Below, one piece after another: positions 1 through 64,000 of a DNA stretch of 64,000 nt (position 1 is its first letter; each line of letters opens with the position of its first letter). The stretch comes from an uncultured Eubacteriales bacterium. Lineage in GTDB: Bacteria; Bacillota; Clostridia; Peptostreptococcales; Anaerovoracaceae. Under the pieces are notes generated by a model. That model did no database searches. It saw nothing but the letters and a program-made list of their open reading frames with translations, and was not told where the DNA came from. The position numbers and the translations under genes were made by a program. The stretch is from the NCBI GenBank assembly GCA_902763505.1, contig CACWSO010000012.1:1-64000 (forward strand), read 5' to 3'.

Positions 1-17
1 CCTTTTGGTCTGCCCAT
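1..17 (-). CDS. 5' end of an unidentified gene leaving the window
   Basis: Only the first codons (MGRPK) are present; the gene runs off the left edge. The start is supported by an AGGAGGT ribosome binding site on the minus strand at about 24-30, seven bases before the ATG at 15-17. It is divergent from the WalJ-like gene. Nothing about its function can be read from five residues. Confidence 0.5.
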
Positions 18-47
18 GTCCTCACCTCCTGTACGAAGCATACCATG

Positions 48-83
48 AAAAAAGTAGACATGCTCTTTTTGCATGTCTACTTT
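48..83 (-). terminator. Terminator-like hairpin in the leader of the minus-strand gene
   Basis: A perfect 13-bp stem pairs 51-63 with 71-83 around a 7-base loop. On the minus strand it is followed by a run of six T, which partly forms the end of the stem. It lies about 20 bases upstream of the ribosome binding site of the gene leaving the window at the left. It could therefore be a leader attenuator, or end a transcript entering from the right. Confidence 0.55.
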
Positions 84-99
84 CATCTTACAGGTTCAG

Positions 100-125
100 G
101 CGCCGCAATCAGCGGCGCTCTTTTT
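100..125 (+). terminator. Rho-independent terminator, plus orientation
   Basis: A GC-only 7-bp stem (100-106 with 112-118), a 5-base loop and a TCTTTTT tail. No plus-strand gene is visible upstream within the window, so it may insulate the following promoter from read-through. Confidence 0.6.
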
Positions 126-129
126 ATGT

Positions 130-135
130 TATAAT
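130..135 (+). promoter_or_regulatory. -10 box TATAAT of the WalJ-like gene
   Basis: A perfect TATAAT lies 32 bases before the ATG at 168. No good -35 is seen at 17 bp because that position falls inside the preceding terminator hairpin. Confidence 0.45.
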
Positions 136-167
136 AATCCATCAACGACTGTTGGAAGGAAGAAAAA

Positions 168-962
168 ATGAGCTTAAAATTCTGTTCTTTCGCAAGCGGC
201 AGCAGCGGAAACTGTTACCTTGTGAAGAGCGACGAAACAGCAATATTAATAGATGCAGGCATCTCCGGGAAGAGAATCCTAGAGGGGTTGGAGCAGACTG
301 AAACGCCGCGGGATATGGTCCGCGCCATACTGGTCACGCACGAACACATCGATCATGTTAAATCGTTGCCTGTGATGACAAAGCGGATCCCGGATATTCA
401 GATATACGCCAACGAGGCGACGTGGGATCAGATTGACCGACCGGTCGCGGACGAACACCGGAATCTTTTCACAACAGGAGAAGACTTTAAAATCGGAGAC
501 CTTATCATCAGGCCGTTTCCAGTATCTCATGACGCGGCAGAGCCGGTCGGGTTTTCCATCTTCGGAGAAGACAGGCAGATCAGCGTATGCACGGATTCAG
601 GTTATATCAGCGAAGATATTTATGAAGAGATCAGCACAGCAGACTTGCTTCTGCTGGAGGCGAACCACGAGAAGGAGATGCTTTTGTTCGGCAGATACCC
701 ATATCCTCTGAAGCAGAGAATTCTCGGTGATGAAGGTCATTTGTCCAATCTTACCTGTGGGGAATGTCTCTGCAGGATCGTGAATGAAAAGCCGAAGAAG
801 AGACAAGTTCTGCTGGGGCATCTGAGCCACGAGAACAACACGCCGGAAGTGGCAATGCAGGCAATTATCAACACTCTCGAAGAAGAGAGAATCTTCGTCG
901 GGGATGAGCTCAGGGTTGAAGTCGCAAGGCGGGACAGCGTCAGCAGACTATATAAACTGTAG
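168..962 (+). CDS. MBL-fold metallohydrolase, WalJ/YycJ family
   Basis: This is a 264-residue cytoplasmic metallo-beta-lactamase-fold protein. The metal-binding signature HxHxDH is visible as HEHIDH near residue 60, and further conserved His and Asp residues follow (SHDAA, TDSG, GHLSH). The N-terminus FCSFASGSSGNCYLV is typical of the YycJ/WalJ group, which in Firmicutes often sits near the WalRK genes and rlmH. The exact substrate of the family is not firmly settled; a nuclease or phosphodiesterase activity is likely. The start is supported by a GGAAGG ribosome binding site. Here rlmH follows 19 bases downstream, so the two are probably cotranscribed. No WalRK genes are adjacent. Confidence 0.9.
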   Translation: MSLKFCSFASGSSGNCYLVKSDETAILIDAGISGKRILEGLEQTETPRDMVRAILVTHEHIDHVKSLPVMTKRIPDIQIYANEATWDQIDRPVADEHRNLFTTGEDFKIGDLIIRPFPVSHDAAEPVGFSIFGEDRQISVCTDSGYISEDIYEEISTADLLLLEANHEKEMLLFGRYPYPLKQRILGDEGHLSNLTCGECLCRIVNEKPKKRQVLLGHLSHENNTPEVAMQAIINTLEEERIFVGDELRVEVARRDSVSRLYKL

Positions 963-981
963 ATAATAGAACGCAAAAGCT

Positions 982-1461
982 ATGAACATTAGAATCATTG
1001 CAGTCGGAAAACTGAAAGAGAAATACTGGCGTGACGCAGTCGCAGAATATACCAAGCGGCTGGGCGCGTACTGCAGCATCGATATCACGGAGATCAAAGA
1101 GAGCCAGCTCCGCGCCAATCCGTCCGCAGCAGATGAGGAAGCAGTCAAAACCGCAGAGGGCGAAGACATTCTGCGTCACATTTCAAAGGGCGACTATGTA
1201 ATCACCCTTGAGATCAAAGGCAAGAAGCTGTCCTCCGAACAGCTGGCCGAGAAAATGGCCGGCCTGGCTTTGGAGGGCAAAAGCAATATTGCTTTTGTCA
1301 TAGGCGGCTCCCTGGGACTTTCGTCTGAAGTCAGCCGACGCGCGGACTTCAAACTGAGCTTCTCAGATATGACATTCCCACACCAGATGATGCGGGTCAT
1401 CCTATTGGAACAAATCTACCGGAGCTTCAAAATCAATAGAAACGAGACATACCACAAATAA
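982..1461 (+). CDS. rlmH: 23S rRNA (pseudouridine-1915-N3)-methyltransferase RlmH
   Basis: This 159-residue SPOUT methyltransferase methylates pseudouridine 1915 in helix 69 of 23S rRNA, using S-adenosylmethionine on the 70S ribosome. The length matches the family. Recognisable blocks are the N-terminal VGKLKEKYW, the glycine-rich FVIGGSLGL that forms the cofactor knot, and the C-terminal HQMMRVILLEQIYRSFKI that carries the conserved LxEQIYRA-like signature. It follows the WalJ-like gene by 19 bases and ends in a bidirectional terminator shared with the convergent response regulator. Confidence 0.97.
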   Translation: MNIRIIAVGKLKEKYWRDAVAEYTKRLGAYCSIDITEIKESQLRANPSAADEEAVKTAEGEDILRHISKGDYVITLEIKGKKLSSEQLAEKMAGLALEGKSNIAFVIGGSLGLSSEVSRRADFKLSFSDMTFPHQMMRVILLEQIYRSFKINRNETYHK

Positions 1462-1463
1462 AA

Positions 1464-1490
1464 AAGCGGCCTGACAAGGCCGCTTATCTT
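1464..1490. terminator. Bidirectional terminator between rlmH and the response regulator
   Basis: An 8-bp stem AAGCGGCC/GGCCGCTT (1464-1471 with 1478-1485) has A/T-rich flanks on both sides and lies between the converging 3' ends. Confidence 0.75.
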
Positions 1491-1497
1491 CTGTGCA

Positions 1498-2184
1498 TTA
1501 TACGATGAATTTATAACCTAATCCGCGCACTGTCTGTATGTACTGCGGTTCTGACGGGTCGTCTTCGATTTTCTGACGAAGCCTGTTCACATAGACCATG
1601 ATGGCGTTTTCGTCGATGATCGTCTCTCCCCATATCATGCTGTAGATCATATCCTTGGAGAAGATACGTCCTACATTGTCGATGAAGAGTTTGATCATTG
1701 CGTTTTCCTTGGCCGAAAGAGGGATCTCAACACCATCTTTGTAGAAACGCAGGGTCTGGGTATCATATGTGAAAGGTCCTACTTCCAAAACAGGGTTATC
1801 GTCGGAGACAGAACTACGGCTTCTGCGAACGAGGGCTTTTGCTTTTGCACCAAGAGTTACCGGATTAAATGGTTTGGTGATATACTCATCTGCGCCGATG
1901 TCCAGACCGTAGAGAGTGTCATAGTCGGCTTTACGGCCGCTTACCACCATGATCGGAACGTTCTCTCCGCGTCCGCGCAACTCGTGAATGACTTCAAATC
2001 CGTCCATTCCGTGCATGTTAATGTCGAGCAGTATTAAATCAAAGTCGTTTTCCTCGACGGCAGCCAGCGCTTCTTCACCGCTGGATGTTTCGACAACTTC
2101 GAAATCATTGCCTGTCATGACCTTGCCGAGCATAGTACGAACAGCCAGATCATCATCTACAACAAGAACAAGATCTTTTCCCAT
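1498..2184 (-). CDS. OmpR/PhoB-family response regulator
   Basis: This 228-residue protein has an N-terminal receiver domain (about 4-118) with the acidic pocket D10-D11, phosphoacceptor D54 and conserved K104. A C-terminal winged-helix DNA-binding domain (about 130-226) includes the NAIMVYVNRLRQKIEDD recognition helix and a VRGLGYKF end. The start has a CAGGAG ribosome binding site. It is divergent from a sensor kinase gene starting at 2277, the natural candidate partner. That pairing is inferred from position only. No target genes can be deduced from the sequence. Confidence 0.95.
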   Translation of the reverse strand: MGKDLVLVVDDDLAVRTMLGKVMTGNDFEVVETSSGEEALAAVEENDFDLILLDINMHGMDGFEVIHELRGRGENVPIMVVSGRKADYDTLYGLDIGADEYITKPFNPVTLGAKAKALVRRSRSSVSDDNPVLEVGPFTYDTQTLRFYKDGVEIPLSAKENAMIKLFIDNVGRIFSKDMIYSMIWGETIIDENAIMVYVNRLRQKIEDDPSEPQYIQTVRGLGYKFIV

Positions 2185-2228
2185 AACAAACTCCTGTTTT
2201 ACAGATAGAACTTTATCACTATATCTAG

Positions 2229-2234
2229 TATAAT
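2229..2234 (+). promoter_or_regulatory. -10 box TATAAT of the sensor kinase gene
   Basis: TATAAT lies 42 bases before the TTG start in the 92-bp divergent spacer. The -35 region is poor, which would suit an activated promoter. Confidence 0.35.
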
Positions 2235-2276
2235 TATAATGAATTGGGCCGAATATATCAATAAGGAGTGTGGACT

Positions 2277-4002
<1,726 letters not shown>

Positions 4003-4013
<11 letters not shown>

Positions 4014-4572
4014 TGGAGTATTAAGAATTTACACAGATGGAGGTTGCGCAGGCAACCAGAACGATGAGAATCTGGGCGGCTGGGGCGCGATTCTGGAGTA
4101 TGCAAGGCCGGGCGACAGCGCGCCGGCGTCGAAGGAACTCTATGGCAAGGAAGCCAACACCACCAACAACCGTATGGAAATGACGGCGCTGTTGGAAGCG
4201 TTCCGAGCGATCAAAAAAGGGGACCAGGACATCCAGGTCTTTTCCGACAGCAGCTATTTGATGGATTGCTTCAGGAAGAAATGGTATGTGAACTGGCAGA
4301 AAAACGGATGGAAGAACGCCCAGAAGAAGCCTGTTGAAAATCAGGACCTGTGGAAGGAGCTTCTGCCGTTTCTTGATCAGCATGAGATAGAGTTTTTTCG
4401 CGTCAAAGGGCATGTAAATTTGGACAGTGAAAATACGAATATCATGAAGCTGTATGAGAAGTTCTGCGAGTGGAACGGAGGAGGGTTTTCTCTAGATGAA
4501 TTTCGATACATAATAGAGAAGAACAATCGGGCAGATGAACTCGCCAACAAAGGAATCGACGAGCTAAGATAA
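4003..4572 (+). CDS. rnhA: Ribonuclease HI
   Basis: This 189-residue enzyme cleaves the RNA strand of RNA-DNA hybrids. The catalytic carboxylates are visible as D12 (IYTDGG), E59 (NNRMEM), D82 (FSDSSY) and the C-terminal Asp in NRADELAN. A stretch of about 30 residues between KGHVN and NRADELA makes it longer than the E. coli enzyme (155 residues). The gene overlaps the kinase gene by 11 bases, so translation is probably coupled, although the functions look unrelated. A strong terminator follows. Confidence 0.95.
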
Positions 4573-4582
4573 TTGGAGTAAG

Positions 4583-4610
4583 AAAGGGCTCTTTGAGAGA
4601 GCCCTTTTTT
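4583..4610 (+). terminator. Terminator of the kinase-rnhA operon
   Basis: A perfect 10-bp stem (4583-4592 with 4598-4607), a 5-base loop and a T run. It also lies at the 3' end of the convergent ArsR-type gene and may serve both directions. Confidence 0.85.
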
Positions 4611-4612
4611 CG

Positions 4613-4936
4613 TTACATATTTTCGAATTTTCGCGTGGCGTCCAGATAGTTTTGAAGCGTTCCGAGATGCACGTAATAATAGGAGAAGCGGTCTTGTTTT
4701 TTGACTTGCAGAAGATCTGCGTCAACCAGCTTCTTCACGTGCTGTGAGATGGTTGCCTGCGCATATCCGAACTCAGCGACAAGATCTTTGTTGCAGACGG
4801 GTTTGCGTTTTTTATTCTGCTGCATGATAAAACGGAAAATCTTAATGCGCGCCGGATGCGCCAGCGCGTCGGAGATTTGTGCAATGAGCAGGACTTCCTT
4901 TTCCTGCAGCTCATCTAGTTCTTTTCTCAGTCTCAT
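4613..4936 (-). CDS. ArsR-family winged-helix regulator
   Basis: This is a 107-residue DNA-binding protein of the ArsR/SmtB fold. It shows the family pattern LAHPARIKIFRFI, then the helix-turn-helix FGYAQATISQHVKKLVDADLL and the wing VKKQDRFSYYYVH. No cysteine cluster for metal sensing (CxC in the recognition helix) is seen, so a metal ligand is unlikely. It overlaps the upstream GDSL hydrolase gene by four bases (ATGA-type junction) and is cotranscribed with it. The ligand is unknown. Confidence 0.88.
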   Translation of the reverse strand: MRLRKELDELQEKEVLLIAQISDALAHPARIKIFRFIMQQNKKRKPVCNKDLVAEFGYAQATISQHVKKLVDADLLQVKKQDRFSYYYVHLGTLQNYLDATRKFENM

Positions 4937-5580
4937 TGATATAATTTCTCCTTTTCTATGAGGTCAAGTATTTGTTCTGCCATGAATTCGTGTCCGGCAG
5001 GGGTAGGGTGCACCCCATCGAGATAAGCCAGATCCACATCCCCCAACTCTGAGATGAACCCTCTGTAGAGCTGGTTCATATCGACGAAAGGTCTGCCCGT
5101 GCCTTTGAGCATCTCTGAGAATGCCTCCAGATCCCGGTTCACGGCGTCATAGGAGATACCGCATCCTGCGAGCCACATATATCCTGCCTTGCCGGCGTCC
5201 ACCGGAACAGGCGTGATATAAACCGTCCTGATGCCTTCTTTGTCAGCGCGATCCGCTAAGCTCTGCAGGTTTGCAAAAGCTTCCTCAGGGGTTGCTTCTC
5301 TATATATGAAGTCATTGGCTCCGGTGTGGTAAAAAACGAAGTCCGGCTTATGGCTGAGCACGTCCTGCTCAAATCGTGCGACAATGCCGGATGTTGTATC
5401 GCCGTTGACGCCTTTGTTGATCAAATCGAAACCGGTGCTCTTCGCAAACGCAATAGGTTGGTCGGAAGTATCGACGCCATCCTTCAGCATCCGGCGCAAT
5501 ACGCCTGTGAAGCTTTTGCTTTTGCCCCAGGGGTAGCCGGCGACAATGCTGTTTCCGATAAAAACAATCTTCTTTCTCAT
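4933..5580 (-). CDS. SGNH/GDSL-family hydrolase
   Basis: This 215-residue cytoplasmic esterase/lipase-fold protein has the SGNH blocks: nucleophile S11 in FIGNSIVAG, Gly and Asn in the GVNGDTT and HTGANDF segments, and the C-terminal DGVHPTPAGH containing the catalytic Asp and His. It resembles small acylhydrolases of the TesA/lysophospholipase type. The substrate cannot be told. There is no obvious ribosome binding site before the ATG. The ArsR gene follows with a four-base overlap. Confidence 0.88.
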   Translation of the reverse strand: MRKKIVFIGNSIVAGYPWGKSKSFTGVLRRMLKDGVDTSDQPIAFAKSTGFDLINKGVNGDTTSGIVARFEQDVLSHKPDFVFYHTGANDFIYREATPEEAFANLQSLADRADKEGIRTVYITPVPVDAGKAGYMWLAGCGISYDAVNRDLEAFSEMLKGTGRPFVDMNQLYRGFISELGDVDLAYLDGVHPTPAGHEFMAEQILDLIEKEKLYQ

Positions 5581-5669
5581 AATTCGTTTGGTTTGTAGTC
5601 GGGGTTTTCAAGTATTAATCGTCTATTAACTATTTGAATTCTAACACATTCCTTGTGAAAGAAGACCAT

Positions 5670-5683
5670 GCAAATATATTTGC
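5670..5683. promoter_or_regulatory. Palindromic activator site in front of the sigma-54 activator gene
   Basis: A perfect 14-bp palindrome, GCAAATATATTTGC, identical to the two copies at 7189 and 7212. It overlaps the putative -35 of the activator promoter, which suggests autoregulation, probably repression. Confidence 0.7.
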
Positions 5684-5709
5684 ACAAAATGCCCAAAAAA
5701 TGATATAAT
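5681..5709 (+). promoter_or_regulatory. Sigma-70-type promoter of the sigma-54 activator gene
   Basis: A -10 TATAAT at 5704-5709 with a weak -35 TGCACA at 5681-5686, 17 bp apart. The palindromic site at 5670-5683 overlaps the -35. Confidence 0.5.
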
Positions 5710-5736
5710 ATGAGCACTAGGAAAGGATGAAAAGGT

Positions 5737-7179
5737 ATGAATGCAAAGGAATATCAGGCGATTCTGAGGGCGGCTGCGGAAGTGCTGGGTGGCGCAATGC
5801 ACATCGTGAACGCTGAGGGCATTACCATTCTCTATAATGAGGAGATGGCGCAGCTTGAGAAACAACAGATAAAAAATGTAATCGGCAAGCCCTTCAGAGA
5901 GGTTTTTTCCAACATTCCTGAAGAGGAGAGCACACTCATGCGCGCTCTGAAGGAGAGGAAGGCGACAAAGAACCAGCAGCAGACCTATCTGAATGTCTAC
6001 GGCAAAGAGATCAATACGGTAAACTCCACCGTTCCGATCATCGTTGACGGGAAAATCATCGCGGCTATGGAAGTTGCCCGTGATATTACCGACATCAAGA
6101 ACATGAGCGATACCATCCTTGACCTGCAGAGCAACCTGACGGCGAGCAAAGCGCCTGAAGATGCCGCGGAAATCGGCGAACAGAAGGAGCGAAAACGCGG
6201 AATCCGCGAATACCGGTTCAGCGACATCATCGGTGAAAACAGAAAGTTTGAAGAGACGATCGCAAGAGCAAAGAAGGCAGCGAACAACGATACTTCGGTC
6301 ATCCTGTACGGTGAAACCGGAGTCGGCAAAGAACTCTTCGCGCAGAGCATCCATTACGATGGTTTGAGGAAGAAGAGCCCGTTCCTGGCACAGAACTGTG
6401 CGGCGATTCCTGAAACACTGCTGGAAGGAATGTTGTTTGGCACAGCGAAGGGCGGTTTTACCGGAGCCGTTGACAGAGCGGGATTGTTTGAGCAGGCAAA
6501 TGGCGGCACGTTGCTTTTGGATGAGGTTAGCGCTATGCCGATCGGACTGCAGGGCAAGCTGCTGAGAGTACTGCAGGAGGAGTACATCAGACGTGTCGGG
6601 GGGAGCAAAGACATTCCGATAGATGTCAGAATCATCGCAACCATCAACGAGCCAGCGAAGGATCTCATCGCAAGGGGCGCGCTCAGGCAGGACCTCTACT
6701 ACAGACTTGGCACGCTGAGCATCACGATACCGCCGCTTCGGGAGAGAAAGGACGACATCCTGCTTTTATGCAACGCTTTCCTGAAGAAGTATAATGAACG
6801 GTTCGGAAAAGAAATTTGGATGCTGTCAGACGGCGCGGAATCCAAGCTGATGAAGTACAATTATCCTGGAAACGTGCGTGAGCTGGAGAACATCATCATG
6901 GCAGCTGTATCTATGGCAGATGACGGGCAGCATGTGCTGACAGACAAAGATGTTGAAATCGGCGGCGGATACAGTGAAGCGGCAGATGCGTCAGGAAGCC
7001 ATGCTGCGGAGAGCTTTGTGGAGACAGGAGGCTCCCTTGCAGAGTATCTATCCGGGATAGAAGAGACTGTGATACGACAGTATCTGACGGCGAATGACAA
7101 CAATGTGTCCAAAACGGCAAAAGATCTCGGCATGTTAAGGCAAAATTTACAGCACAAGATCAAAAAATATGGAATATAG
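5737..7179 (+). CDS. Sigma-54-dependent activator of ornithine degradation (PAS-AAA+-Fis HTH)
   Basis: This 480-residue bacterial enhancer-binding protein has an N-terminal PAS-like sensor (about 5-125), a AAA+ domain (about 165-395) and a C-terminal Fis-type helix-turn-helix (VSKTAKDLGMLRQNLQHKIKKYGI). Walker A is GETGVGKE near 191-198 and Walker B is TLLLDE. The loop that contacts sigma-54 reads GGFTGA (about 239-244) instead of GAFTGA. The gene lies directly upstream of the ornithine operon, whose promoter is of the -24/-12 type. Identical palindromes flank the activator gene, so I infer that it senses a pathway metabolite through the PAS domain and drives ord-oraE. Activators in this position have been called OrdR. 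Confidence 0.92.
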   Translation: MNAKEYQAILRAAAEVLGGAMHIVNAEGITILYNEEMAQLEKQQIKNVIGKPFREVFSNIPEEESTLMRALKERKATKNQQQTYLNVYGKEINTVNSTVPIIVDGKIIAAMEVARDITDIKNMSDTILDLQSNLTASKAPEDAAEIGEQKERKRGIREYRFSDIIGENRKFEETIARAKKAANNDTSVILYGETGVGKELFAQSIHYDGLRKKSPFLAQNCAAIPETLLEGMLFGTAKGGFTGAVDRAGLFEQANGGTLLLDEVSAMPIGLQGKLLRVLQEEYIRRVGGSKDIPIDVRIIATINEPAKDLIARGALRQDLYYRLGTLSITIPPLRERKDDILLLCNAFLKKYNERFGKEIWMLSDGAESKLMKYNYPGNVRELENIIMAAVSMADDGQHVLTDKDVEIGGGYSEAADASGSHAAESFVETGGSLAEYLSGIEETVIRQYLTANDNNVSKTAKDLGMLRQNLQHKIKKYGI

Positions 7180-7188
7180 TGGTATTTC

Positions 7189-7202
7189 GCAAATATATTT
7201 GC
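7189..7202. promoter_or_regulatory. Upstream activator site 1 of the ornithine operon
   Basis: A perfect 14-bp palindrome, GCAAATATATTTGC, centred about 185 bp before the predicted transcription start and just after the stop codon of the activator gene. Confidence 0.75.
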
Positions 7203-7211
7203 ATGTATAAG

Positions 7212-7225
7212 GCAAATATATTTGC
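7212..7225. promoter_or_regulatory. Upstream activator site 2 of the ornithine operon
   Basis: A second identical palindrome, 23 bp centre-to-centre from site 1, which places both on nearly the same helix face. This is the usual layout for oligomeric enhancer-binding proteins. Confidence 0.75.
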
Positions 7226-7352
7226 GATTTTTGTTTTGAAACATCTGAAAATGCGTTGCTATACCGTAATAAAGGGCGAAATTGAATGGCGGAACCCCTT
7301 GTGCCGCAAGGCTTTCAGGACGAACAAAAACAAAACTTCTCCCCGTGTCAAG

Positions 7353-7369
7353 TTGGCACGGGGATTGCT
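7353..7369 (+). promoter_or_regulatory. Sigma-54 -24/-12 promoter of the ornithine operon
   Basis: TTGGCACGGGGATTGCT matches the sigma-54 consensus (TTGGCAC-N5-TTGCW), with GG at 7355-7356 and GC at 7367-7368, exactly 12 bp apart. Transcription should begin near 7380, leaving a leader of about 50 bases before ord. The -24 element lies in an inverted repeat CCCCGTG/CACGGGG (7341-7347 with 7357-7363). Confidence 0.9.
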
Positions 7370-7432
7370 TTATAATAAGGCACACAAATAAGTTATTAAT
7401 TAAAAAAATTTTATGATGAAAAGGAGACAAAC

Positions 7433-8491
7433 ATGGAAAACGTAAAAGTAATCATTTGGGGACTCGGCGCAATGGGCGGCGGCATTGCAGACATGCTGCT
7501 TTCAAAGAAGGGCGTAGACATTGTTGGTGTTGCTGGAAGAGAACACAAGCAGGGACACTCAATGTATGAGTTCATTAAGACTGAAAAGGGCGACAGAGAA
7601 GATGTTATCATCAAGGCACCGGAAGAAATCATCAAGCCGGGCGCAGCTGACATCGTAATCCTCTGCACTGACTCCTTCACAAAGGAAGCATTCCCACGCC
7701 TCAAGTTCATCCTGGAGCAGGGCCTCAACTGCATCACTTCTGCTGAAGAAATGGCTTATCCTGCAGCTCAGAATCCTGAACTGGCAGCTGAACTCGATAA
7801 AATCGCTAAGGAAAACGGCGTATCCGTTCTGGGAACTGGTATCAACCCTGGTCACATCATGGACCTGCTCGTACTCGTTATGACTGGCTGCATGATCAAC
7901 GTAGATCACGTTCTCTCAAGAAGAGTTAACTCACTGTCACCGTTCGGACCTGTTGTTATGCATGAGCAGGGCATCGGCGTTTCCGTTGAAGAGTTCAAGG
8001 AAAGAAAAGCTAACGGCACAATGTCAGGTCACGTTGGATTCGCAGAATCCGTTGGCATGATCGCTGAAGGTCTCGGCCTGAAGGTTGAAGAGTTCGCTCA
8101 GGACATGAACCCTATCGTAACAGATGTTGACAGAAAGTCACCTTATGGCTTTGCAGCAGCTGGTTCATGCGCAGGCGTTGCTATGGAAGCAGACGCAACT
8201 CTGTCAAACGGCATGAAGGTAAGAATGGAGCATCCACAGCAGATCGAGCCTGAACAGGTTGGAGTACAGACTGGCGACTATGTAATCCTCGAAGGAACTC
8301 CTGCAGTTAACATGGTTAACAGCCCAGAGGTTGAAGGTGGTCTCGGAACAATCGCAATGTGCGCTAACATGATTCCGCAGGTTATCAACGCTGAGCCTGG
8401 TCTGAAGACTATGATCGACCTGCCTATTCCTCGTTGCCTGATGGGTGATGTAAGAGACAGAATCGATCCTGCTAAGAAGATCGTTAAATAA
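7433..8491 (+). CDS. ord: 2,4-diaminopentanoate dehydrogenase
   Basis: This 352-residue enzyme oxidatively deaminates (2R,4S)-2,4-diaminopentanoate to (2R)-2-amino-4-oxopentanoate with NAD(P)+, the third step of oxidative ornithine degradation. The N-terminal Rossmann motif is GLGAMGGGIA (about 11-20), and the fold is that of dihydrodipicolinate reductase-like dehydrogenases. It is the first gene of the sigma-54-driven operon, with an AAAGGAG ribosome binding site seven bases before the ATG. Identification rests on sequence character plus the fixed neighbourhood with ortAB and oraSE. Confidence 0.95.
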   Translation: MENVKVIIWGLGAMGGGIADMLLSKKGVDIVGVAGREHKQGHSMYEFIKTEKGDREDVIIKAPEEIIKPGAADIVILCTDSFTKEAFPRLKFILEQGLNCITSAEEMAYPAAQNPELAAELDKIAKENGVSVLGTGINPGHIMDLLVLVMTGCMINVDHVLSRRVNSLSPFGPVVMHEQGIGVSVEEFKERKANGTMSGHVGFAESVGMIAEGLGLKVEEFAQDMNPIVTDVDRKSPYGFAAAGSCAGVAMEADATLSNGMKVRMEHPQQIEPEQVGVQTGDYVILEGTPAVNMVNSPEVEGGLGTIAMCANMIPQVINAEPGLKTMIDLPIPRCLMGDVRDRIDPAKKIVK

Positions 8492-8520
8492 TTAAAACAA
8501 CAATTCAAAAGTAACAGACA

Positions 8521-8551
8521 CGAGGCACCCGGGGACCCCCAGAGTGCCTCG
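8521..8551 (+). other. Intercistronic hairpin between ord and ortA
   Basis: An 8-bp stem CGAGGCAC/GTGCCTCG (8521-8528 with 8544-8551) encloses a C/G-rich loop. No T run follows, so it is probably an RNA stability or processing element rather than a terminator. Confidence 0.6.
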
Positions 8552-8575
8552 TATCAACAAATAAGGAGAGAAAAA

Positions 8576-8881
8576 ATGGCAAAAAAAGGCGATTGGGTTC
8601 GCATCCACAGCATCGTGCTGAAGGCAGAAGAAAGAACAGCAAAACTGCCTGAGGATACAAAGCACTGCGACCTGGAACAGTGGACAAAGGGCTTCCTGCT
8701 TGCAGACGCTGAAATCGGCGACGAAGTAGAAGTTGAAACAGTTGTTGGTAGAATCGAGAAGGGCACTCTGATCGACGATTTCCCTTACTACGATCACAGC
8801 TACGGCAAGTTCGTTCCGGAGCTGATCGAAGTTGATAAGGTTCTCAGAAAAGAGATGGCAGAGATCGGAGGTGAAAGATAA
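8576..8881 (+). CDS. ortA: 2-amino-4-oxopentanoate thiolase, subunit OrtA
   Basis: This 101-residue small subunit works with OrtB to cleave 2-amino-4-oxopentanoate with coenzyme A, giving acetyl-CoA and D-alanine. It has no recognised catalytic motif of its own. It is assigned by its size, the sequence pattern KGDWVRIHSIVL at the start, and its position immediately before ortB, with which it shares one base (TAATG junction). It has an AAGGAG ribosome binding site. Confidence 0.93.
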   Translation: MAKKGDWVRIHSIVLKAEERTAKLPEDTKHCDLEQWTKGFLLADAEIGDEVEVETVVGRIEKGTLIDDFPYYDHSYGKFVPELIEVDKVLRKEMAEIGGER

Positions 8882-10290
8882 TGACACTGGCGAAAGATTA
8901 TGCTTCCGTAATGGGAAGATCAAACGATATCCAGAAAGACGCACTCGGACTGGACTACGCAGAATTTGAAACATCTCCTATCGCATTCGATTATGACAAA
9001 CTCATGACTTCCACAGGATACACTCTGGAAGAGGTCAACAGAGTACAGAGCCAGTTCGGCGTTGGCAACACTCCACTTCTGGAGGCAAGAAACCTGACAA
9101 AGCTGGCCCGCAAGTATGCGAAGCCGGGATTCGGCGCAAGAATCTTCATCAAGGATGAAGCTGCCAATCCATCCGGTTCATTCAAAGACAGACGTGCTGC
9201 CTGTGCCGTATACCACGCTAAGAAGCTGGGATACAAAGGCGTTATGGCTGCTACATCAGGAAACTACGGCGCTGCAGTAGCTTCACAGGCTGCTATTCAG
9301 GGCCTCAAGTGCATCATCGTTCAGGAATGCTACGACTCCCACGGAGTTGGACAGCCTGAAATCGTTGAAAAGGCACGTAAGTGTGAAGCACTTGGAGCAG
9401 AGGTTGTTCAGCTGACAGTAGGTCCTGAACTGTTCTACTCCTTCCTGTCAATCCTGGAAGACACAGGTTACTTCAATGCTTCCCTGTATTCACCATTCGG
9501 TATCGCCGGCGTTGACACACTGGGTTACGAAATCGTAATGCAGTGCAGAGAAAAGCTGGGTAAGGATCCGGATATGGTAGTATGCACAACTGCAGGCGGC
9601 GGCATGACAACAGGAACTGCCCGCGGCGTCAGAATGGCTGGCTGCGATGCAGAAATCGTTGGCGCATCCATCGACCTGTCCGGTCTGTCAATGGCTTCAG
9701 ACGTTGACTTCAACAAGAAGTCATGTACAACAGGCCATACAGGATTCGGCGTTCCTTACGCTACAGATCCTGACCACAGTGACGTTCCAAGATCAGCTGC
9801 AAGACCGCTGAGATACATGGACAGATACGTAACAATCACACAGGGCGAAATCATGGAAATGACAGAGATGCTGGCTCAGCTGGAAGGCATCGAAAGAGGA
9901 CCTGCAGGACAGACTTCACTGGCTGCAGCATTCTCACTGGCTCAGGAACTGCCTGAGGATGCAATCCTGGTAGTTTCCGAAACAGAATACACAGGCGCCG
10001 GCAAGCACGTACAGCCGCAGCTCTGGTTCGCGAAGGAAAACGGCATCGAGGTAAAACTCGGCGATCCTAAGGACGAGGTTCCTGGCAAGAGCGTAGTACT
10101 GCCATCAAGCCCTAGACTCTTCAAGTATAAGGAAGCTGACCTCAACCACTTCAGACAGTCCCTGATCAAGAAGGCTGTTAAGAAGGCAGGCGTTAAGCCG
10201 ACAGACTCAGACCTTGAATTCCTGGCAGAAGAGACAAAGACAGACGTTGAATTTGTTAAGAAGACACTGGAAGAAAACGGATTACTGTAA
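8881..10290 (+). CDS. ortB: 2-amino-4-oxopentanoate thiolase, PLP subunit OrtB
   Basis: This 469-residue pyridoxal-phosphate enzyme of fold type II (threonine synthase-like) carries the cofactor-binding lysine in PSGSFKDRRA (about residue 102) and a phosphate-binding glycine-rich loop (TTAGGGMTTG). With OrtA it performs the unusual PLP-dependent thiolysis that produces acetyl-CoA and D-alanine. Translation is coupled to ortA by a one-base overlap, with a GGAGG site inside the end of ortA. A 10-bp hairpin follows before oraS. Confidence 0.95.
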   Translation: MTLAKDYASVMGRSNDIQKDALGLDYAEFETSPIAFDYDKLMTSTGYTLEEVNRVQSQFGVGNTPLLEARNLTKLARKYAKPGFGARIFIKDEAANPSGSFKDRRAACAVYHAKKLGYKGVMAATSGNYGAAVASQAAIQGLKCIIVQECYDSHGVGQPEIVEKARKCEALGAEVVQLTVGPELFYSFLSILEDTGYFNASLYSPFGIAGVDTLGYEIVMQCREKLGKDPDMVVCTTAGGGMTTGTARGVRMAGCDAEIVGASIDLSGLSMASDVDFNKKSCTTGHTGFGVPYATDPDHSDVPRSAARPLRYMDRYVTITQGEIMEMTEMLAQLEGIERGPAGQTSLAAAFSLAQELPEDAILVVSETEYTGAGKHVQPQLWFAKENGIEVKLGDPKDEVPGKSVVLPSSPRLFKYKEADLNHFRQSLIKKAVKKAGVKPTDSDLEFLAEETKTDVEFVKKTLEENGLL

Positions 10291-10300
10291 GACGGAAACA

Positions 10301-10324
10301 CGGAGGGGAGTCTTCTCCCCTCCG
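10301..10324 (+). other. Intercistronic hairpin between ortB and oraS
   Basis: A perfect 10-bp stem CGGAGGGGAG/CTCCCCTCCG closes a TCTT tetraloop. No T run follows. Confidence 0.65.
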
Positions 10325-10360
10325 GATAAAACAGTCTGAAAAGACAAAGGAGAAAAAAGG

Positions 10361-10714
10361 ATGAGAAGAGAAGACGATTTTGCAGAACGCAGAAAACACA
10401 TCGCAGATCTGACAGATGAAGAGCTCTACAACAGATTCTGGGAACTGGTTGACCAGGTTGTAGACCCTCTGCTTGAGCTCGGAAGAAAGAACACAACTCC
10501 TTCCGTAGAGAGAGCTGTTCTTCTGAGAATGGGTGTATCATCACTGGATACTCAGAAGGTAGTTGAAGGCTGCATGGACAGAGGTCTCATGGGACATGGT
10601 GCTGGCCACGTAGTTTACAAGGTTATGAAAGCACACGACCTCTCAGCGAAGGAAGCAGCAGAGAAACTCGTTGCAGGCGAATACTGGGACGAAGTAGTAG
10701 CAAGTTTCAAGTAA
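10361..10714 (+). CDS. oraS: D-ornithine 4,5-aminomutase small subunit OraS
   Basis: This 117-residue small subunit of D-ornithine aminomutase is needed to fold and hold the catalytic OraE subunit. The length fits the characterised clostridial protein (about 120 residues). It precedes oraE by 12 bases and follows ortB across a hairpin. The ribosome binding site is AAAGGAG. Confidence 0.94.
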   Translation: MRREDDFAERRKHIADLTDEELYNRFWELVDQVVDPLLELGRKNTTPSVERAVLLRMGVSSLDTQKVVEGCMDRGLMGHGAGHVVYKVMKAHDLSAKEAAEKLVAGEYWDEVVASFK

Positions 10715-10726
10715 GGAGGTAGAGAG

Positions 10727-12967
10727 ATGTCAGATTTCAAATTAGCACCTAACGAAAAGTTAAACATAAAAGAGATCCTGAAGGACCTCGACAAGTATGA
10801 ACCAAGAAGAAGAGGCTGGCACTGGAGAGAGCCGGATCCTGGCTGCAAGCTTGGACCTTTTGAATATCATGATTGTTCAAAGCCTCTGAAGAACAGCGTA
10901 GGACTCCCTCCTGCAAAGTACTTTGAAGATGCTGACCCGCAGCCAATGCCTGTCATCACAACTGAGATCGCATCCGGCAGATTCGAGGACGATATCAGAA
11001 GAATGAGAATGGGCGCATGGCACGGCGCAGACCACCTGATGGTTATCAGACATATGGGTCAGTCCCACATCGACGGCCTGATGGAAGGTACGCCGCAGGG
11101 TATCGGCGGTGTTCCTATCACTCGTAAGCAGGTAAGAGCACAGAGAAAAGCATGCGACATCATCGAAGATGAAGTTGGCCGTCCGATCAACTATCACTCC
11201 TACGTATCAGGCGTAGCTGGTCCTGACGTAGCAGTAATGTTCGCAGAAGAAGGCGTAAACGGCGCTCACCAGGACCCTCAGTACAACGTACTGTACAGAG
11301 ACATCAACGCCATCAGATCATTCGTAGACGCTTGCGAATCAAAGAAGATCATGGCATGGGCGCAGATGCTCCAGATCGATGGTGCGCACAACGCTAACGC
11401 AACGGCGAGAGACGCTTGGAAGGTAATGCCGGAACTGATCGTTCAGCACTCCATCAACTCAAGATTCTCAGAAAAAGTCGGCATCAGCCCTGAACTGATT
11501 TCACTTTCAACAGTACCTCCGACAGCAGTACCTGGACCTCTTATGTACTACGACCTGCCATACGCAGTCGCACTGAGAGACATCTGCGGCAGATACAAGA
11601 TGAGATGTCAGCAGAACACGAAGTACATCTGCTCCTCTGCAAGAGAAGCAACCGTAACGCACGTTCTGGACATGTTCATCTCCAAGCTGACTTCCGTAGA
11701 CATCCAGTCAACAATCACTCCTGACGAAGGAAGAAACGTTCCATGGCACATCTACAACATCGAAGCCTGCGACAATGCGAAGCAGACACTGATCGGTATG
11801 GACGGTCTCATGGAAATGGTTGAACTGAAGAAGGATGGCCCGCTGAGAGAGAACGCCAGAGAGATCAAAGAAAGAGCTCTCCTGTTCATGGAAGAAATGG
11901 TCGAAGCAGGCGGATACTTCAACGCTGTTGAAGCCGGATTCTTCGTTGACTCCGGAAAATATCCTGAGAGAAACGGCGACGGTATCGCACGTAGGCTGGA
12001 CGGCGGCGTAGGCTATGGATACATCTTCGAGAGAGAAGACGACTACATGGCTCCTGTAACAGCACACTTCGGATACAACAATGTTGAGCAGTACGGCGGA
12101 GATCCTGAGAATCCATCAGCGCTCATCGGCGGATGTACATTTGAAGACAGAAGCAAGATCGTTTACATCGACGAACTCGATGAGGAAGACAATGTAAACG
12201 TAAGACTCGAGAAGGTTGCCAAGTACCACAACGGCGAAGCGATCATTCCGGAAGTTGAATGGTGCGGAGACGGCATCATCCTGCTGACGATGTGCATTCC
12301 TACACACGCCAGAGCTTCTGAGGCAGTTGCTCTTGAAATCGGTCACAGACTGGGACTGGAAGATCCTGTTGTTATCAGTAAGGAAGTTCTCCATCCGGCA
12401 GAAGGCACTAGAATTGAGATGAAGGGAAAGGTTCCATTCGATATCGATCCTTCCACACTCGAGATCCCGGCTCCGCCGCATCACCAGCCAGATGCTGTTC
12501 TCTACAAAGAGTTCGAAGAGCATCCAATGGTAGTTGTATGCGGAACAGTTGGCAATGACGAACACTCCGTAGGTCTCCGTGAGATCATCAACATCAAGCA
12601 CGGCGGAATTGAAAAGTGGGGCGTTAAGGTTAACTACCTCGGCACTTCCGTTCCTGTAGAGAAGCTGGTTGACGCAGCAGTTGAGCTGAACGCCAATGCT
12701 ATTCTGGCATCAACGATCATCTCACACGACAATGTTCACTACAAGAATATGAAGAGAATCAACGAGCTGGCAATCGAAAAGGGTATCCGTGACAAGGTCA
12801 TCATCGCAGCTGGCGGAACACAGGTAATTCCTGAAGAAGCTCGCGAGACTGGCATTGATGAAGGATTCGGAAGAGACTCCCACGGTATCGACGTTGCTAC
12901 ATTCCTCTGTGAAGAAGCAATGAGAAGACGTGGAGAAGAACCTCCTGAAGTACAGGAAGTAATCTAA
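10727..12967 (+). CDS. oraE: D-ornithine 4,5-aminomutase catalytic subunit OraE
   Basis: This 746-residue adenosylcobalamin- and PLP-dependent mutase moves the 5-amino group of D-ornithine to C4, giving (2R,4S)-2,4-diaminopentanoate. The N-terminal two thirds form the barrel domain. The C-terminal Rossmann-like domain contains the B12-binding signature DxHxxG as DEHSVG (about 611-616), where the His replaces dimethylbenzimidazole as lower cobalt ligand. The length matches family members (about 730-760). It has a strong AAGGAGG ribosome binding site. Confidence 0.97.
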   Translation: MSDFKLAPNEKLNIKEILKDLDKYEPRRRGWHWREPDPGCKLGPFEYHDCSKPLKNSVGLPPAKYFEDADPQPMPVITTEIASGRFEDDIRRMRMGAWHGADHLMVIRHMGQSHIDGLMEGTPQGIGGVPITRKQVRAQRKACDIIEDEVGRPINYHSYVSGVAGPDVAVMFAEEGVNGAHQDPQYNVLYRDINAIRSFVDACESKKIMAWAQMLQIDGAHNANATARDAWKVMPELIVQHSINSRFSEKVGISPELISLSTVPPTAVPGPLMYYDLPYAVALRDICGRYKMRCQQNTKYICSSAREATVTHVLDMFISKLTSVDIQSTITPDEGRNVPWHIYNIEACDNAKQTLIGMDGLMEMVELKKDGPLRENAREIKERALLFMEEMVEAGGYFNAVEAGFFVDSGKYPERNGDGIARRLDGGVGYGYIFEREDDYMAPVTAHFGYNNVEQYGGDPENPSALIGGCTFEDRSKIVYIDELDEEDNVNVRLEKVAKYHNGEAIIPEVEWCGDGIILLTMCIPTHARASEAVALEIGHRLGLEDPVVISKEVLHPAEGTRIEMKGKVPFDIDPSTLEIPAPPHHQPDAVLYKEFEEHPMVVVCGTVGNDEHSVGLREIINIKHGGIEKWGVKVNYLGTSVPVEKLVDAAVELNANAILASTIISHDNVHYKNMKRINELAIEKGIRDKVIIAAGGTQVIPEEARETGIDEGFGRDSHGIDVATFLCEEAMRRRGEEPPEVQEVI

Positions 12968-12993
12968 GGCGACTCTAATCTTAGAGACACACT

Positions 12994-13015
12994 GGGCCGG
13001 GCGAAAGCCCGGCCC
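12994..13015 (+). other. Intercistronic GAAA-tetraloop hairpin after oraE
   Basis: A perfect 9-bp GC-only stem (12994-13002 with 13007-13015) is capped by a GAAA loop. Only two T follow, so transcription probably continues into the reactivase gene. Confidence 0.65.
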
Positions 13016-13049
13016 TTAATCAAACAAACCGATTTGAAAGGTAACAGAA

Positions 13050-14825
13050 ATGAAAGTAGATGTACTCGTAGCAGAAATCGGATCAACGACGACCGTAGTA
13101 AACGCATTCAGAAATATCGATAGTGAAAACCCGGAATTCTGGGCACAGGGACAGGCGCCGACCTCGGTGCTGGAAGGTGATGTCAGAGTGGGCCTGCAGG
13201 GAGCGATTGATGATCTCTGCGCAAAGCAGGGAATTGACAGTCTCGAGTATGACGAGATGCTCGCCACATCATCGGCAGCAGGTGGACTGAAGATGACGGT
13301 GCATGGGCTGGTCTATGATATGACAGCCAGAGCAGCCAAAGAGGCAGCGCTGGGAGCAGGCGGCATTATCCACTTCGTAACGGCAGGCAAACTCAGAAGA
13401 ACAGATCTTGCGAAGATTAAGGAGATTCAGCCAAATCTGATTCTCATCGCAGGAGGCGTCGACTACGGTGAAAGAGATACCGCCATCGACAATGCAGAGA
13501 AAATCCGCAGCCTCGGATTAAAGACGCCTATCATCTACGCAGGTAATATTGAAAATCAGGAAGAGATGGAACTCATCTTTGATGAAGAGTCCGGACAGAA
13601 ACTCTACAATGTAGAAAATGTTTATCCTAAAATCGATGACATGAACGTTGAACCGTGCAGGAAAGTCATTCAGGATGCATTTGAAGACCACATTACAAAT
13701 GCCCCGGGAATGGAACACGTCCGCGACATGGTAAATGGCCCAATCGTTCCTACCCCTGGCGCAGTCATGCAGGCGACGAAGCTTTTGAACGAGTGCATCG
13801 GCGAAGTTGTCGTCATAGACGTCGGCGGCGCGACAACAGACGTCCATTCCGTATGCAGGGAATCAGATAACGTCGCCAGAATTTTGACAGCACCGGAGCC
13901 AATGGCTAAGAGAACAGTTGAGGGCGATCTGGGCGTCTACGTCAATAGAATGAAAGTCATCGAATCCATCGGTGAAGAGGAATTCCGTGAAAAGGCAGCG
14001 GAAGCCGGCTTCGATCCGGACAAGACGCTGGAAACCTACAGAGCAATTCCGAAGAATGAAGATGAAATCAAAATGGTCGAGATTCTGACGGAGGAAGCTG
14101 TCATGAAGGCAGTGGATCGTCACGCCGGCCAGATCAGATATATTTACGGTCCAAGCGGCCGCAGCACCGTTGCTGAAGGCAAGGACCTGACACCAGTTAA
14201 ATACATCGTCGGAACAGGCGGAGCGTTGACAAGACTTCCACACCGAGAGGAAATCATGGGACGTATCTGTGAATACGATCAGACCGGAACGAAGCTGTTC
14301 CCGACGCACCATGCGAAGATCGCAGTAGACAATGACTACATCATGGCGTCACTGGGTGTACTCAGCGTCAAGCACAGAGAAGGCGCAATCAAATTGCTTG
14401 AGAAATCTCTCGGCTTCAAGTTTGTCAAGCCGGAAGAGAGTCAGTATGGCATCAAATCCACAACGCAGCAGAGCGCAGTAGCAGATGGTCCGGCCATTCT
14501 GGCGGACGTTGCCGCAGAGCTGGCAGAGAAAGATGCAGACCGCGAGGCGATGATCAAACACATTCTTGAATGTGAAGAACAGGGCTATGATATGACAGCC
14601 TACAAGCTGGACTACGGTCTCATCACGGAAGAGGAGGCGGAAGCTATTGAAGCTGCAAAAGCAGCAGAAGAAGCGGAAAAAGAAGAAGAGTCCAGAGCGC
14701 TTCGCGACCGCGGCATGATCAGAACAGATGACGTCCTAAAGATGACGAAGGAAGGCCTTCCGACCTGTAACAGAGAATGCCATCTCTGCATGAGAAAGAA
14801 CTGCAAATTCCGCAAGGAGTGCTGA
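13050..14825 (+). CDS. MutL/GlmL-like ATPase, probable reactivase of ornithine aminomutase
   Basis: This 591-residue protein belongs to the MutL family of the actin/Hsp70 (ASKHA) fold, named after the gene between the glutamate mutase subunits. Phosphate-binding segments are visible as VAEIGSTTTVVNAF at the start and VIDVGGATTDVHS in the middle. B12 mutases are easily inactivated, and I infer that this ATPase exchanges damaged cofactor for OraSE. It is longer than classical MutL (about 460 residues). The extra C-terminus has a Glu/Ala-rich linker and a five-cysteine end (C-x3-C-x2-C-x4-C-x5-C) that may bind a metal. It is the last gene before a strong terminator. Confidence 0.88.
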   Translation: MKVDVLVAEIGSTTTVVNAFRNIDSENPEFWAQGQAPTSVLEGDVRVGLQGAIDDLCAKQGIDSLEYDEMLATSSAAGGLKMTVHGLVYDMTARAAKEAALGAGGIIHFVTAGKLRRTDLAKIKEIQPNLILIAGGVDYGERDTAIDNAEKIRSLGLKTPIIYAGNIENQEEMELIFDEESGQKLYNVENVYPKIDDMNVEPCRKVIQDAFEDHITNAPGMEHVRDMVNGPIVPTPGAVMQATKLLNECIGEVVVIDVGGATTDVHSVCRESDNVARILTAPEPMAKRTVEGDLGVYVNRMKVIESIGEEEFREKAAEAGFDPDKTLETYRAIPKNEDEIKMVEILTEEAVMKAVDRHAGQIRYIYGPSGRSTVAEGKDLTPVKYIVGTGGALTRLPHREEIMGRICEYDQTGTKLFPTHHAKIAVDNDYIMASLGVLSVKHREGAIKLLEKSLGFKFVKPEESQYGIKSTTQQSAVADGPAILADVAAELAEKDADREAMIKHILECEEQGYDMTAYKLDYGLITEEEAEAIEAAKAAEEAEKEEESRALRDRGMIRTDDVLKMTKEGLPTCNRECHLCMRKNCKFRKEC

Positions 14826-14859
14826 AAAAAACAACAATAGAAAAATAGACACAAATACG

Positions 14860-14890
14860 AAAAAACCGGAGCCCCTTTCTCCGGTTTTTT
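14860..14890 (+). terminator. Terminator of the ornithine operon
   Basis: A perfect 12-bp stem (14860-14871 with 14879-14890), ending in six T on the plus strand and six A at its base, follows the last operon gene by 34 bases. Confidence 0.85.
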
Positions 14891-14955
14891 CTGTCGTTCA
14901 TCATTATCATTATCTGTTTTGTGAGGAGGTGTGTCTTTCGACACTGTTATAATAG

Positions 14956-14969
14956 AACAATTAATTGTT
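14956..14969. promoter_or_regulatory. Palindrome upstream of the MATE gene
   Basis: A perfect 14-bp palindrome, AACAATTAATTGTT, lies between a TATAAT at 14948 and the better promoter at 14996-15024. Size and symmetry fit a MarR- or TetR-type operator, but no such regulator is encoded nearby. Confidence 0.4.
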
Positions 14970-14995
14970 ATTTAGCAGTGGATTATGTGAAGGCT

Positions 14996-15024
14996 TTGTG
15001 AAGATGGTGAAATAATGCTATACT
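14996..15024 (+). promoter_or_regulatory. Promoter of the MATE gene
   Basis: A -35 TTGTGA (14996-15001), a 17-bp spacer and an extended -10 TGC-TATACT (15019-15024) predict a start near 15031. Confidence 0.55.
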
Positions 15025-15056
15025 AATTTTTGCATGAAGAAAGGACAAGCTGTGAA

Positions 15057-16403
15057 ATGGCAAATCAGATAGACATGCTGCATGGATCATTGATGAAGAA
15101 GCTTCTGCTCTTCGCTCTCCCACTTGCTGCAACCGGTACGGTGCAGCAGCTTTTTAATGCAGCGGATGGTATTATCCTGGGTCATTTTGCAGGCAGTGAT
15201 GCGTTGGCGGCAGTTGGAAGCACGGCACCGATTATCAATCTTTCTATCAATCTTTTTATTGGGTTGTCCATCGGAGCCAGCGTGGTCATCGCCCATTACA
15301 TCGGCCAAGGCAGATCAGACCGCATCAGTGACGCAGTGCACACTGCCGTGATATTGTCTTTGATTGCAGGTGTGACGATTGCGGTGGTCGGTATCTGTAT
15401 CAGCAGACCAATGCTGCATGCCATGGGGTCGCCTGACAATGTCATTGGATTGTCCACGGTCTATCTGAGAATCTTCTTCGCAGGCATGCCGTTCATGATG
15501 ATTTACATCTACTTCTCAGCGATCTTGCGAAGCAAAGGCGACACGAAACGGCCGCTCCTGATTTTGCTTGGCTCGGGTATTGTGAAAGTAGCGGTCAGTC
15601 TGCTGTTCGTGGTGGGACTCGGCATGAGTGTCAAGGGCGTTGCTCTGGCGACGATTATCGCCAACTTCCTGAACAGCGGAGCTCTGGTTTATCTTCTCAT
15701 GCACGAGGATGGCCCGTTCAGACTCAGACTAAAAAAGCTCAAAATCAAAAAAGAACATTTCATCAGAATTCTCAAAATCGGTTTGCCCGCTGGAGTGCAG
15801 AGCATGGTGTTCTCCTTCTCCAATGTCATCATCCAGTCCACGATCAACGGATTCGGATCTGATGCGATCGCTGGATCTGCCGCTGCGGTCAATTATGAGT
15901 TTTTCTGCTATTTCGTGTTGAACGCCTTCGGGCAGGCAGCGGTTACATTCACAAGTCAGAACTACGGCGCACAAAACGTCGACCGATGCAAGGAAGTGTT
16001 CCGTGACTGCATGCTGCTGGGCGCTGCGGCTATGTTCCTCTGCAACTTAGGATTTTTCCTCGGGCGGTCGTTCTTTGTGCTGGTGTTTACGACAGACGTC
16101 CTGGTTATCCCGTGGGCCATGATAAGGTTCAGCCACGTGCTGATCTTTCAGTGGATCGCCTCGTCTTATGAGATCAGCGGCCAGTGTATGCGCGGTATGG
16201 GTCACTCGCTGCTGCCTGCCCTCATCTCCGTCCTGGGGACCTGTGTTCTGAGAATCGTGTGGATCTATACTTTGTTCCAGTCCTTCGGAACCTTTGAGAT
16301 GCTGATGAACATCTACCCGATTACGTGGGCCGTTACCGGCATTGCGACGCTCATCTCATACGCAATCATCAGCAAAAAAGAATTCAAAAATATTAGCGGA
16401 TAG
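15057..16403 (+). CDS. MATE-family multidrug/cation antiporter
   Basis: This 448-residue membrane protein has about twelve hydrophobic helices in two homologous halves. It opens with the family pattern LLLFALPLAATGTVQQLFNAADGIILGHFAGSDALAAVGSTAP. MATE transporters expel drugs or other organic cations in exchange for Na+ or H+. I chose ATG 15057 because AAAGGA lies upstream and the upstream TTG falls at the predicted transcription start. The substrate is unknown. A terminator overlaps the stop codon. Confidence 0.92.
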   Translation: MANQIDMLHGSLMKKLLLFALPLAATGTVQQLFNAADGIILGHFAGSDALAAVGSTAPIINLSINLFIGLSIGASVVIAHYIGQGRSDRISDAVHTAVILSLIAGVTIAVVGICISRPMLHAMGSPDNVIGLSTVYLRIFFAGMPFMMIYIYFSAILRSKGDTKRPLLILLGSGIVKVAVSLLFVVGLGMSVKGVALATIIANFLNSGALVYLLMHEDGPFRLRLKKLKIKKEHFIRILKIGLPAGVQSMVFSFSNVIIQSTINGFGSDAIAGSAAAVNYEFFCYFVLNAFGQAAVTFTSQNYGAQNVDRCKEVFRDCMLLGAAAMFLCNLGFFLGRSFFVLVFTTDVLVIPWAMIRFSHVLIFQWIASSYEISGQCMRGMGHSLLPALISVLGTCVLRIVWIYTLFQSFGTFEMLMNIYPITWAVTGIATLISYAIISKKEFKNISG

Positions 16404-16426
16404 CAAGTGCTGCCATCCGCTTTTTT
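16396..16426. terminator. Terminator after the MATE gene
   Basis: A GCGGAT/ATCCGC stem with an inner mismatch is followed by TTTTTT. The stop codon of the MATE gene lies inside the left arm. It sits between converging genes and may also serve birA. Confidence 0.7.
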
Positions 16427-16437
16427 AATCTTTACCT

Positions 16438-17427
16438 TTATAATCTGACTGACACTTCACCGCTCGTGAGGGTCTGACGTGTGCCGTCTTCATATTCAAC
16501 GATGAGACCGCCCGCATCATCGATGCCGATTGCGCGAGCCTTCCGCCCGCCCAGCTCCTGAGTCGGGTCTTTTCTGTATGTGCCTGTGTAGACTGTGATT
16601 TCCCTGCCGATGACCATAGAGCGACTGCGGTAGGAATCCATAAATCCAGATAAGTCCTTCGTATAGCGGAGGACTTTTTCAGTGATTGACGCGGCGAGAA
16701 GGGACTTCTCGTGACCATCAAGACCTTCTTCAGAAATGCTGCCTGCAATGCCGGCGAGCTCAGGCGGAAAACTTTTTTCCGAGGTGTTGACACCAATGCC
16801 GATGATCAGAGAATCAATCTGACCTGTTTCAAAATCTGTGGTTGCCTCTGTGAGTATGCCGCAGACTTTTTTTCCGTCCAGATAAATGTCATTGACCCAT
16901 TTGATGTCTGTTGAACAGTTGCATAGCGCATCGATAGCCTCGCTGGTTGCCGCGGCGGCGGCAACAGTGACCATGGAAGATCTGCTGATATCGAAGTTTG
17001 GTCTGATGACGATGCTTAGATACAGTCCATCACGAGGAGAGTAAAACCCACGGCCGAGACGCCCTCTGCCGGCGGTCTGCTGCCGGGCGATCACGACTGC
17101 AGGAGTGTTGGTGTTTTCGTCGAGAATGAGACGGCGCGCTTCCAGGTTCGTCGAATCGATGATATCGTAGACAAACAGGTTCATGCCGCGCAAATCAGCA
17201 GACAGCGCGTTTCTGACTGCTGCCTCGCTGACAGCCGTTCCTTCAGATGGCATCATATAGCCTCTGTTTGTAACAGCGTCGATTTCATATCCTTCATTAC
17301 GCAGTGCCTTAACGGCCTTGCAGACAGCAGCTCTCGATACGTTGAGCTGACCGGAAAGCTCTTCTCCGGATATGTAATGGTCTCTGTTGTTCTGCAGTGC
17401 GGTAAGCACGGAATCTTTCACAGCCAT
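16438..17427 (-). CDS. birA: Biotin--[acetyl-CoA-carboxylase] ligase with N-terminal HTH (BirA)
   Basis: This 329-residue protein joins biotin to its carrier proteins through biotinyl-AMP and can repress biotin genes. A winged HTH (about 1-65, LNVSRAAVCKAVKALRNEGYEID) precedes the ligase core with the biotinyl-AMP loop GRGRLGRGFYSP, then KWVNDIYLDGKKVCGIL and the C-terminal SH3-like domain. I chose ATG 17427, which has GGAGGAG eight bases upstream; an in-frame codon further upstream has no such site. Confidence 0.95.
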   Translation of the reverse strand: MAVKDSVLTALQNNRDHYISGEELSGQLNVSRAAVCKAVKALRNEGYEIDAVTNRGYMMPSEGTAVSEAAVRNALSADLRGMNLFVYDIIDSTNLEARRLILDENTNTPAVVIARQQTAGRGRLGRGFYSPRDGLYLSIVIRPNFDISRSSMVTVAAAAATSEAIDALCNCSTDIKWVNDIYLDGKKVCGILTEATTDFETGQIDSLIIGIGVNTSEKSFPPELAGIAGSISEEGLDGHEKSLLAASITEKVLRYTKDLSGFMDSYRSRSMVIGREITVYTGTYRKDPTQELGGRKARAIGIDDAGGLIVEYEDGTRQTLTSGEVSVRL

Positions 17428-17605
17428 ATCGAATTCTCCTCCAAAACCAATTGTAAACTTACGCCAAAAGATTAGCAACATCCAATTGTCCGGCTGTCCT
17501 GGGGCCATAAATGGACATCAGATCGACTATTTTGCAGGAATAAATACGGATTTTGCAGGAAAAAGCACAGAAATTCTTTAAAAACGCCTTATCAACTTTT
17601 GAAAT

Positions 17606-17645
17606 ATGACGGTTTATATGACGGAGACGGAAATATAATAGGGTC
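17606..17645 (+). promoter_or_regulatory. Distal copy of a duplicated promoter with ATGACG boxes
   Basis: The 18-bp block ATGACGGTTTATATGACG (17606-17623) contains ATGACG twice, 12 bp apart. It covers the -35 region of a TATAAT (17634-17639), which is followed by AGGGTCA. A second copy begins exactly 100 bp downstream. The arrangement suggests an activator bound as a tandem dimer. Confidence 0.65.
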
Positions 17646-17705
17646 ATAGAAAAACAGCTTAACAAAGCTAAATAAATAAAAAATGACGCTTAAAAAGAAA
17701 GAAAC

Positions 17706-17745
17706 ATGACGGTTTATATGACGAAAGAAAAGCTATACTAGGGTC
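17706..17745 (+). promoter_or_regulatory. Proximal copy of the duplicated promoter with ATGACG boxes
   Basis: The same 18-bp block recurs at 17706-17723, followed by TATACT (17734-17739) and TAGGGTCA-type sequence. An extra single ATGACG lies at 17683. The 371-bp gene-free stretch 17428-17798 contains these two promoter copies and no gene that I can see. Confidence 0.65.
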
Positions 17746-17798
17746 ACAAAAGAGGACGATAGAAGCTCATCAGAGCAGAAGTTGAAAGGAGAAAGAAA

Positions 17799-19628
17799 AT
17801 GAAAATGGATATCATCAAAACCAAAATGGGGAAGAAAGCGGTTGCCGCGCTCATGGCAGTCATGATCATGTCGGCACCAGTAACGAATGTATCATTCGCA
17901 AGCGAAGCACCTGTAGCACCGGAGAAGCCGGTAGCCACAAGCCACGTAGACAATGACAAGATCGAAGCATACAACAAGAAAGTAGATGAATACAACGAAG
18001 CTGCTAAGGCGCACAACGATTCCGTAGATAAGGAATATGAAGCGGCAGTAGCAGAGACAGAAAAGAAGAACGCAGAGATCGATCAGTACAACGCAGCCGA
18101 GCAGCAGCGTGTAAAAGACGCTGAAGAAAGAAACGTCAAGGCGCAGCAGGCTGCAGATGAAGAAAACAAGAAGATCGCTGAAGAGAACGCGAACGAAGCG
18201 GCTCGTGTGAAAGAGCACAACGACAACGAAGATGCAAAGGCAAAGGCATCAGCTGAGGCAAGAAAGGCAGCTGAAGACTACAACGAAGAAGCAAAGGCTC
18301 ATAACGAGGCAGTTGCAAAGTACGCTGCAGACAAAGTAAAGTATGATGAAGATTATGCCAAGTATCAGAAAGATCTGGAAATGGAGAAGAAGATCCTGGC
18401 AGCAGGCTACGCTTCAGTACAGCAGTACAACGACAGAATCAACAAGGCTTACAACGATCCGGCAAGAGCGTCCGTTGAGAAGAACGCTTCCGCAAAGAAA
18501 GTAAGCGCAAAAGACACCTACTCAGTCGAAGAGGCAGCTGTGAAGTCAGGTGAAAAAGTAAAAGTCCACATCGCACATATTTTCGAGGGAACAGATATCA
18601 GCTACGTTGAGGATTTCGAGATCGACAGAAACGACGTGATCACCATCAACTCCATTGCAGCTCTCGGCCACGCCACTCAGCCTGGATATGCATCCCTCTA
18701 CTACAACACAGATGAAGCACATTCGATGGGATACTGGGTACCGTGGGATGAACTCCAGTACAATGCTAGATACGTAGATTCAACCTGGAACTGCGGCACG
18801 TCATACAAGATCTCCTATAAAGACGGAAAGAACCACGCAGGCGACGAAGAAGTGATCTCCATGGTTTACAACTATACATGGATCGCTCAGAGGGTTTACA
18901 AGACATACGATGTTCCTGTAGCACCAACAGCACCGGAAAATCCGGGTGAAGCGAGAGAACTGGTAGAAGTTCCTGAACTGTACACTCCTGATTATAAAAC
19001 ATATGAAGAAAAGCAGTTTGTAAAAGCCGAACTGGAAAAGATCATCGAAGCAGATCTTTTGGAAAACGTTGCAAACCCTGTAAAGAAAGCCTACATCTCA
19101 CTGATCGACCACATGACAGTATTCGACATTCCTGAGGCATCAGAAGTTGCAAAGGCAATCAAGAACGAAGCGCCGGCAGCAAACGTTGCAATCGCTAACG
19201 ACGCAACGCCTCTGGCAGCAGCAAACGCAGAAGAAGTTTCAGATAACGCAGTACCAATGACGATCATGGACAGCGAAACTCCACAGGCACCAGCAGGAGC
19301 ATGGGCACTGATCAACCTCCTCAGCGCTCTGGCAACAGCTCTTCTCTCACTGATCATGATGATCGGATTCTTCAGAGCAAGACGTGAAGAAAATGAAGAG
19401 ACAGGAGAACTGGAAGAAAGAAACCGCAAGGGAGTCCGCAGACTCGCGAGCGTAATCCCGGCAATCGGAGCTATCGCAGCATTCCTTCTTACAGAAAACA
19501 TGGCGAATCCGATGATTCTCACAGACAGATGGACAGTAATGATGCTCATCATCCTGGCAATCCAGACTGGCGTAGCCCTTCTGGTAGCAAAGAAAGACAA
19601 CAATGAAGAAGAACTCGAAAGAGCATAA
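17799..19628 (+). CDS. Secreted coiled-coil surface protein with three C-terminal membrane helices
   Basis: This 609-residue protein starts with a signal peptide (about 1-36, cut near SFA-SEA). It continues with an Ala/Glu/Lys/Asn-rich coiled coil (about 45-215) reminiscent of the alanine-rich stalk of streptococcal antigen I/II, then a folded central region (about 220-400) rich in Tyr and Trp. The C-terminus carries a helix (about 502-525), a charged loop starting RARREENEE, and two more helices (about 549-566 and 581-598). There is no LPXTG motif, so this triple-helix end probably anchors it in the membrane. The exact function is unknown; adhesion or surface scaffolding is an inference. Two tandem promoter copies precede it. 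Confidence 0.8.
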   Translation: MKMDIIKTKMGKKAVAALMAVMIMSAPVTNVSFASEAPVAPEKPVATSHVDNDKIEAYNKKVDEYNEAAKAHNDSVDKEYEAAVAETEKKNAEIDQYNAAEQQRVKDAEERNVKAQQAADEENKKIAEENANEAARVKEHNDNEDAKAKASAEARKAAEDYNEEAKAHNEAVAKYAADKVKYDEDYAKYQKDLEMEKKILAAGYASVQQYNDRINKAYNDPARASVEKNASAKKVSAKDTYSVEEAAVKSGEKVKVHIAHIFEGTDISYVEDFEIDRNDVITINSIAALGHATQPGYASLYYNTDEAHSMGYWVPWDELQYNARYVDSTWNCGTSYKISYKDGKNHAGDEEVISMVYNYTWIAQRVYKTYDVPVAPTAPENPGEARELVEVPELYTPDYKTYEEKQFVKAELEKIIEADLLENVANPVKKAYISLIDHMTVFDIPEASEVAKAIKNEAPAANVAIANDATPLAAANAEEVSDNAVPMTIMDSETPQAPAGAWALINLLSALATALLSLIMMIGFFRARREENEETGELEERNRKGVRRLASVIPAIGAIAAFLLTENMANPMILTDRWTVMMLIILAIQTGVALLVAKKDNNEEELERA

Positions 19629-19683
19629 CTCCCTTAACTAATCCTTTCAGCAAAATATCCGCTGCTGCAAAAGCAGCAAACAC

Positions 19684-19717
19684 GAAAACAGGATCGGCAA
19701 TCGCCGATCCTGTTTTC
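19684..19717. terminator. Terminator of the surface-protein gene
   Basis: A perfect 15-bp stem (19684-19698 with 19703-19717) closes a 4-base loop and ends in TTTTC. Confidence 0.85.
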
Positions 19718-19737
19718 ATTCATTCCCATTCCATATG

Positions 19738-19781
19738 ATTGTTAACTAACAATTGCCTGCGACTTCGATTGTGCTTATAAT
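19738..19781 (+). promoter_or_regulatory. Promoter and operator-like palindrome of the ABC exporter operon
   Basis: A -35 TTGCCT (19753-19758) and -10 TATAAT (19776-19781) are 17 bp apart. The inverted repeat ATTGTTAACTAACAAT (19738-19753) overlaps the first base of the -35, a position suited to repression by a MarR- or TetR-like protein. Confidence 0.5.
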
Positions 19782-19814
19782 AATATGTTGTGATGAAAAA
19801 CACAGATTGAAACT

Positions 19815-21575
19815 ATGAAAACCGTCTTTCGCTATTACAAAAAGTATATACCATTCATGTTCATCGTGCTGATTGCCCTCTTCGGGCAAGTCTGGTGCGA
19901 ATTGTCCCTGCCGAACTATATGTCGGACATCATCAATAACGGCATCGTAGCAGGGGATATGAACCATATCAAGAGTGTCGGAACAATTATGATTCTGGTT
20001 GCTGCGCTGGCGGCAGTCTGTTCTATTACCGGCAGTCTTTTTGCGACTCTGACCGCGGCGAAGAGCGCACAGCGAATCAGAGGAGACATCTTCCGCAAAG
20101 TTACATCTTTCAGTTCTGCGGAGCTAGAGAAGTTCTCTACAGCATCTCTGATTACAAGATCCACAAACGACGTGCAGATGGTACAGCAGGCCACAACGAT
20201 GGCGCTGCGCATGATGCTGTTCGCGCCGCTGATGGGAATCGGTGCAGTGATTATGGCGCTTCGCACCAGCGTTTCCCTCTCTTGGACAATAGCCCTCGCG
20301 CTCATATGCGTATTCGGTCTGATGCTGTTCTCTTTCGCGGCAGTATTCCCGAAGTTCAAGGTCATGCAGGAGAAACTTGACAGAGTGAACCTGATTATGA
20401 AAGAACGACTGTCAGGGACGCTGGTTGTCAGAGCGTTCAGAACGGAGGCCAAGGAAGAGGGCCGCTTCGATGATGCGAATATCGATCTGACTAAGCTGTA
20501 TATATTCGTCAATAAGTGCCTGGCATTCCTACTTCCGACGATGACATTCATTATGAGCGGCGTAGGACTGCTGATTATATGGGCAGGCGCCCATCTCATC
20601 GAGGCGGATAAGCTCATGATCGGCGATATGCTGGCTTATCTCCAGTATGCGATGCATGTTATCATGTCGTTCATGTTCGTCACCATGATATTCATCATGC
20701 TTCCGAGAGCTGCGGTTTCTATGAAGAGAATCGGACAGGTTCTCGACACGAAGCTCTCCATTATGGATCCGGCAGAGGCAAAGGCAATCGAGCCAGGTTC
20801 TGAATACACGGTTGAGTTCAGAAACGTTTCCTTCAGCTACCCGGACTCGGAAGAGAAGGTGCTGGATGATGTAAGCTTTACGGCGCGGCCAGGGCAGACA
20901 ACCGCGATCATCGGAGGGACAGGAAGCGGCAAGTCGACGCTGATCAACCTCATTCCAAGATTCTATGACGCAACAGAAGGACAGGTCCTTCTGGGCGGCA
21001 CGGATGTTAGGAATTTGAAACAGACAGAACTGCGCAGTCACATCGGTCTCGTTCCGCAGAAAGGGATACTCTTCAGCGGTACGATTGAGAGCAATCTTCG
21101 TTACGGCAATGAAAATGCATCAGAAGAGGATCTCATCAAGGCAGCGGAAATTGCGCAGGCCATGGAGTTTATCAGCGAAAAGCAGGATGGACTGAAAGAA
21201 GAAATCGCACAGGGAGGCACAAATGTATCCGGCGGACAGCAGCAGAGACTCTGCATCGCGAGAGCGCTTGTCAAAGATCCGGACGTGCTCGTCTTTGACG
21301 ACAGTTTCAGCGCCCTGGATTTCAGTACAGATAAAGCACTGCGAAAAGCTCTCAAAGAGGAGATCAGTGGACGTACCTACATCATCGTAGCGCAGCGAAT
21401 CAATACGATCATCGACGCGGAACAGATCGTCGTTTTGGACAATGGCCGCGTGGTGGGACTGGGAACTCATGAAGAGCTTCTCAAGTCCTGTGAAATATAC
21501 AAGGAAATCGCCCTTTCACAGCTGAACGAAGAAGAACTCAGCAAGGTTGCGACGTCCGGAAAGGAGGTGCACTGA
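19815..21575 (+). CDS. ABC exporter half-transporter with degenerate ATPase site
   Basis: This 586-residue protein has six transmembrane helices (about 15-300) and a nucleotide-binding domain. Walker A is GGTGSGKST and the signature is VSGGQQQ. Walker B reads VFDDSFSALD, with Asp where the catalytic Glu normally sits, and the H-loop reads VAQRINT with Gln instead of His. These changes mark the non-hydrolysing half of heterodimeric exporters such as BmrCD or LmrCD. The partner gene follows with a one-base overlap. No clear ribosome binding site precedes the ATG. Confidence 0.92.
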   Translation: MKTVFRYYKKYIPFMFIVLIALFGQVWCELSLPNYMSDIINNGIVAGDMNHIKSVGTIMILVAALAAVCSITGSLFATLTAAKSAQRIRGDIFRKVTSFSSAELEKFSTASLITRSTNDVQMVQQATTMALRMMLFAPLMGIGAVIMALRTSVSLSWTIALALICVFGLMLFSFAAVFPKFKVMQEKLDRVNLIMKERLSGTLVVRAFRTEAKEEGRFDDANIDLTKLYIFVNKCLAFLLPTMTFIMSGVGLLIIWAGAHLIEADKLMIGDMLAYLQYAMHVIMSFMFVTMIFIMLPRAAVSMKRIGQVLDTKLSIMDPAEAKAIEPGSEYTVEFRNVSFSYPDSEEKVLDDVSFTARPGQTTAIIGGTGSGKSTLINLIPRFYDATEGQVLLGGTDVRNLKQTELRSHIGLVPQKGILFSGTIESNLRYGNENASEEDLIKAAEIAQAMEFISEKQDGLKEEIAQGGTNVSGGQQQRLCIARALVKDPDVLVFDDSFSALDFSTDKALRKALKEEISGRTYIIVAQRINTIIDAEQIVVLDNGRVVGLGTHEELLKSCEIYKEIALSQLNEEELSKVATSGKEVH

Positions 21576-23548
21576 TGGCAGATATCAGTGAAGAGAGAAA
21601 GAACCCTCCTAAGCAGCACGGACCAGGGGGCCGTGCTGCCAGAATGATGCCGGGCGAAAAGGCGAGAGATTTTAAGGGCACGATCACGACATTGTTCGGC
21701 TATCTGCGGCCATATAAGTGGCAGCTCGTGATTGTTGCGGCAGCTTCGCTGCTCAGCACCGTCTTTGCCATCGTGTCACCGACTGTCCTTGGAGCAGCAA
21801 CGGATAAAGTTGTTAAGGGCGTCATGGGCGATGGAGTGGACTACCACGGTCTTTTGATGATCATCATCATACTGCTTGCCATGTACCTTATGAGCTGGCT
21901 CTTTGGAGCGATCCAAAGCTGGATTATGGCGATCGTATCCCAAAAGATCATATACACCCTCAGGGAGAAGATGTCCCGCAAACTCGACAGATTACCGCTC
22001 AAGTACTTTGACCGGGTTTCCTATGGGGACGTGCAGAGCCGCATGGTCAACGATATTGAAACGATCAATCAGACGCTGACGGCAAGCATCACCCAGATGA
22101 TTACGGCAATCATAACGCTGATTGGAATCCTGATTATGATGCTGCGCATCAGCGTAGTGATGACGCTCGCGGCAATGATCGTCATTCCGGCCTCCATGAT
22201 CGTAATCAAACTCGTGGTCAGCAGATCCCAGGGGCACTTCAAAAATCAGCAGAAGTATCTGGGCAAAGTCAACGGCCATGTGGAGGAGATGTTCTCCGGC
22301 CACGACATTGTAAAAGCATTCAACAGGGAAGAGCGTTCGGAAGCGGAGTTCAATGAGTACAATGACAAGCTCTATGAGTCCGCCTGGAAGTCACAATTCC
22401 TGTCGGGTCTGATGATGCCGCTGACGATGCTCATCGGTAACATGGCGTATGTCATGGTCTGCTTCCTCGGAGGATATCTGGCCTTGAACGGTAAGGTTTC
22501 CATCGGACAGATTCAGGCTTTCATACAGTATGTCAGATCCTTTAACCAACCGGTACAGCAGGTGGCGAACATCGCCAACCAGCTCCAGTCCACGGCGGCA
22601 GCTGCAGAGAGAATCTTCGAACTTCTGGATGAGGAAGAGGAGAGGGATGCGTATGGAACAGACGAATATCCGGATCCAATCGAAGCACGCATGGCGCCAG
22701 ACGCCAAGCCGCTCCGCGGTGATGAGAGCCTTTGGAGCATCGCTCTCAGGTATGTGAAAGAAACTGTGAAGGAAGCTGTGAGAAGGGATTCTCTCAAATA
22801 TGATTTCACAGAGGACGTAGACGGCGATGTTGCCTTTGAACATATCAAGTTCGGATATGTGCCGGGAGAGCCGATCATCAAGGACTTCTCTTTCGAAGCC
22901 AGAGCGGGACAGCGCGTTGCCATCGTAGGGCCTACAGGTGCCGGCAAGACGACGCTGGTCAAACTGCTGATGAGATACTATGAACTGGATGGCGGGCGGA
23001 TTCTCGTGGATGGAGTGGATATTAGAGGAATGAGCCGGCATGAACTGAGGAGCAAGTTCGGAATGGTTCTTCAGGATACATGGCTCTCCAGCAATTCCAT
23101 CCGGGAAAACATCAGATACGGCAGGACGGATGCGACAGACGAAGAAGTTGAACGGGCAGCCAAGGCGGCTCATGTGGATCACTTCATCAGGACTCTGCCG
23201 GGCGGATATGATATGGAAATCAATGAAGAAGCATCAAACATCTCCGCCGGACAGAAGCAGCTCCTTACGATTGCGCGGGCAATTCTCGCGGATGCGCCGA
23301 TACTCATATTGGACGAGGCGACGAGTTCCGTCGATACGCGTACGGAGAGAATCATCCAGAAGGCCATGGCAAACCTGATGGAGAACAGAACCAGCTTCAT
23401 CATCGCCCACAGATTATCCACCATAAAAGACGCCGACCACATCCTTGTGCTCGACCATGGAGATATCGTGGAGCAGGGAAGCCACGAAGAGCTTCTTGCG
23501 CGCGGTGGCTTCTATGCGAATCTGTACAATAGCCAGTTTGCAAACTGA
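21575..23548 (+). CDS. ABC exporter half-transporter with intact ATPase site
   Basis: This 657-residue partner has an N-terminal cytoplasmic tail, six helices and a nucleotide-binding domain with canonical motifs: Walker A GPTGAGKTT, signature ISAGQKQ, Walker B ILDEATSSVD and H-loop AHRLST. About 50 extra residues (ERDAYGTDEYPD onward) lie between the membrane and ATPase domains, longer than in most homologues. It starts on the TGATG junction with the previous gene, behind a strong AAGGAGG site. Together they should form a drug or lipid exporter with one active ATP site. Confidence 0.93.
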   Translation: MADISEERKNPPKQHGPGGRAARMMPGEKARDFKGTITTLFGYLRPYKWQLVIVAAASLLSTVFAIVSPTVLGAATDKVVKGVMGDGVDYHGLLMIIIILLAMYLMSWLFGAIQSWIMAIVSQKIIYTLREKMSRKLDRLPLKYFDRVSYGDVQSRMVNDIETINQTLTASITQMITAIITLIGILIMMLRISVVMTLAAMIVIPASMIVIKLVVSRSQGHFKNQQKYLGKVNGHVEEMFSGHDIVKAFNREERSEAEFNEYNDKLYESAWKSQFLSGLMMPLTMLIGNMAYVMVCFLGGYLALNGKVSIGQIQAFIQYVRSFNQPVQQVANIANQLQSTAAAAERIFELLDEEEERDAYGTDEYPDPIEARMAPDAKPLRGDESLWSIALRYVKETVKEAVRRDSLKYDFTEDVDGDVAFEHIKFGYVPGEPIIKDFSFEARAGQRVAIVGPTGAGKTTLVKLLMRYYELDGGRILVDGVDIRGMSRHELRSKFGMVLQDTWLSSNSIRENIRYGRTDATDEEVERAAKAAHVDHFIRTLPGGYDMEINEEASNISAGQKQLLTIARAILADAPILILDEATSSVDTRTERIIQKAMANLMENRTSFIIAHRLSTIKDADHILVLDHGDIVEQGSHEELLARGGFYANLYNSQFAN

Positions 23549-23647
23549 TAAAAAAATATGTATGGCCTGCGTATTATTCCCATATGTTTGTGGTATAATA
23601 GGCGGGATGAAATAAGAGAATAATAAACCTTATGAAAGGGATAAAAG

Positions 23648-24502
23648 ATGAATAATAATAAAACACCTGCAAGTACAGTTATCTTCTACATCATCGGCAT
23701 CATACTGCTGATCGTTTCCGCGTTCATGCTTGTCACAGCAATCACTTACACGAAAACATATCTGCAGTCTTACGATGCGTCATTTTCCGACATGTGGTCT
23801 AACTCGATCCAGTACATCATAACGCAGTTCGTTCCTTACTTCGGTATGGGTATCATCTGTCTGGGACTGGGCAGAGCCATCAAAGGATCTGCAGCTGCAA
23901 AGGCAGCAGCGCCTATAGCAGAGACAAATGCAGCAGAGGCACAGCCGAAGGAAGCAGCGGCATCACAGGCAGCGCAGAGCGAAGTCGATGAAAGCAAGGT
24001 TGAAGATCTGATCAGAAGAATCGACACCAACAGAGAAGTACTCAGCATCAAGATCGAAGAGAAGGAAAAGAGAGATTCCTACAGAATCAAAGAACTTGAG
24101 AAGAAGGTCGAAGACTTCCTGACTGATGTCAAATATATCAACGAACCACTGGAAGAACTGGTTTACAAGCAGGCGGCAGGCGTTGATGAAACAGAAGAAA
24201 TCCCGGCACCAGCGGAAGCTGCAGCAGAGGTCGCAGAGGTGGGCGCTGTACCGCAGATCTTCAGAATGGCGAGAAATCTGACGATGCCGCAGTGTCCTGC
24301 AGTGGAACCCGCAGCAGAAGCAGCAGAAGCTGCTGCAGAAGTTGGCGCTGTACCACAGATCTTCAGGGTAGCCAGAAACTTGACGATGCCGCAGTGTCCG
24401 GCAATAGAATCCACAGCAGAAGTTGCTGAAGCTGCCGCTGAAGTTGGCGCAGTACCGCAGATCTTCAGAGTGGCCAGAAACATGACCATGCCGTCAGTAT
24501 AA
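23648..24502 (+). CDS. Membrane protein with a 34-residue C-terminal repeat
   Basis: This 284-residue protein is not recognised. Two transmembrane helices (about 10-32 and 55-78) are followed by an Ala-rich linker, a charged predicted coiled coil (about 115-165, VEDLIRRIDTNREVL to VEDFLTDVKYI) and a C-terminus with three copies of EVGAVPQIFR[MV]ARN[LM]TMP. The repeats are 34 residues (102 bp) apart, and the third ends the protein. The arrangement suggests a membrane-tethered scaffold presenting repeated peptide ligands to a cytoplasmic partner. The ribosome binding site is AAAGGGAT. Confidence 0.75.
   Translation: MNNNKTPASTVIFYIIGIILLIVSAFMLVTAITYTKTYLQSYDASFSDMWSNSIQYIITQFVPYFGMGIICLGLGRAIKGSAAAKAAAPIAETNAAEAQPKEAAASQAAQSEVDESKVEDLIRRIDTNREVLSIKIEEKEKRDSYRIKELEKKVEDFLTDVKYINEPLEELVYKQAAGVDETEEIPAPAEAAAEVAEVGAVPQIFRMARNLTMPQCPAVEPAAEAAEAAAEVGAVPQIFRVARNLTMPQCPAIESTAEVAEAAAEVGAVPQIFRVARNMTMPSV
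24239..24502 (+). repeat. Three tandem 102-bp coding repeats
   Basis: Units start at 24239, 24341 and 24443; the last is cut short by the stop codon. The encoded core is well conserved, while the Ala/Glu linkers between cores vary. Confidence 0.85.
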
Positions 24503-24534
24503 AGACAGAACGACCGAAAACATCAGGAGACCCA

Positions 24535-24966
24535 ATGAAACGTTATAAATCATCTCGAATGATCAGAATGGAACATCTCAATCACCATGGAAACCTGTAC
24601 GCAGGACAGGGAATTGAGTGGATGATCGAGAATTCCTTCATCGTAGTAAATTGTGAGTACGGTGATCCCCAGGGACTGCTGTACAAGAACACTCATAAAT
24701 TTGATTTTTACAAGTCCGTCAATCCGGGCGACATCGTCTATTACGAAGGACTGATTGTCAGAACCGGAAGAACGAGCATTACGATCAGAGTAGGACTCTA
24801 CGATGAAAAGACAGGAGCTCTCCACGCGGAGGGATTCACCACATTTGTTTCCGTGGATCCGGAGACAGGCAGTCCTGTCCCTCACGGCATCACCCTCGAT
24901 GAGCCAGCGGATGAAGAGGAAATCAAATGGAGAGAAGAGGCGGACAGCTTCTTTAGAAAGAAATAG
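24535..24966 (+). CDS. Hotdog-fold acyl-CoA thioesterase
   Basis: This 143-residue protein resembles YciA/BFIT-type acyl-CoA hydrolases. The segment HLNHHGNLYAGQGIEWM matches the helix that carries the catalytic acidic residue and the substrate-binding turn of this family. The later part (SVNPGDIVYYEGLIVRTGRTSITI) forms the central sheet. The substrate chain length cannot be told. It lies 32 bases after the repeat protein with an AGGAGA ribosome binding site, and a terminator follows. Confidence 0.85.
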   Translation: MKRYKSSRMIRMEHLNHHGNLYAGQGIEWMIENSFIVVNCEYGDPQGLLYKNTHKFDFYKSVNPGDIVYYEGLIVRTGRTSITIRVGLYDEKTGALHAEGFTTFVSVDPETGSPVPHGITLDEPADEEEIKWREEADSFFRKK

Positions 24967-24970
24967 AAAC

Positions 24971-25001
24971 AAAAGGCCGGAATTTCATATTCCGGCTTTT
25001 T
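24971..25001 (+). terminator. Terminator after the thioesterase gene
   Basis: An 8-bp stem GCCGGAAT/ATTCCGGC (24976-24983 with 24989-24996) is flanked by AAAA and TTTTT. Confidence 0.8.
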
Positions 25002-25063
25002 ATGAGGAGCCTGTTATGGTATAATATTCGATTGAGAATAGCCCTCAAAAGAAGGAGAAATGA

Positions 25064-26125
25064 ATGTTCGACAAGCTTGATTTTATAACTGAAAAATACG
25101 ATGAACTCTCACAGAAAGTTTCAGATCCCGATGTGATAAACAACCAGCCTGTATGGCAGAAGTACATCAAGGAAATGGGCGAGATTGAGCCGATCGTCAA
25201 GAAATACAAGGAATACAAAAAAGCGAAAGAGGATCTCGCAGAAGCGAAGGAAATGCTCGAAGACGGCGATGAGGAAATGAGAGAACTCGCCAAGATGGAG
25301 ATCGGCGATCTCGAAGAGGCAATCACATCTGCGGAAGACGAGCTGAAGATATTGCTTTTGCCGAAGGACCCGAATGATGAGAAGAACGTTATTCTGGAAA
25401 TCAGAGCCGGCACCGGCGGCGAAGAAGCGGCGCTCTTTGGAGCAGACCTTCTCAGAATGTACACCCGCTACGCCGAGCGCAACCGCTGGAAGACGGAGCT
25501 CATGGATATCAGCGAAACCGGAATGGGCGGTGTCAAGGAAGCGGTCATGCTCATAAAGGGCAAGGGCGCTTATTCAAGACTCAAGTTCGAGAGTGGAGCG
25601 CACAGAGTGCAGCGCGTTCCGGAGACGGAATCCAGCGGCAGAGTCCATACATCAGCAGCAACGGTGGCTGTGCTTCCTGAAGTCGATGACGTTGAGATCG
25701 ACTTGGATCCAAATGATGTAAGAGTTGATGTGTATCGCGCATCCGGCAATGGCGGCCAGTGCGTCAATACGACAGACTCCGCAGTCAGACTGACCCATGA
25801 GCCGACAGGTCTTGTTGTCACGTGTCAGGATGAGAAATCACAGATCAAGAATAAGGACAAGGCGTTCAAGGTTCTCAAGGCAAGACTCTATGATCTGGAA
25901 ATGCAGAAACAGCAGGATGAGATTGCAGGACAGAGAAAGAGCCAGGTCGGAACAGGCGACAGAAGTGAGAGAATCAGAACATACAACTTCCCGCAGGGAA
26001 GAGTATCCGATCACAGAATCGGACTGACACTTTACAAACTGGAGACATTCCTCGACGGCGATCTCGATGAAATCATAGACGGTCTCATCACGGATGACCA
26101 GGCAAGAAAGATGGCGGATTTCTAG
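25064..26125 (+). CDS. prfA: Peptide chain release factor 1
   Basis: This 353-residue factor ends translation at UAA and UAG. The catalytic GGQ lies in [16 protein letters not shown] (about 230-232), and the [23 protein letters not shown] segment upstream is characteristic of class I release factors. The length matches RF1. A tsaC/sua5 homologue follows by 17 bases; the methyltransferase gene prmC, which often sits between them, is absent here. It has an AAGGAG ribosome binding site. Confidence 0.97.
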
Positions 26126-26142
26126 GAAACGGCAAATAACTT

Positions 26143-27186
26143 ATGAGTGAAAAGAAAAATACACTGATATTAGAACCCACAAAAGAGAATATAGAGAAGG
26201 CAGCGAAGATCATACGCAAAGGCGGGTTGGTCGCGTTTCCGACAGAGACGGTTTATGGCCTCGGCGCGGACGCCATGAATGCAGATGCAGTAGGCAGAAT
26301 CTACGAAGCCAAGGGTAGACCGAGCGACAATCCGATGATTGTTCATATTTCCAGAGCGAGCGACATTGGACAGCTGACGCCGATGCTTTCACCGCAGATT
26401 GTGGAGATCATCGACAACTTCTGGCCGGGGCCTTTGACCATCGTCGTTAAGAAGAAGCCGGACGTTCCAGACAGAACGACAGGCGGGCTGGACACCGTGG
26501 CCGTCAGACTGCCGGACAGCGAAGTGGCGAGAGATCTCATCAGCGCATCCTGTTGTCCAATCGCAGCGCCGAGCGCAAATCTTTCCGGAGGACCAAGTCC
26601 AACGAGAGCCCAGGATGTCATCGATGATATGAATGGCAGAATAGATGCCATCATCACAGGGGAGGACTGCCGAGTCGGAATAGAATCCACAGTGCTGGAT
26701 CTTTCCGGTGAAGAGCCTGTCATACTCCGTCCGGGCATCATTACGGCGGAAGCGATTGAAGCGGCGTTGGGAAGAGAAGTCAAATACGACGAATCTCTGA
26801 AAGAAGCGGCGAAGCATGTGCAGCTTGATCCATCTCAGGGTGTGACCGAGTCGGATTTCAAACCGAAATCACCGGGCATGAAATACAAGCACTACGCCCC
26901 TAAGGCTGAGATGGTTGTCGTGGAAGGAGAGAGAGAACGGGTCAAGGAAGAAATCGCTAGACTCAAAGCACTGAACGAGAAGATCGGAAACAGTGTCGGT
27001 GTCATTCTCTTCGAGGAAAAAGCCTTCCTGGAAGCAGCCCATGATTTCTTCGCAAGGCTTAGGGATCTGGACAACGAAGGCGTGGATATGATTCTGGCAG
27101 GGGCTCTGAGCGACAGCGACGGTGTTGGCTTCGCGGTCATGAACAGAATGCTCAAGTCAGCTGGATACAATATAGTCAAAGTATAA
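26143..27186 (+). CDS. L-threonylcarbamoyladenylate synthase (TsaC/Sua5)
   Basis: This 347-residue enzyme makes threonylcarbamoyl-AMP from threonine, bicarbonate and ATP for the t6A modification of tRNAs reading ANN codons. The YrdC/TsaC domain (about 10-205) shows GGLVAFPTETVYGLGADA and KGRPSDNPMIVHI. A C-terminal Sua5 domain follows a linker with KSPGMKYKHYAPKA, so it is the long YwlC/Sua5 form. It is cotranscribed with prfA and rpiB. Confidence 0.95.
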   Translation: MSEKKNTLILEPTKENIEKAAKIIRKGGLVAFPTETVYGLGADAMNADAVGRIYEAKGRPSDNPMIVHISRASDIGQLTPMLSPQIVEIIDNFWPGPLTIVVKKKPDVPDRTTGGLDTVAVRLPDSEVARDLISASCCPIAAPSANLSGGPSPTRAQDVIDDMNGRIDAIITGEDCRVGIESTVLDLSGEEPVILRPGIITAEAIEAALGREVKYDESLKEAAKHVQLDPSQGVTESDFKPKSPGMKYKHYAPKAEMVVVEGERERVKEEIARLKALNEKIGNSVGVILFEEKAFLEAAHDFFARLRDLDNEGVDMILAGALSDSDGVGFAVMNRMLKSAGYNIVKV

Positions 27187-27204
27187 TCAGGATCGGAGGA
27201 AGAA

Positions 27205-27636
27205 ATGCTGGTAGCAGTAGCAAGTGATCACGGCGGATACGCCCTGAAGGAAAAGGTAAAGGACTATCTGAGACAGCGCGGCGATAAGATCGTGGATCTC
27301 GGGACAACAAGCGAAGAATCAGTAGATTATCCGATCTACGGCAAAGCCTGCGCAGAGGCAGTTGCGTCAGGTAAGGCAGAGCGCGGCATCGTCTGCTGCG
27401 GAACCGGAATCGGCATCTCCATCGCAGCGAACAAAGTCAAAGGCATCAGATGCGGACTTTGCACCAGCGTCGAAATGGCGGAGCTCACCAGAAAGCACAA
27501 TAACGCCAACATGCTGGCAATGGGCGGTAGGACTACAGACCCGGATCTGGCGATGGAAATCGTGAAAGCCTTCATGGATACAGAGTTTGAAGGAGGCAGG
27601 CATAAACGCCGCACCGACATGCTCGATGAAATGTAA
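27205..27636 (+). CDS. rpiB: Ribose-5-phosphate isomerase B
   Basis: This 143-residue enzyme interconverts ribose 5-phosphate and ribulose 5-phosphate in the pentose phosphate pathway. Conserved blocks are VASDHGGYALKE at the start, GIVCCGTGIGISIAANKVKGIRC with the catalytic Cys, and HNNANMLAMGGR. It belongs to the prfA-tsaC-rpiB cluster with an 18-base gap and a GGAGGAA ribosome binding site. Confidence 0.96.
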   Translation: MLVAVASDHGGYALKEKVKDYLRQRGDKIVDLGTTSEESVDYPIYGKACAEAVASGKAERGIVCCGTGIGISIAANKVKGIRCGLCTSVEMAELTRKHNNANMLAMGGRTTDPDLAMEIVKAFMDTEFEGGRHKRRTDMLDEM

Positions 27637-27660
27637 ACAACGCAGGAATTGCGATGTTTG

Positions 27661-27677
27661 CCGCGGCGCTGCCGCGG
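27661..27677 (+). other. Hairpin between rpiB and upp
   Basis: A perfect CCGCGGC/GCCGCGG stem closes a 3-base loop. A T6 run begins 12 bases downstream, too far for a standard terminator, so partial termination or RNA processing are both possible. Confidence 0.5.
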
Positions 27678-27719
27678 TGATATAAATGAGTTTTTTCAAA
27701 AGAAGAAAGGCAGGAAAAA

Positions 27720-28349
27720 ATGGGAAAAATCTATGTTTTCGATCATCCGTTAATTCAGCACAAAGTAGCGCTGATCAGACAGAAAGAAACTGGCACGAAG
27801 GATTTCAGACAGCTGGTTGAAGAGATCGCTATGCTTATGACATTTGAGTCAACCAGAGATCTGGCACTTGAAGACGTTGAAATCGAGACGCCGATCTGCA
27901 AGACTACGGTCAAGATGCTCAAGGGTGAAGACGTGGCAATCGTTCCGATTCTCAGAGCAGGTCTGGGCATGGTAGAAGGCATCCAGAAGATCATCCCGAA
28001 TGCCAAGGTTGGTCATGTTGGCCTTTACAGAGACCCTGTTACGCATGAGCCGCATGAGTATTACTGCAAGATGCCGGATGACATCGACAAGAGAAAGATC
28101 CTCGTTACAGACCCGATGCTGGCGACAGGCGGAAGTGCAGTAGCGGCAATCGATTTCGTCAAGGCAAGAGGCGGCAAGGACATCACATTCATGTGCCTCA
28201 TCGCTGCGCCGGAAGGAATCGATGTTCTTCAGAAAGCACATCCGGATGTAGACATTTACATCGCAGCTAAGGACGAGTGCCTGAACGAGAATGCGTACAT
28301 CGTACCTGGTCTCGGCGACGCAGGCGACAGAATCTTCGGAACGAAGTAA
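27720..28349 (+). CDS. upp: Uracil phosphoribosyltransferase
   Basis: This 209-residue salvage enzyme forms UMP from uracil and PRPP. The PRPP-binding loop reads [13 protein letters not shown] (about 120-132), and the uracil-binding C-terminus contains [26 protein letters not shown]. The length is standard. It lies after rpiB across a hairpin, with an AAAGGCAGG ribosome binding site, and has its own terminator. Confidence 0.97.
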
Positions 28350-28374
28350 ATCAATAAGGAAACGAATACCTCAG

Positions 28375-28406
28375 AGCAGCCCGCGCAGCTCCGCGGGCCT
28401 GCTTTG
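28375..28406 (+). terminator. Probable terminator after upp
   Basis: A two-part stem (AGCAG/CTGCT and CCCGCG/CGCGGG with one bulged C) is followed by a weak T-rich tail. Confidence 0.55.
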
Positions 28407-28460
28407 ATTCTCATTTTAAACTGCAAATTATAATCAATAATAGACAGGAGACAACACAAC

Positions 28461-29825
28461 ATGAATTACAATCTGATTCCGGACAACGTAAGCAAATTCG
28501 ATAACGTGTACGATGTTCTGAAGGAACGCGGATTCATTGAACAATCCACTGACGAAGAGAAGGTCAGAGAGCTTTTGCAGAACGAAAAGGTTAAGTTCTA
28601 CATCGGTTTTGACCCGACAGCAGACTGCCTGCACGTAGGTCATTTCATGCAGGTTATCATCATGATGTACATGCAGAAGTTCGGGCATACGCCAGTCGTT
28701 CTCATCGGGGGAGGAACCGGTATGGTTGGCGATCCGTCAGGAAGAACCGACATGCGTCAGGTCATGGACATTGAAACGATCGAGCACAACTGCGAACAGT
28801 TCAAGAAACTCTTTGATCAGTTCCTGGAGTTCGATGAAGAATGGAAGTACGAAGGAAACGAAGGCGTATATACGCCAGGTCACGAGAACAAGACGCCGGA
28901 ACCGGGAAAGGCCATTGCTGTTAATAACGCCCGTTGGCTCAGACCGCTGAACTACATCGACTTCCTGCGTGAAATCGGATCCCTGTTCAACATTAATACT
29001 ATGCTGAGAGCTGAATGCTTCAAGCAGAGAATGGACCGTGAAGGCGGACTGACCATGTTCGAACTCAACTACATGCTCATGCAGAGCTATGACTTCATGG
29101 TCATGGCCAGAGACTTTGACGTGAAGATCCAGTTCGGCGGGAACGACCAGTGGTCAAATATCATCGGCGGTGTTGACCTCACGAGAAAGAAAGTCGGTAA
29201 AGAAGTATACGGAATGACATTCTCCCTTCTGACCAACAGCGAAGGCAAGAAGATGGGCAAGACCCAGAAGGGCGCCCTCTGGCTTTCACCGGAGAAGACG
29301 TCCCCATATGAATTTTATCAGTACTGGAGAAACGTCGGCGACGCGGATGTCGAGAAGTGCCTGAGAATGCTCACCTTCCTTCCGATGGATGAAGTCAGGA
29401 GACTGGCTTCCCTGAAGGATCAGGAGATCAATAAAGCGAAGGAAATTCTTGCCTTTGAAGTGACGAAGCTCGTCCACGGTGAAGAGGAAGCTGCAAAGGC
29501 TCAGGAAGCAGCCCGCGCAGCATTCGGAGGAGCAGGCGCCGGTATGGCGAACCTGCCGGTTGTTGAAATTGAAGCAGATGCGCTTCAGTCAACGGACAAA
29601 GAAGGCAACCAGCTGGGCGGACTTGGCGTAGCGGCGTTCCTCACGAAACTCGGACTGACGGGAAGCAATAGAGACGCTATGGATGTCATTAGACAGGGCG
29701 GACTGAAGATTGACGGCGAGAAAGTCACAGATCCAAAGACTCTGATCAAAGCAGATTCCTTCAAGGAAGACGGAATGCTCGTCGAAAAGGGCAAGAAGAA
29801 GAAAGTTATCGCGAAACTGAAATAA
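28461..29825 (+). CDS. tyrS: Tyrosyl-tRNA synthetase
   Basis: This 454-residue class I synthetase charges tRNA-Tyr. The HIGH-type motif is LHVGHF (about 57-62) and the KMSKS-type motif is KKMGKT (about 264-269). Substrate-pocket blocks such as LMQSYDF and [11 protein letters not shown] are present, and an S4-like RNA-binding domain (about 390-454) closes the protein. A roughly 25-residue insertion ([28 protein letters not shown]) lies in the connective region. I see no T-box leader in the 111 bases upstream of the gene. Confidence 0.97.
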
Positions 29826-29851
29826 CACTTTTAAGCGCGAAGAAGCACGTT

Positions 29852-30805
29852 ATGATTAACGAAACATACACCTCATCTGAAGAAAAGGCGGCACAGCTGT
29901 ACGACAAATTCTGCAGCCGTGCCTCCAAAGATGATGAATTCAGCGACTGGGCAGGATACAGAGCCGAGTTGACAAGATTCGTCATAAACCACACCCGCTC
30001 CGGCGGGTCTCTTCTCATTCTGGGAGCAGGCAAATGCAACGATCTGGATCTGAAGGCACTTGCGGACCATTGCGGAAGCATTACTCTGTCGGATTATAGA
30101 CCGGAAACGGCGGAAGAGGCGTTCTCCCGATATGGGCTGACCGCATCATCTGAACCAGCGCAGCTGACGTTTCTGGAGGCCGATTATGTGGGGATCCCTG
30201 ATACAGCGTACCTAAAATATACGGAGCTCTTGCTTGACATCATGAAGAAACTGCGCGATGAACAGGGGAACAGCCTGGAGAAAATCGCAGGGCAGGAATT
30301 GCAAGGGCTGCAGACGTGTCTGGAGCAGATTTACAAAGACAACGAAGCCTATGAGATCGATTTGGGAAAAGCGGCTTTTGACTACGCCGTAGCAGCAGGA
30401 GTGCACAGCCAGCTGAACAATTCCTTCCGAGGCCTGTTCCAATATGTTCGGAAAGACGTCGAGGATCAAGGCGGAGAAGTCAAATTTGCAGAAGATCTGA
30501 ATGCTGCGATCTTCGCCGTCACGAGAAAACACACAAAAAAAATAGTGCTTCGTTTCAACGAAGCAGTGTTCGCCGCTGCCAGAGAAGGTCTCGTCTACGG
30601 CTATGAAAAGAACATCATCTATACACCGAAGGGAGCAGACCATCCGACGATCGGAACGGTGGATGGCGCCCGACAGGCGGGAGAAGTCATCAAAGAGCTC
30701 CCGGCAGAGGATCGGATGAGCTGTTTGTGGCCTCTTTCCCGCAGGCGCGGCATTAAGTTCGAAATGGAAGTCCGTTATCTTTCAGCAACGAACCTATCTA
30801 GATAA
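29852..30805 (+). CDS. Unknown protein with a methyltransferase-like Rossmann segment
   Basis: This 317-residue protein is not recognised. Near residues 50-75 it has GGSLLILGAGKCNDLDLKAL followed by SDYRPE, which resembles motif I of class I S-adenosylmethionine-dependent methyltransferases, with an acidic residue at the end of strand 2. No catalytic motif of a defined methyltransferase (such as NPPY) is visible. The C-terminal third contains a KHTKKIVLRFNEAVFAAARE segment. It lies 26 bases after tyrS without a strong ribosome binding site, and its 3' end overlaps the convergent PhzF gene by 8 bases. Confidence 0.6.
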   Translation: MINETYTSSEEKAAQLYDKFCSRASKDDEFSDWAGYRAELTRFVINHTRSGGSLLILGAGKCNDLDLKALADHCGSITLSDYRPETAEEAFSRYGLTASSEPAQLTFLEADYVGIPDTAYLKYTELLLDIMKKLRDEQGNSLEKIAGQELQGLQTCLEQIYKDNEAYEIDLGKAAFDYAVAAGVHSQLNNSFRGLFQYVRKDVEDQGGEVKFAEDLNAAIFAVTRKHTKKIVLRFNEAVFAAAREGLVYGYEKNIIYTPKGADHPTIGTVDGARQAGEVIKELPAEDRMSCLWPLSRRRGIKFEMEVRYLSATNLSR

Positions 30806-31757
30806 ATATTTCCCCTTCCGCCAGAATTGCAGCGCTGCCGCCGATTTTGATTGCGGAACCGTCAATCATGGAACGAATTTCCGATGGCCGGCCCATAGCC
30901 TCGCCCTGGATAAACAGGCATTCAGCCTTGCTGCTAATCAGTTCATTCCGCTGCAGATAGAAGGTGAGGGATCCGTTTGCCGTTCCTGTTGCGGCTTCTT
31001 CGTCAATATCACAGACGGGAGCGAAATCTCTGCAGTAAGCGTCGACATCATCACGTCCGCCGGCGGAACTTCCGCCGCGGTGCTTGCCGCCATCCAACGT
31101 GAACGCGTGGATGCTGAGAACATCACGATCTCTTGTAAACTCTGTCAATGCAGCAAAATCAGGGGACATCTTTGCAAGCTCAGCTCTTGAAGCAACCGGA
31201 AGCATGATGTCCGGTAGTCCGGTCGAAACGATTTCCGGTTTCAATCCGCTGCCATCACCACCATTTGCACGGCATTGTTCCGCTAAAACGGGAATGTTAT
31301 CCTCATAATCAATCCCAAGAATCTCATACAGCTCACGTAACGTGGCAGCATCATCGATCATCCCCAGGTATTCAGGGGCAGCCATATCCATCAGAATAGA
31401 ATCTTTTCCAACGACGATATCCAGATCACCGGCCATTGTCTTATTCAGTACGGTTGTTCTGGCTTTGACCAGTCCTGCCTGACGCAGACAGTGGAAACTG
31501 GCAATGGTCGCATGTCCGCAGAGATCCACCTCGGCAGCAGGCGTAAAGTAACGCACGTGAAAGGCGTCATAGGCGCCGTTCGCATCTGCTTCAGATAGAG
31601 GTTTGATGAACGCGGTCTCTGAATACCTGAGTTCAGCTGCGGTCTTCCGCATGGTTTCGTCATCCGGGAATGCAGCGCCTTTATCGAAAATCACAACCCC
31701 GGCGGGATTTCCGCCGAACACTTCTTTTGTAAACGCATCTGCGATATAGAATTTCAT
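30798..31757 (-). CDS. PhzF-family isomerase/epimerase
   Basis: This 319-residue protein has the two-lobed diaminopimelate-epimerase-like fold of PhzF proteins. The start reads FYIADAFTKEVFGGNPAGVV, with the typical F-x-GNPAGVV motif, and the catalytic Glu of the family is expected in YSETAF (about 45-50). The segments DLCGHATIAS and EEATGTANGSL complete the signature. The physiological substrate is unknown. I use ATG 31757, which has GGAGG eight bases upstream, rather than the ATG at 31784. Confidence 0.9.
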   Translation of the reverse strand: MKFYIADAFTKEVFGGNPAGVVIFDKGAAFPDDETMRKTAAELRYSETAFIKPLSEADANGAYDAFHVRYFTPAAEVDLCGHATIASFHCLRQAGLVKARTTVLNKTMAGDLDIVVGKDSILMDMAAPEYLGMIDDAATLRELYEILGIDYEDNIPVLAEQCRANGGDGSGLKPEIVSTGLPDIMLPVASRAELAKMSPDFAALTEFTRDRDVLSIHAFTLDGGKHRGGSSAGGRDDVDAYCRDFAPVCDIDEEAATGTANGSLTFYLQRNELISSKAECLFIQGEAMGRPSEIRSMIDGSAIKIGGSAAILAEGEIFI

Positions 31758-31811
31758 TTCTGATACCTCCGAATATATATTCATCAGTATTATACCTCAG
31801 GATGGGAAAAT

Positions 31812-31846
31812 GAAAACCCCCTGCTCATAAGAGCAGAGGGTTTTCG
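31812..31846 (-). terminator. Terminator of the aminotransferase gene
   Basis: A long stem with a single unpaired A pairs GAAAACCC-type sequence on both sides around ATAA. On the minus strand it ends in TTTTC. Confidence 0.75.
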
Positions 31847-31878
31847 TTAGTTATTACACCGATTTGTCTAATTTCCGA

Positions 31879-33270
31879 TTACAGAAGGTTATAAGCCTTA
31901 CCTACTTCTGCCAGTGCTTCGTCCAGTGCTGCCAGAACCTTATCGATTGTTTCGTCAGCCTGTACGAGAGGTGGCTCGATTCTTACTGTCTGAGCGTTAA
32001 CCAGAGTACCTGCTGTCATTACCTTTCTAGCGAACAGAGCCTTCGTTACTTCGTGGCCGATTTCGTCAGTAGGGAATTCCATACAGATCAGCATTCCTGC
32101 TCCTCTGGAAGTGGTCAGAACCTTTGGATACTTCTCATGCAGCTTCTGCAGACCAGCCAGATACTTCTCGCCCTTTGCCTTTGACAGTGCAGGGAGATCG
32201 TTCTCCAGCATGTATCTGATTGTTGAAATAAATGCTGCGCAAGCGAGTGGGTTACCACCGAAAGTAGGTGATCCGAGGATCCATGGATTCTCGAACATCT
32301 TACCTTCACAGCCAGTACCAACACCTGACTTCTCATAAGTCCAAGGTCTTGCGATGATACCAGTGATAGGTACCAGACCACCGGATGAAGCCTTACCATA
32401 AGTCATGATGTCTGGAGTAACTCCTTCGTAGTCGCATCTCCACATTGTGCCTGTACGTCCAAGTCCTACCTGGATTTCGTCGAAGATCAGAGCTACGCCG
32501 TGATCGTCAGCGATCTCTCTCAGAGCCTTGAGGTAGCCATCAGGTGGGATCATTACGCCAGCTTCGCCCTGGATAGGTTCTACGATGATACCAGCAACCT
32601 TTTCGCCAACAGCTTCCAGGTTTTCGATAGCAACTCTTGCTGCATCAGCATCACCAAACTTAACGTGCTGAACTTGCTGTACCATAGGGATATAGTCTTC
32701 TCTGTAAGCGCCCTTGCCGCCCATTGAGATAGCGCCCATGGACTTGCCGTGGAATGCACCTACAGTTGAGATGTACCATCTGCCGCCTGTTGCCAGTCTA
32801 GCCAGCTTCAGAGCCATTTCTACAGCTTCAGCTCCGCCGTTTGTGAAGAAGCAGTACTGCAGGTCGCCCGGAGTGATCAGTCCCAGCAGGTGAGCCAGAT
32901 AACCTCTGAGTGGGTCAACCAGTTCCTGTGAATGCAGGGAGTATCTGTCGAGCTGTGCCATTACAGTCTTCTTGATTTCAGGGTTGCCGTGTCCGCAAGC
33001 GAAGATACCGAATCCGCCGAGGCAGTCGATAAATTCAGTTCCGTGCAGATCTCTGAATACGTCGCCTTCGTCTTCCCATTCGATGAATGCAGCATCTGTT
33101 GATACAGACTTTCTGTACTCGAGCCAGCCTGGGTTAACGTTCTCATTGAAGTTTGCGATTGATTCCTTCATGATTGCGACTTTTTCGTCTTCAGTCAATG
33201 ATTCTGCTTCAATCAGACCAACAACTCTCTTAGCTTCTTCTAAAGCTTTTGCCATGTTTCTTTCAGTCAT
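31879..33270 (-). CDS. Putrescine aminotransferase-like class III aminotransferase
   Basis: This 463-residue PLP enzyme of the class III (ornithine/putrescine aminotransferase) group is close in length and sequence to E. coli putrescine aminotransferase (459 residues). It shares the N-terminal NPGWLEYRKSV, EFIDCLGGFGIF, the LHSQELVDPLR block and the end NAQTVRIEPPL. The cofactor-binding Lys lies in TYGKASSGG. It should convert putrescine to 4-aminobutanal, but ornithine or another diamine is possible. It is divergent from ornithine racemase across a 322-bp control region and has a strong AAGGAGGT site. Confidence 0.85.
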   Translation of the reverse strand: MTERNMAKALEEAKRVVGLIEAESLTEDEKVAIMKESIANFNENVNPGWLEYRKSVSTDAAFIEWEDEGDVFRDLHGTEFIDCLGGFGIFACGHGNPEIKKTVMAQLDRYSLHSQELVDPLRGYLAHLLGLITPGDLQYCFFTNGGAEAVEMALKLARLATGGRWYISTVGAFHGKSMGAISMGGKGAYREDYIPMVQQVQHVKFGDADAARVAIENLEAVGEKVAGIIVEPIQGEAGVMIPPDGYLKALREIADDHGVALIFDEIQVGLGRTGTMWRCDYEGVTPDIMTYGKASSGGLVPITGIIARPWTYEKSGVGTGCEGKMFENPWILGSPTFGGNPLACAAFISTIRYMLENDLPALSKAKGEKYLAGLQKLHEKYPKVLTTSRGAGMLICMEFPTDEIGHEVTKALFARKVMTAGTLVNAQTVRIEPPLVQADETIDKVLAALDEALAEVGKAYNLL

Positions 33271-33355
33271 GTTATGACCTCCTTAAATTTTGGAATACTT
33301 TTGTTTACTGTCCGGAAATGACAGTTTCGGTATAACTATGTAGTGCATATCTCAC

Positions 33356-33384
33356 ACTTTAGTATGCCAGTATGCTACTGTAAA
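33356..33384 (-). promoter_or_regulatory. Promoter of the putrescine aminotransferase gene
   Basis: On the minus strand a -35 TTTACA (33379-33384) and -10 TAAAGT (33356-33361) are 17 bp apart, predicting a leader of about 80 bases. Confidence 0.45.
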
Positions 33385-33405
33385 TATTATAGACCTATCG
33401 CACAT

Positions 33406-33467
33406 CAATTGAAACAACAAGTTTGCAGTATGTTGTTGAAATTGAGGAATTATATTGCCAATTTCAA
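33406..33467. promoter_or_regulatory. Cluster of inverted repeats in the divergent control region
   Basis: An imperfect inverted repeat pairs 33406-33419 with 33431-33444 (12 of 14 positions). Its right arm contains TTGAAATTG (33436-33444), which forms a perfect 9-bp inverted repeat with CAATTTCAA (33459-33467). The cluster lies between the promoters of the aminotransferase and the racemase, so one regulator could act on both. Confidence 0.5.
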
Positions 33468-33524
33468 AATATTTATACATTAGCCGACCAAACAACTGTC
33501 AGCGCCTGATAACACCGTCTTGTT

Positions 33525-33553
33525 TTGACAACGATACCAATAAAGGATAGAAT
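33525..33553 (+). promoter_or_regulatory. Promoter of the ornithine racemase-scpAB operon
   Basis: A perfect -35 TTGACA (33525-33530) and -10 TAGAAT (33548-33553) are separated by exactly 17 bp. The predicted start is near 33560, 33 bases before the ATG. Confidence 0.8.
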
Positions 33554-33592
33554 GAGTGCAGTGCAAAATTCATGAAAACAGGAGATAGAACA

Positions 33593-34708
33593 ATGTATCC
33601 AAAACTGATTGTTAACTTAAAGAAACTCAGAGAAAACATCGACGCTTGCGCGAAGATCACGAAGGAAGATGGCGGCTGTTCTCTCATGCTCGTCACGAAA
33701 GGTGTGTGTGCGGATGAGAGAGTCTGCGATATGATTATGGATCATCCGCAGGTAGACTATATGGCGGATTCCAGAGTTCTGAATCTGGCAAAATACCATG
33801 ACAAAGCCAATGAGAAGGGCAAGCAGACAGTGTTGCTCAGACTGCCGATGCTGGGTGAAATAGAGGATGTTGTCAGATATGCAGATGTCAGCTTCAACTC
33901 AGAAATGAGCACGCTGAGCGCGCTGAATGAAGAAGCCGGACGCCAGGGCAAAACCCATAAAGTCGTTCTCATGATCGATCTGGGCGATCTGCGCGAGGGA
34001 ATGTTCTTCAAGAATGAAGACGAAATCTTCAGAACAGTGGATGCAGTGGAAGGAATGGAACACCTGGAGCTGCACGGAATCGGCGTAAACCTGACTTGCT
34101 ACGGTGCGATCATTCCGAAAAACGACAACCTGTCCGTGCTTGCTGATTTTGCAGAAAGAATCGAAGCAAGACTCGGAAGAAAACTCGACATGGTATCAGG
34201 CGGCAACTCAAGCTCCATCTATCTGATTTGGAAGGGACAGATGCCGGAGAAGATTAGCAACCTGAGACTGGGCGAAAGCTTCCTCCTTGGAAACGACACC
34301 GCTTATGGAGAAACGGTTCCGGGAGCCGTTCACGATACGCTCATCGTAGAGGCGCAGATCATAGAACTGAAAGAGAAGCCTTCCCTGCCGATTGGTGAAG
34401 TGGGCAAGGATGCCTTTGGAAATGTGCCTGTATATGAGGATCGCGGCATCATAAAGAGAGCGATTCTCGGCATCGGCAAGCAGGATACAGAAGTTGACGG
34501 CATGATTCCTGTTAAGCAGGACGCTGACGGCAACTGGATCGATGATGAGTCCATCGAAATCCTGGGAGGTTCTTCCGACCATACTCTGATGGACATGACA
34601 AAGGCAGACAGAGAGTATAAGGTAGGAGACACCGTAACATTCAGACTTGAGTACGGCGCTATGCTGAAGGTCGCAACAAGTCCTTACGTTGAGAAAGAAT
34701 ATAGATAA
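33593..34708 (+). CDS. orr: Ornithine racemase
   Basis: This 371-residue PLP enzyme of the alanine racemase-like fold type III should convert L-ornithine to D-ornithine, the substrate of OraSE. The cofactor lysine is K36 in MLVTKGVC. Further conserved blocks are IDLGDLREGM, HGIGVNLTCYG and MVSGGNSSS, all typical of clostridial ornithine racemases. I use ATG 33593 because AGGAG lies eight bases upstream. It sits 20 kb from the oraSE operon, under a sigma-70-type promoter, and only six bases before scpA. Confidence 0.9.
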   Translation: MYPKLIVNLKKLRENIDACAKITKEDGGCSLMLVTKGVCADERVCDMIMDHPQVDYMADSRVLNLAKYHDKANEKGKQTVLLRLPMLGEIEDVVRYADVSFNSEMSTLSALNEEAGRQGKTHKVVLMIDLGDLREGMFFKNEDEIFRTVDAVEGMEHLELHGIGVNLTCYGAIIPKNDNLSVLADFAERIEARLGRKLDMVSGGNSSSIYLIWKGQMPEKISNLRLGESFLLGNDTAYGETVPGAVHDTLIVEAQIIELKEKPSLPIGEVGKDAFGNVPVYEDRGIIKRAILGIGKQDTEVDGMIPVKQDADGNWIDDESIEILGGSSDHTLMDMTKADREYKVGDTVTFRLEYGAMLKVATSPYVEKEYR

Positions 34709-34714
34709 GAGGAA

Positions 34715-35554
34715 ATGAGCTACAGAGTCAGGACCAATTTATTCGAGGGGCCATTTGACTTGCTGGTCTATCTGATAGAGCATGCAAGGATGAGCATCTA
34801 CGATATCAGGATATCGGAAATCACGGCCCAGTATATTAAATATGTTGAGCAAATGCGGGAGGCAGATGTCAATCTGGCGTCCGAGTTTATGGTGCTCGCA
34901 GCACAGCTTCTCGAAATAAAGTCCAAGATGCTTTTGCCTCGCACTGTAATCGATGAAGAGGGAGAGACGGTCTACGAAGATCCCCGCACAGAACTGGTGG
35001 CCAAGCTTGCCGAGTATAAGAAATACAAAGCGGCCTCCGAAATGCTGGAAGAACGCCGCGAGATCGCAGCTGCTTCATTGGAGAAACCACAGGAGGATCT
35101 GGCGGAGTTTACGGGAGAACCGGACGAGTATCTGATCCTCGATGCGGACAAGTTCAAACTGGCCTTTGAAGATTTCCTCCAGCGAAAGAAGAGGCTCGAT
35201 GAAATCAGAGCCCATCACATCAGAACGGAGAAACAGAGAATCACAACAGAAGCGAGGATCGCAGGAATCCGAAACTTCTTCAGCGAACTTCCGGAAGGGC
35301 AGCGGGCAAACTTCAATGAGCTTGTACAGAACAAAGAGAGCAAGTATGACATCTCCGTCACATTCTCATCGGTTCTGGAAATGATGAAAGAAAGACAACT
35401 CGACGCAGAACAGAAAAAGCTGTTCGGAGATATCGAGGTTTATGCGACAGAGCATCTGATGGATGATCCGGCGCCTGCCGAAGCAGAAGAACCGGCGCTT
35501 GCCGATGCAGAAGAGCCGGCCCAAGAACAAGAGGTAGCAAAGAATGGCGAATAA
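34715..35554 (+). CDS. scpA: Segregation and condensation protein A
   Basis: This 279-residue kleisin subunit links the heads of the SMC dimer in the chromosome condensation complex. The N-terminus YRVRTNLFEGPFDLLVYLIEHARMSIYDI is diagnostic, and the C-terminal winged helix contains SVTFSSVLEMMKE. The last 40 residues are a Glu/Ala/Pro-rich tail (EAEEPALADAEEPAQ) beyond the usual end. It follows the ornithine racemase by six bases and overlaps scpB by 11 bases. Confidence 0.96.
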   Translation: MSYRVRTNLFEGPFDLLVYLIEHARMSIYDIRISEITAQYIKYVEQMREADVNLASEFMVLAAQLLEIKSKMLLPRTVIDEEGETVYEDPRTELVAKLAEYKKYKAASEMLEERREIAAASLEKPQEDLAEFTGEPDEYLILDADKFKLAFEDFLQRKKRLDEIRAHHIRTEKQRITTEARIAGIRNFFSELPEGQRANFNELVQNKESKYDISVTFSSVLEMMKERQLDAEQKKLFGDIEVYATEHLMDDPAPAEAEEPALADAEEPAQEQEVAKNGE

Positions 35555-36233
35555 AACAATCAAATCAGCAATTGAATCAATGATGTTCGTATGGGGAGAG
35601 CCCCTGCACATCAAGGATATTGCAGACATCTTCAATGTCGATAGGAAAGAAATATACGAGGCATGCAAGGAGCTTCAGGAAGAGTACGAGCAGGAAGGGC
35701 GCGGCATCGTGATCCGTGAAGTCAACAAGAGCTTCCAGTTCGTGACCAGAAAGGAAAACCTGGGGTACATCGAGAGGCTCTGCACACCGGTCAGACGCAG
35801 AAGACTGTCCCAGTCCGCCCTTGAAACATTGGCCATCGTAGCCTACAAGCAGCCTGTGACGAAGGGTGAAATCGAAGCCATCCGAGGCATCCGCTGCGAC
35901 AGAGTTCTGGAAGGTCTCGCAGCTAAAGGACTTGTGGCGGTAACTGGTCGCGCTGAGACAGTCGGCAGACCGAATTACTACGGCACGACCAATGAGTTCC
36001 TCAAACAGTTCGAGTTCGAGTCGCTGAAGGATCTTCCGAAGATCGAAGATCTGGAAGGAGCAATCTTCGAAGCAGAAGAGCCGCCGGTATTTTCGGGCGT
36101 CGTCGGGCAGATGTCGCTGGAGGAATTCGCAGTTGAGAAAGCGGACGAGGCGGTTGGTGAAACGCCGGACGAAGCAACCAACGAGACAGCGGACGAAGCA
36201 GCATACGAGACAGCCGGCGAAGACAGCGAATAG
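35544..36233 (+). CDS. scpB: Segregation and condensation protein B
   Basis: This 229-residue protein dimerises and binds ScpA in the SMC complex. It has the two winged-helix domains with AIESMMFVWGEPLHIKDIADIF and SQSALETLAIVAYKQPVTKGEIEAIRG. The core ends near residue 190. A repetitive acidic tail follows, with ADEA/DEATNETADEA-like units that are not part of the usual fold and that echo the acidic tail of ScpA. Confidence 0.96.
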   Translation: MANKTIKSAIESMMFVWGEPLHIKDIADIFNVDRKEIYEACKELQEEYEQEGRGIVIREVNKSFQFVTRKENLGYIERLCTPVRRRRLSQSALETLAIVAYKQPVTKGEIEAIRGIRCDRVLEGLAAKGLVAVTGRAETVGRPNYYGTTNEFLKQFEFESLKDLPKIEDLEGAIFEAEEPPVFSGVVGQMSLEEFAVEKADEAVGETPDEATNETADEAAYETAGEDSE

Positions 36234-36388
36234 GAGCTTCCGGCGCGCGGCAAAAATGCGCACCCAAATCGTCAGATAAATTTGCACACAAACGAATATA
36301 TGAAGTATAATGATACTGCACCAATTTACTTCAGTAAATTGTCGTAATCATTATGCTTCTTTTTTATTATCTGGAAGGAGGGTTTGAT

Positions 36389-37903
36389 ATGTCGTTAAAA
36401 GAACAAAACGAGATTATATCGAAAGAGATAGCGACATTCAACGCTAGGAAGTCCCTGCTTGCGGCTGCGATCATCATCGTCGCCACATTCATACTTAAAA
36501 TCTTCCTGCCTGATGATCCCGCCCAGTTCGGCGTACTTTGTACGATACCGGCGCTGCTGATGATCCTCTACATATTCATCACGAAGAGAATCATCGAAGC
36601 GCTGACCATCGGTGCGGTAGTAGGATTCATCATGGTTGGGGAGAGTGGATCGAACACTTTGCAGGCATTCAGTGATTCCCTGCTTGCAACAATGATGTCA
36701 GAAGACATCGCCTGGCTGATCATCGTCTGCGGACTGATGGGCGGCATCATCTCCCTGATTGAACGATCAGGCGGTGCCTATGCTTTCGGACAGTGGGCGG
36801 CAAAAAGAGCACGCAGTGAGAAACCTGCACTCATCTGGACATGGATCCTGGGCTGCATCATCTTCATCGATGACTATCTCAACTCCATGACAGTCGGTTC
36901 CTGCATGGCTCCGCTGACGGATAAGCATAAGACACCGAGAGAAATGCTCGCCTATGTTTGCGACTCGACAGCAGCTCCGCTGTGCGTGCTGATTCCGATT
37001 ACCACGTGGTCAGTATTCTGCGGAAGAATCCTTGTTAAGAACGGCTGGCAGGTAGGTGACGCCAGTGAAATCGAGATGTTCGTCAAGACCATCCCGTACA
37101 ACTTCTATGCATGGATCGCAGCGCTGATCGTTCCACTGGTTGTCATAGGTGTCGTACCTAAGATCTTCGGCATGAAAAAAGCTTATCAGAGAGTTGCCGA
37201 CGGCGGCCCGCTGGCTCCTCCGGGATCCGAAAAGATTTCCATTCTGGCCAGTGACCACGGAGATGAGATGAACATTCCGGAGAAACCGCATATGTTCAAC
37301 TTCTTCATTCCGATCATCTGCCTCGTAGGATTCACCATTCTCTTCGATACAGACATGGAGATGGGCGTACTTGCGACTCTGGTCGTCATGTTCATTATGT
37401 ACATGGCGCAGAACATCATGTCGGCAGCAGAATTCTGGGATATCATCATCAAGGGTATCCAGAATATGATCCTGCCGCTCATGCTGATGGTCATGGCATT
37501 CGTATTTGCGGATATGAATGAGCAAATCGGATTCACCAAATGGTGTATCGAGTCAGCGACAAATGTTATGACTCCGGCAACAGCACCGATGATCATCTTC
37601 CTGGTACTCGCCTGCACAGAGTTTATTACAGGCACCAACTGGGGAATGTACATCATCGCACTGCCGATCATCATTCCTCTGGCAATGAACATTGGCGTAG
37701 ATATGCCGCTGGCAGTCGGAGCTTGTATCTCCGCCGGCGTATTCGGATCACACATCTGCTTCTACTCAGATGCAACGGTACTGACTTCTGCAGCCTGCGG
37801 ATGCGACAACTTCAGACACGCATTCACCCAGATGCCTTACGGTATCATCGCAGCGATTATTTCCTTCATCTTCTATGCCGTATTCGGATTCATCATGGCA
37901 TAA
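36389..37903 (+). CDS. NhaC-family Na+/H+ antiporter-like membrane protein
   Basis: This 504-residue transporter has about eleven hydrophobic helices and NhaC-family features such as the conserved WILGCIIFIDDYLNSMTVGSCMAPLTDK segment and the later SAGVFGSHICFYSDATVLTSAACGCDN. In this family Na+ is exchanged for H+ or small organic ions. A role in amino acid or amine exchange is possible, given the neighbouring ornithine genes, but that is conjecture. I use ATG 36389, which has GGAAGGAGGG upstream. Confidence 0.85.
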   Translation: MSLKEQNEIISKEIATFNARKSLLAAAIIIVATFILKIFLPDDPAQFGVLCTIPALLMILYIFITKRIIEALTIGAVVGFIMVGESGSNTLQAFSDSLLATMMSEDIAWLIIVCGLMGGIISLIERSGGAYAFGQWAAKRARSEKPALIWTWILGCIIFIDDYLNSMTVGSCMAPLTDKHKTPREMLAYVCDSTAAPLCVLIPITTWSVFCGRILVKNGWQVGDASEIEMFVKTIPYNFYAWIAALIVPLVVIGVVPKIFGMKKAYQRVADGGPLAPPGSEKISILASDHGDEMNIPEKPHMFNFFIPIICLVGFTILFDTDMEMGVLATLVVMFIMYMAQNIMSAAEFWDIIIKGIQNMILPLMLMVMAFVFADMNEQIGFTKWCIESATNVMTPATAPMIIFLVLACTEFITGTNWGMYIIALPIIIPLAMNIGVDMPLAVGACISAGVFGSHICFYSDATVLTSAACGCDNFRHAFTQMPYGIIAAIISFIFYAVFGFIMA

Positions 37904-37936
37904 GACAACAGGACGGCAATGATGCAAAAGCAATAA

Positions 37937-37962
37937 AAAGGGCGCCGCTTCGCGGCGCCTTT
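37937..37962. terminator. Bidirectional terminator between the antiporter and nfo
   Basis: A perfect GGCGCCGC/GCGGCGCC stem (37941-37948 with 37952-37959) is flanked by A-rich sequence on the left and T-rich sequence on the right. Confidence 0.8.
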
Positions 37963-37988
37963 GTTGTGCATTATTCTTTGCAATCATC

Positions 37989-38822
37989 CTATCGCGGGGT
38001 CCAACTTCTGAGCAGTTCGATTTCTCTCTTATATCCTTCGAATTCATTCGGCGTCTCGAGGATGCATGGTTTGCCAACCAGTTTCGGATGGCTGATGAAG
38101 CGGCCGATGGTATCCAGCCCCAGTTCGCCGTCTCCGATACAGGCGTGGCGGTCCTTGTGGGATCCCATGGGATTCTTGCTGTCGTTGATGTGCAGCGCTT
38201 TGAGGTAATCCAGCCCGACGATTCGGTCGAACTCATCCAGAACACCATCTAAATCATGGATGATATCGTATCCGGCGTCGCTGATATGGCAGGAATCCAT
38301 ACAGACGCCGATCTTTTCTTTCAGCTTGACGCCATCGATAATGGCGGCAAGCTCCTCAAATCTTCCGCCCACTTCGGAGCCTTTTCCTGACATGGTTTCG
38401 AGCAGAACGGTCGTTGATTGCTCTGGCGTCATGATGTCGTTGAGCAAAGCCGTGATCATTTCAATGCCCGCGTCAACACCCTGACCGACGTGACTGCCCG
38501 GATGGAAGTTGTAGTAATGACCCGGCAGGAATTCCATCCGCTGCATGTCATCTTCCATACAGATCTTTGCGAATTCCCGGACGTTCTGTTTATCGCTGCA
38601 CGGGTTCAACGTGTACGGCGCATGCGCGACCAGTTTGCCGAAGTTGTTCTCTTCCAGAAGCGACCGCAGAGCAGCCGCGTCATCGGGATCGATTGCCTTT
38701 GCCTTGCCGCCTCTGGGATTGCGCGTAAAGAAAGCGAAGGTGTTCGCGCCGGCTTCGATCGCCTCGCGTCCCATCGCTTCAAAACCGTTTACTGATGATA
38801 AATGATAACCTAGGTAAAGCAT
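37989..38822 (-). CDS. nfo: Endonuclease IV (AP endonuclease)
   Basis: This 277-residue TIM-barrel enzyme with a trinuclear zinc site cuts DNA at abasic sites and removes blocked 3' ends. Metal-ligand blocks are visible: [61 protein letters not shown] and ILETP. It starts on the last base of the stop codon of the TSCPD gene, so the two are translated together. Confidence 0.97.
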
Positions 38823-39076
38823 TACCGCGCTCCATTTCTGGCCATCGTTACAGCTTTTGCCAGCTGGTCGGCGCAGGAGGTCTGCTTGAAGCCACAGGTG
38901 TTGCCGGTGAAGGCGTCGGCAATAGCGTCGACGGTCCAGCCGTCCACGATTTTGGAGATGGCTTTGAGATTGCCGTTGCAGCCACCGGTAAAGACGATGT
39001 TTGATACTATATCGCCGTCGAGATCAAATTCTATTTTGATAGGGCAGACGCCCTTTGGAAAGTATGTGTGTTTCAT
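38822..39076 (-). CDS. TSCPD-domain protein (TIGR03905-like)
   Basis: This 84-residue protein consists of a single TSCPD domain, a Cys-containing module also found at the C-terminus of some B12-dependent ribonucleotide reductases. The conserved cysteines are in [33 protein letters not shown]. Its function is not established; metal or redox chemistry is likely from the Cys pattern. The TGA stop overlaps the nfo start by one base. Confidence 0.88.
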
Positions 39077-39131
39077 GTATGAGGATCCTTTCTAATGCGC
39101 CGCATGGCGCCGCTTCTTAAATGTTGTTATG

Positions 39132-39154
39132 ATTCCGCATTTAGCGGGATTTTT
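39132..39154 (+). terminator. Terminator-like hairpin upstream of the DUF3048 gene
   Basis: An ATTCCGC/GCGGGAT stem with one G-T pair and a 5-base loop is followed by TTTT. It lies just before the TATAAT of the DUF3048 gene, as the hairpin at 100-125 does for the WalJ-like gene. Confidence 0.4.
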
Positions 39155-39215
39155 CATTTATAATAATAAATGCAAGCTATTATAACATAAGAACAGAGGA
39201 AAGGAAAAAGCAGCC

Positions 39216-40379
39216 ATGAAAGAAAACAAGGGAACAAAGAGAAACCTGAAATTCATATTCGCGGCAGCATTCATTATGATTCTTGCGATGGGCACCATTG
39301 CCCTGACCGGATGTGGAGGCAGCGGAAGCACAGATCAGGCAGCGGAACCAGAGGTAATCATCAATCCGCTCACGGGTATTGAGGTTGAGTCAGAAGATGC
39401 ACTCCCGGCAAGACCGGTACAGGTATCCATTCCAAACGATACTTATGGAGCAGTACCGCAGTCGAACATCTCCTATGCAGATATAATCTATGAATTCCCT
39501 GTAGAAGGTGAACTCACAAGACTGCAGGCCATATTCTATTCCGAATTCCCGGACAAGGTCGGCCCGCTGAGAAGTGTAAGATATTACTTCGTCGATACAG
39601 CGACAGAGTATAAGGCGTTCCACGTTGGATACGGATGGGGCAAACACGCCAGAAGCTACATGAAGAGCAACAACGTTCCGCACATCAACGGAATGCAGGA
39701 TACAGATCTGTTCTATCGTGTCAGCGACAAAGCGGCACCAAACAATGCATATATTGATTGGTCAAGCATCGAGAACGCAGAGCAGGAACAGGGTGCATTA
39801 GATGAGAAGCAGAAGATCAAGCCTTGGAAGTTCCGTGACGATGCATGGAAGGAAGAGATGAAGCAGGCAAAAGCTGACGCTCAGGCCGTCATAGACGAGA
39901 AGGGCGACAGCACAGCTGAAGAAGATGTTGCTGCAGTAGAAGAAGCAGAAGCAATTCTTGCAGAGCCTGAAACGGCAAATTCACTCAGCGTCAAGGCGCT
40001 TGGCTGCAACAGCAAATGCGAATATGACGCAGAGTCAGGTAAGTACCTGAGATACTGGTATGGCGAACCGTTCATCGATAAAGAAACTGGTGAACAGCTT
40101 CAGTTCGATAACATTCTCGTTCAGAAAGTGCACAGCGACATCATGACTGATGATGTGACAGGCGCATCCGACCCGAAGGGCAGACTGACTATCGATATGT
40201 TTGCCGGCGGAGAAGCATACCTCTTCACACAGGGCGAAGTTGTCAAGGGAACATGGTCCAGAGACGGCGTGAACAGCAGAACTGTTTTCAAGGATGAAAA
40301 CGGCAAGCAGTTCAGATTCACTCCTGGTAAGACTTGGGTATATGTCCTCGATCAGGACAAAGAATTCTCATATGAATAA
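39216..40379 (+). CDS. DUF3048 (YerB-like) lipoprotein
   Basis: This 387-residue exported lipoprotein has a lipobox LTGC with the modified Cys at residue 33. The DUF3048 pattern follows: NPLTGIEV, RPVQVSIPND, PQSNISYADIIYEFPVEGELTRLQAIFYSEFPDKVGPLRSVR, and late in the protein VKGTWSRDG and FTPGKTWV. An Ala/Glu-rich insertion (about 205-250) interrupts the domain. The molecular role of this widespread family is not established. It has a GAGGAAAGGA ribosome binding site and its own terminator. Confidence 0.92.
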   Translation: MKENKGTKRNLKFIFAAAFIMILAMGTIALTGCGGSGSTDQAAEPEVIINPLTGIEVESEDALPARPVQVSIPNDTYGAVPQSNISYADIIYEFPVEGELTRLQAIFYSEFPDKVGPLRSVRYYFVDTATEYKAFHVGYGWGKHARSYMKSNNVPHINGMQDTDLFYRVSDKAAPNNAYIDWSSIENAEQEQGALDEKQKIKPWKFRDDAWKEEMKQAKADAQAVIDEKGDSTAEEDVAAVEEAEAILAEPETANSLSVKALGCNSKCEYDAESGKYLRYWYGEPFIDKETGEQLQFDNILVQKVHSDIMTDDVTGASDPKGRLTIDMFAGGEAYLFTQGEVVKGTWSRDGVNSRTVFKDENGKQFRFTPGKTWVYVLDQDKEFSYE

Positions 40380-40419
40380 AAATAAGAGATAGATCACCTC
40401 AAAAGAATAAACCTACGAT

Positions 40420-40450
40420 AAAGGGACTGCCCGCAAGAGCAGTCCCTTTT
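40420..40450 (+). terminator. Terminator of the DUF3048 gene
   Basis: A perfect 10-bp stem AAGGGACTGC/GCAGTCCCTT (40421-40430 with 40439-40448) with a T run, lying between converging genes. Confidence 0.85.
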
Positions 40451-40492
40451 CATGTCTTATTTATTAGTTAGTATGCTAAACGAAGTGGGGTT

Positions 40493-41845
40493 TTACTGGT
40501 TAACCAGATCCTGCAGAACCGTATTGATTACCGCGCCGCCTACTTCGGAACCATAGCCGCTGTTCTCTACGACAACGACGAAGGCATATGGGTTGTTTTC
40601 ATCATTCAGGAACCCTGTGAACCAGGCGTTCGGTCTGTCCTGTCCTTCTACTTCTGCCGTTCCGGACTTCGCGCAAAGCTCCAGACCAGGAAACGCGCTG
40701 TTGCCGCCGTAATGGTTCTCGACATTGTTGCGCATCATGCTGGTCAGTGCCTCTGCTGTCTCCTCATCGATCATGTCATCCGTCTTCAGTGCAGTTGTTG
40801 CTGCGTCGATCTTTTCTGAGACAATGTTGGAAGGCTTGATGATGGACGGCATAACCGCAGTGCCGCCATTTGCAATGGCACCCATGTAAACCATCATGCC
40901 GCATGGATTGACCATATCATGCCACTGACCGATACCAGTCCAGGCGAGGTTTACACCGCCGTCAGGGAAATCGAAGGTTCCCGCTTTCGTTTCGATGCCG
41001 TCGATATCGTAGCTTCTGTCAAGACCGGCTTTTTTAACATACTTCTTCAATGTTCTGCTTCCGACTTTTTCGGAGAGTCTTGCAAAATAACAGTTGCAGG
41101 ATACTTCAAGGGCTTTTTTCAACGAGACCGTTCCGTGAACAGACAGATCGGTTACTTCATCTCCATGTCCATAATCTATGCTGCCCTCACAATTGACTTC
41201 GTAGCTGTAGGCGTCATCCTGAGTTTCAATCGATGCGGCAGCCGTCACCAGCTTAAAGGTTGAACCAGGGGCAAAGGCTGCGGATATGAAGCGGTTGATG
41301 TATGCGCCTTCCGGAATCGTTGATGGTGGATCTTCCGGATCATAGGTTGGGGAACTGACCATGCAGACGATCTCTCCGGTTTTATAATTATAGACGCCTA
41401 CGGTGCCTTTGCGGCCGGAAAGTGCGCGGTAAGCCGTTGCGCAGATATCCCCATCCAGGGTGAGGGAAACATCTTCGCCGTCGTTATTGAGGCTATAAAT
41501 TCCATTGATGAAATCAAAGCCAATCATCCGCTCGAGGAATACTCTGTTGGCGCCGGTTGAGATGTTGTTGTCTCTGTCTCCGGTAATATGCATGCACGCC
41601 GCACGGACATCGGCGTCATCATTATAGATCATTCCGTCCGCGGTGTTCCGCATGAGCAACTCGCCATCTGTATCGTACAGGGCGCCTTTGGCCAGGTCTC
41701 CGTCGGCGTAGACGTCGCGGTTTCCTTCGTAGACTGCCCATGCACCGCCTTCATTCCAGTCTTCGTAGATGAAGAAGCACACGCCGCCCAGAAGAATGAG
41801 TCCGAACAGGAGGCACAGAAGAGCGCGTTTTTCAATTTTTTTCAT
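40493..41845 (-). CDS. Class B penicillin-binding protein (PbpA/FtsI-like transpeptidase)
   Basis: This 450-residue membrane-anchored transpeptidase cross-links peptidoglycan. An N-terminal helix (about 8-27) is followed by a short dimerisation region and the penicillin-binding domain. The active-site motifs are STFK in FAPGSTFKLV (about 197-200), SCN in VSCNCYF and KSG in CAKSGTAEVEG. It is translated with the RodA-like protein (four-base overlap), as in actinobacterial rodA-pbpA operons, and should form a glycosyltransferase-transpeptidase pair with it. Confidence 0.94.
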   Translation of the reverse strand: MKKIEKRALLCLLFGLILLGGVCFFIYEDWNEGGAWAVYEGNRDVYADGDLAKGALYDTDGELLMRNTADGMIYNDDADVRAACMHITGDRDNNISTGANRVFLERMIGFDFINGIYSLNNDGEDVSLTLDGDICATAYRALSGRKGTVGVYNYKTGEIVCMVSSPTYDPEDPPSTIPEGAYINRFISAAFAPGSTFKLVTAAASIETQDDAYSYEVNCEGSIDYGHGDEVTDLSVHGTVSLKKALEVSCNCYFARLSEKVGSRTLKKYVKKAGLDRSYDIDGIETKAGTFDFPDGGVNLAWTGIGQWHDMVNPCGMMVYMGAIANGGTAVMPSIIKPSNIVSEKIDAATTALKTDDMIDEETAEALTSMMRNNVENHYGGNSAFPGLELCAKSGTAEVEGQDRPNAWFTGFLNDENNPYAFVVVVENSGYGSEVGGAVINTVLQDLVNQ

Positions 41846-44055
41846 CGCTTGCCTCCTTTCTTCCCATCGTTAAAGATGCCGTCGTTTCCGAATATATCAT
41901 CAAGAGTCAGAGGACCGTCTTCCTCTGCTTTTGCATTTTTCTTAGGCGCCGGCGGATCGAATTTGCCGAAGAAGTCTTCGTCGCTTACTTCTGTATATCT
42001 TACCGCCTTAGGGTGCTGCGGTTCTTCGCGGCGCACGCCAGGTGTTGCCGGTGTCCGTGAAGGCTGTGCCGGAGCAGATGTTGACGATGGTTTTGCCGGT
42101 GTTGATTTTGCTGCCGGGGCAGGTGCGGCCTCTGACTTTTTGCGTCTGAACAGCGTCCGCTCCGGTTCAGGCTGCGGTTTTGGTTTAGCAGACTCCGCTA
42201 TCGGTTTGGAACGCACTGGTTCAGAAGCCCGCGGTTCTTGCTTCCGTGCTTTCTTCGGCGGTTTCTTATATTCTTCACCTAGGAGAGCATAGAGGTCTTC
42301 CGGGTCGTAGATGTCCACGGCAGATACGGATTCGACAGATTTGAGTCCCTTGTCCGGATCCTTCTCGTGGACGCGTACTGCGAGGCTTGCGTTCTGACGT
42401 GTGTCTGCCGCCTTCAGGAACGCCAGCATACCCCATGAAACAATCATGCTAGTACCGCCGGATGAAACGAACGGGAAGGTAACGCCGGTCAGCGGAAGCA
42501 GGTCTACAGATCCGAACACATTCAGTATTGTCTGGAACATGAACATGGATGTAGCAGCGCATGCCGCGATGCTGTAGTAAGTGGAACGGCCTGCGATGAT
42601 GGACCTGTATGCAAAGACACCAAGGGTGATGATGCAGAGCACTGCAAGGACAGCGATGACGAGGCCCCACTCTTCCGCAAGCATTCCGAATACCAGATCA
42701 GTGCTTGCAGCAGCAACATCGCTCAGATTTCCTTCGCCCGCGCCAAGGCCAGGGATTCCTCCGCTGGCGATGGAGGTCATAGTCTGAACCTGCTGGAAGC
42801 CGGCGTCAGTCGGATCATCCCATACATGTCGCCATACAGAGAATCTGTCAGCGATATACGGTTTGAATCTGAGCACCATCAGTCCCATCAGTCCGGCACC
42901 GCCGAGTACGAGGAACATTTTGGTGAAGTCGCCGCTTCGCAGGAAAGAGATGACAAGATATGTTGCGAAGAATATCATAGCTGTGCCGAAGTCACCCATG
43001 ATAGCAAGGCACCCCAGGCAGAATACGCTGAAACCAAGGAATATGGCAAGATTCTTCCGCTGTTGCAGTTCATTCAGAGAAGCTGCGCCAATAAATATGA
43101 ATGCAATCTTTATGAGTTCAGAAGGCTGGAATGTAAATCCGCCCAGACTGATCCAGTTCTGGGATCCATATGCGACCGTACCAATTGCCAGATTGAGGAT
43201 GAGCAAAAGCACGCTCGCACCCAGGAACACCGGGATGAGTTTCTTCGCTTTATTCAGGTCACGAAGGAACCAGCACATTGCGAAGAAGAGCATGACGCCG
43301 AGGAGAACGCAGAAGGCCTGCTTTAGTACAGCATATGGATATGCCGATGCTGTCAGCGAGAGGCTCAATGTCGACAGGAAGAAGGCAATCAGCTCTACTT
43401 CGAAGCCGGTTCTTCTGAGCATGCGGAGGGCGATGACATACGCCCACATCGTGGCACACAGGATGATAAAGGCAGCGGTGAGCTGGCCCGGATAATCATC
43501 TCCGAGAGCAACATGGAACTGAATTACGGTGAGAAGCTGGAAGATGGTGATTGCCAGCATGGAGAGCCAAGGGGAAGTCCGCTTTGTATGGCGTTTTCTC
43601 TTCTCGATGTTTTCAATACGTTCCCGTGCGCTCAGAGGGTAGAGTTGGAAGTCTCCGCCGCCGACCGTAAGGGTATCGCCCGCGCGGAGGATAGCCGGTT
43701 CCGTGACTCTTCTCCCATTGATAAAGGAACCGTTTTTCGAATTGAGATCTCTGTATTCCCATACGCCTTCCGAGTCGCGCACAAGGGTTCCGTGACTCCT
43801 TGATACGCCGCTCAGATTCAGGATGATATCACATCCGCGAGCGCGGCCCATGAGGTTTTCCCAGTGGGTGAGGGGAACAGTGCTGGAATCAGGGCACTTC
43901 AAATATGCCCAGATCTCAGAAGGATTGCGCATTCTGAGCAGGGCAAAAATCTGATGCAGCAGTATGAGAATCGCAAGTCCCATACAAACCCATCTGACGC
44001 CTGTCGTAAAGTAAAGGGTCACATATTCCATTATTCCGTCGTATCCGTTATCCAT
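41842..44055 (-). CDS. FHA domain fused to a FtsW/RodA/SpoVE glycosyltransferase
   Basis: This 737-residue fusion has one N-terminal helix (about 15-32), a forkhead-associated domain (about 52-138, with the phosphothreonine-binding GRARGCDI, SRSHG and LNSKNGSFING), and about ten helices of a SEDS peptidoglycan polymerase (about 160-580, with the LGGFTFQPSELIKIAF block). A Pro/Lys/Ala-rich cytoplasmic tail of about 150 residues completes it. FHA domains bind phosphothreonine proteins, so the polymerase is probably controlled by a Ser/Thr kinase, none of which is in the window. It is cotranscribed with the PBP. Confidence 0.93.
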   Translation of the reverse strand: MDNGYDGIMEYVTLYFTTGVRWVCMGLAILILLHQIFALLRMRNPSEIWAYLKCPDSSTVPLTHWENLMGRARGCDIILNLSGVSRSHGTLVRDSEGVWEYRDLNSKNGSFINGRRVTEPAILRAGDTLTVGGGDFQLYPLSARERIENIEKRKRHTKRTSPWLSMLAITIFQLLTVIQFHVALGDDYPGQLTAAFIILCATMWAYVIALRMLRRTGFEVELIAFFLSTLSLSLTASAYPYAVLKQAFCVLLGVMLFFAMCWFLRDLNKAKKLIPVFLGASVLLLILNLAIGTVAYGSQNWISLGGFTFQPSELIKIAFIFIGAASLNELQQRKNLAIFLGFSVFCLGCLAIMGDFGTAMIFFATYLVISFLRSGDFTKMFLVLGGAGLMGLMVLRFKPYIADRFSVWRHVWDDPTDAGFQQVQTMTSIASGGIPGLGAGEGNLSDVAAASTDLVFGMLAEEWGLVIAVLAVLCIITLGVFAYRSIIAGRSTYYSIAACAATSMFMFQTILNVFGSVDLLPLTGVTFPFVSSGGTSMIVSWGMLAFLKAADTRQNASLAVRVHEKDPDKGLKSVESVSAVDIYDPEDLYALLGEEYKKPPKKARKQEPRASEPVRSKPIAESAKPKPQPEPERTLFRRKKSEAAPAPAAKSTPAKPSSTSAPAQPSRTPATPGVRREEPQHPKAVRYTEVSDEDFFGKFDPPAPKKNAKAEEDGPLTLDDIFGNDGIFNDGKKGGKR

Positions 44056-44125
44056 GATTGATTCCTACACTATGTCGCGGATGATTTGTGTTGCTTTTGT
44101 ATATTATATTGTCGGTTTGTATCGT

Positions 44126-45079
44126 TTATATGTGCTGCAGAGCGATTGCGACGATTGGAATCGTTATGAGAGAAAGAATCGTGGTCAGCATAACGCCCTT
44201 CGTAGCGAATTCAACATCTGCGTGATATCTTTCACTGAGTATGACGGAGAGCATTGCGCAAGGCATTGCCGCCTCCATAATGATGACTGTTCCGAATAAG
44301 GTGCCGCCGCCGATGATCAGCTTGACCAAAAGGAGAGCCACAGCTGGAGCGACCAGCAGTTTCAGCAGGCACACCAGATAGGATGGTTTGCTGCGGAACA
44401 TGTCCTTGAAACTGATGCGGGCCAGATGCGCCCCGACGACCATCATAGCGAGCGGACTTGTTGCGCTGCCGATGGCATCGACCGGTCCTCCGATGATTGG
44501 CGGAAGGGTAATGCGGCAGACATAGAACAAAAGTCCGATCAGTACGCCGATAAAGCACGGGTTGATCAGGCCGCTGATGGTTTCCTTGAAGCCCATCTTC
44601 TCCTCGCCTTTGGCAGCCTGTCTGATCAGCGTGACGCCGATGGTGAACATCAGAACGTCAAAGGAGGAGTCGCAGATTGCGCCGTAGAAGACGCCCTCCT
44701 TGCCGAAGAGCCCGTCAAGTACCGGCAATCCCAAAAACCCAGTGTTTCCGAAGACCATCATGAAGGCCATGATGCCGCTTTGGGATACCGGGAGTTTGAT
44801 GACAGAAGTGAGAATCTTGGAAATAATCATAGCAATGATGACGACGCCGATGAAAATCAGCACAACATAACCGCAGTTCTGCAGCTTTTCCATGGAGAAT
44901 TCCATCTGCATCGCGGCTATGACAAGGCAAGGATATGTCACGTTTGTGATGATATTCGATACCCCTTGTGTGTGGTTCGTATTGATGATGCCGAGCTTCA
45001 TGATGATGTAGCCCGGAAGAATCATGATGAATACTTTAGCCAGCGCCAGAATGACATCCGGCGCGCCCATACTTACCAT
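44126..45079 (-). CDS. AEC-family transporter (first copy)
   Basis: This 317-residue membrane protein of the auxin efflux carrier superfamily has about ten helices. It shows the family start VFIMILPGYIIMKLGIIN and the central FGNTGFLGLPVL, where bacterial members have N-x-GF-x-G-x-P. Bacterial AEC carriers move small carboxylates such as malate. A second member is encoded at 55800-56741. The start has AAGGGGA upstream. Confidence 0.88.
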   Translation of the reverse strand: MVSMGAPDVILALAKVFIMILPGYIIMKLGIINTNHTQGVSNIITNVTYPCLVIAAMQMEFSMEKLQNCGYVVLIFIGVVIIAMIISKILTSVIKLPVSQSGIMAFMMVFGNTGFLGLPVLDGLFGKEGVFYGAICDSSFDVLMFTIGVTLIRQAAKGEEKMGFKETISGLINPCFIGVLIGLLFYVCRITLPPIIGGPVDAIGSATSPLAMMVVGAHLARISFKDMFRSKPSYLVCLLKLLVAPAVALLLVKLIIGGGTLFGTVIIMEAAMPCAMLSVILSERYHADVEFATKGVMLTTILSLITIPIVAIALQHI

Positions 45080-45166
45080 AAAGAGATTCCCCTTTCAGTG
45101 CAAAAACTCACTGTAATTATAACTGTTTTCGCTGTAATTAACAAGGACACAGAACGGGGTTTGTGT

Positions 45167-45178
45167 TAGAATCAAGGC
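45167..45178 (+). promoter_or_regulatory. Extended -10 promoter six bases before the ABC exporter ATG
   Basis: TGT-TAGAAT, with the hexamer at 45167-45172, ends exactly six bases before the ATG. A weak -35 AGGACA lies 17 bp upstream. Transcription should start at the A of the ATG, so the mRNA would be leaderless. No ribosome binding site is seen. Confidence 0.5.
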
Positions 45179-46924
45179 ATGGAAAACAGCAAAGGCAAGA
45201 CGAAAGATTTCAATCAACCGACACTAAAAGTATTCCTGGAATATTTCAAACCCCACATGGGGCTTTTTGTGCTGGACCTGACCTGCGCGCTGATTGCGTC
45301 CGCGGTGGATCTGATTTTCCCGCTGGTTGCAAGGCACGCCATGTATCACATGCTGCCGGATAAAGCCTTTGCAGCGTTCTTCCATGTGATGGTGATTGTG
45401 GGTATCGCGTTCCTGCTGAAAGCGATCATGCATTACATCATCACTTACTGGGGACACATGTTCGGCGTGCGTGTCGAGGCGGATCTTCGTGACGATTTGT
45501 TCTCGCACATGCAAAGTCTGGACTTCAACTTTTTCAACAAGAACAAGACCGGGCAGCTGCTGTCCAGAATGACGGGCGACCTCTTTGAAATCACAGAGAT
45601 GTCCCACCATGGACCGGAGGATCTGTTCATCGCCAGCGTCACGATCATCGGTGCAGTGATCATCATGTTCACGATCCAGTGGAAACTCGCCCTCGTCATA
45701 TTGATTTTGCTTCCGATTGCTCTGATCGTCGTGATGCTTAATCGCCGCAGGATGATTAGAACCTCCAGAAAGGTCAAGGAGAAGCTAGCGGAGATCAACG
45801 GCGAGGTGGAATCGGGCCTTTCGGGAGTTCGCACGAGTAAGGCTTTCGCCAATGAAGCTGAAGACTACGCGAAATTCGCAGCTGCAAATGACGAATTCAG
45901 AACGGCGAAGTGCGAGAACTACAAGGCATTTGGATTATTCGCGTCATCACTGGAGTTCTTCATGAGCATCATGCCTGTTGTCATCATGGCCGTGGGCGGA
46001 TGGATCATCATGCGCAGCGAGATGAACTACGCGGACCTGATTACCTTCTACCTTTACATCTCGACGTTCATCACGCCGATCAGAAAGCTGGCTGGCTTCA
46101 TGGAAACATTCATGAACGGCTGGGCCGGTCTGACGAGGTTTGTGGAAATCATGCGACTCAGTCCAGAGGAAGATGTGGCGCCGGGAGAGGGAAAGCCGAT
46201 CACAGCATATGATATCGACATCGAGGACATCTGGTTCGCCTATGATGAGAAGAATATGGACGTCATCAACGGCGTCAGCCTCCATGTCAAAGAAGGGGAA
46301 ACGGTTGCTATCGTCGGTCCATCCGGAGGCGGCAAGACGACCCTTTGCCAGCTGATACCGAGGTTTTATGATGTGGATAAAGGCGTCATCAGAATCGGCG
46401 GCACAGACATCCGCGAGATCGAGAAGAGTACGTTAAGGAAGAACATCGGAATTGTGCAGCAGGACGTTTTCCTGTTTCCTGAAACGATTGCAGATAATAT
46501 CCGCTACGGCAGACCGGACGCCACGGACGAAGAGGTCATTGAAGCGGCGAAGAAAGCGGAGATCTATGATGATGTTATGGCGATGCCGGACGGCTTTGCA
46601 TCCTATACAGGGGAACGCGGCGTTCTGCTGTCAGGCGGCCAGAAGCAGAGAGTATCCATCGCCCGTATCTTCCTGAAGAATCCGCCGATACTAATTCTGG
46701 ATGAAGCAACGTCGGCGTTAGATACGATTACAGAAGCCCGCATTCAGGGCGCCTTCGATAAACTGGCGGAGGGAAGGACGACCATCATCATCGCCCACCG
46801 CTTGTCCACGATCAAGAGTGCCGACAGGATCATCCTCATCGACGACGGCGTGATCAAGGAAGAAGGCACACATGAAGATTTGATGAAGATTGGCGGACAA
46901 TACGCATCTTTGTATAAAGTGTGA
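45179..46924 (+). CDS. ABC exporter (homodimer-type half-transporter)
   Basis: This 581-residue exporter has six helices (about 20-310) and an ATPase domain with Walker A GPSGGGKTT, signature LSGGQKQR, Walker B ILDEATSALD and H-loop AHRLST, all canonical. It could therefore work as a homodimer, unlike the pair at 19.8-23.5 kb. It resembles MsbA/BmrA-like lipid and drug exporters. It heads an operon with the ThrE-like pair, an ACT protein and a PFL-family protein. The substrate is unknown. Confidence 0.92.
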   Translation: MENSKGKTKDFNQPTLKVFLEYFKPHMGLFVLDLTCALIASAVDLIFPLVARHAMYHMLPDKAFAAFFHVMVIVGIAFLLKAIMHYIITYWGHMFGVRVEADLRDDLFSHMQSLDFNFFNKNKTGQLLSRMTGDLFEITEMSHHGPEDLFIASVTIIGAVIIMFTIQWKLALVILILLPIALIVVMLNRRRMIRTSRKVKEKLAEINGEVESGLSGVRTSKAFANEAEDYAKFAAANDEFRTAKCENYKAFGLFASSLEFFMSIMPVVIMAVGGWIIMRSEMNYADLITFYLYISTFITPIRKLAGFMETFMNGWAGLTRFVEIMRLSPEEDVAPGEGKPITAYDIDIEDIWFAYDEKNMDVINGVSLHVKEGETVAIVGPSGGGKTTLCQLIPRFYDVDKGVIRIGGTDIREIEKSTLRKNIGIVQQDVFLFPETIADNIRYGRPDATDEEVIEAAKKAEIYDDVMAMPDGFASYTGERGVLLSGGQKQRVSIARIFLKNPPILILDEATSALDTITEARIQGAFDKLAEGRTTIIIAHRLSTIKSADRIILIDDGVIKEEGTHEDLMKIGGQYASLYKV

Positions 46925-46937
46925 TAAGATACCAAAC

Positions 46938-47720
46938 ATGGAGAAGAAGAAACAGAAAGATATCATGAAGCTGGCTTTGAGAGCCGGCAACATCATGATG
47001 ACGAGCGGTGCGGAAATATACCGTGTCGAGGATACGATCGAACGTATCTGCAAAAGCTGCGGCATCGAGGATGTCGACGTCTTTGCGACGCCGACAGGTA
47101 TTTTCATGTCCACAGATAATGAGGAATCGAGCAACACAGTATCGTATATCAAGCGCGTCAGAAGCAGTGAGACAGACCTCACCAAGATCTCGCGCGTCAA
47201 CCAGTTCTCCAGATCTTTCACCACAACTGATATGACGGTGGAAGAGGGAAACGAAATCCTGGACGACATCGAAAACAGCAGACCGTACCCATTCTGGATC
47301 CGGGCGTTGGCTGCGGCGATGGTCGCATCTTGCTTCAGCGTTATTTTCGGTGGGGGAGCCCTGGATTTCTGCGTAGCGGTGATCGTAGGACTCATGTGTT
47401 ATCTGATTTCCCGTTTCCTTGAGAAATATGAAATGAACTTCTTTATCAGAGGGTTCTGCTGCTGCGCCTTTGCAGCATTCTGCGCGCTTCTGGCAGCAGC
47501 ATCTTTTGACGGCGTCAGCTATGCGCCGGTGATTTCCGGCTGCATCATGCTATTCGTTCCCGGAATCCCGATCACAAATTCCATCCGCGACTTCCTGTCG
47601 GGCAACATGCTTTCAGGAGTGGCGCGTCTGACAGAAGCCTGCATCATCAGTGTTTCGCTGGCAGCGGGCGCAGGCGTTGTGATCAAGCTCTGGTACATGC
47701 TGGGAGGGATTTCGTTATGA
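46938..47720 (+). CDS. Threonine/serine exporter-like protein, N-terminal component (ThrE family)
   Basis: This 260-residue protein matches the first half of ThrE. A cytoplasmic N-terminal domain (GNIMMTSGAEIYRVEDTIERICKSCGI, FATPTGIFMS) is followed by five hydrophobic helices from about residue 120. In Corynebacterium ThrE exports threonine and serine as one polypeptide; here it is split, and the next gene supplies the second half with a four-base overlap. I use ATG 46938; a TTG upstream would overlap the ABC gene. A TGA-TAAGAT extended -10 ends seven bases before this ATG. Confidence 0.85.
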   Translation: MEKKKQKDIMKLALRAGNIMMTSGAEIYRVEDTIERICKSCGIEDVDVFATPTGIFMSTDNEESSNTVSYIKRVRSSETDLTKISRVNQFSRSFTTTDMTVEEGNEILDDIENSRPYPFWIRALAAAMVASCFSVIFGGGALDFCVAVIVGLMCYLISRFLEKYEMNFFIRGFCCCAFAAFCALLAAASFDGVSYAPVISGCIMLFVPGIPITNSIRDFLSGNMLSGVARLTEACIISVSLAAGAGVVIKLWYMLGGISL

Positions 47721-48190
47721 TGCATTTGTTCACACAGTTCCTTCTGGCGCTGTTCGCCACATTAGGATTCGCAATCATATTCAAGGTGCCCGTCAGGCAC
47801 ATTCCTGCCTGCATTGTAGTAGGCGGTTTGGGCTGGATCACCTATCTTATTACAGACTACAATCTGGGTTCACCGGTTATGGGCTGTTTCTTCGGCGCCT
47901 GCATGGTCGGCCTCTGCAGCATGATCTGTGCGCGTCTTTTCAAGGAAGCCATGACCATCTTCGTCATTCCGGGGATTTTGTGCCTCGTTCCGGGAGCCAA
48001 GATTTTCTATACCATGGAAGCGCTGCTCAGAAGCAATGTTGAAGATATGGCCCATGTCGGCATTGAAACACTAATGATGGCGGGAGCCATCGCCATGGGT
48101 CTGCTCGTTATGGGCGCGATCATCAAGGTGTTCTGGGCGCTGGTACATAAGACAGTCGACATCAAAGATTTTTTGAAGAAGGAGCTGTAA
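47717..48190 (+). CDS. Threonine/serine exporter-like protein, C-terminal component
   Basis: This 157-residue protein with about five helices corresponds to the second, DUF3815-type half of ThrE-like exporters (VRHIPACIVVGGLGWITYL, FVIPGILCLVPGAKIFYTMEALL). It overlaps the preceding component by four bases and the following ACT gene by one base, so the three are translationally linked. Confidence 0.87.
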   Translation: MMHLFTQFLLALFATLGFAIIFKVPVRHIPACIVVGGLGWITYLITDYNLGSPVMGCFFGACMVGLCSMICARLFKEAMTIFVIPGILCLVPGAKIFYTMEALLRSNVEDMAHVGIETLMMAGAIAMGLLVMGAIIKVFWALVHKTVDIKDFLKKEL

Positions 48191-48459
48191 TGAAAGCAAT
48201 CATCACCGTAGTAGGCAAGGACCAGGTCGGGATCATGTACAAGGTTTCCGGCATTCTCAATGACAAGCACGTCAACATCGAAGACGTCACACAGACCATT
48301 CTGCAGGAGTATTTCACCATGATCATGGTCGTGAAAATCGATGAAGCAAAGGCAGGATTCCACGAAGTGGATGTTGCCCTGCACGAAATGGCCGAGAAAG
48401 AAGGCCTTTCTATTCATGTGCAGAAGGAAGAAATCTTCGATACGATGCACAAGATATAA
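48190..48459 (+). CDS. ACT-domain protein (UPF0237)
   Basis: This 89-residue protein is a single ACT domain (MKAIITVVGKDQVGIMYKVSGILNDKHVNIEDVTQTIL), the small-molecule-sensing fold of amino acid regulation. The pair ACT protein plus PFL-family protein is conserved in many Firmicutes. Here it follows a threonine/serine exporter, which makes an amino acid ligand plausible but not proven. Confidence 0.92.
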   Translation: MKAIITVVGKDQVGIMYKVSGILNDKHVNIEDVTQTILQEYFTMIMVVKIDEAKAGFHEVDVALHEMAEKEGLSIHVQKEEIFDTMHKI

Positions 48460-48484
48460 AGGGAGACAATGACAGGAGACTGAG

Positions 48485-49840
48485 ATGACGATATACAAAG
48501 ATGTTCTCGAGACGATTCACATGATCGAAAAGGAAAACCTGGACATACGCACGACGACCATGGGCATCTCCCTGCTGGACTGCTTCGGAAGAGACCACAA
48601 AGCGGCGTCAGAGAGAGTCTACGACAAGATCACAAGGCTCGCCGAAAAGCTTGTGGAAACAGCCGATGAAGTTGGCGAAGATTATGGTATTAAAATTGTC
48701 AACAAGCGCATATCCGTAACGCCAATCGCTTTGGCCGGCGCAAATAGCACCGAGGAATGGCTTCTCTACGCAAAGGCATTAGACAACGCTGCAAAAGCAG
48801 TCGGCGTCGATATTATCGGAGGCTTTTCTGCGCTGGTTCAAAAGGGCTGTACCGCGAGCGACGAGAGCTTTATCGAGGCGGTGCCGTACGCCCTTGCGGA
48901 AACAGACGCTATGTGCAGCAGCATCAATTTGGGTTCCACAAAATCCGGCATCAATATGGACGCTGTGAAGAGGATGGGGCCGCTGATCAAGAAGACGGCT
49001 TACCTCACAAGGGAGAGCAACAGTTTTGGGTGCGCAAAGTTTGTTGCTTTTGCAAATGCTGTGGAAGACAATCCGTTTATGGCGGGAGCGTTCCACGGTG
49101 TCGGCGAAGCGGAGAACGTGATCAACGTCGGCGTCAGCGGGCCTGGCGTAGTCAGAGAAGCCCTGCGCGGCATGGACGGCGCATCGGCGGACGAAATCGC
49201 GGAGAAGATCAAACAGACGGCCTTCAAAATCACGAGGGCCGGACAGCTTGTGGGCAGGGAAGTATCATCTCGGCTCGGCATTCCGTTCGGCATTCTGGAT
49301 TTGTCTCTTGCCCCTACGCCTGCGATCGGTGACAGCGTTGCTGAGATATTGGAGGCAATGGGTCTGGAACGGTGCGGTGCCCACGGAAGCACAGCGGCAC
49401 TGGCGATGCTGACGGATGCGGTCAAGAAAGGCGGCATCATGGCATCCGGCCATGTAGGGGGGCTATCAGGAGCCTTTATCCCAGTCAGCGAAGATAACAG
49501 AATGATTGCAGCGGCAGAGGAGGGCTGCCTGACCTTCGATAAGTTAGAAGCAATGACCAGCGTCTGCTCTGTTGGACTCGACATGATTGCCATACCGGGC
49601 GACACGCCGGAGGATACCATTTCCGCTATGATTGCCGATGAAGCGGCAATCGGCGTCATCAACAACAAGACGACAGCCGTCAGAGTGATCCCGGCCTACG
49701 GAATGAAGGCCGGCGACAAGGTCGATTGGGGTGGTCTTTTCGGCTCGGCACCGGTTATGGAAGTCAACCGTTTCTCAAGCAGTCAGTTTATACAGCGCGG
49801 AGGCAGAATACCGGCCCCTGTACACTCTTTTAAGAACTAA
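48485..49840 (+). CDS. PFL-family protein (UPF0210)
   Basis: This 451-residue protein belongs to the UPF0210/DUF711 group, whose fold is distantly related to pyruvate formate-lyase; no glycyl-radical activation motif is evident. Conserved blocks include [16 protein letters not shown] at the start, [31 protein letters not shown] and [34 protein letters not shown]. It always travels with the ACT-domain gene, 25 bases upstream here. Its biochemical role is unknown. Confidence 0.92.
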
Positions 49841-49852
49841 ACATATCAATCA

Positions 49853-50731
49853 TTATACATTGGCGCGCACCCAGCGGCGTGCGCAGCTAATGAATTCACG
49901 TGCGGCCCTCGTGCATCCGGACAGGGATCTTGTTCCGATCCCTACGGTGCGTTTGAGGGTCGGTTCAAATTCCATGTATTTCAGAGGGAAGGGCATATCG
50001 TTCAGCTGTATCTGCGGGCTGATGCAGATGCCGAGGCCTTTGCTTGCCATCGCCATGGCGGCGTAGTCATTATCTACTGTGAAAGCAGTTTGCGGCTTGA
50101 TGCCATCTGTGAAAATCAGAGAATTGAAATCCTGTTTATCGTACGTCATCATGATGTAAGGATAGTCGCCGATTTTGGAGCGGGGGAAGGTCTTACGCTT
50201 TGCCATCGGATGATCCGTCGACATGACGACCATGAGCGGTTCCTCCATGAGCGCGAAGAAATCGATGTCTTTTGAGACCGGCGGTGTAGCCATAAATCCG
50301 CAATCGACCTGACGACTGTAGATCATGTCCTCGTTTTCCTGATCCTCCTCATAACTGATGATTTCAATGTTGATTTTCGGGTAATCCCTTTTGAAATTGC
50401 TGATGATGCCGGGAAGCCAGTGGATGTAGACGCTGCTGAAGGTCGAGACGCGGACCGTTCCGGCATCTAGATTCTTCACATCGTTGATCGCTTCCTCGAG
50501 GTAATGCTCTCCGTCTGCGATATCCCGGATGTAAGGGAGCAGCGCATCTCCTTCCGGCGTCAGTCTGACGCCTCCGTATTCGCGGTAGAACAGCTGCAGA
50601 CCGCATTCTTCTTCCATTGAATTGATGATATAACTGATTCCCGCCTGTGTGTAGCCGAGGATGTCCGCGGCTTTTTTGAAGCTGCCTGTCTCAACCACTT
50701 TCAGAAATACCGTTGCGTTTAGTTTTTCCAT
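49853..50731 (-). CDS. LysR-family transcriptional regulator
   Basis: This 292-residue regulator has an N-terminal winged HTH (about 1-60, FLKVVETGSFKKAADILGYTQAGISYIINSMEEE) and a C-terminal effector-binding domain. It is divergent from a 67-residue gene and the isocitrate dehydrogenase-family gene, which are possible targets by the usual LysR arrangement. It is convergent with the PFL gene. An AGGAAAGGA site supports the start. Confidence 0.93.
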   Translation of the reverse strand: MEKLNATVFLKVVETGSFKKAADILGYTQAGISYIINSMEEECGLQLFYREYGGVRLTPEGDALLPYIRDIADGEHYLEEAINDVKNLDAGTVRVSTFSSVYIHWLPGIISNFKRDYPKINIEIISYEEDQENEDMIYSRQVDCGFMATPPVSKDIDFFALMEEPLMVVMSTDHPMAKRKTFPRSKIGDYPYIMMTYDKQDFNSLIFTDGIKPQTAFTVDNDYAAMAMASKGLGICISPQIQLNDMPFPLKYMEFEPTLKRTVGIGTRSLSGCTRAAREFISCARRWVRANV

Positions 50732-50817
50732 GAGGATCCTTTCCTGTGTTGTGATGATTAGACTTGTCGTGTTTTTGGGTATAAGTAATTTAAGGATTAT
50801 CTATAAAAAATCACCGT

Positions 50818-50846
50818 TTTACTTTTATCTCCACAATCAGTATAAT
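50818..50846 (+). promoter_or_regulatory. Promoter of the 67-residue gene
   Basis: A -35 TTTACT (50818-50823) and a perfect -10 TATAAT (50841-50846) are separated by 17 bp. A short inverted repeat GAGAT/ATCTC follows in the leader. Confidence 0.6.
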
Positions 50847-50912
50847 ACAATCACAAACAGAGATAAAGATAAATCTCAAAGGATTAAAGATACAAAAATG
50901 GAGGTATGACAA

Positions 50913-51116
50913 ATGAGAAACAACATGACAAGAGAACAGATGATGAGGTCCTGCAGAAACGCACTTTCCTTCCTGGCAGGTGTTGACAATGCAACAATGA
51001 AAGACGTAGCAGAAATGAACATGAGGTCCCGCTACAATGGTCAGCAGGGAACAGCAGAAGTCGTAGACAGCATTTGCAGCGAAAGAACATCTGCAGGCGA
51101 AGACTTCAGCTTCTAA
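50913..51116 (+). CDS. Small protein of unknown function (67 residues)
   Basis: This short gene has every sign of being real: a TATAAT promoter 66 bases upstream, a GGAGG ribosome binding site (ATGGAGGTATGACAA then ATG), and a terminator 56 bases after the stop. The protein is soluble and polar (NNMTREQMMRSCRNALSFL at the start, two cysteines). It is not recognised. Its position between a divergent LysR gene and the dehydrogenase suggests it may belong to that regulon. Confidence 0.75.
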   Translation: MRNNMTREQMMRSCRNALSFLAGVDNATMKDVAEMNMRSRYNGQQGTAEVVDSICSERTSAGEDFSF

Positions 51117-51171
51117 TTTAGTAGTAGAAACCACACCACTAGGGTTTCCCAATAACAGAATTCCATTTAGT

Positions 51172-51200
51172 AGAGCGCGGCGTGTCTGCGCTCTTGTTTT
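51172..51200 (+). terminator. Terminator after the 67-residue gene
   Basis: An AGAGCGC/GCGCTCT stem (51172-51178 with 51188-51194) is followed by TGTTTT. The remainder of the gap up to 51287 shows no gene or other recognisable element. Confidence 0.65.
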
Positions 51201-51287
51201 ATGGCTGTCTGGAAGATGCATGCGTAATCACCTGCATGGCTGTTGGCTGTAAAATCATTTGGGACAATAAAAAAACACAGCTAAATA

Positions 51288-51331
51288 GTGACGCAATTCA
51301 ATCATAAGGGTATAATGTATCCGTATGGATA
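51288..51331 (+). promoter_or_regulatory. Promoter and operator-like palindrome of the dehydrogenase-GntR operon
   Basis: A -35 GTGACG (51288-51293) and -10 TATAAT (51311-51316) are 17 bp apart. The palindrome TATCCGTATGGATA (51318-51331) covers the predicted start of transcription. The GntR-type regulator encoded second in the operon is the obvious candidate to bind it. Confidence 0.5.
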
Positions 51332-51376
51332 AATACGAGTGATGTTTCAAACCAAAACAACCAACAGGAGGAAAAA

Positions 51377-52504
51377 ATGACATATCAAGAACATTTCGAG
51401 CAGATCGTTAAAGACCAGCTGGAGAGAGTTGAAAGAATGAAGAATGCACCGGCAGCGCCGGATTTCGCATCAAAGGACAAGGTGGTCATAGGAGCCATCG
51501 ATGGAGACGGTATCGGTCCGATCATCATGGATTCCTGCAGAGAGATCCTGAACAAGCTGCTGGCTGATGAAATCGCAAGCGGGAAGATCGAGATTCGCAC
51601 CATCAAGGGTCTGACCATTGAGAACAGAGTAGAAAAACTGCAGGCTGTTCCTGATGATGTCCTCGCTGAGATCAAGGAATGCGACCTGCTTCTCAAGGGA
51701 CCTACTATGACACCAGGTAAAGGCGACAACCTGCCGAATATTGAGAGCGCCAATGTTAAGCTGAGAAAAGAACTCGACCTGTTCGCAAATGTAAGACCGG
51801 TAGTCATTCCGGAAAAGGGAATTGACTGGATGTTCTTCAGAGAGAATACGGAAGGCGAATACGCTCTGGGAAACAGGGGTATCGATATCAATGATGACAT
51901 TTCCATCGATTTCAAGGTAACGACAACTGCCGGTACGAAGAGACTCGCCAGAGCTGCATTCGAACACGCCAAGAACAACGGCAACAAGAATGTGACGATC
52001 GTAACCAAAGCCAACATCATGAAGAAGACAGACGGAAAGTTCCTGGAACTCTGCTATGAGATGGCCAAGGAATATCCGGAGATCAAAACCAACGACAGAT
52101 ATGTCGACATCATGAGCGCCAACCTGATCAACGAGCTGGTCAACAAGGACTTCAACGTATTCATTCTGCCGAACCTGTACGGTGACATCATCACTGACGA
52201 AGCAGCCCAGATGCAGGGCGGTGTAGGCACAGCAGGAAGCGCAAACATCGGAAGCAGGTATGCGATGTTTGAAGCGATCCACGGTTCCGCTGAGAGAATG
52301 ATCAAGGAAGGCCGCGGCAAGTTCGCAAATCCGGCAAGCATCTGCAGAGCCGCAGTCATGATGCTGCGCCACATGGGGGCGTTTGAGAAGGCAGACATTC
52401 TGGAGAAGGCTCTTGATGCAGCAGCAGAAAACGTCAACATCATCCGTGACGGAAGTGGAGACACCGCAGACGACTTCACCAAGTTCGTACTGGAACAGCT
52501 GTAG
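51377..52504 (+). CDS. Isocitrate/isopropylmalate dehydrogenase-family enzyme
   Basis: This 375-residue beta-decarboxylating dehydrogenase shows VVIGAIDGDGIGPIIM at the nucleotide site, RKELDLFANVRPV with the substrate-binding arginines, FRENTEGEYALG, and NLYGDIITDEAAQMQGG with the metal-binding aspartates. The family covers isocitrate, isopropylmalate, tartrate and homoisocitrate dehydrogenases. No leucine genes are adjacent, and the sequence resembles NAD(P)-isocitrate dehydrogenases, so 2-oxoglutarate formation is the best guess. It has an AGGAGG ribosome binding site. Confidence 0.88.
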   Translation: MTYQEHFEQIVKDQLERVERMKNAPAAPDFASKDKVVIGAIDGDGIGPIIMDSCREILNKLLADEIASGKIEIRTIKGLTIENRVEKLQAVPDDVLAEIKECDLLLKGPTMTPGKGDNLPNIESANVKLRKELDLFANVRPVVIPEKGIDWMFFRENTEGEYALGNRGIDINDDISIDFKVTTTAGTKRLARAAFEHAKNNGNKNVTIVTKANIMKKTDGKFLELCYEMAKEYPEIKTNDRYVDIMSANLINELVNKDFNVFILPNLYGDIITDEAAQMQGGVGTAGSANIGSRYAMFEAIHGSAERMIKEGRGKFANPASICRAAVMMLRHMGAFEKADILEKALDAAAENVNIIRDGSGDTADDFTKFVLEQL

Positions 52505-52550
52505 TCCGAGGTATTAGGTTTTAAGATCATAGTACAGGTTTACTGAGACG

Positions 52551-53207
52551 ATGTATAAGTTCAGTGAGACAATGGAAACAAACAGTGCGCCCGCATCTGC
52601 GGGCGTTCTCGCTAAGCTGCAGGAAGATATCCTCACCGGGCAGATGAGGCCGGGGGAGAAGATTATCGAGCAGAGATTGTGCGAGAGATACGGTGCCAGC
52701 AGGACGCCTGTCAGGGAGGCTCTGCGCCAACTCGAACTGGATGGCCTTGTGGAGTATATCCTCAACAGGGGTTACTTCGTCATTGGCATGTCCGAACAGA
52801 ATTTCGAGGACATGTTCGACCTGCGCAAAGCCTATGAAATGCAGGCTGTGAAATGGGCGATCGAGCGAATCACAGAAGAAGAAATGGAGAACCTGGAAGA
52901 GACCTTCGAGTTCATGGAGTTCTACACCATGAGAAACGACATCGAAAAGATGCAGGTCATCAATGCGGGATTCCACCAGATCATCTATGAAGCATGTAAG
53001 AACAGAATGCTTCAGAAACTGTTGACAGCCTTCCAGACATACCTCAAATACAAAAGCCCTGAGGTCGACTATCAGGAGAACTATCTCTCCACAGTTCTGG
53101 AAGAACACAGGGCGATATTCAAGGCGTTTATGGATAAAGATCCGCGTGAAGGCGGCCGTGCTATGGAAATTCACGTAAACCGTGCAAAGGAGCGCCGCTG
53201 CGGATAA
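52551..53207 (+). CDS. GntR-family regulator (FadR/FCD subfamily)
   Basis: This 218-residue regulator has an N-terminal winged HTH (about 20-80, LCERYGASRTPVREALRQLELDGLVEY) and an all-helical FCD ligand domain. FCD proteins usually bind carboxylic acids with a metal. It lies 46 bases after the dehydrogenase without a terminator, so it is probably cotranscribed and may sense the enzyme's substrate or product. The start is uncertain: ATG 52551 and ATG 52572 lie in similar sequence contexts and neither has a strong ribosome binding site. Confidence 0.9.
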   Translation: MYKFSETMETNSAPASAGVLAKLQEDILTGQMRPGEKIIEQRLCERYGASRTPVREALRQLELDGLVEYILNRGYFVIGMSEQNFEDMFDLRKAYEMQAVKWAIERITEEEMENLEETFEFMEFYTMRNDIEKMQVINAGFHQIIYEACKNRMLQKLLTAFQTYLKYKSPEVDYQENYLSTVLEEHRAIFKAFMDKDPREGGRAMEIHVNRAKERRCG

Positions 53208-53234
53208 AGGAAAAGCGCATTGCTGCAGATAAGG

Positions 53235-54443
53235 TTAGAGCGCGCAGCTGACGATGGTGTCGAAGAGCTTCTTGTTGATTCTCTTTACCGGTGCACCGGA
53301 GAGATTGGACAGCACGACGGTTACCATATCGAGCTCCGGACAGATCCAGAAGCTTGCGCGGAAGCCGTCGTCGGTTCCCTCGTGACCGAAGAGGCGATAT
53401 GTATGCTGGGTGCCGTCGCCGGCCGAGACTGTCTGCTCGCGCATGAACCAGCCGAGCCCCATCTTCTCGCCGTTATTCGGAACGACAGCATACTCCTGCC
53501 AGATGGTCTGATACATATCTGGTTTGAGAAGCGGTCCGTCGGCGCTGCGGGATGATGCGAGATGGGCGTTGCCCCACCGCAAAAGGTCACGCAGGTTGGA
53601 AGTCAGCGTCGAACTAGGTGCGTGCTGACGTGTATAAGGATAATATTTGACAGGTCCGATCGAACGATCGGACTTTTTTTCATGTGGATATGCCATATGT
53701 GCAGGCAAAGAGCAGTCTTTCGCAGCAAAGTCAGCGAGGTTAGTCCGTTCAAAAGTCTTCATGGTCGAGTTGTCCATGCCCGCTGATTTCAGGAGATATT
53801 CCGCGATAAAATCCTCATAGGAGAGTCTGCGGCCTGCGCCTGGCATGCATCCAGAATATTCTGACACAATTTGTCCTAGGATCTCATAAGCGATGTTGCT
53901 GTAGCGGAACCGGGTTTGCGTCGGAGCTTCCGCGTCGGAAACTGGCTGCATCTGCGGTTCCCAGAGCATCGGCTGACCGAGCACTTCTTCCGATTCATAG
54001 ACGTACCTGCGCAGTGAATCTTCGTCAGTTTCGCAGTCATACCAGTGATAATCATCCACATCTCCCAGCCCTGATGTATGAGTAAGCATATTCCAAAGCC
54101 TGATGTCACCATATCGTTTATCTGCGATGTGAAGACCCGGCAGGATATCACAAAGCCGGTCCTCCAGATGCAGCACGCCGGCTTCCATCAGCAGCATAAT
54201 TGCCGAAGACGTAAACAACTTGGAGACAGAAGCGCAGTGAAAGATATCGTCCGGTTCAAGGGGAGTGCGGGCAGCATAATCTCTGTAACCGCGCACTCCA
54301 AGGAACTCAAACGGCTCTTCCGGTGCTTGGCCCGGGGCATCTCCACCAATGGAAACACCGACCTCCAGACCAGGCAGATCGTTCAGATTCATGATTTCAT
54401 CGAGGAAATCATTGCAGTTGTTGTTTAATAGATTTCTATCCAT
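53235..54443 (-). CDS. Beta-lactamase-family serine hydrolase
   Basis: This 402-residue protein of the class C beta-lactamase/DD-peptidase fold has the active-site SxxK as SVSKLFTSS and the Tyr motif YSNIAYEIL; the third motif resembles GHEGTDDGFR. No signal peptide is visible from ATG 54443, so it seems cytoplasmic. Esterase or peptidase activity is expected. I use ATG 54443 because a strong promoter (-35 TTAACA, -10 TATACT) ends six bases before it, which rules out the upstream in-frame starts. Confidence 0.87.
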   Translation of the reverse strand: MDRNLLNNNCNDFLDEIMNLNDLPGLEVGVSIGGDAPGQAPEEPFEFLGVRGYRDYAARTPLEPDDIFHCASVSKLFTSSAIMLLMEAGVLHLEDRLCDILPGLHIADKRYGDIRLWNMLTHTSGLGDVDDYHWYDCETDEDSLRRYVYESEEVLGQPMLWEPQMQPVSDAEAPTQTRFRYSNIAYEILGQIVSEYSGCMPGAGRRLSYEDFIAEYLLKSAGMDNSTMKTFERTNLADFAAKDCSLPAHMAYPHEKKSDRSIGPVKYYPYTRQHAPSSTLTSNLRDLLRWGNAHLASSRSADGPLLKPDMYQTIWQEYAVVPNNGEKMGLGWFMREQTVSAGDGTQHTYRLFGHEGTDDGFRASFWICPELDMVTVVLSNLSGAPVKRINKKLFDTIVSCAL

Positions 54444-54449
54444 ATCGCA

Positions 54450-54478
54450 AGTATAACAAAGGAATGAATATTTGTTAA
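54450..54478 (-). promoter_or_regulatory. Promoter of the serine hydrolase gene, leaderless layout
   Basis: On the minus strand a -35 TTAACA (54473-54478), 17-bp spacer and extended -10 TGT-TATACT (54450-54455) lie six bases from the ATG. The predicted start is the A of the ATG. Confidence 0.65.
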
Positions 54479-54590
54479 TATCACAGAACTGACACACATA
54501 TCTGTTATATAATAAATCGCAAGAAAGCGGCAGACTATACAATGGGGCCGCATCATTAAGACCACATAGACGGAAAGGAAAGGGGTTTGC

Positions 54591-55415
54591 ATGAAAATGA
54601 AAAAGAGATTAGCAGTAATTCTTGCCTTTGCATTGGCGTTTACCATGAGCATGAGTTCGGTTGCCTTCGCAGCAGAAGGCGATGGATATCTGGCATTGGG
54701 AAGCGACCTGTCAGAATCCGAACGCAATACAGTAATGGATCTGCTCGGAGTCGATGATCCGGAGAATTACAATGTGATTTATGTTACGAATGCGGAAGAG
54801 CATAAGTATCTGGATAGTTACGTTGATACCAATCAGATTGGAAGCAGGGCGCTGTCATCAGTTCTGATCAAGGAACAGGGCGGCAGCGACATCGATGTTG
54901 AGATTCATAACATCGGCTATTGCACAGAAGGCATGTACAGAAACGCGCTTCAGACTGCTGGGGTCGAAGGAGCGGAAGTCGTTGTTGCAGGACCGTTTGA
55001 GATTTCAGGAACGGCAGCCCTCGTTGGAACCATCAAAGCATATGAAGAGATGAGTGGCGAAGACGTGGACGATGAAGTCATCGAAGGAGCAGTCGATGAG
55101 CTGACAACCACCGGTGAAGTCGGTGAAGAGCTCGGTGACAAAGGAGCTGCGGAGAATATCGTTTCACAGGTCAAAGAAGATTTGGCAGATGATCCTGACA
55201 TGTCAGATGAAGAGATTGTAGAATCGATCAAACAGGCAGCCAGCGAAGCAGGCTACGATCTGTCGGAGGCTTCGATTGAGAAAATCAAAGACATGGTCAA
55301 GAATCTGCAGGGACTGAACATCGATTGGGGCGGCCTCAAGGAAAAGCTCTCCCAGATCGGCGGAAGCAGCTGGTACCAGAGATTGGTGGACTGGTTTATG
55401 GGATTCTTTGAATAA
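54591..55415 (+). CDS. Secreted DUF1002 protein
   Basis: This 274-residue protein has a signal peptide (about 1-28, cut after VAFA) and the DUF1002 pattern: LGSDLSESERNTVMDLLG, YVTNAEEHKYL, then IGSRALSSVLIKEQGGSDIDVEIHNIGYCTEGMYRNALQTAGVEGAEVVVAGPFEISGTAALVG. The C-terminus has an acidic helical stretch and the end WYQRLVDWFMGFFE, possibly membrane-associating. The function of the family is unknown. A DUF202 gene follows by 13 bases. Confidence 0.9.
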   Translation: MKMKKRLAVILAFALAFTMSMSSVAFAAEGDGYLALGSDLSESERNTVMDLLGVDDPENYNVIYVTNAEEHKYLDSYVDTNQIGSRALSSVLIKEQGGSDIDVEIHNIGYCTEGMYRNALQTAGVEGAEVVVAGPFEISGTAALVGTIKAYEEMSGEDVDDEVIEGAVDELTTTGEVGEELGDKGAAENIVSQVKEDLADDPDMSDEEIVESIKQAASEAGYDLSEASIEKIKDMVKNLQGLNIDWGGLKEKLSQIGGSSWYQRLVDWFMGFFE

Positions 55416-55428
55416 GGAGGAATAGAAA

Positions 55429-55803
55429 ATGCCGACACAAGATGATTTAGCCAAAGAGCGGACAGAGCTGTCTGAGCTGCGTACCGGCATGGCGACGGAG
55501 CGTACGGACCTTGCCTATGAACGAACGGCACTAACCAATTCACAGACCTTTCTAGCCTATTGCAGAACAGCAATCGGTACGTTTGCGGCGGGCATCGGAA
55601 TGTTCGAATTCATCAACAGCCCGGAAATCATCCATATCGGCATGGGGTTGATGATTGCTTCGCCGATTATCGTCATCATCGGGGTGATACATTTCCTGAG
55701 AGTACGCCACAGACTGGAACGTGAGGCAGAGCGACGCAAACAGGTCGCGGCCAAAATTGAGCAGGAGTACAGAGAAGCTCACGAAGAGCAATCAGAAAAC
55801 TAA
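55429..55803 (+). CDS. DUF202 membrane protein (YidH-like)
   Basis: This 124-residue protein has the DUF202 signature (TERTDLAYERTALTNSQTFLAYCRTAIGTFAAGIGMFEF) and two transmembrane helices (about 43-62 and 70-90), followed by a charged C-terminal helix. The function is unknown. Its 3' end overlaps the convergent AEC gene by four bases. Confidence 0.9.
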   Translation: MPTQDDLAKERTELSELRTGMATERTDLAYERTALTNSQTFLAYCRTAIGTFAAGIGMFEFINSPEIIHIGMGLMIASPIIVIIGVIHFLRVRHRLEREAERRKQVAAKIEQEYREAHEEQSEN

Positions 55804-56741
55804 AGAAACAGTTCCGTAAGGAAGAATGTCCAGAGCGCCAGGGTGCCCAGTGAGAAGAACGTAGTGGAAGCTACGCCTTCAGCGGCAAGCTTGGCGTTTT
55901 TGTTATAGCGGTTGCAGAGAATCGTCGTGATCGCGGCCGAAGGCATCGCCATGAGGAATACATGGATGACCATGACGAAATTGCTGACCGGCAGCAGCAT
56001 ATCAACGCCGAGGGTGAAGAATGGAACCACAATCAGGGAGACAACGCAGAGGATTAGATTCCGCGGGGTGAAGATCTCCTTGATTTTGCTGTTCGAAAGA
56101 TTGATGCCCACGATGAACATGGCGACAGGAGAAACGGTCGCCGCCATGAGCTGGAGTGTGCTGTCGATGAACGACGGGAAGTGAAAGCCGGTGATGAAAA
56201 TCAGAAGACCTGCGATGGATGAGAGAAATGGAACGCTCAGCATCCGGACCATCAGCTTCATGGTGAACAGCTTCTCGCCTTTTTTATGCAAAAGCATTAC
56301 GACCCCGATGGAATACATGAACGTGGTGAAAATGATGTTCATGATGATTGCCAGAAACAGGCCGTACTGTCCGAACATAACGGTCGTGAGCGGATAGCCC
56401 ATGAATCCGCAGTTGGTGAACGCCAGCTGAACGGAGTAAATCCCCTTGTCTTCTTCCGGAATGGACTTGATTCTGTTTATGATGAGGGTGGCGATGACAG
56501 CGATGACAATTGTGACGATTGCAAAGGCAGCAAGGGACCAGATGATATCATTGAAGATTTTGTCGTTGATCTCGTTTCGCTGCATGCTCTGCAGAATCAT
56601 ACACGGTACAGCGACATTCAGTACGAACGCGTTGAGTGTTGTCAGGGCATCATAAGGAACCAGCCGGATCTTATACACGAAGTATCCGATTCCGACCAGT
56701 AAGAATATGCTTAAGATTTTCAGTAGAATTTCCAGAAACAT
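55800..56741 (-). CDS. AEC-family transporter (second copy)
   Basis: This 313-residue membrane protein with about ten helices resembles the carrier at 44126-45079 in length and family motifs (YFVYKIRLVPYDALTTLNAFVLNVAVPCMIL, FTNCGFMGYPL). It probably transports small organic acids. The ATG at 56741 has no ribosome binding site; instead TGT-TACAAT ends six bases upstream, as in the leaderless candidates at 45179 and 54443. Confidence 0.87.
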   Translation of the reverse strand: MFLEILLKILSIFLLVGIGYFVYKIRLVPYDALTTLNAFVLNVAVPCMILQSMQRNEINDKIFNDIIWSLAAFAIVTIVIAVIATLIINRIKSIPEEDKGIYSVQLAFTNCGFMGYPLTTVMFGQYGLFLAIIMNIIFTTFMYSIGVVMLLHKKGEKLFTMKLMVRMLSVPFLSSIAGLLIFITGFHFPSFIDSTLQLMAATVSPVAMFIVGINLSNSKIKEIFTPRNLILCVVSLIVVPFFTLGVDMLLPVSNFVMVIHVFLMAMPSAAITTILCNRYNKNAKLAAEGVASTTFFSLGTLALWTFFLTELFL

Positions 56742-56747
56742 ATGGGT

Positions 56748-56753
56748 ATTGTA
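56748..56753 (-). promoter_or_regulatory. Extended -10 box six bases before the AEC ATG
   Basis: On the minus strand TGT-TACAAT is followed by ACCCAT and the ATG. No good -35 is seen, which an extended -10 can tolerate. Confidence 0.4.
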
Positions 56754-56790
56754 ACACAGAATCAGTTATGTGCGGTTCTCTATCTTCCGT

Positions 56791-58281
56791 TTATTTCCCC
56801 ACCGCAATGCGGCCTGCAGCATCAACGCCCATGACTTTATCACCCTGACTGCGCAGTTTTTTAACATAGTCGATTTCTTCCGCGCCGATTTCTTCTCCCG
56901 GACAGATGAGAGGGATGCCCGGTGGGTATGGGATGATCGAAGAAGCGCAAGTGCGGCCTGCGCACTGTTCGATTGGGAGGAGTTCTTTGGCGATTGGAAC
57001 TTCATGAAGCAGCCTGTGCTTCGTCCAAAGAGCGGCGCCGGCAGTATTGGCTTCGGAAGCATCAGATGCATCAGCGGTATTGGCGCTTCCGCATCCTGCG
57101 GACAGTTCCCTCAGCGCCTCCAGCAGACGATCGTAATCACGGCGGCTATTCCCGATTCCTGTCATGCACATGAGGATGTTGCCGGTTACCAGTTCTGCAT
57201 AGATCTCATATTTCAACAACGCTTCTTCTAACTGATGTCCGTTGAGACCACAGGCGCTCATGTCCAGGTTGATCTTAGTCATATCCATAGCTTGACGCAC
57301 GCCGTCGGTGACACGCATGAATTTGAGCCCGTCGATCGCGGCGGCTTCTCCGTAAAAGTAGTTGAGATTGCTGCGCCATTCATCAAACAGTTCCGTGGCA
57401 TGGCCGGTCAGGATATCCGCATTGATATCCAGGGAGGCCATCAGAAGATAGGATGGACTGGTGCTCTCGATCTGCTGCAGTTTGTCTTCAAGGGTATACA
57501 TGTCGTTGAATGTGCTGCGTGCAGGGATGTTCAGCACTGCGCTTTGGGTAAAAGAGCAGAGCGTTTTGTGCGTGCTGTTGATGACGAAATCTGCACCTTG
57601 CGTTTCCGCAGATTCCGGTACGCCAAAGGCGCCGGTGGCAATCGTCTCACCGTCAGCGCCATCTGCGTTCTCGAAGAACTTCAGATGCGCCCCATGGGCT
57701 TGATCCACAATCAGGTATTTCCCGGCGTCGTGCACGATGCCCGCGATAGTGTGGATATCGCTGCAGATGCCGTAGTAGTTCGGACTCGGCAGAATGACAG
57801 CAGAAGCGTCAGGATTCTCCTCGAGCAAACGGGCGATTTCTTCCGGTGCAACCGGCCCGGTGATGCCGTACTCTTCCACCATGGAAGGATAGGCGTAGAC
57901 CGGTTTGATGCCGCCCAGAGTCAGCGCGTTGAAAATGGCCTTGTGACAGTTTCTCGCCATGATCAGCTTGCCGCCGGCGGGAACACAGGTCAGGATCGAT
58001 GCAATCAGACCTGCGCTGGAACCGTTGATCAGGAGATAGGATGCTTTTGTATCATAAAGGTTCCGGTATTTCGCCATGGTGTCGGCGATAATGCCTTCCG
58101 TTTGAAAGAGATTATCAGCCCCGACGATTTCAGTGATATCGCAATCGACGATGTTGTCGAGGAAATATTCGTAACCGTACTTCCGCAGAAGACGGTCGCC
58201 CTTGTGGCCGGGCATATGGAAGGATACCGGGTCTTTCCCTGCGTGATTTATCAGAAACTGTGTAATGCCTTTGCTGTTCAT
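56791..58281 (-). CDS. Orn/Lys/Arg decarboxylase-family PLP enzyme
   Basis: This 496-residue fold-type I decarboxylase matches the short Firmicute form (SpeA/YaaO-like). It begins with PVSFHMPGHKGDRLL and has LLINGSSAGLIASIL, the cofactor-binding VDQAHGAHLKFF and the PLP lysine in INSTHKTLCSFTQSA. Substrate could be arginine, lysine or ornithine; the sequence alone does not decide. Toward the C-terminus (about 400-430) there is a low-complexity Ala/Asp/Ser insertion (ANTADASDASEANTAGA). I use ATG 58281 with AGGAGG seven bases upstream, not the TTG at 58287. Confidence 0.9.
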   Translation of the reverse strand: MNSKGITQFLINHAGKDPVSFHMPGHKGDRLLRKYGYEYFLDNIVDCDITEIVGADNLFQTEGIIADTMAKYRNLYDTKASYLLINGSSAGLIASILTCVPAGGKLIMARNCHKAIFNALTLGGIKPVYAYPSMVEEYGITGPVAPEEIARLLEENPDASAVILPSPNYYGICSDIHTIAGIVHDAGKYLIVDQAHGAHLKFFENADGADGETIATGAFGVPESAETQGADFVINSTHKTLCSFTQSAVLNIPARSTFNDMYTLEDKLQQIESTSPSYLLMASLDINADILTGHATELFDEWRSNLNYFYGEAAAIDGLKFMRVTDGVRQAMDMTKINLDMSACGLNGHQLEEALLKYEIYAELVTGNILMCMTGIGNSRRDYDRLLEALRELSAGCGSANTADASDASEANTAGAALWTKHRLLHEVPIAKELLPIEQCAGRTCASSIIPYPPGIPLICPGEEIGAEEIDYVKKLRSQGDKVMGVDAAGRIAVGK

Positions 58282-58347
58282 CTTCAATCCTCCTGATTTC
58301 TTACATTGGGCATTGTATCACACGAAAGGTACAATAACAATAATTAA

Positions 58348-58373
58348 GAATGTATGTTCTTGAACAAATGTTC
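58348..58373 (+). promoter_or_regulatory. Tandem LexA (SOS) boxes
   Basis: A perfect Gram-positive LexA box, GAAC-AAAT-GTTC, lies at 58362-58373, straddling the end of the -35 and the spacer. A near-match, GAAT-GTAT-GTTC (one mismatch), lies at 58348-58359, 14 bp centre-to-centre upstream. Confidence 0.75.
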
Positions 58374-58388
58374 GGTAAGTAGTATAAT
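58360..58388 (+). promoter_or_regulatory. Promoter of the radical-SAM DNA repair pair
   Basis: A -35 TTGAAC (58360-58365), 17-bp spacer and perfect -10 TATAAT (58383-58388) end six bases before the ATG at 58395. LexA bound to the overlapping boxes would block this promoter. Confidence 0.7.
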
Positions 58389-58394
58389 AAACCC

Positions 58395-59810
58395 ATGGAA
58401 GAGATACTCATGCAAAAGCTGCAAATCCTGGCGGACAGCGCCAAGTATGATGTGTCCTGCTCAAGCAGCGGGGCTAGCCGTGCGGCGGGCGGAAGAATGG
58501 GAAGCACCCACACTTCCGGAATCTGCCACAGTTGGGGTGCGGACGGAAGATGCATTTCCCTGCTCAAGGTTCTGCTTACGAACAAGTGCGTCTACAACTG
58601 TGAGTATTGCGTGAACAGGCGGACCAATGATGTTCCGAGAGAGTCCTTTGAACCGGACGAGCTGGCGAGGCTGACGGTGGAGTTCTACAGAAGGAATTAC
58701 ATCGAAGGGCTATTCCTCAGTTCGGCCGTTGAGGTATCGCCGGACTACACCGCGGAGCGAATCTTGCAGTGTCTGGAACTGTTGAGATACAAATACGGAT
58801 TCATGGGATACATCCACGCGAAAGTGATCCCGGGCGTATCCCAGGAACTGCTTCATAGAATCGGACTTGTGGCGGATCGGCTGAGTGTGAACGTTGAAAT
58901 GCCGTCACGGGAAAGCCTTGCTGCCTTTGCGCCCCAGAAGAAGGTCGAGCAGATCTTTGCGCCGATGAAGCAAATCACGAACACATTGATCGAGACCAGA
59001 TCGCTGAAGGGGCCGGGCACCATGTTCAAAGGGCAGCGACTGAACGATGCCAGCAACTATTTGGGACCGGCCGGACTGGCGGATGGGGCAGCAGAGGATT
59101 CCGTGACTTCTGCACTTTCCCTGGCGAAGGGCGCCCGCAGGAAAGGCTCTTTCGCGGCGGCCGGACAGACGACGCAGATGATCATTGGGGCAGGCAATGA
59201 GAGCGATGCCAGCATCCTGGCTACGAGCGAAAATCTCTACCGGACCTTTAAGATGAAGAGGGTCTATTATTCCGCCTACATTCCAGTCGTCGATTCACCG
59301 ATTCTGCCGGACAAAAGCACCGCTCCTCCGCTTAGGCGGGAACACAGAATCTATCAGGCGGACTGGCTGCTCAGATTCTATGGGTTTACGGTCAGTGAGC
59401 TCTTTAAGAGCGGAGGCGAGAATCTGGATCCGGATTTGGATCCGAAAGTGACATGGGCCCTGCGCAATTTGGACGAATTCCCAATTGAAGTCAACACGGC
59501 TTCCTATGAACAGCTGATGCGCATCCCGGGAATCGGTCATCTATCGGCGAAACGCATCATGCGGCAGCGACGGTTTGCGGCCGTCCGGTTTGATGACCTG
59601 AAAAAGATGGGTGTGGTCATCAAGAGAGCCAAATACTTTGTTCTGTGCTGCGGGAGGTATTACGGCGATAGGTCTTTCGCGCCGGAGACAATCAAGAATT
59701 CTTTGCTGCAGATGGAGAGCGGACTGCAGCTTTCCATGTTCGACAACGACTGGAAGAGAATCGAAGAGGGAGAGCGCCGGGAGAAGCTAGCCGCAGCAGG
59801 TGTGATTTGA
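58395..59810 (+). CDS. Putative DNA repair/modification radical-SAM protein (TIGR03916-like)
   Basis: This 471-residue protein carries the radical-SAM cluster motif C-x3-C-x2-C as CVYNCEYC (C65, C69, C72) and a helix-hairpin-helix DNA-binding motif near 373-395 (LMRIPGIGHLSAKRIM). The N-terminus LADSAKYDVSCSSSG is typical of the family linked to a DUF4130/uracil-glycosylase-like partner, encoded next. The reaction is unknown; DNA lesion repair is inferred, and the SOS boxes upstream support it. The start may instead be ATG 58410, which has GGAAGAG upstream. Confidence 0.9.
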   Translation: MEEILMQKLQILADSAKYDVSCSSSGASRAAGGRMGSTHTSGICHSWGADGRCISLLKVLLTNKCVYNCEYCVNRRTNDVPRESFEPDELARLTVEFYRRNYIEGLFLSSAVEVSPDYTAERILQCLELLRYKYGFMGYIHAKVIPGVSQELLHRIGLVADRLSVNVEMPSRESLAAFAPQKKVEQIFAPMKQITNTLIETRSLKGPGTMFKGQRLNDASNYLGPAGLADGAAEDSVTSALSLAKGARRKGSFAAAGQTTQMIIGAGNESDASILATSENLYRTFKMKRVYYSAYIPVVDSPILPDKSTAPPLRREHRIYQADWLLRFYGFTVSELFKSGGENLDPDLDPKVTWALRNLDEFPIEVNTASYEQLMRIPGIGHLSAKRIMRQRRFAAVRFDDLKKMGVVIKRAKYFVLCCGRYYGDRSFAPETIKNSLLQMESGLQLSMFDNDWKRIEEGERREKLAAAGVI

Positions 59811-59832
59811 GCCCAGCCTGGTGGATATCGTT

Positions 59833-60606
59833 ATGACGGATTATTTATATGACGGAACATTTGAAGGATTGCTCACTTGCGTGTACCACCACTATTACAC
59901 AGATAAAGCGTCAGGGATCTATCCAAAGGAGAGCTATCAGCCCAGCTTGCTGAATGGTTACATGGAAGTGGAAACGGAACAAGACAAGTCGGATCGCGTC
60001 TATGAAGCCATAGCGTACAAGATTTCGGACTATTCCCTGCGGCTGATCTACCGCGCCTATCTTTCCGGAATCGACGGGAAGGAGAACGTGATTTTAAGGT
60101 ACATTCTTTTGGGCTTTCGGATCGGCCCATCAATCGGATCGATGCATTCTCTTCCCGAAGTGAAGGCGCTGGAGGATATCGTGCGCAAAGTCGGCAACGA
60201 GCGTGAACGCATGCTTCAGTTCGTGCGGTTTGAAGTCATGGAGGGACCGATTGCAGGAGGCCCGCAGATTCTCTATGCGAAAATCGAGCCCGAACACGAT
60301 GTGATTGCCCTTGTAGCGCACCATTTCTCAGAGCGGTTCAAACACGATCCTGTCATCATTCACGACATCGGCCGCGCAAAGGCAATCGTTGCCTTTGAAG
60401 GGGACTGGTATGTGACGGACTTCGATGGAACCCACCTGCCGGACGGCAGCGGTTTCATTATGTCTGAAGATGAACTGTCCTATCAAAACCTCTGGAGAAC
60501 TTATTTCGACCACATCGCCATCAAAGAGCGTATCAATCCGCGCTGCCAGAAAAACCACATGCCGGTCAGGTACTGGAAGCATCTGACTGAGGTGAATGGG
60601 ATTTGA
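59833..60606 (+). CDS. TIGR03915-family putative DNA repair partner protein
   Basis: This 257-residue protein has the DUF4130-type sequence YDGTFEGLLTCVYHHYY at its start and the later RGPRIAGG-like block seen here as VMEGPIAGGPQILYAKIEPEHDVIALVAHHFSERF. Members always accompany the radical-SAM protein encoded just upstream, and the pair is assumed to act together on DNA. I use ATG 59833, with GGTGG eight bases upstream, rather than the GTG at 59821. Confidence 0.87.
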   Translation: MTDYLYDGTFEGLLTCVYHHYYTDKASGIYPKESYQPSLLNGYMEVETEQDKSDRVYEAIAYKISDYSLRLIYRAYLSGIDGKENVILRYILLGFRIGPSIGSMHSLPEVKALEDIVRKVGNERERMLQFVRFEVMEGPIAGGPQILYAKIEPEHDVIALVAHHFSERFKHDPVIIHDIGRAKAIVAFEGDWYVTDFDGTHLPDGSGFIMSEDELSYQNLWRTYFDHIAIKERINPRCQKNHMPVRYWKHLTEVNGI

Positions 60607-60708
60607 TCAAACCGGTCGCCTGCACATTCTCATCTCAATTCAACTGAAATATGGTATAATTATATATCAGTCTACATTTTTATCAGAACAGCTTACTAGG
60701 TGATTGTA

Positions 60709-62616
<1,908 letters not shown>

Positions 62617-62623
62617 AGCCGTC

Positions 62624-62803
62624 CTCATCCGCAGGATATGGGACAGCGTTATTGCGAAAAGTATTCCGCTGACCGCTTGCGCTCTGTCCTCACGTAACGG
62701 TTCTAAGCTCATTCTGCGCCCAGTGCTTGAATTCGCTAAGAACCGACGTTGCGGATGTCAGCTCTACACTTTCCGCAATAATGCTGCAATTCCTGCTTTT
62801 GAG
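62624..62803. repeat. 180-nt long imperfect hairpin between the DUF2207 gene and surE
   Basis: Almost the whole gap folds back on itself. Paired segments, from outside in, are CTCA 62624-62627 with 62800-62803; GCAGGA 62631-62636 with 62791-62796; a 21-base arm 62644-62664 with 62766-62786 (18 Watson-Crick pairs and one G-U); GCTGAC 62668-62673 with 62757-62762; and 62699-62708 with 62735-62744 (9 of 10). The loop is 62709-62734. No credible gene lies within. It may be a MITE-like element or a structured RNA. Confidence 0.7.
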
Positions 62804-62827
62804 ATAACGTAGCGAACAGTAGATAAT

Positions 62828-63604
62828 ATGAAGAAGTTGAAGATATTAGTTGCGAATGATGATGGAATAGAGGCCCGCGGGTTGCGGGAGCTGGTGGATG
62901 CGCTGACACAGCGTGCAGGCGCAGAGGTATACGTGTTTGCGCCTGACGGACAGAGGAGCGCAGCTTCTCATGCGATTACTCTGCATGCGCCAATCAGCGT
63001 CTGGCCCGTAGAGTACGACGGGGCGGCTATGGCTTTTGCATTGGACGGAACGCCGTCGGATTGTGTGGCGGTGGGTTTGAAGATGCTGCGGCTGAAAGGC
63101 GTTGAAGTAGACATGGTTTTCGCAGGTATCAACCACGGAGCCAATGTGGGTACGGACATCGTGTACTCAGGGACGGTCGGCGCGGCGCTGGAAGGGTCCA
63201 TACAAGGGTACCCATCGGCTGCCGTTTCCGTTGACAGCCATAGCGCAACCCATTTCGATTACGCCTGTGATCTGGCGGTGGATCTGATTCGAAAGACCGG
63301 CGGTGAGTGGGACAGCGACATTATGATCAACATCAATACGCCGAATCTGCCGGCAGACGAGATCAAAGGCATCAGCAATACGATCATGGGCAGAAGAGAA
63401 TACATCAACGACGTGCAGGTCGAGACGGAAGGCGAGGTGACGACCTTCGTTTACGGCGGAGACCCGGTGCTTTATGAGAGCGACGAGAACCAGTACGACG
63501 TGGTTGCTCTCGAAAATGGGTATGCGTCCATATCGGCGCTGCACAAAGATATGACGGCATATGAAGCCGGCAGGATGCTGGCAGACTGGAGGATAGGAAA
63601 ATGA
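62828..63604 (+). CDS. surE: 5'-nucleotidase SurE
   Basis: This 258-residue metal-dependent phosphatase removes phosphate from nucleoside monophosphates. The N-terminal NDDG metal site (ILVANDDGIEARGLREL), the catalytic PDGQRSAASHAITL and the INHGANVGTDIVYSGTVGAALEG block are all present. The length is usual. No strong ribosome binding site precedes the ATG. It overlaps the following gene by four bases. Confidence 0.96.
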   Translation: MKKLKILVANDDGIEARGLRELVDALTQRAGAEVYVFAPDGQRSAASHAITLHAPISVWPVEYDGAAMAFALDGTPSDCVAVGLKMLRLKGVEVDMVFAGINHGANVGTDIVYSGTVGAALEGSIQGYPSAAVSVDSHSATHFDYACDLAVDLIRKTGGEWDSDIMININTPNLPADEIKGISNTIMGRREYINDVQVETEGEVTTFVYGGDPVLYESDENQYDVVALENGYASISALHKDMTAYEAGRMLADWRIGK

Positions 63605-64000
63605 CGATGAACAGAGAAGACACGTTAGCGGTATTTATTGATTTTCAGGAAAAACTCATGCCTGTCATGTTCCATAAAGAGGAACTGCAGGACAAGACGT
63701 GCAGACTTGCGAAAGGACTTGCCGTCTTGGAAATTCCACACATTGTGACACAGCAGTATACCAAAGGAATCGGGGAGACGATTCCTGAAATTGCCGAGGC
63801 GATTGGCGAGTTTGAACCAATCGACAAGACGACGTTCAGCTGCATGAGCCATGTGGATTTCATCAACCAGCTTGAAATCGAAGCAAAGAAAAACATCATT
63901 GTCTGCGGTATTGAGGCGCATATATGCGTGCAGCAGACCGTGGAACAGCTGTTGGCAGAAGGGTACAATGTCTACATCCCTGCAGACTGTATCTCATCGA
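63601..64000 (+). CDS. Isochorismatase-family cysteine hydrolase, cut by the window edge
   Basis: The first 133 codons of this gene lie in the window; it continues to the right. The catalytic triad of the isochorismatase/nicotinamidase fold is visible as D14 (VFIDFQ), K76 (IDKTTFSC) and C109 (GIEAHICV), with the usual cis-peptide region before the Cys. The sequence is closest in style to YcaC-like hydrolases. It starts on the ATGA junction with surE; ATG 63607 is an alternative start. Confidence 0.88.
   Translation, partial: MTMNREDTLAVFIDFQEKLMPVMFHKEELQDKTCRLAKGLAVLEIPHIVTQQYTKGIGETIPEIAEAIGEFEPIDKTTFSCMSHVDFINQLEIEAKKNIIVCGIEAHICVQQTVEQLLAEGYNVYIPADCISS

Follow-up and report, generated by a model that had tools for sequence, protein, structure and literature searches.

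TIGR03916 proteins are paired with TIGR03915 proteins according to the family description, in which an association with uracil-DNA glycosylase led to the pair being designated a putative repair system. We take COG4277 to be a TIGR03916-type protein. For Clostridium acetobutylicum, published work already predicts that LexA controls the pair: CAC3343-CAC3344 was listed in 2013 as a LexA target and predicted LexA operon, with footprinting and supporting expression data (PMC3828012); the portion of that source describing the operon does not mention a clamp motif. Furthermore, a COG1573-COG4277 operon belonging to the SOS response, with a proposed role in UDG-based base excision, has been described for Bacteroidetes, and also for Verrucomicrobia and Alphaproteobacteria (PMC8565304, its refs 7, 65). 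SplB, a radical-SAM enzyme that acts on a DNA lesion, is SOS-regulated in several species (PMC8565304). Within the portions of PMC8565304, PMC3828012 and PMC3765255 that deal with the TIGR03916/TIGR03915 family, no lesion is shown for it.

Here we compare these systems with a TIGR03916/TIGR03915 pair located in a window of 64,000 nucleotides, by which we mean the whole stretch of DNA that was analysed. Like the COG1573-COG4277 operon, the window pair is predicted to be SOS-regulated, whereas that operon has a glycosylase partner and other LexA box types, and the window partner is without a UDG domain. Compared with CAC3343-CAC3344, by description alone, the tandem boxes 14 bp apart are a feature of the window. 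Unlike SplB, the window protein carries a helix-hairpin-helix (HhH) motif, extra N-terminal cysteines, a clamp-like tail and a dedicated partner. PolC, MutS and the Y-family polymerase of the host genome carry, in or close to the C-terminus, a motif of the QxxLF type that the window tail resembles; none of the three is a radical-SAM enzyme, as the TIGR03916 candidate client is. The features of the locus are as follows.

58348 to 58359, no strand assigned: LexA box 1, GAATGTATGTTC, one mismatch to GAAC-N4-GTTC
58362 to 58373, no strand assigned: LexA box 2, GAACAAATGTTC, no mismatches, over the -35 and spacer
58360 to 58388, plus strand: sigma-70-type promoter TTGAAC-N17-TATAAT, 10 of 12 consensus positions
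58397 to 58403, plus strand: ribosome-binding-site-like GGAAGAG, six bases before ATG 58410, read from sequence
58410 to 59810, plus strand: TIGR03916 radical-SAM protein, 466 aa from ATG 58410, with an in-frame ATG upstream at 58395
58458 to 58553, plus strand: extra N-terminal cysteines C17, C39 (followed by H40) and C48, a possible second metal or Fe-S site
58587 to 58610, plus strand: radical-SAM CX3CX2C (C60, C64, C67), invariant alignment columns, Pfam Radical_SAM
59484 to 59573, plus strand: HhH DNA-binding motif, Pfam HHH_3, 30.7 bits against a cut-off of 27
59727 to 59741, plus strand: QLSMF (residues 440-444), a pentapeptide of the C-terminal tail that resembles sliding-clamp-binding motifs, assessed by conservation, controls, pLDDT and the published motif grammar
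59833 to 60606, plus strand: TIGR03915/DUF4130 partner, 257 aa from ATG 59833

The initial annotation had placed a perfect LexA box over the promoter core, with a one-mismatch box 14 bp upstream, in front of a radical-SAM/TIGR03915 pair with an HhH motif, and each of these elements was recovered. The perfect box overlaps the -35 (58360-58365) and the spacer of a promoter whose -10 lies at 58383-58388, and the two boxes are 14 bp apart, start to start. Taken alone, the number of LexA motifs is ordinary: the window holds one perfect site, where 0.95 would be expected, and 30 sites with no more than one mismatch, where the expectation is 26.03, while the 2.29-Mb genome holds 28 perfect sites against 51 for the reversed pattern. 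The 12-mer GAACAAATGTTC itself occurs four times in the genome, both strands counted, and three of these copies stand where recA, a Y-family polymerase and the TIGR03916/TIGR03915 pair begin. The host genome also encodes LexA, and the pair is very likely under LexA control.

Both family assignments are well above threshold, with 581.6 bits for TIGR03916 (cut-off 343.5) and 235.2 bits for TIGR03915 (cut-off 112.25), and the Pfam domains Radical_SAM, HHH_3 and DUF4130 all exceed their cut-offs as well. ATG 58410 is the likelier start of the first gene, since GGAAGAG precedes it by six bases and an mRNA translated from ATG 58395 would lack a leader; for the second gene, ATG 59833 is the likely start and GTG 59821 the alternative. 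C17, C39 and C48 are invariant in a 61-sequence alignment and present in 22 of the 23 sequences of a cross-phylum set. A TIGR03915 relative lies within the fetched stretch in 69 of 78 orthologue loci, and six genomes lacking an adjacent one have a match elsewhere, which in one of the six is only a sub-cut-off fragment at a contig end.

How could such a pair act? The boxes, the promoter, the gene families, the tail motif and their conservation are features of the sequences themselves, and the reading we favour, with a probability of roughly 0.68, is that of an SOS-induced, clamp-tethered radical-SAM enzyme that acts on DNA lesions together with its TIGR03915 partner. Both genes would form one LexA-repressed operon, in which LexA dimers on the tandem boxes would cover the -35 and exclude RNA polymerase, until DNA damage leads to RecA-triggered LexA cleavage and frees the promoter. 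The TIGR03916 protein would then dock on the DnaN sliding clamp via its C-terminal QLSMF tail, with the HhH motif touching DNA, and a SAM-derived radical could reverse the damage to a base, or convert the base, either at the replication fork or in its wake, possibly assisted by the second metal site of C17, C39 and C48. The TIGR03915/DUF4130 protein may process the same lesion, or help to recognise it; in the alpha- and betaproteobacterial loci examined it is joined to a uracil-DNA glycosylase of the UdgX type, which points to a base-lesion pathway. More broadly, we consider it fairly probable that TIGR03916 represents a widespread, replisome-docked class of radical-SAM repair enzymes: SOS-induced DnaN clients with an N-terminal auxiliary metal site, which deal with fork lesions together with DUF4130/UdgX. 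If true, radical-SAM chemistry joins the sliding-clamp toolbelt.

Relatives in other phyla bring the strongest competing reading, in which the pair would be an SOS-induced base-modification or base-excision branch, removing or tagging uracil-like bases that stem from error-prone synthesis, with the radical-SAM protein modifying or marking a base for a glycosylase instead of reversing lesions at the fork. From 158 plasmid records we fetched 16, picked mostly for genus spread. In the alpha- and betaproteobacterial loci examined, a UdgX (TIGR03914) domain is fused behind TIGR03915, beside the radical-SAM gene; all three alpha/beta partner proteins scanned carry this UdgX-type domain, and of 12 alpha/beta records, 10 have the fusion annotated and two carry no annotation. 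An excision role based on UDG has been proposed for the Bacteroidetes SOS operon, in the part of PMC8565304 concerned with it, and a passage of PMC3765255 suggests that DUF4130-associated enzymes might modify thymines. However, the genome of the window has no match to TIGR03914, the family of the uracil-DNA cross-linking glycosylase UdgX, and thus the core function cannot depend on a TIGR03914 domain there. We regard an excision branch as clearly less likely than the clamp-tethered account.

The clamp-tethered reading relies on the tail of the TIGR03916 protein, which carries a motif of the QL[ST][LMI]F type that resembles DnaN-clamp-binding motifs and has the form QLSMF in the window. This conserved clamp-binding-like motif was absent from the initial annotation. 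The published consensus for clamp motifs is QL[SD]LF or QxxLF, to which QLSMF conforms at positions 1, 2, 3 and 5, with M instead of L at position 4; changes from L at this position weaken binding to the E. coli clamp. A strict pattern, Q[LMIV][SDTCA][LMFIV][FLMY], fits 80 of 106 orthologue tails versus 5 of 570 control tails, the latter taken from open frames of at least 200 codons that are not verified genes. When the orthologue tails were shuffled, the number that fitted averaged 1.0 of 106 and never exceeded 5, and after clustering at 60% identity the strict motif was present in 9 of 12. Position 3, on which no selection was made, is S in 70 of 87, and the flanks are variable. Among lower-scoring loci of the phylum, the strict motif is found in only 19 of 34. 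AlphaFold2 assigns residues 438-448 a pLDDT below 50, which suggests a disordered, accessible segment. The literature searched (open-licence PMC papers) yielded no mention of a clamp-binding-like tail in TIGR03916 proteins, nor, among the matches listed, any account of a radical-SAM enzyme that binds a sliding clamp. Such a tail, being conserved, indicates where in the cell the enzyme should act.

If the tail instead served as a folding or degradation tag, SOS control would still be real, and the enzyme could work free in solution by direct reversal in the manner of SplB. The radical-SAM core agrees with this, as do the structure searches, in which the protein gave generic radical-SAM fold matches. 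On the other hand, the tail obeys the grammar of clamp motifs (Q first, a hydrophobic residue fourth, mostly F fifth), and clamp-like tails recur beyond Clostridia in Pseudomonadota (Alpha- and Betaproteobacteria) and Bacteroidota (Spirosoma); the examined tails of Subdoligranulum and Gemmatirosa are without the motif, Subdoligranulum having QLSLF further in. Known clamp clients of the host genome share the motif type as well: PolC ends in QISFF, MutS has QLTFF and the Y-polymerase QLNLF. Moreover, no SplB model matched the protein at E <= 0.001, and SplB membership was rejected, TIGR03916 being the sole NCBIfam match at that threshold. Taken together, a SplB-like free enzyme seems rather doubtful.

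None of the sequence and fold matches of the pair predicts its chemistry. By sequence, the radical-SAM protein matched no solved structures beyond chains with an HhH, generic radical-SAM chains and weak hits at chance level, and for the TIGR03915 partner no solved relatives were found. The AlphaFold2 model of the partner has a mean pLDDT of 92.7, and Foldseek ranked mostly DHH-family enzymes at the top in the PDB and viral libraries, with TM scores mostly of 0.2-0.4. Alignment of the partner by hhalign gave probabilities of 0.1-0.2% against NrnA and against a DHH-family alignment, the latter built from the longest ORF of each of 32 loci, unchecked and with at least one neighbour gene among them. 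A DHH phosphoesterase fold is no more than a lead.

The initial annotation had called for a look at LexA boxes in front of TIGR03916 genes across Firmicutes, whose absence would have counted against it, and they proved widespread. We tested 77 of 80 orthologue loci, L064 and L074 having no gene start and L052 fewer than 100 bases upstream; L073 and L080 are two loci from one assembly. Between -200 and +6, 74 of these 77 have one or more boxes with no more than one mismatch, versus 120 of 2329 control windows, and 44 of 77 have a perfect box, versus 3 of 2329. In a phylum-wide draw, 65 of 299 genomes, the window's own included, were above the cut-off; a box with no more than one mismatch lies in front of 46 of the 64 others, versus 55 of 1030 control windows taken from the first 59 of these loci (G145 also has a partial second copy, which was not counted). 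Chance boxes, or boxes serving the divergent Orn/Lys/Arg decarboxylase gene, are very improbable, for while roughly one perfect box would be expected in every 64 kb, so that counts alone would not exclude chance, and the boxes do lie between divergent genes, chance is rejected on this conservation, the perfect box overlaps a promoter reading towards the radical-SAM gene, and a divergent decarboxylase occurs in only 5 of 110 loci (flanks of 1.5-3 kb), which contradicts a role for that gene and means that the boxes follow the radical-SAM gene.

Outside the phylum the boxes change with the host. Alphaproteobacterial relatives have the alpha-type box GAAC-N7-GAAC in 10 of 10 loci, versus 1 of 415 control windows (the opposite-strand form occurs in 2 of 415), and both betaproteobacterial loci have CTGT-N8-ACAG, which is the LexA box type of Betaproteobacteria, versus 0 of 415. 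The box type upstream of the relatives thus matches the host class, and the placement and conservation of the boxes are not due to chance. Since LexA boxes are kept across classes while their sequence differs by class, selection appears to keep the TIGR03916 gene under damage control. The earlier view that a damage-type promoter and an HhH motif favour a DNA-lesion role gains support from the orthologue boxes, the class-matched boxes, and the 12-mer shared with recA and the Y-polymerase.

No box was found upstream of 18 of the 64 loci of the phylum draw, and seven of the eight boxless genomes examined for LexA have it. Among 36 genomes, all three without a full-length LexA match are boxless and 25 of the 33 others are boxed, a comparison that is not an unbiased test because L084, L104 and L106 were included for lacking boxes. 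Two unlinked TIGR03915 genes, of six fetched, have no box of their own, which counts against a simple reading of the whole module as one unit of control. The exact 14-bp tandem is present in 29 of 77 orthologues versus 0 of 2309 control windows, and all 29 are at least 69% identical to the window protein; confined as it is to nearer relatives, the tandem may be inherited rather than selected.

The radical-SAM gene of the TIGR03916 family (58410..59810, plus strand) and its TIGR03915/DUF4130 partner (59833..60606, plus strand) would be under LexA control, a reading to which we assign a probability of roughly 95% from sequence comparison. The upstream region carries the following features:

58348-58359, LexA box 1, GAATGTATGTTC, one mismatch to GAAC-N4-GTTC, upstream of the TIGR03916 gene
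58362-58373, LexA box 2, GAACAAATGTTC, perfect, upstream of the TIGR03916 gene
58360-58388, promoter TTGAAC-N17-TATAAT

The promoter spans 58360-58388, and therefore box 2 overlies the -35 element and part of the spacer, in agreement with the initial annotation, which had placed a perfect box over the promoter core; only TT separates it from box 1. The gene most likely starts at ATG 58410, with GGAAGAG ahead of it, and this codon is preferred because ATG 58395 would fall on the inferred transcription start. By itself, the box motif is not rare: its perfect form occurs once in the 64-kb window (0.95 expected), and the whole genome has 28 such sites, compared with 51 of the reversed pattern.

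The check for boxes before orthologues that the initial annotation had suggested supported its proposal. Among the best 80 of 139 relatives from a species-level genome collection, 77 were testable, and in 74 of these the stretch from -200 to +6 holds a box that departs from the consensus at no more than one position, against 120 of 2329 control windows drawn from the same loci; perfect boxes number 44/77 and 3/2329, respectively. One Fusibacter and two Synergistales have no box by this definition. The exact 14-bp tandem recurs in 29/77 orthologues (0/2309 control windows), restricted to relatives of 69-99% identity, and a promoter-like hexamer pair overlaps a box in 43/77, a raw count with no control set. 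In an even draw of 299 genomes from the phylum, 65 exceeded the family cut-off, and the 64 other than the window's own were tested: a box is present in 46 and a perfect one in 17 (controls 55/1030 and 1/1030); no box was found in 18, four of them from one genus. Within a set of 36 genomes partly picked for box absence, three have no full-length LexA match (two Synergistales and one genome of the draw, G050) and no box in their loci; 25 of the remaining 33 have one. The window's divergent decarboxylase neighbour was found at 5/110 loci, all close relatives.

Sixteen homologues fetched from plasmid records extend the comparison to other phyla. CTGT-N8-ACAG, which we take to be the E. coli-type LexA box, stands at both betaproteobacterial loci and in 0/415 control windows. 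At all ten alphaproteobacterial loci, GAAC-N7-GAAC lies no more than 45 bases from the start (controls 1/415; opposite-strand form 2/415), matching the direct repeat GTTC-N7-GTTC that a section of PMC8565304 gives for alphaproteobacterial LexA. The Lachnospira homologue has a Bacillota-type box and that of Spirosoma a one-mismatch site only, of a kind found in 8% of control windows; no box was found near the start in Subdoligranulum and Gemmatirosa. Regulation apparently kept while the box letters differ is strong evidence of function.

The regulatory claim is already known as a prediction, and the window adds one more case. According to sections of the respective papers, the COG1573-COG4277 operon belongs to Bacteroidetes SOS networks and is said to be reported for Verrucomicrobia and Alphaproteobacteria too (PMC8565304); DUF4130 is an enzyme predicted to be mutagenesis-related, in association with photolyases of the SplB-like kind and with uracil-DNA glycosylases (PMC3765255); drying up-regulates one family member in Acinetobacter (PMC13130816); and the Streptomyces LexA regulon includes a radical-SAM protein (PMC9380542).

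The window's own genome encodes LexA on contig C22 (219.9 bits, cut-off 110.95). Counting both strands, it holds four copies of GAACAAATGTTC: at the recA start, where another perfect box follows 58 bases on, at a Y-family polymerase, at the TIGR03916 operon, and at a site amid small ORFs only (L026 4875-4886, C4:126874, minus strand). A 104-aa LysM protein, similar to the YneA-type division inhibitors, is encoded on a separate contig from lexA (L025, C1), preceded by a perfect box related to GAACAAATGTTC (10216-10227) and a one-mismatch box (10183-10194); Pfam confirmed the LysM assignment, as well as RecA and the polymerase. A perfect extended box, CGAACAAACGTTCG, lies at L017 3042-3053 (C10:74941). 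On one side of it is an ORF that by eye looks integrase-like and on the other a small divergent ORF, so that the box perhaps marks an SOS-controlled mobile element.

The TIGR03915 partner is well modelled (mean pLDDT 92.7), and its best fold matches are DHH phosphoesterases at low TM. Of 78 Bacillota/Synergistota loci, 69 have a TIGR03915 relative within the sequence fetched; among the nine that do not, four have fewer than 400 bases remaining past the gene. Six genomes without an adjacent copy have a match elsewhere, in one of them only a fragment that scores below the cut-off at the edge of a contig. An unlinked TIGR03915 gene (L235), with no LexA box at its start, sits directly behind what we take to be an Hsp33-like gene, close to an ORF bearing an alkyltransferase-like PCHRV motif. 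In all three alpha/betaproteobacterial proteins scanned, TIGR03915 is fused to TIGR03914 (UdgX-type glycosylase), one fusion also resolving as DUF4130 plus UDG in Pfam, and the next gene is annotated as UdgX family in 10 of 12 records, the other two being unannotated. A profile search found no TIGR03914 match in the window's genome.

In the TIGR03916 protein, C60/C64/C67 of the CX3CX2C motif and hairpin residues P373, G374 and G376 are invariant in the alignment. So are C17, C39-H40 and C48, which may form a second cluster or metal site and recur in 22/23 of the cross-phylum set; the sole exception is a divergent Gemmatirosa protein (L154, our own gene model), lacking these N-terminal cysteines and, in its picked tail, the tail motif. 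No TIGR03915 partner was detectable within 2.5 kb of it, and it is perhaps a different subfamily. In a fold search, its matches were radical-SAM enzymes of a generic kind (ThiH, HydE, lipoyl synthase), with query-length TM of 0.25-0.39. Window positions 59000-59155 encode an insertion of about 40-50 residues, in part modelled at low confidence (residues 233-245 below 50), that the 409-aa orthologues appear to lack.

The protein's tail carries QLSMF (residues 440-444), resembling DnaN sliding-clamp-binding motifs. Q440 is almost invariant in 61 aligned sequences, and much of the surrounding tail varies. The strict pattern Q[LMIV][SDTCA][LMFIV][FLMY] occurs within the last 60 residues of 80/106 orthologues, against 5/570 tails of other open frames at the same loci and, in 1000 rounds of shuffling, a mean of 1.0/106 (maximum 5/106); after clustering it persists in 70/86, 26/37 and 9/12 at 90%, 70% and 60% identity. 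The looser Q[LMIV].[LMFIV][FLMYI] is found within the last 90 residues of 87/106, with 3 hits in 36,931 body positions of those 106 orthologues and 21 in 23,996 positions of TIGR03915 proteins. Motif positions hold 2.7-4.3 bits, partly imposed at the pattern-selected positions 1, 2, 4 and 5, against 0.7-1.8 for most flanks and 2.1 directly behind the motif; the third position, which this looser pattern leaves free, carries S in 70/87 (3.2 bits). Beyond Bacillota, the motif forms the extreme C-terminus: QLxL[FLI] ends 12/12 alpha- and betaproteobacterial proteins (strict pattern 9/12), and Spirosoma has QLSLF. The published grammar, in the section concerned, is QL[SD]LF or QxxLF, with QLSLF at the PolC C-terminus (PMC12309361). 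Known client types in the same genome have QISFF (PolC end), QLNLF (Y-polymerase) and QLTFF (MutS, starting 40 residues before its end). AlphaFold2 pLDDT below 50 at residues 438-448 agrees with a linear motif. Two observations count against clamp docking: the window protein's motif has M as its fourth residue, and only 19/34 of the lower-scoring phylum loci have the strict motif, the remainder showing QLSLW, QLSWDF, QLSFDF or nothing alike. On balance, the TIGR03916 protein probably docks on the clamp, and a DNA-lesion role at or near forks seems likely for the pair. A TIGR03916 homologue on a putatively viral contig from a viral collection (L238, 3001-4221) ends in QLELFG.
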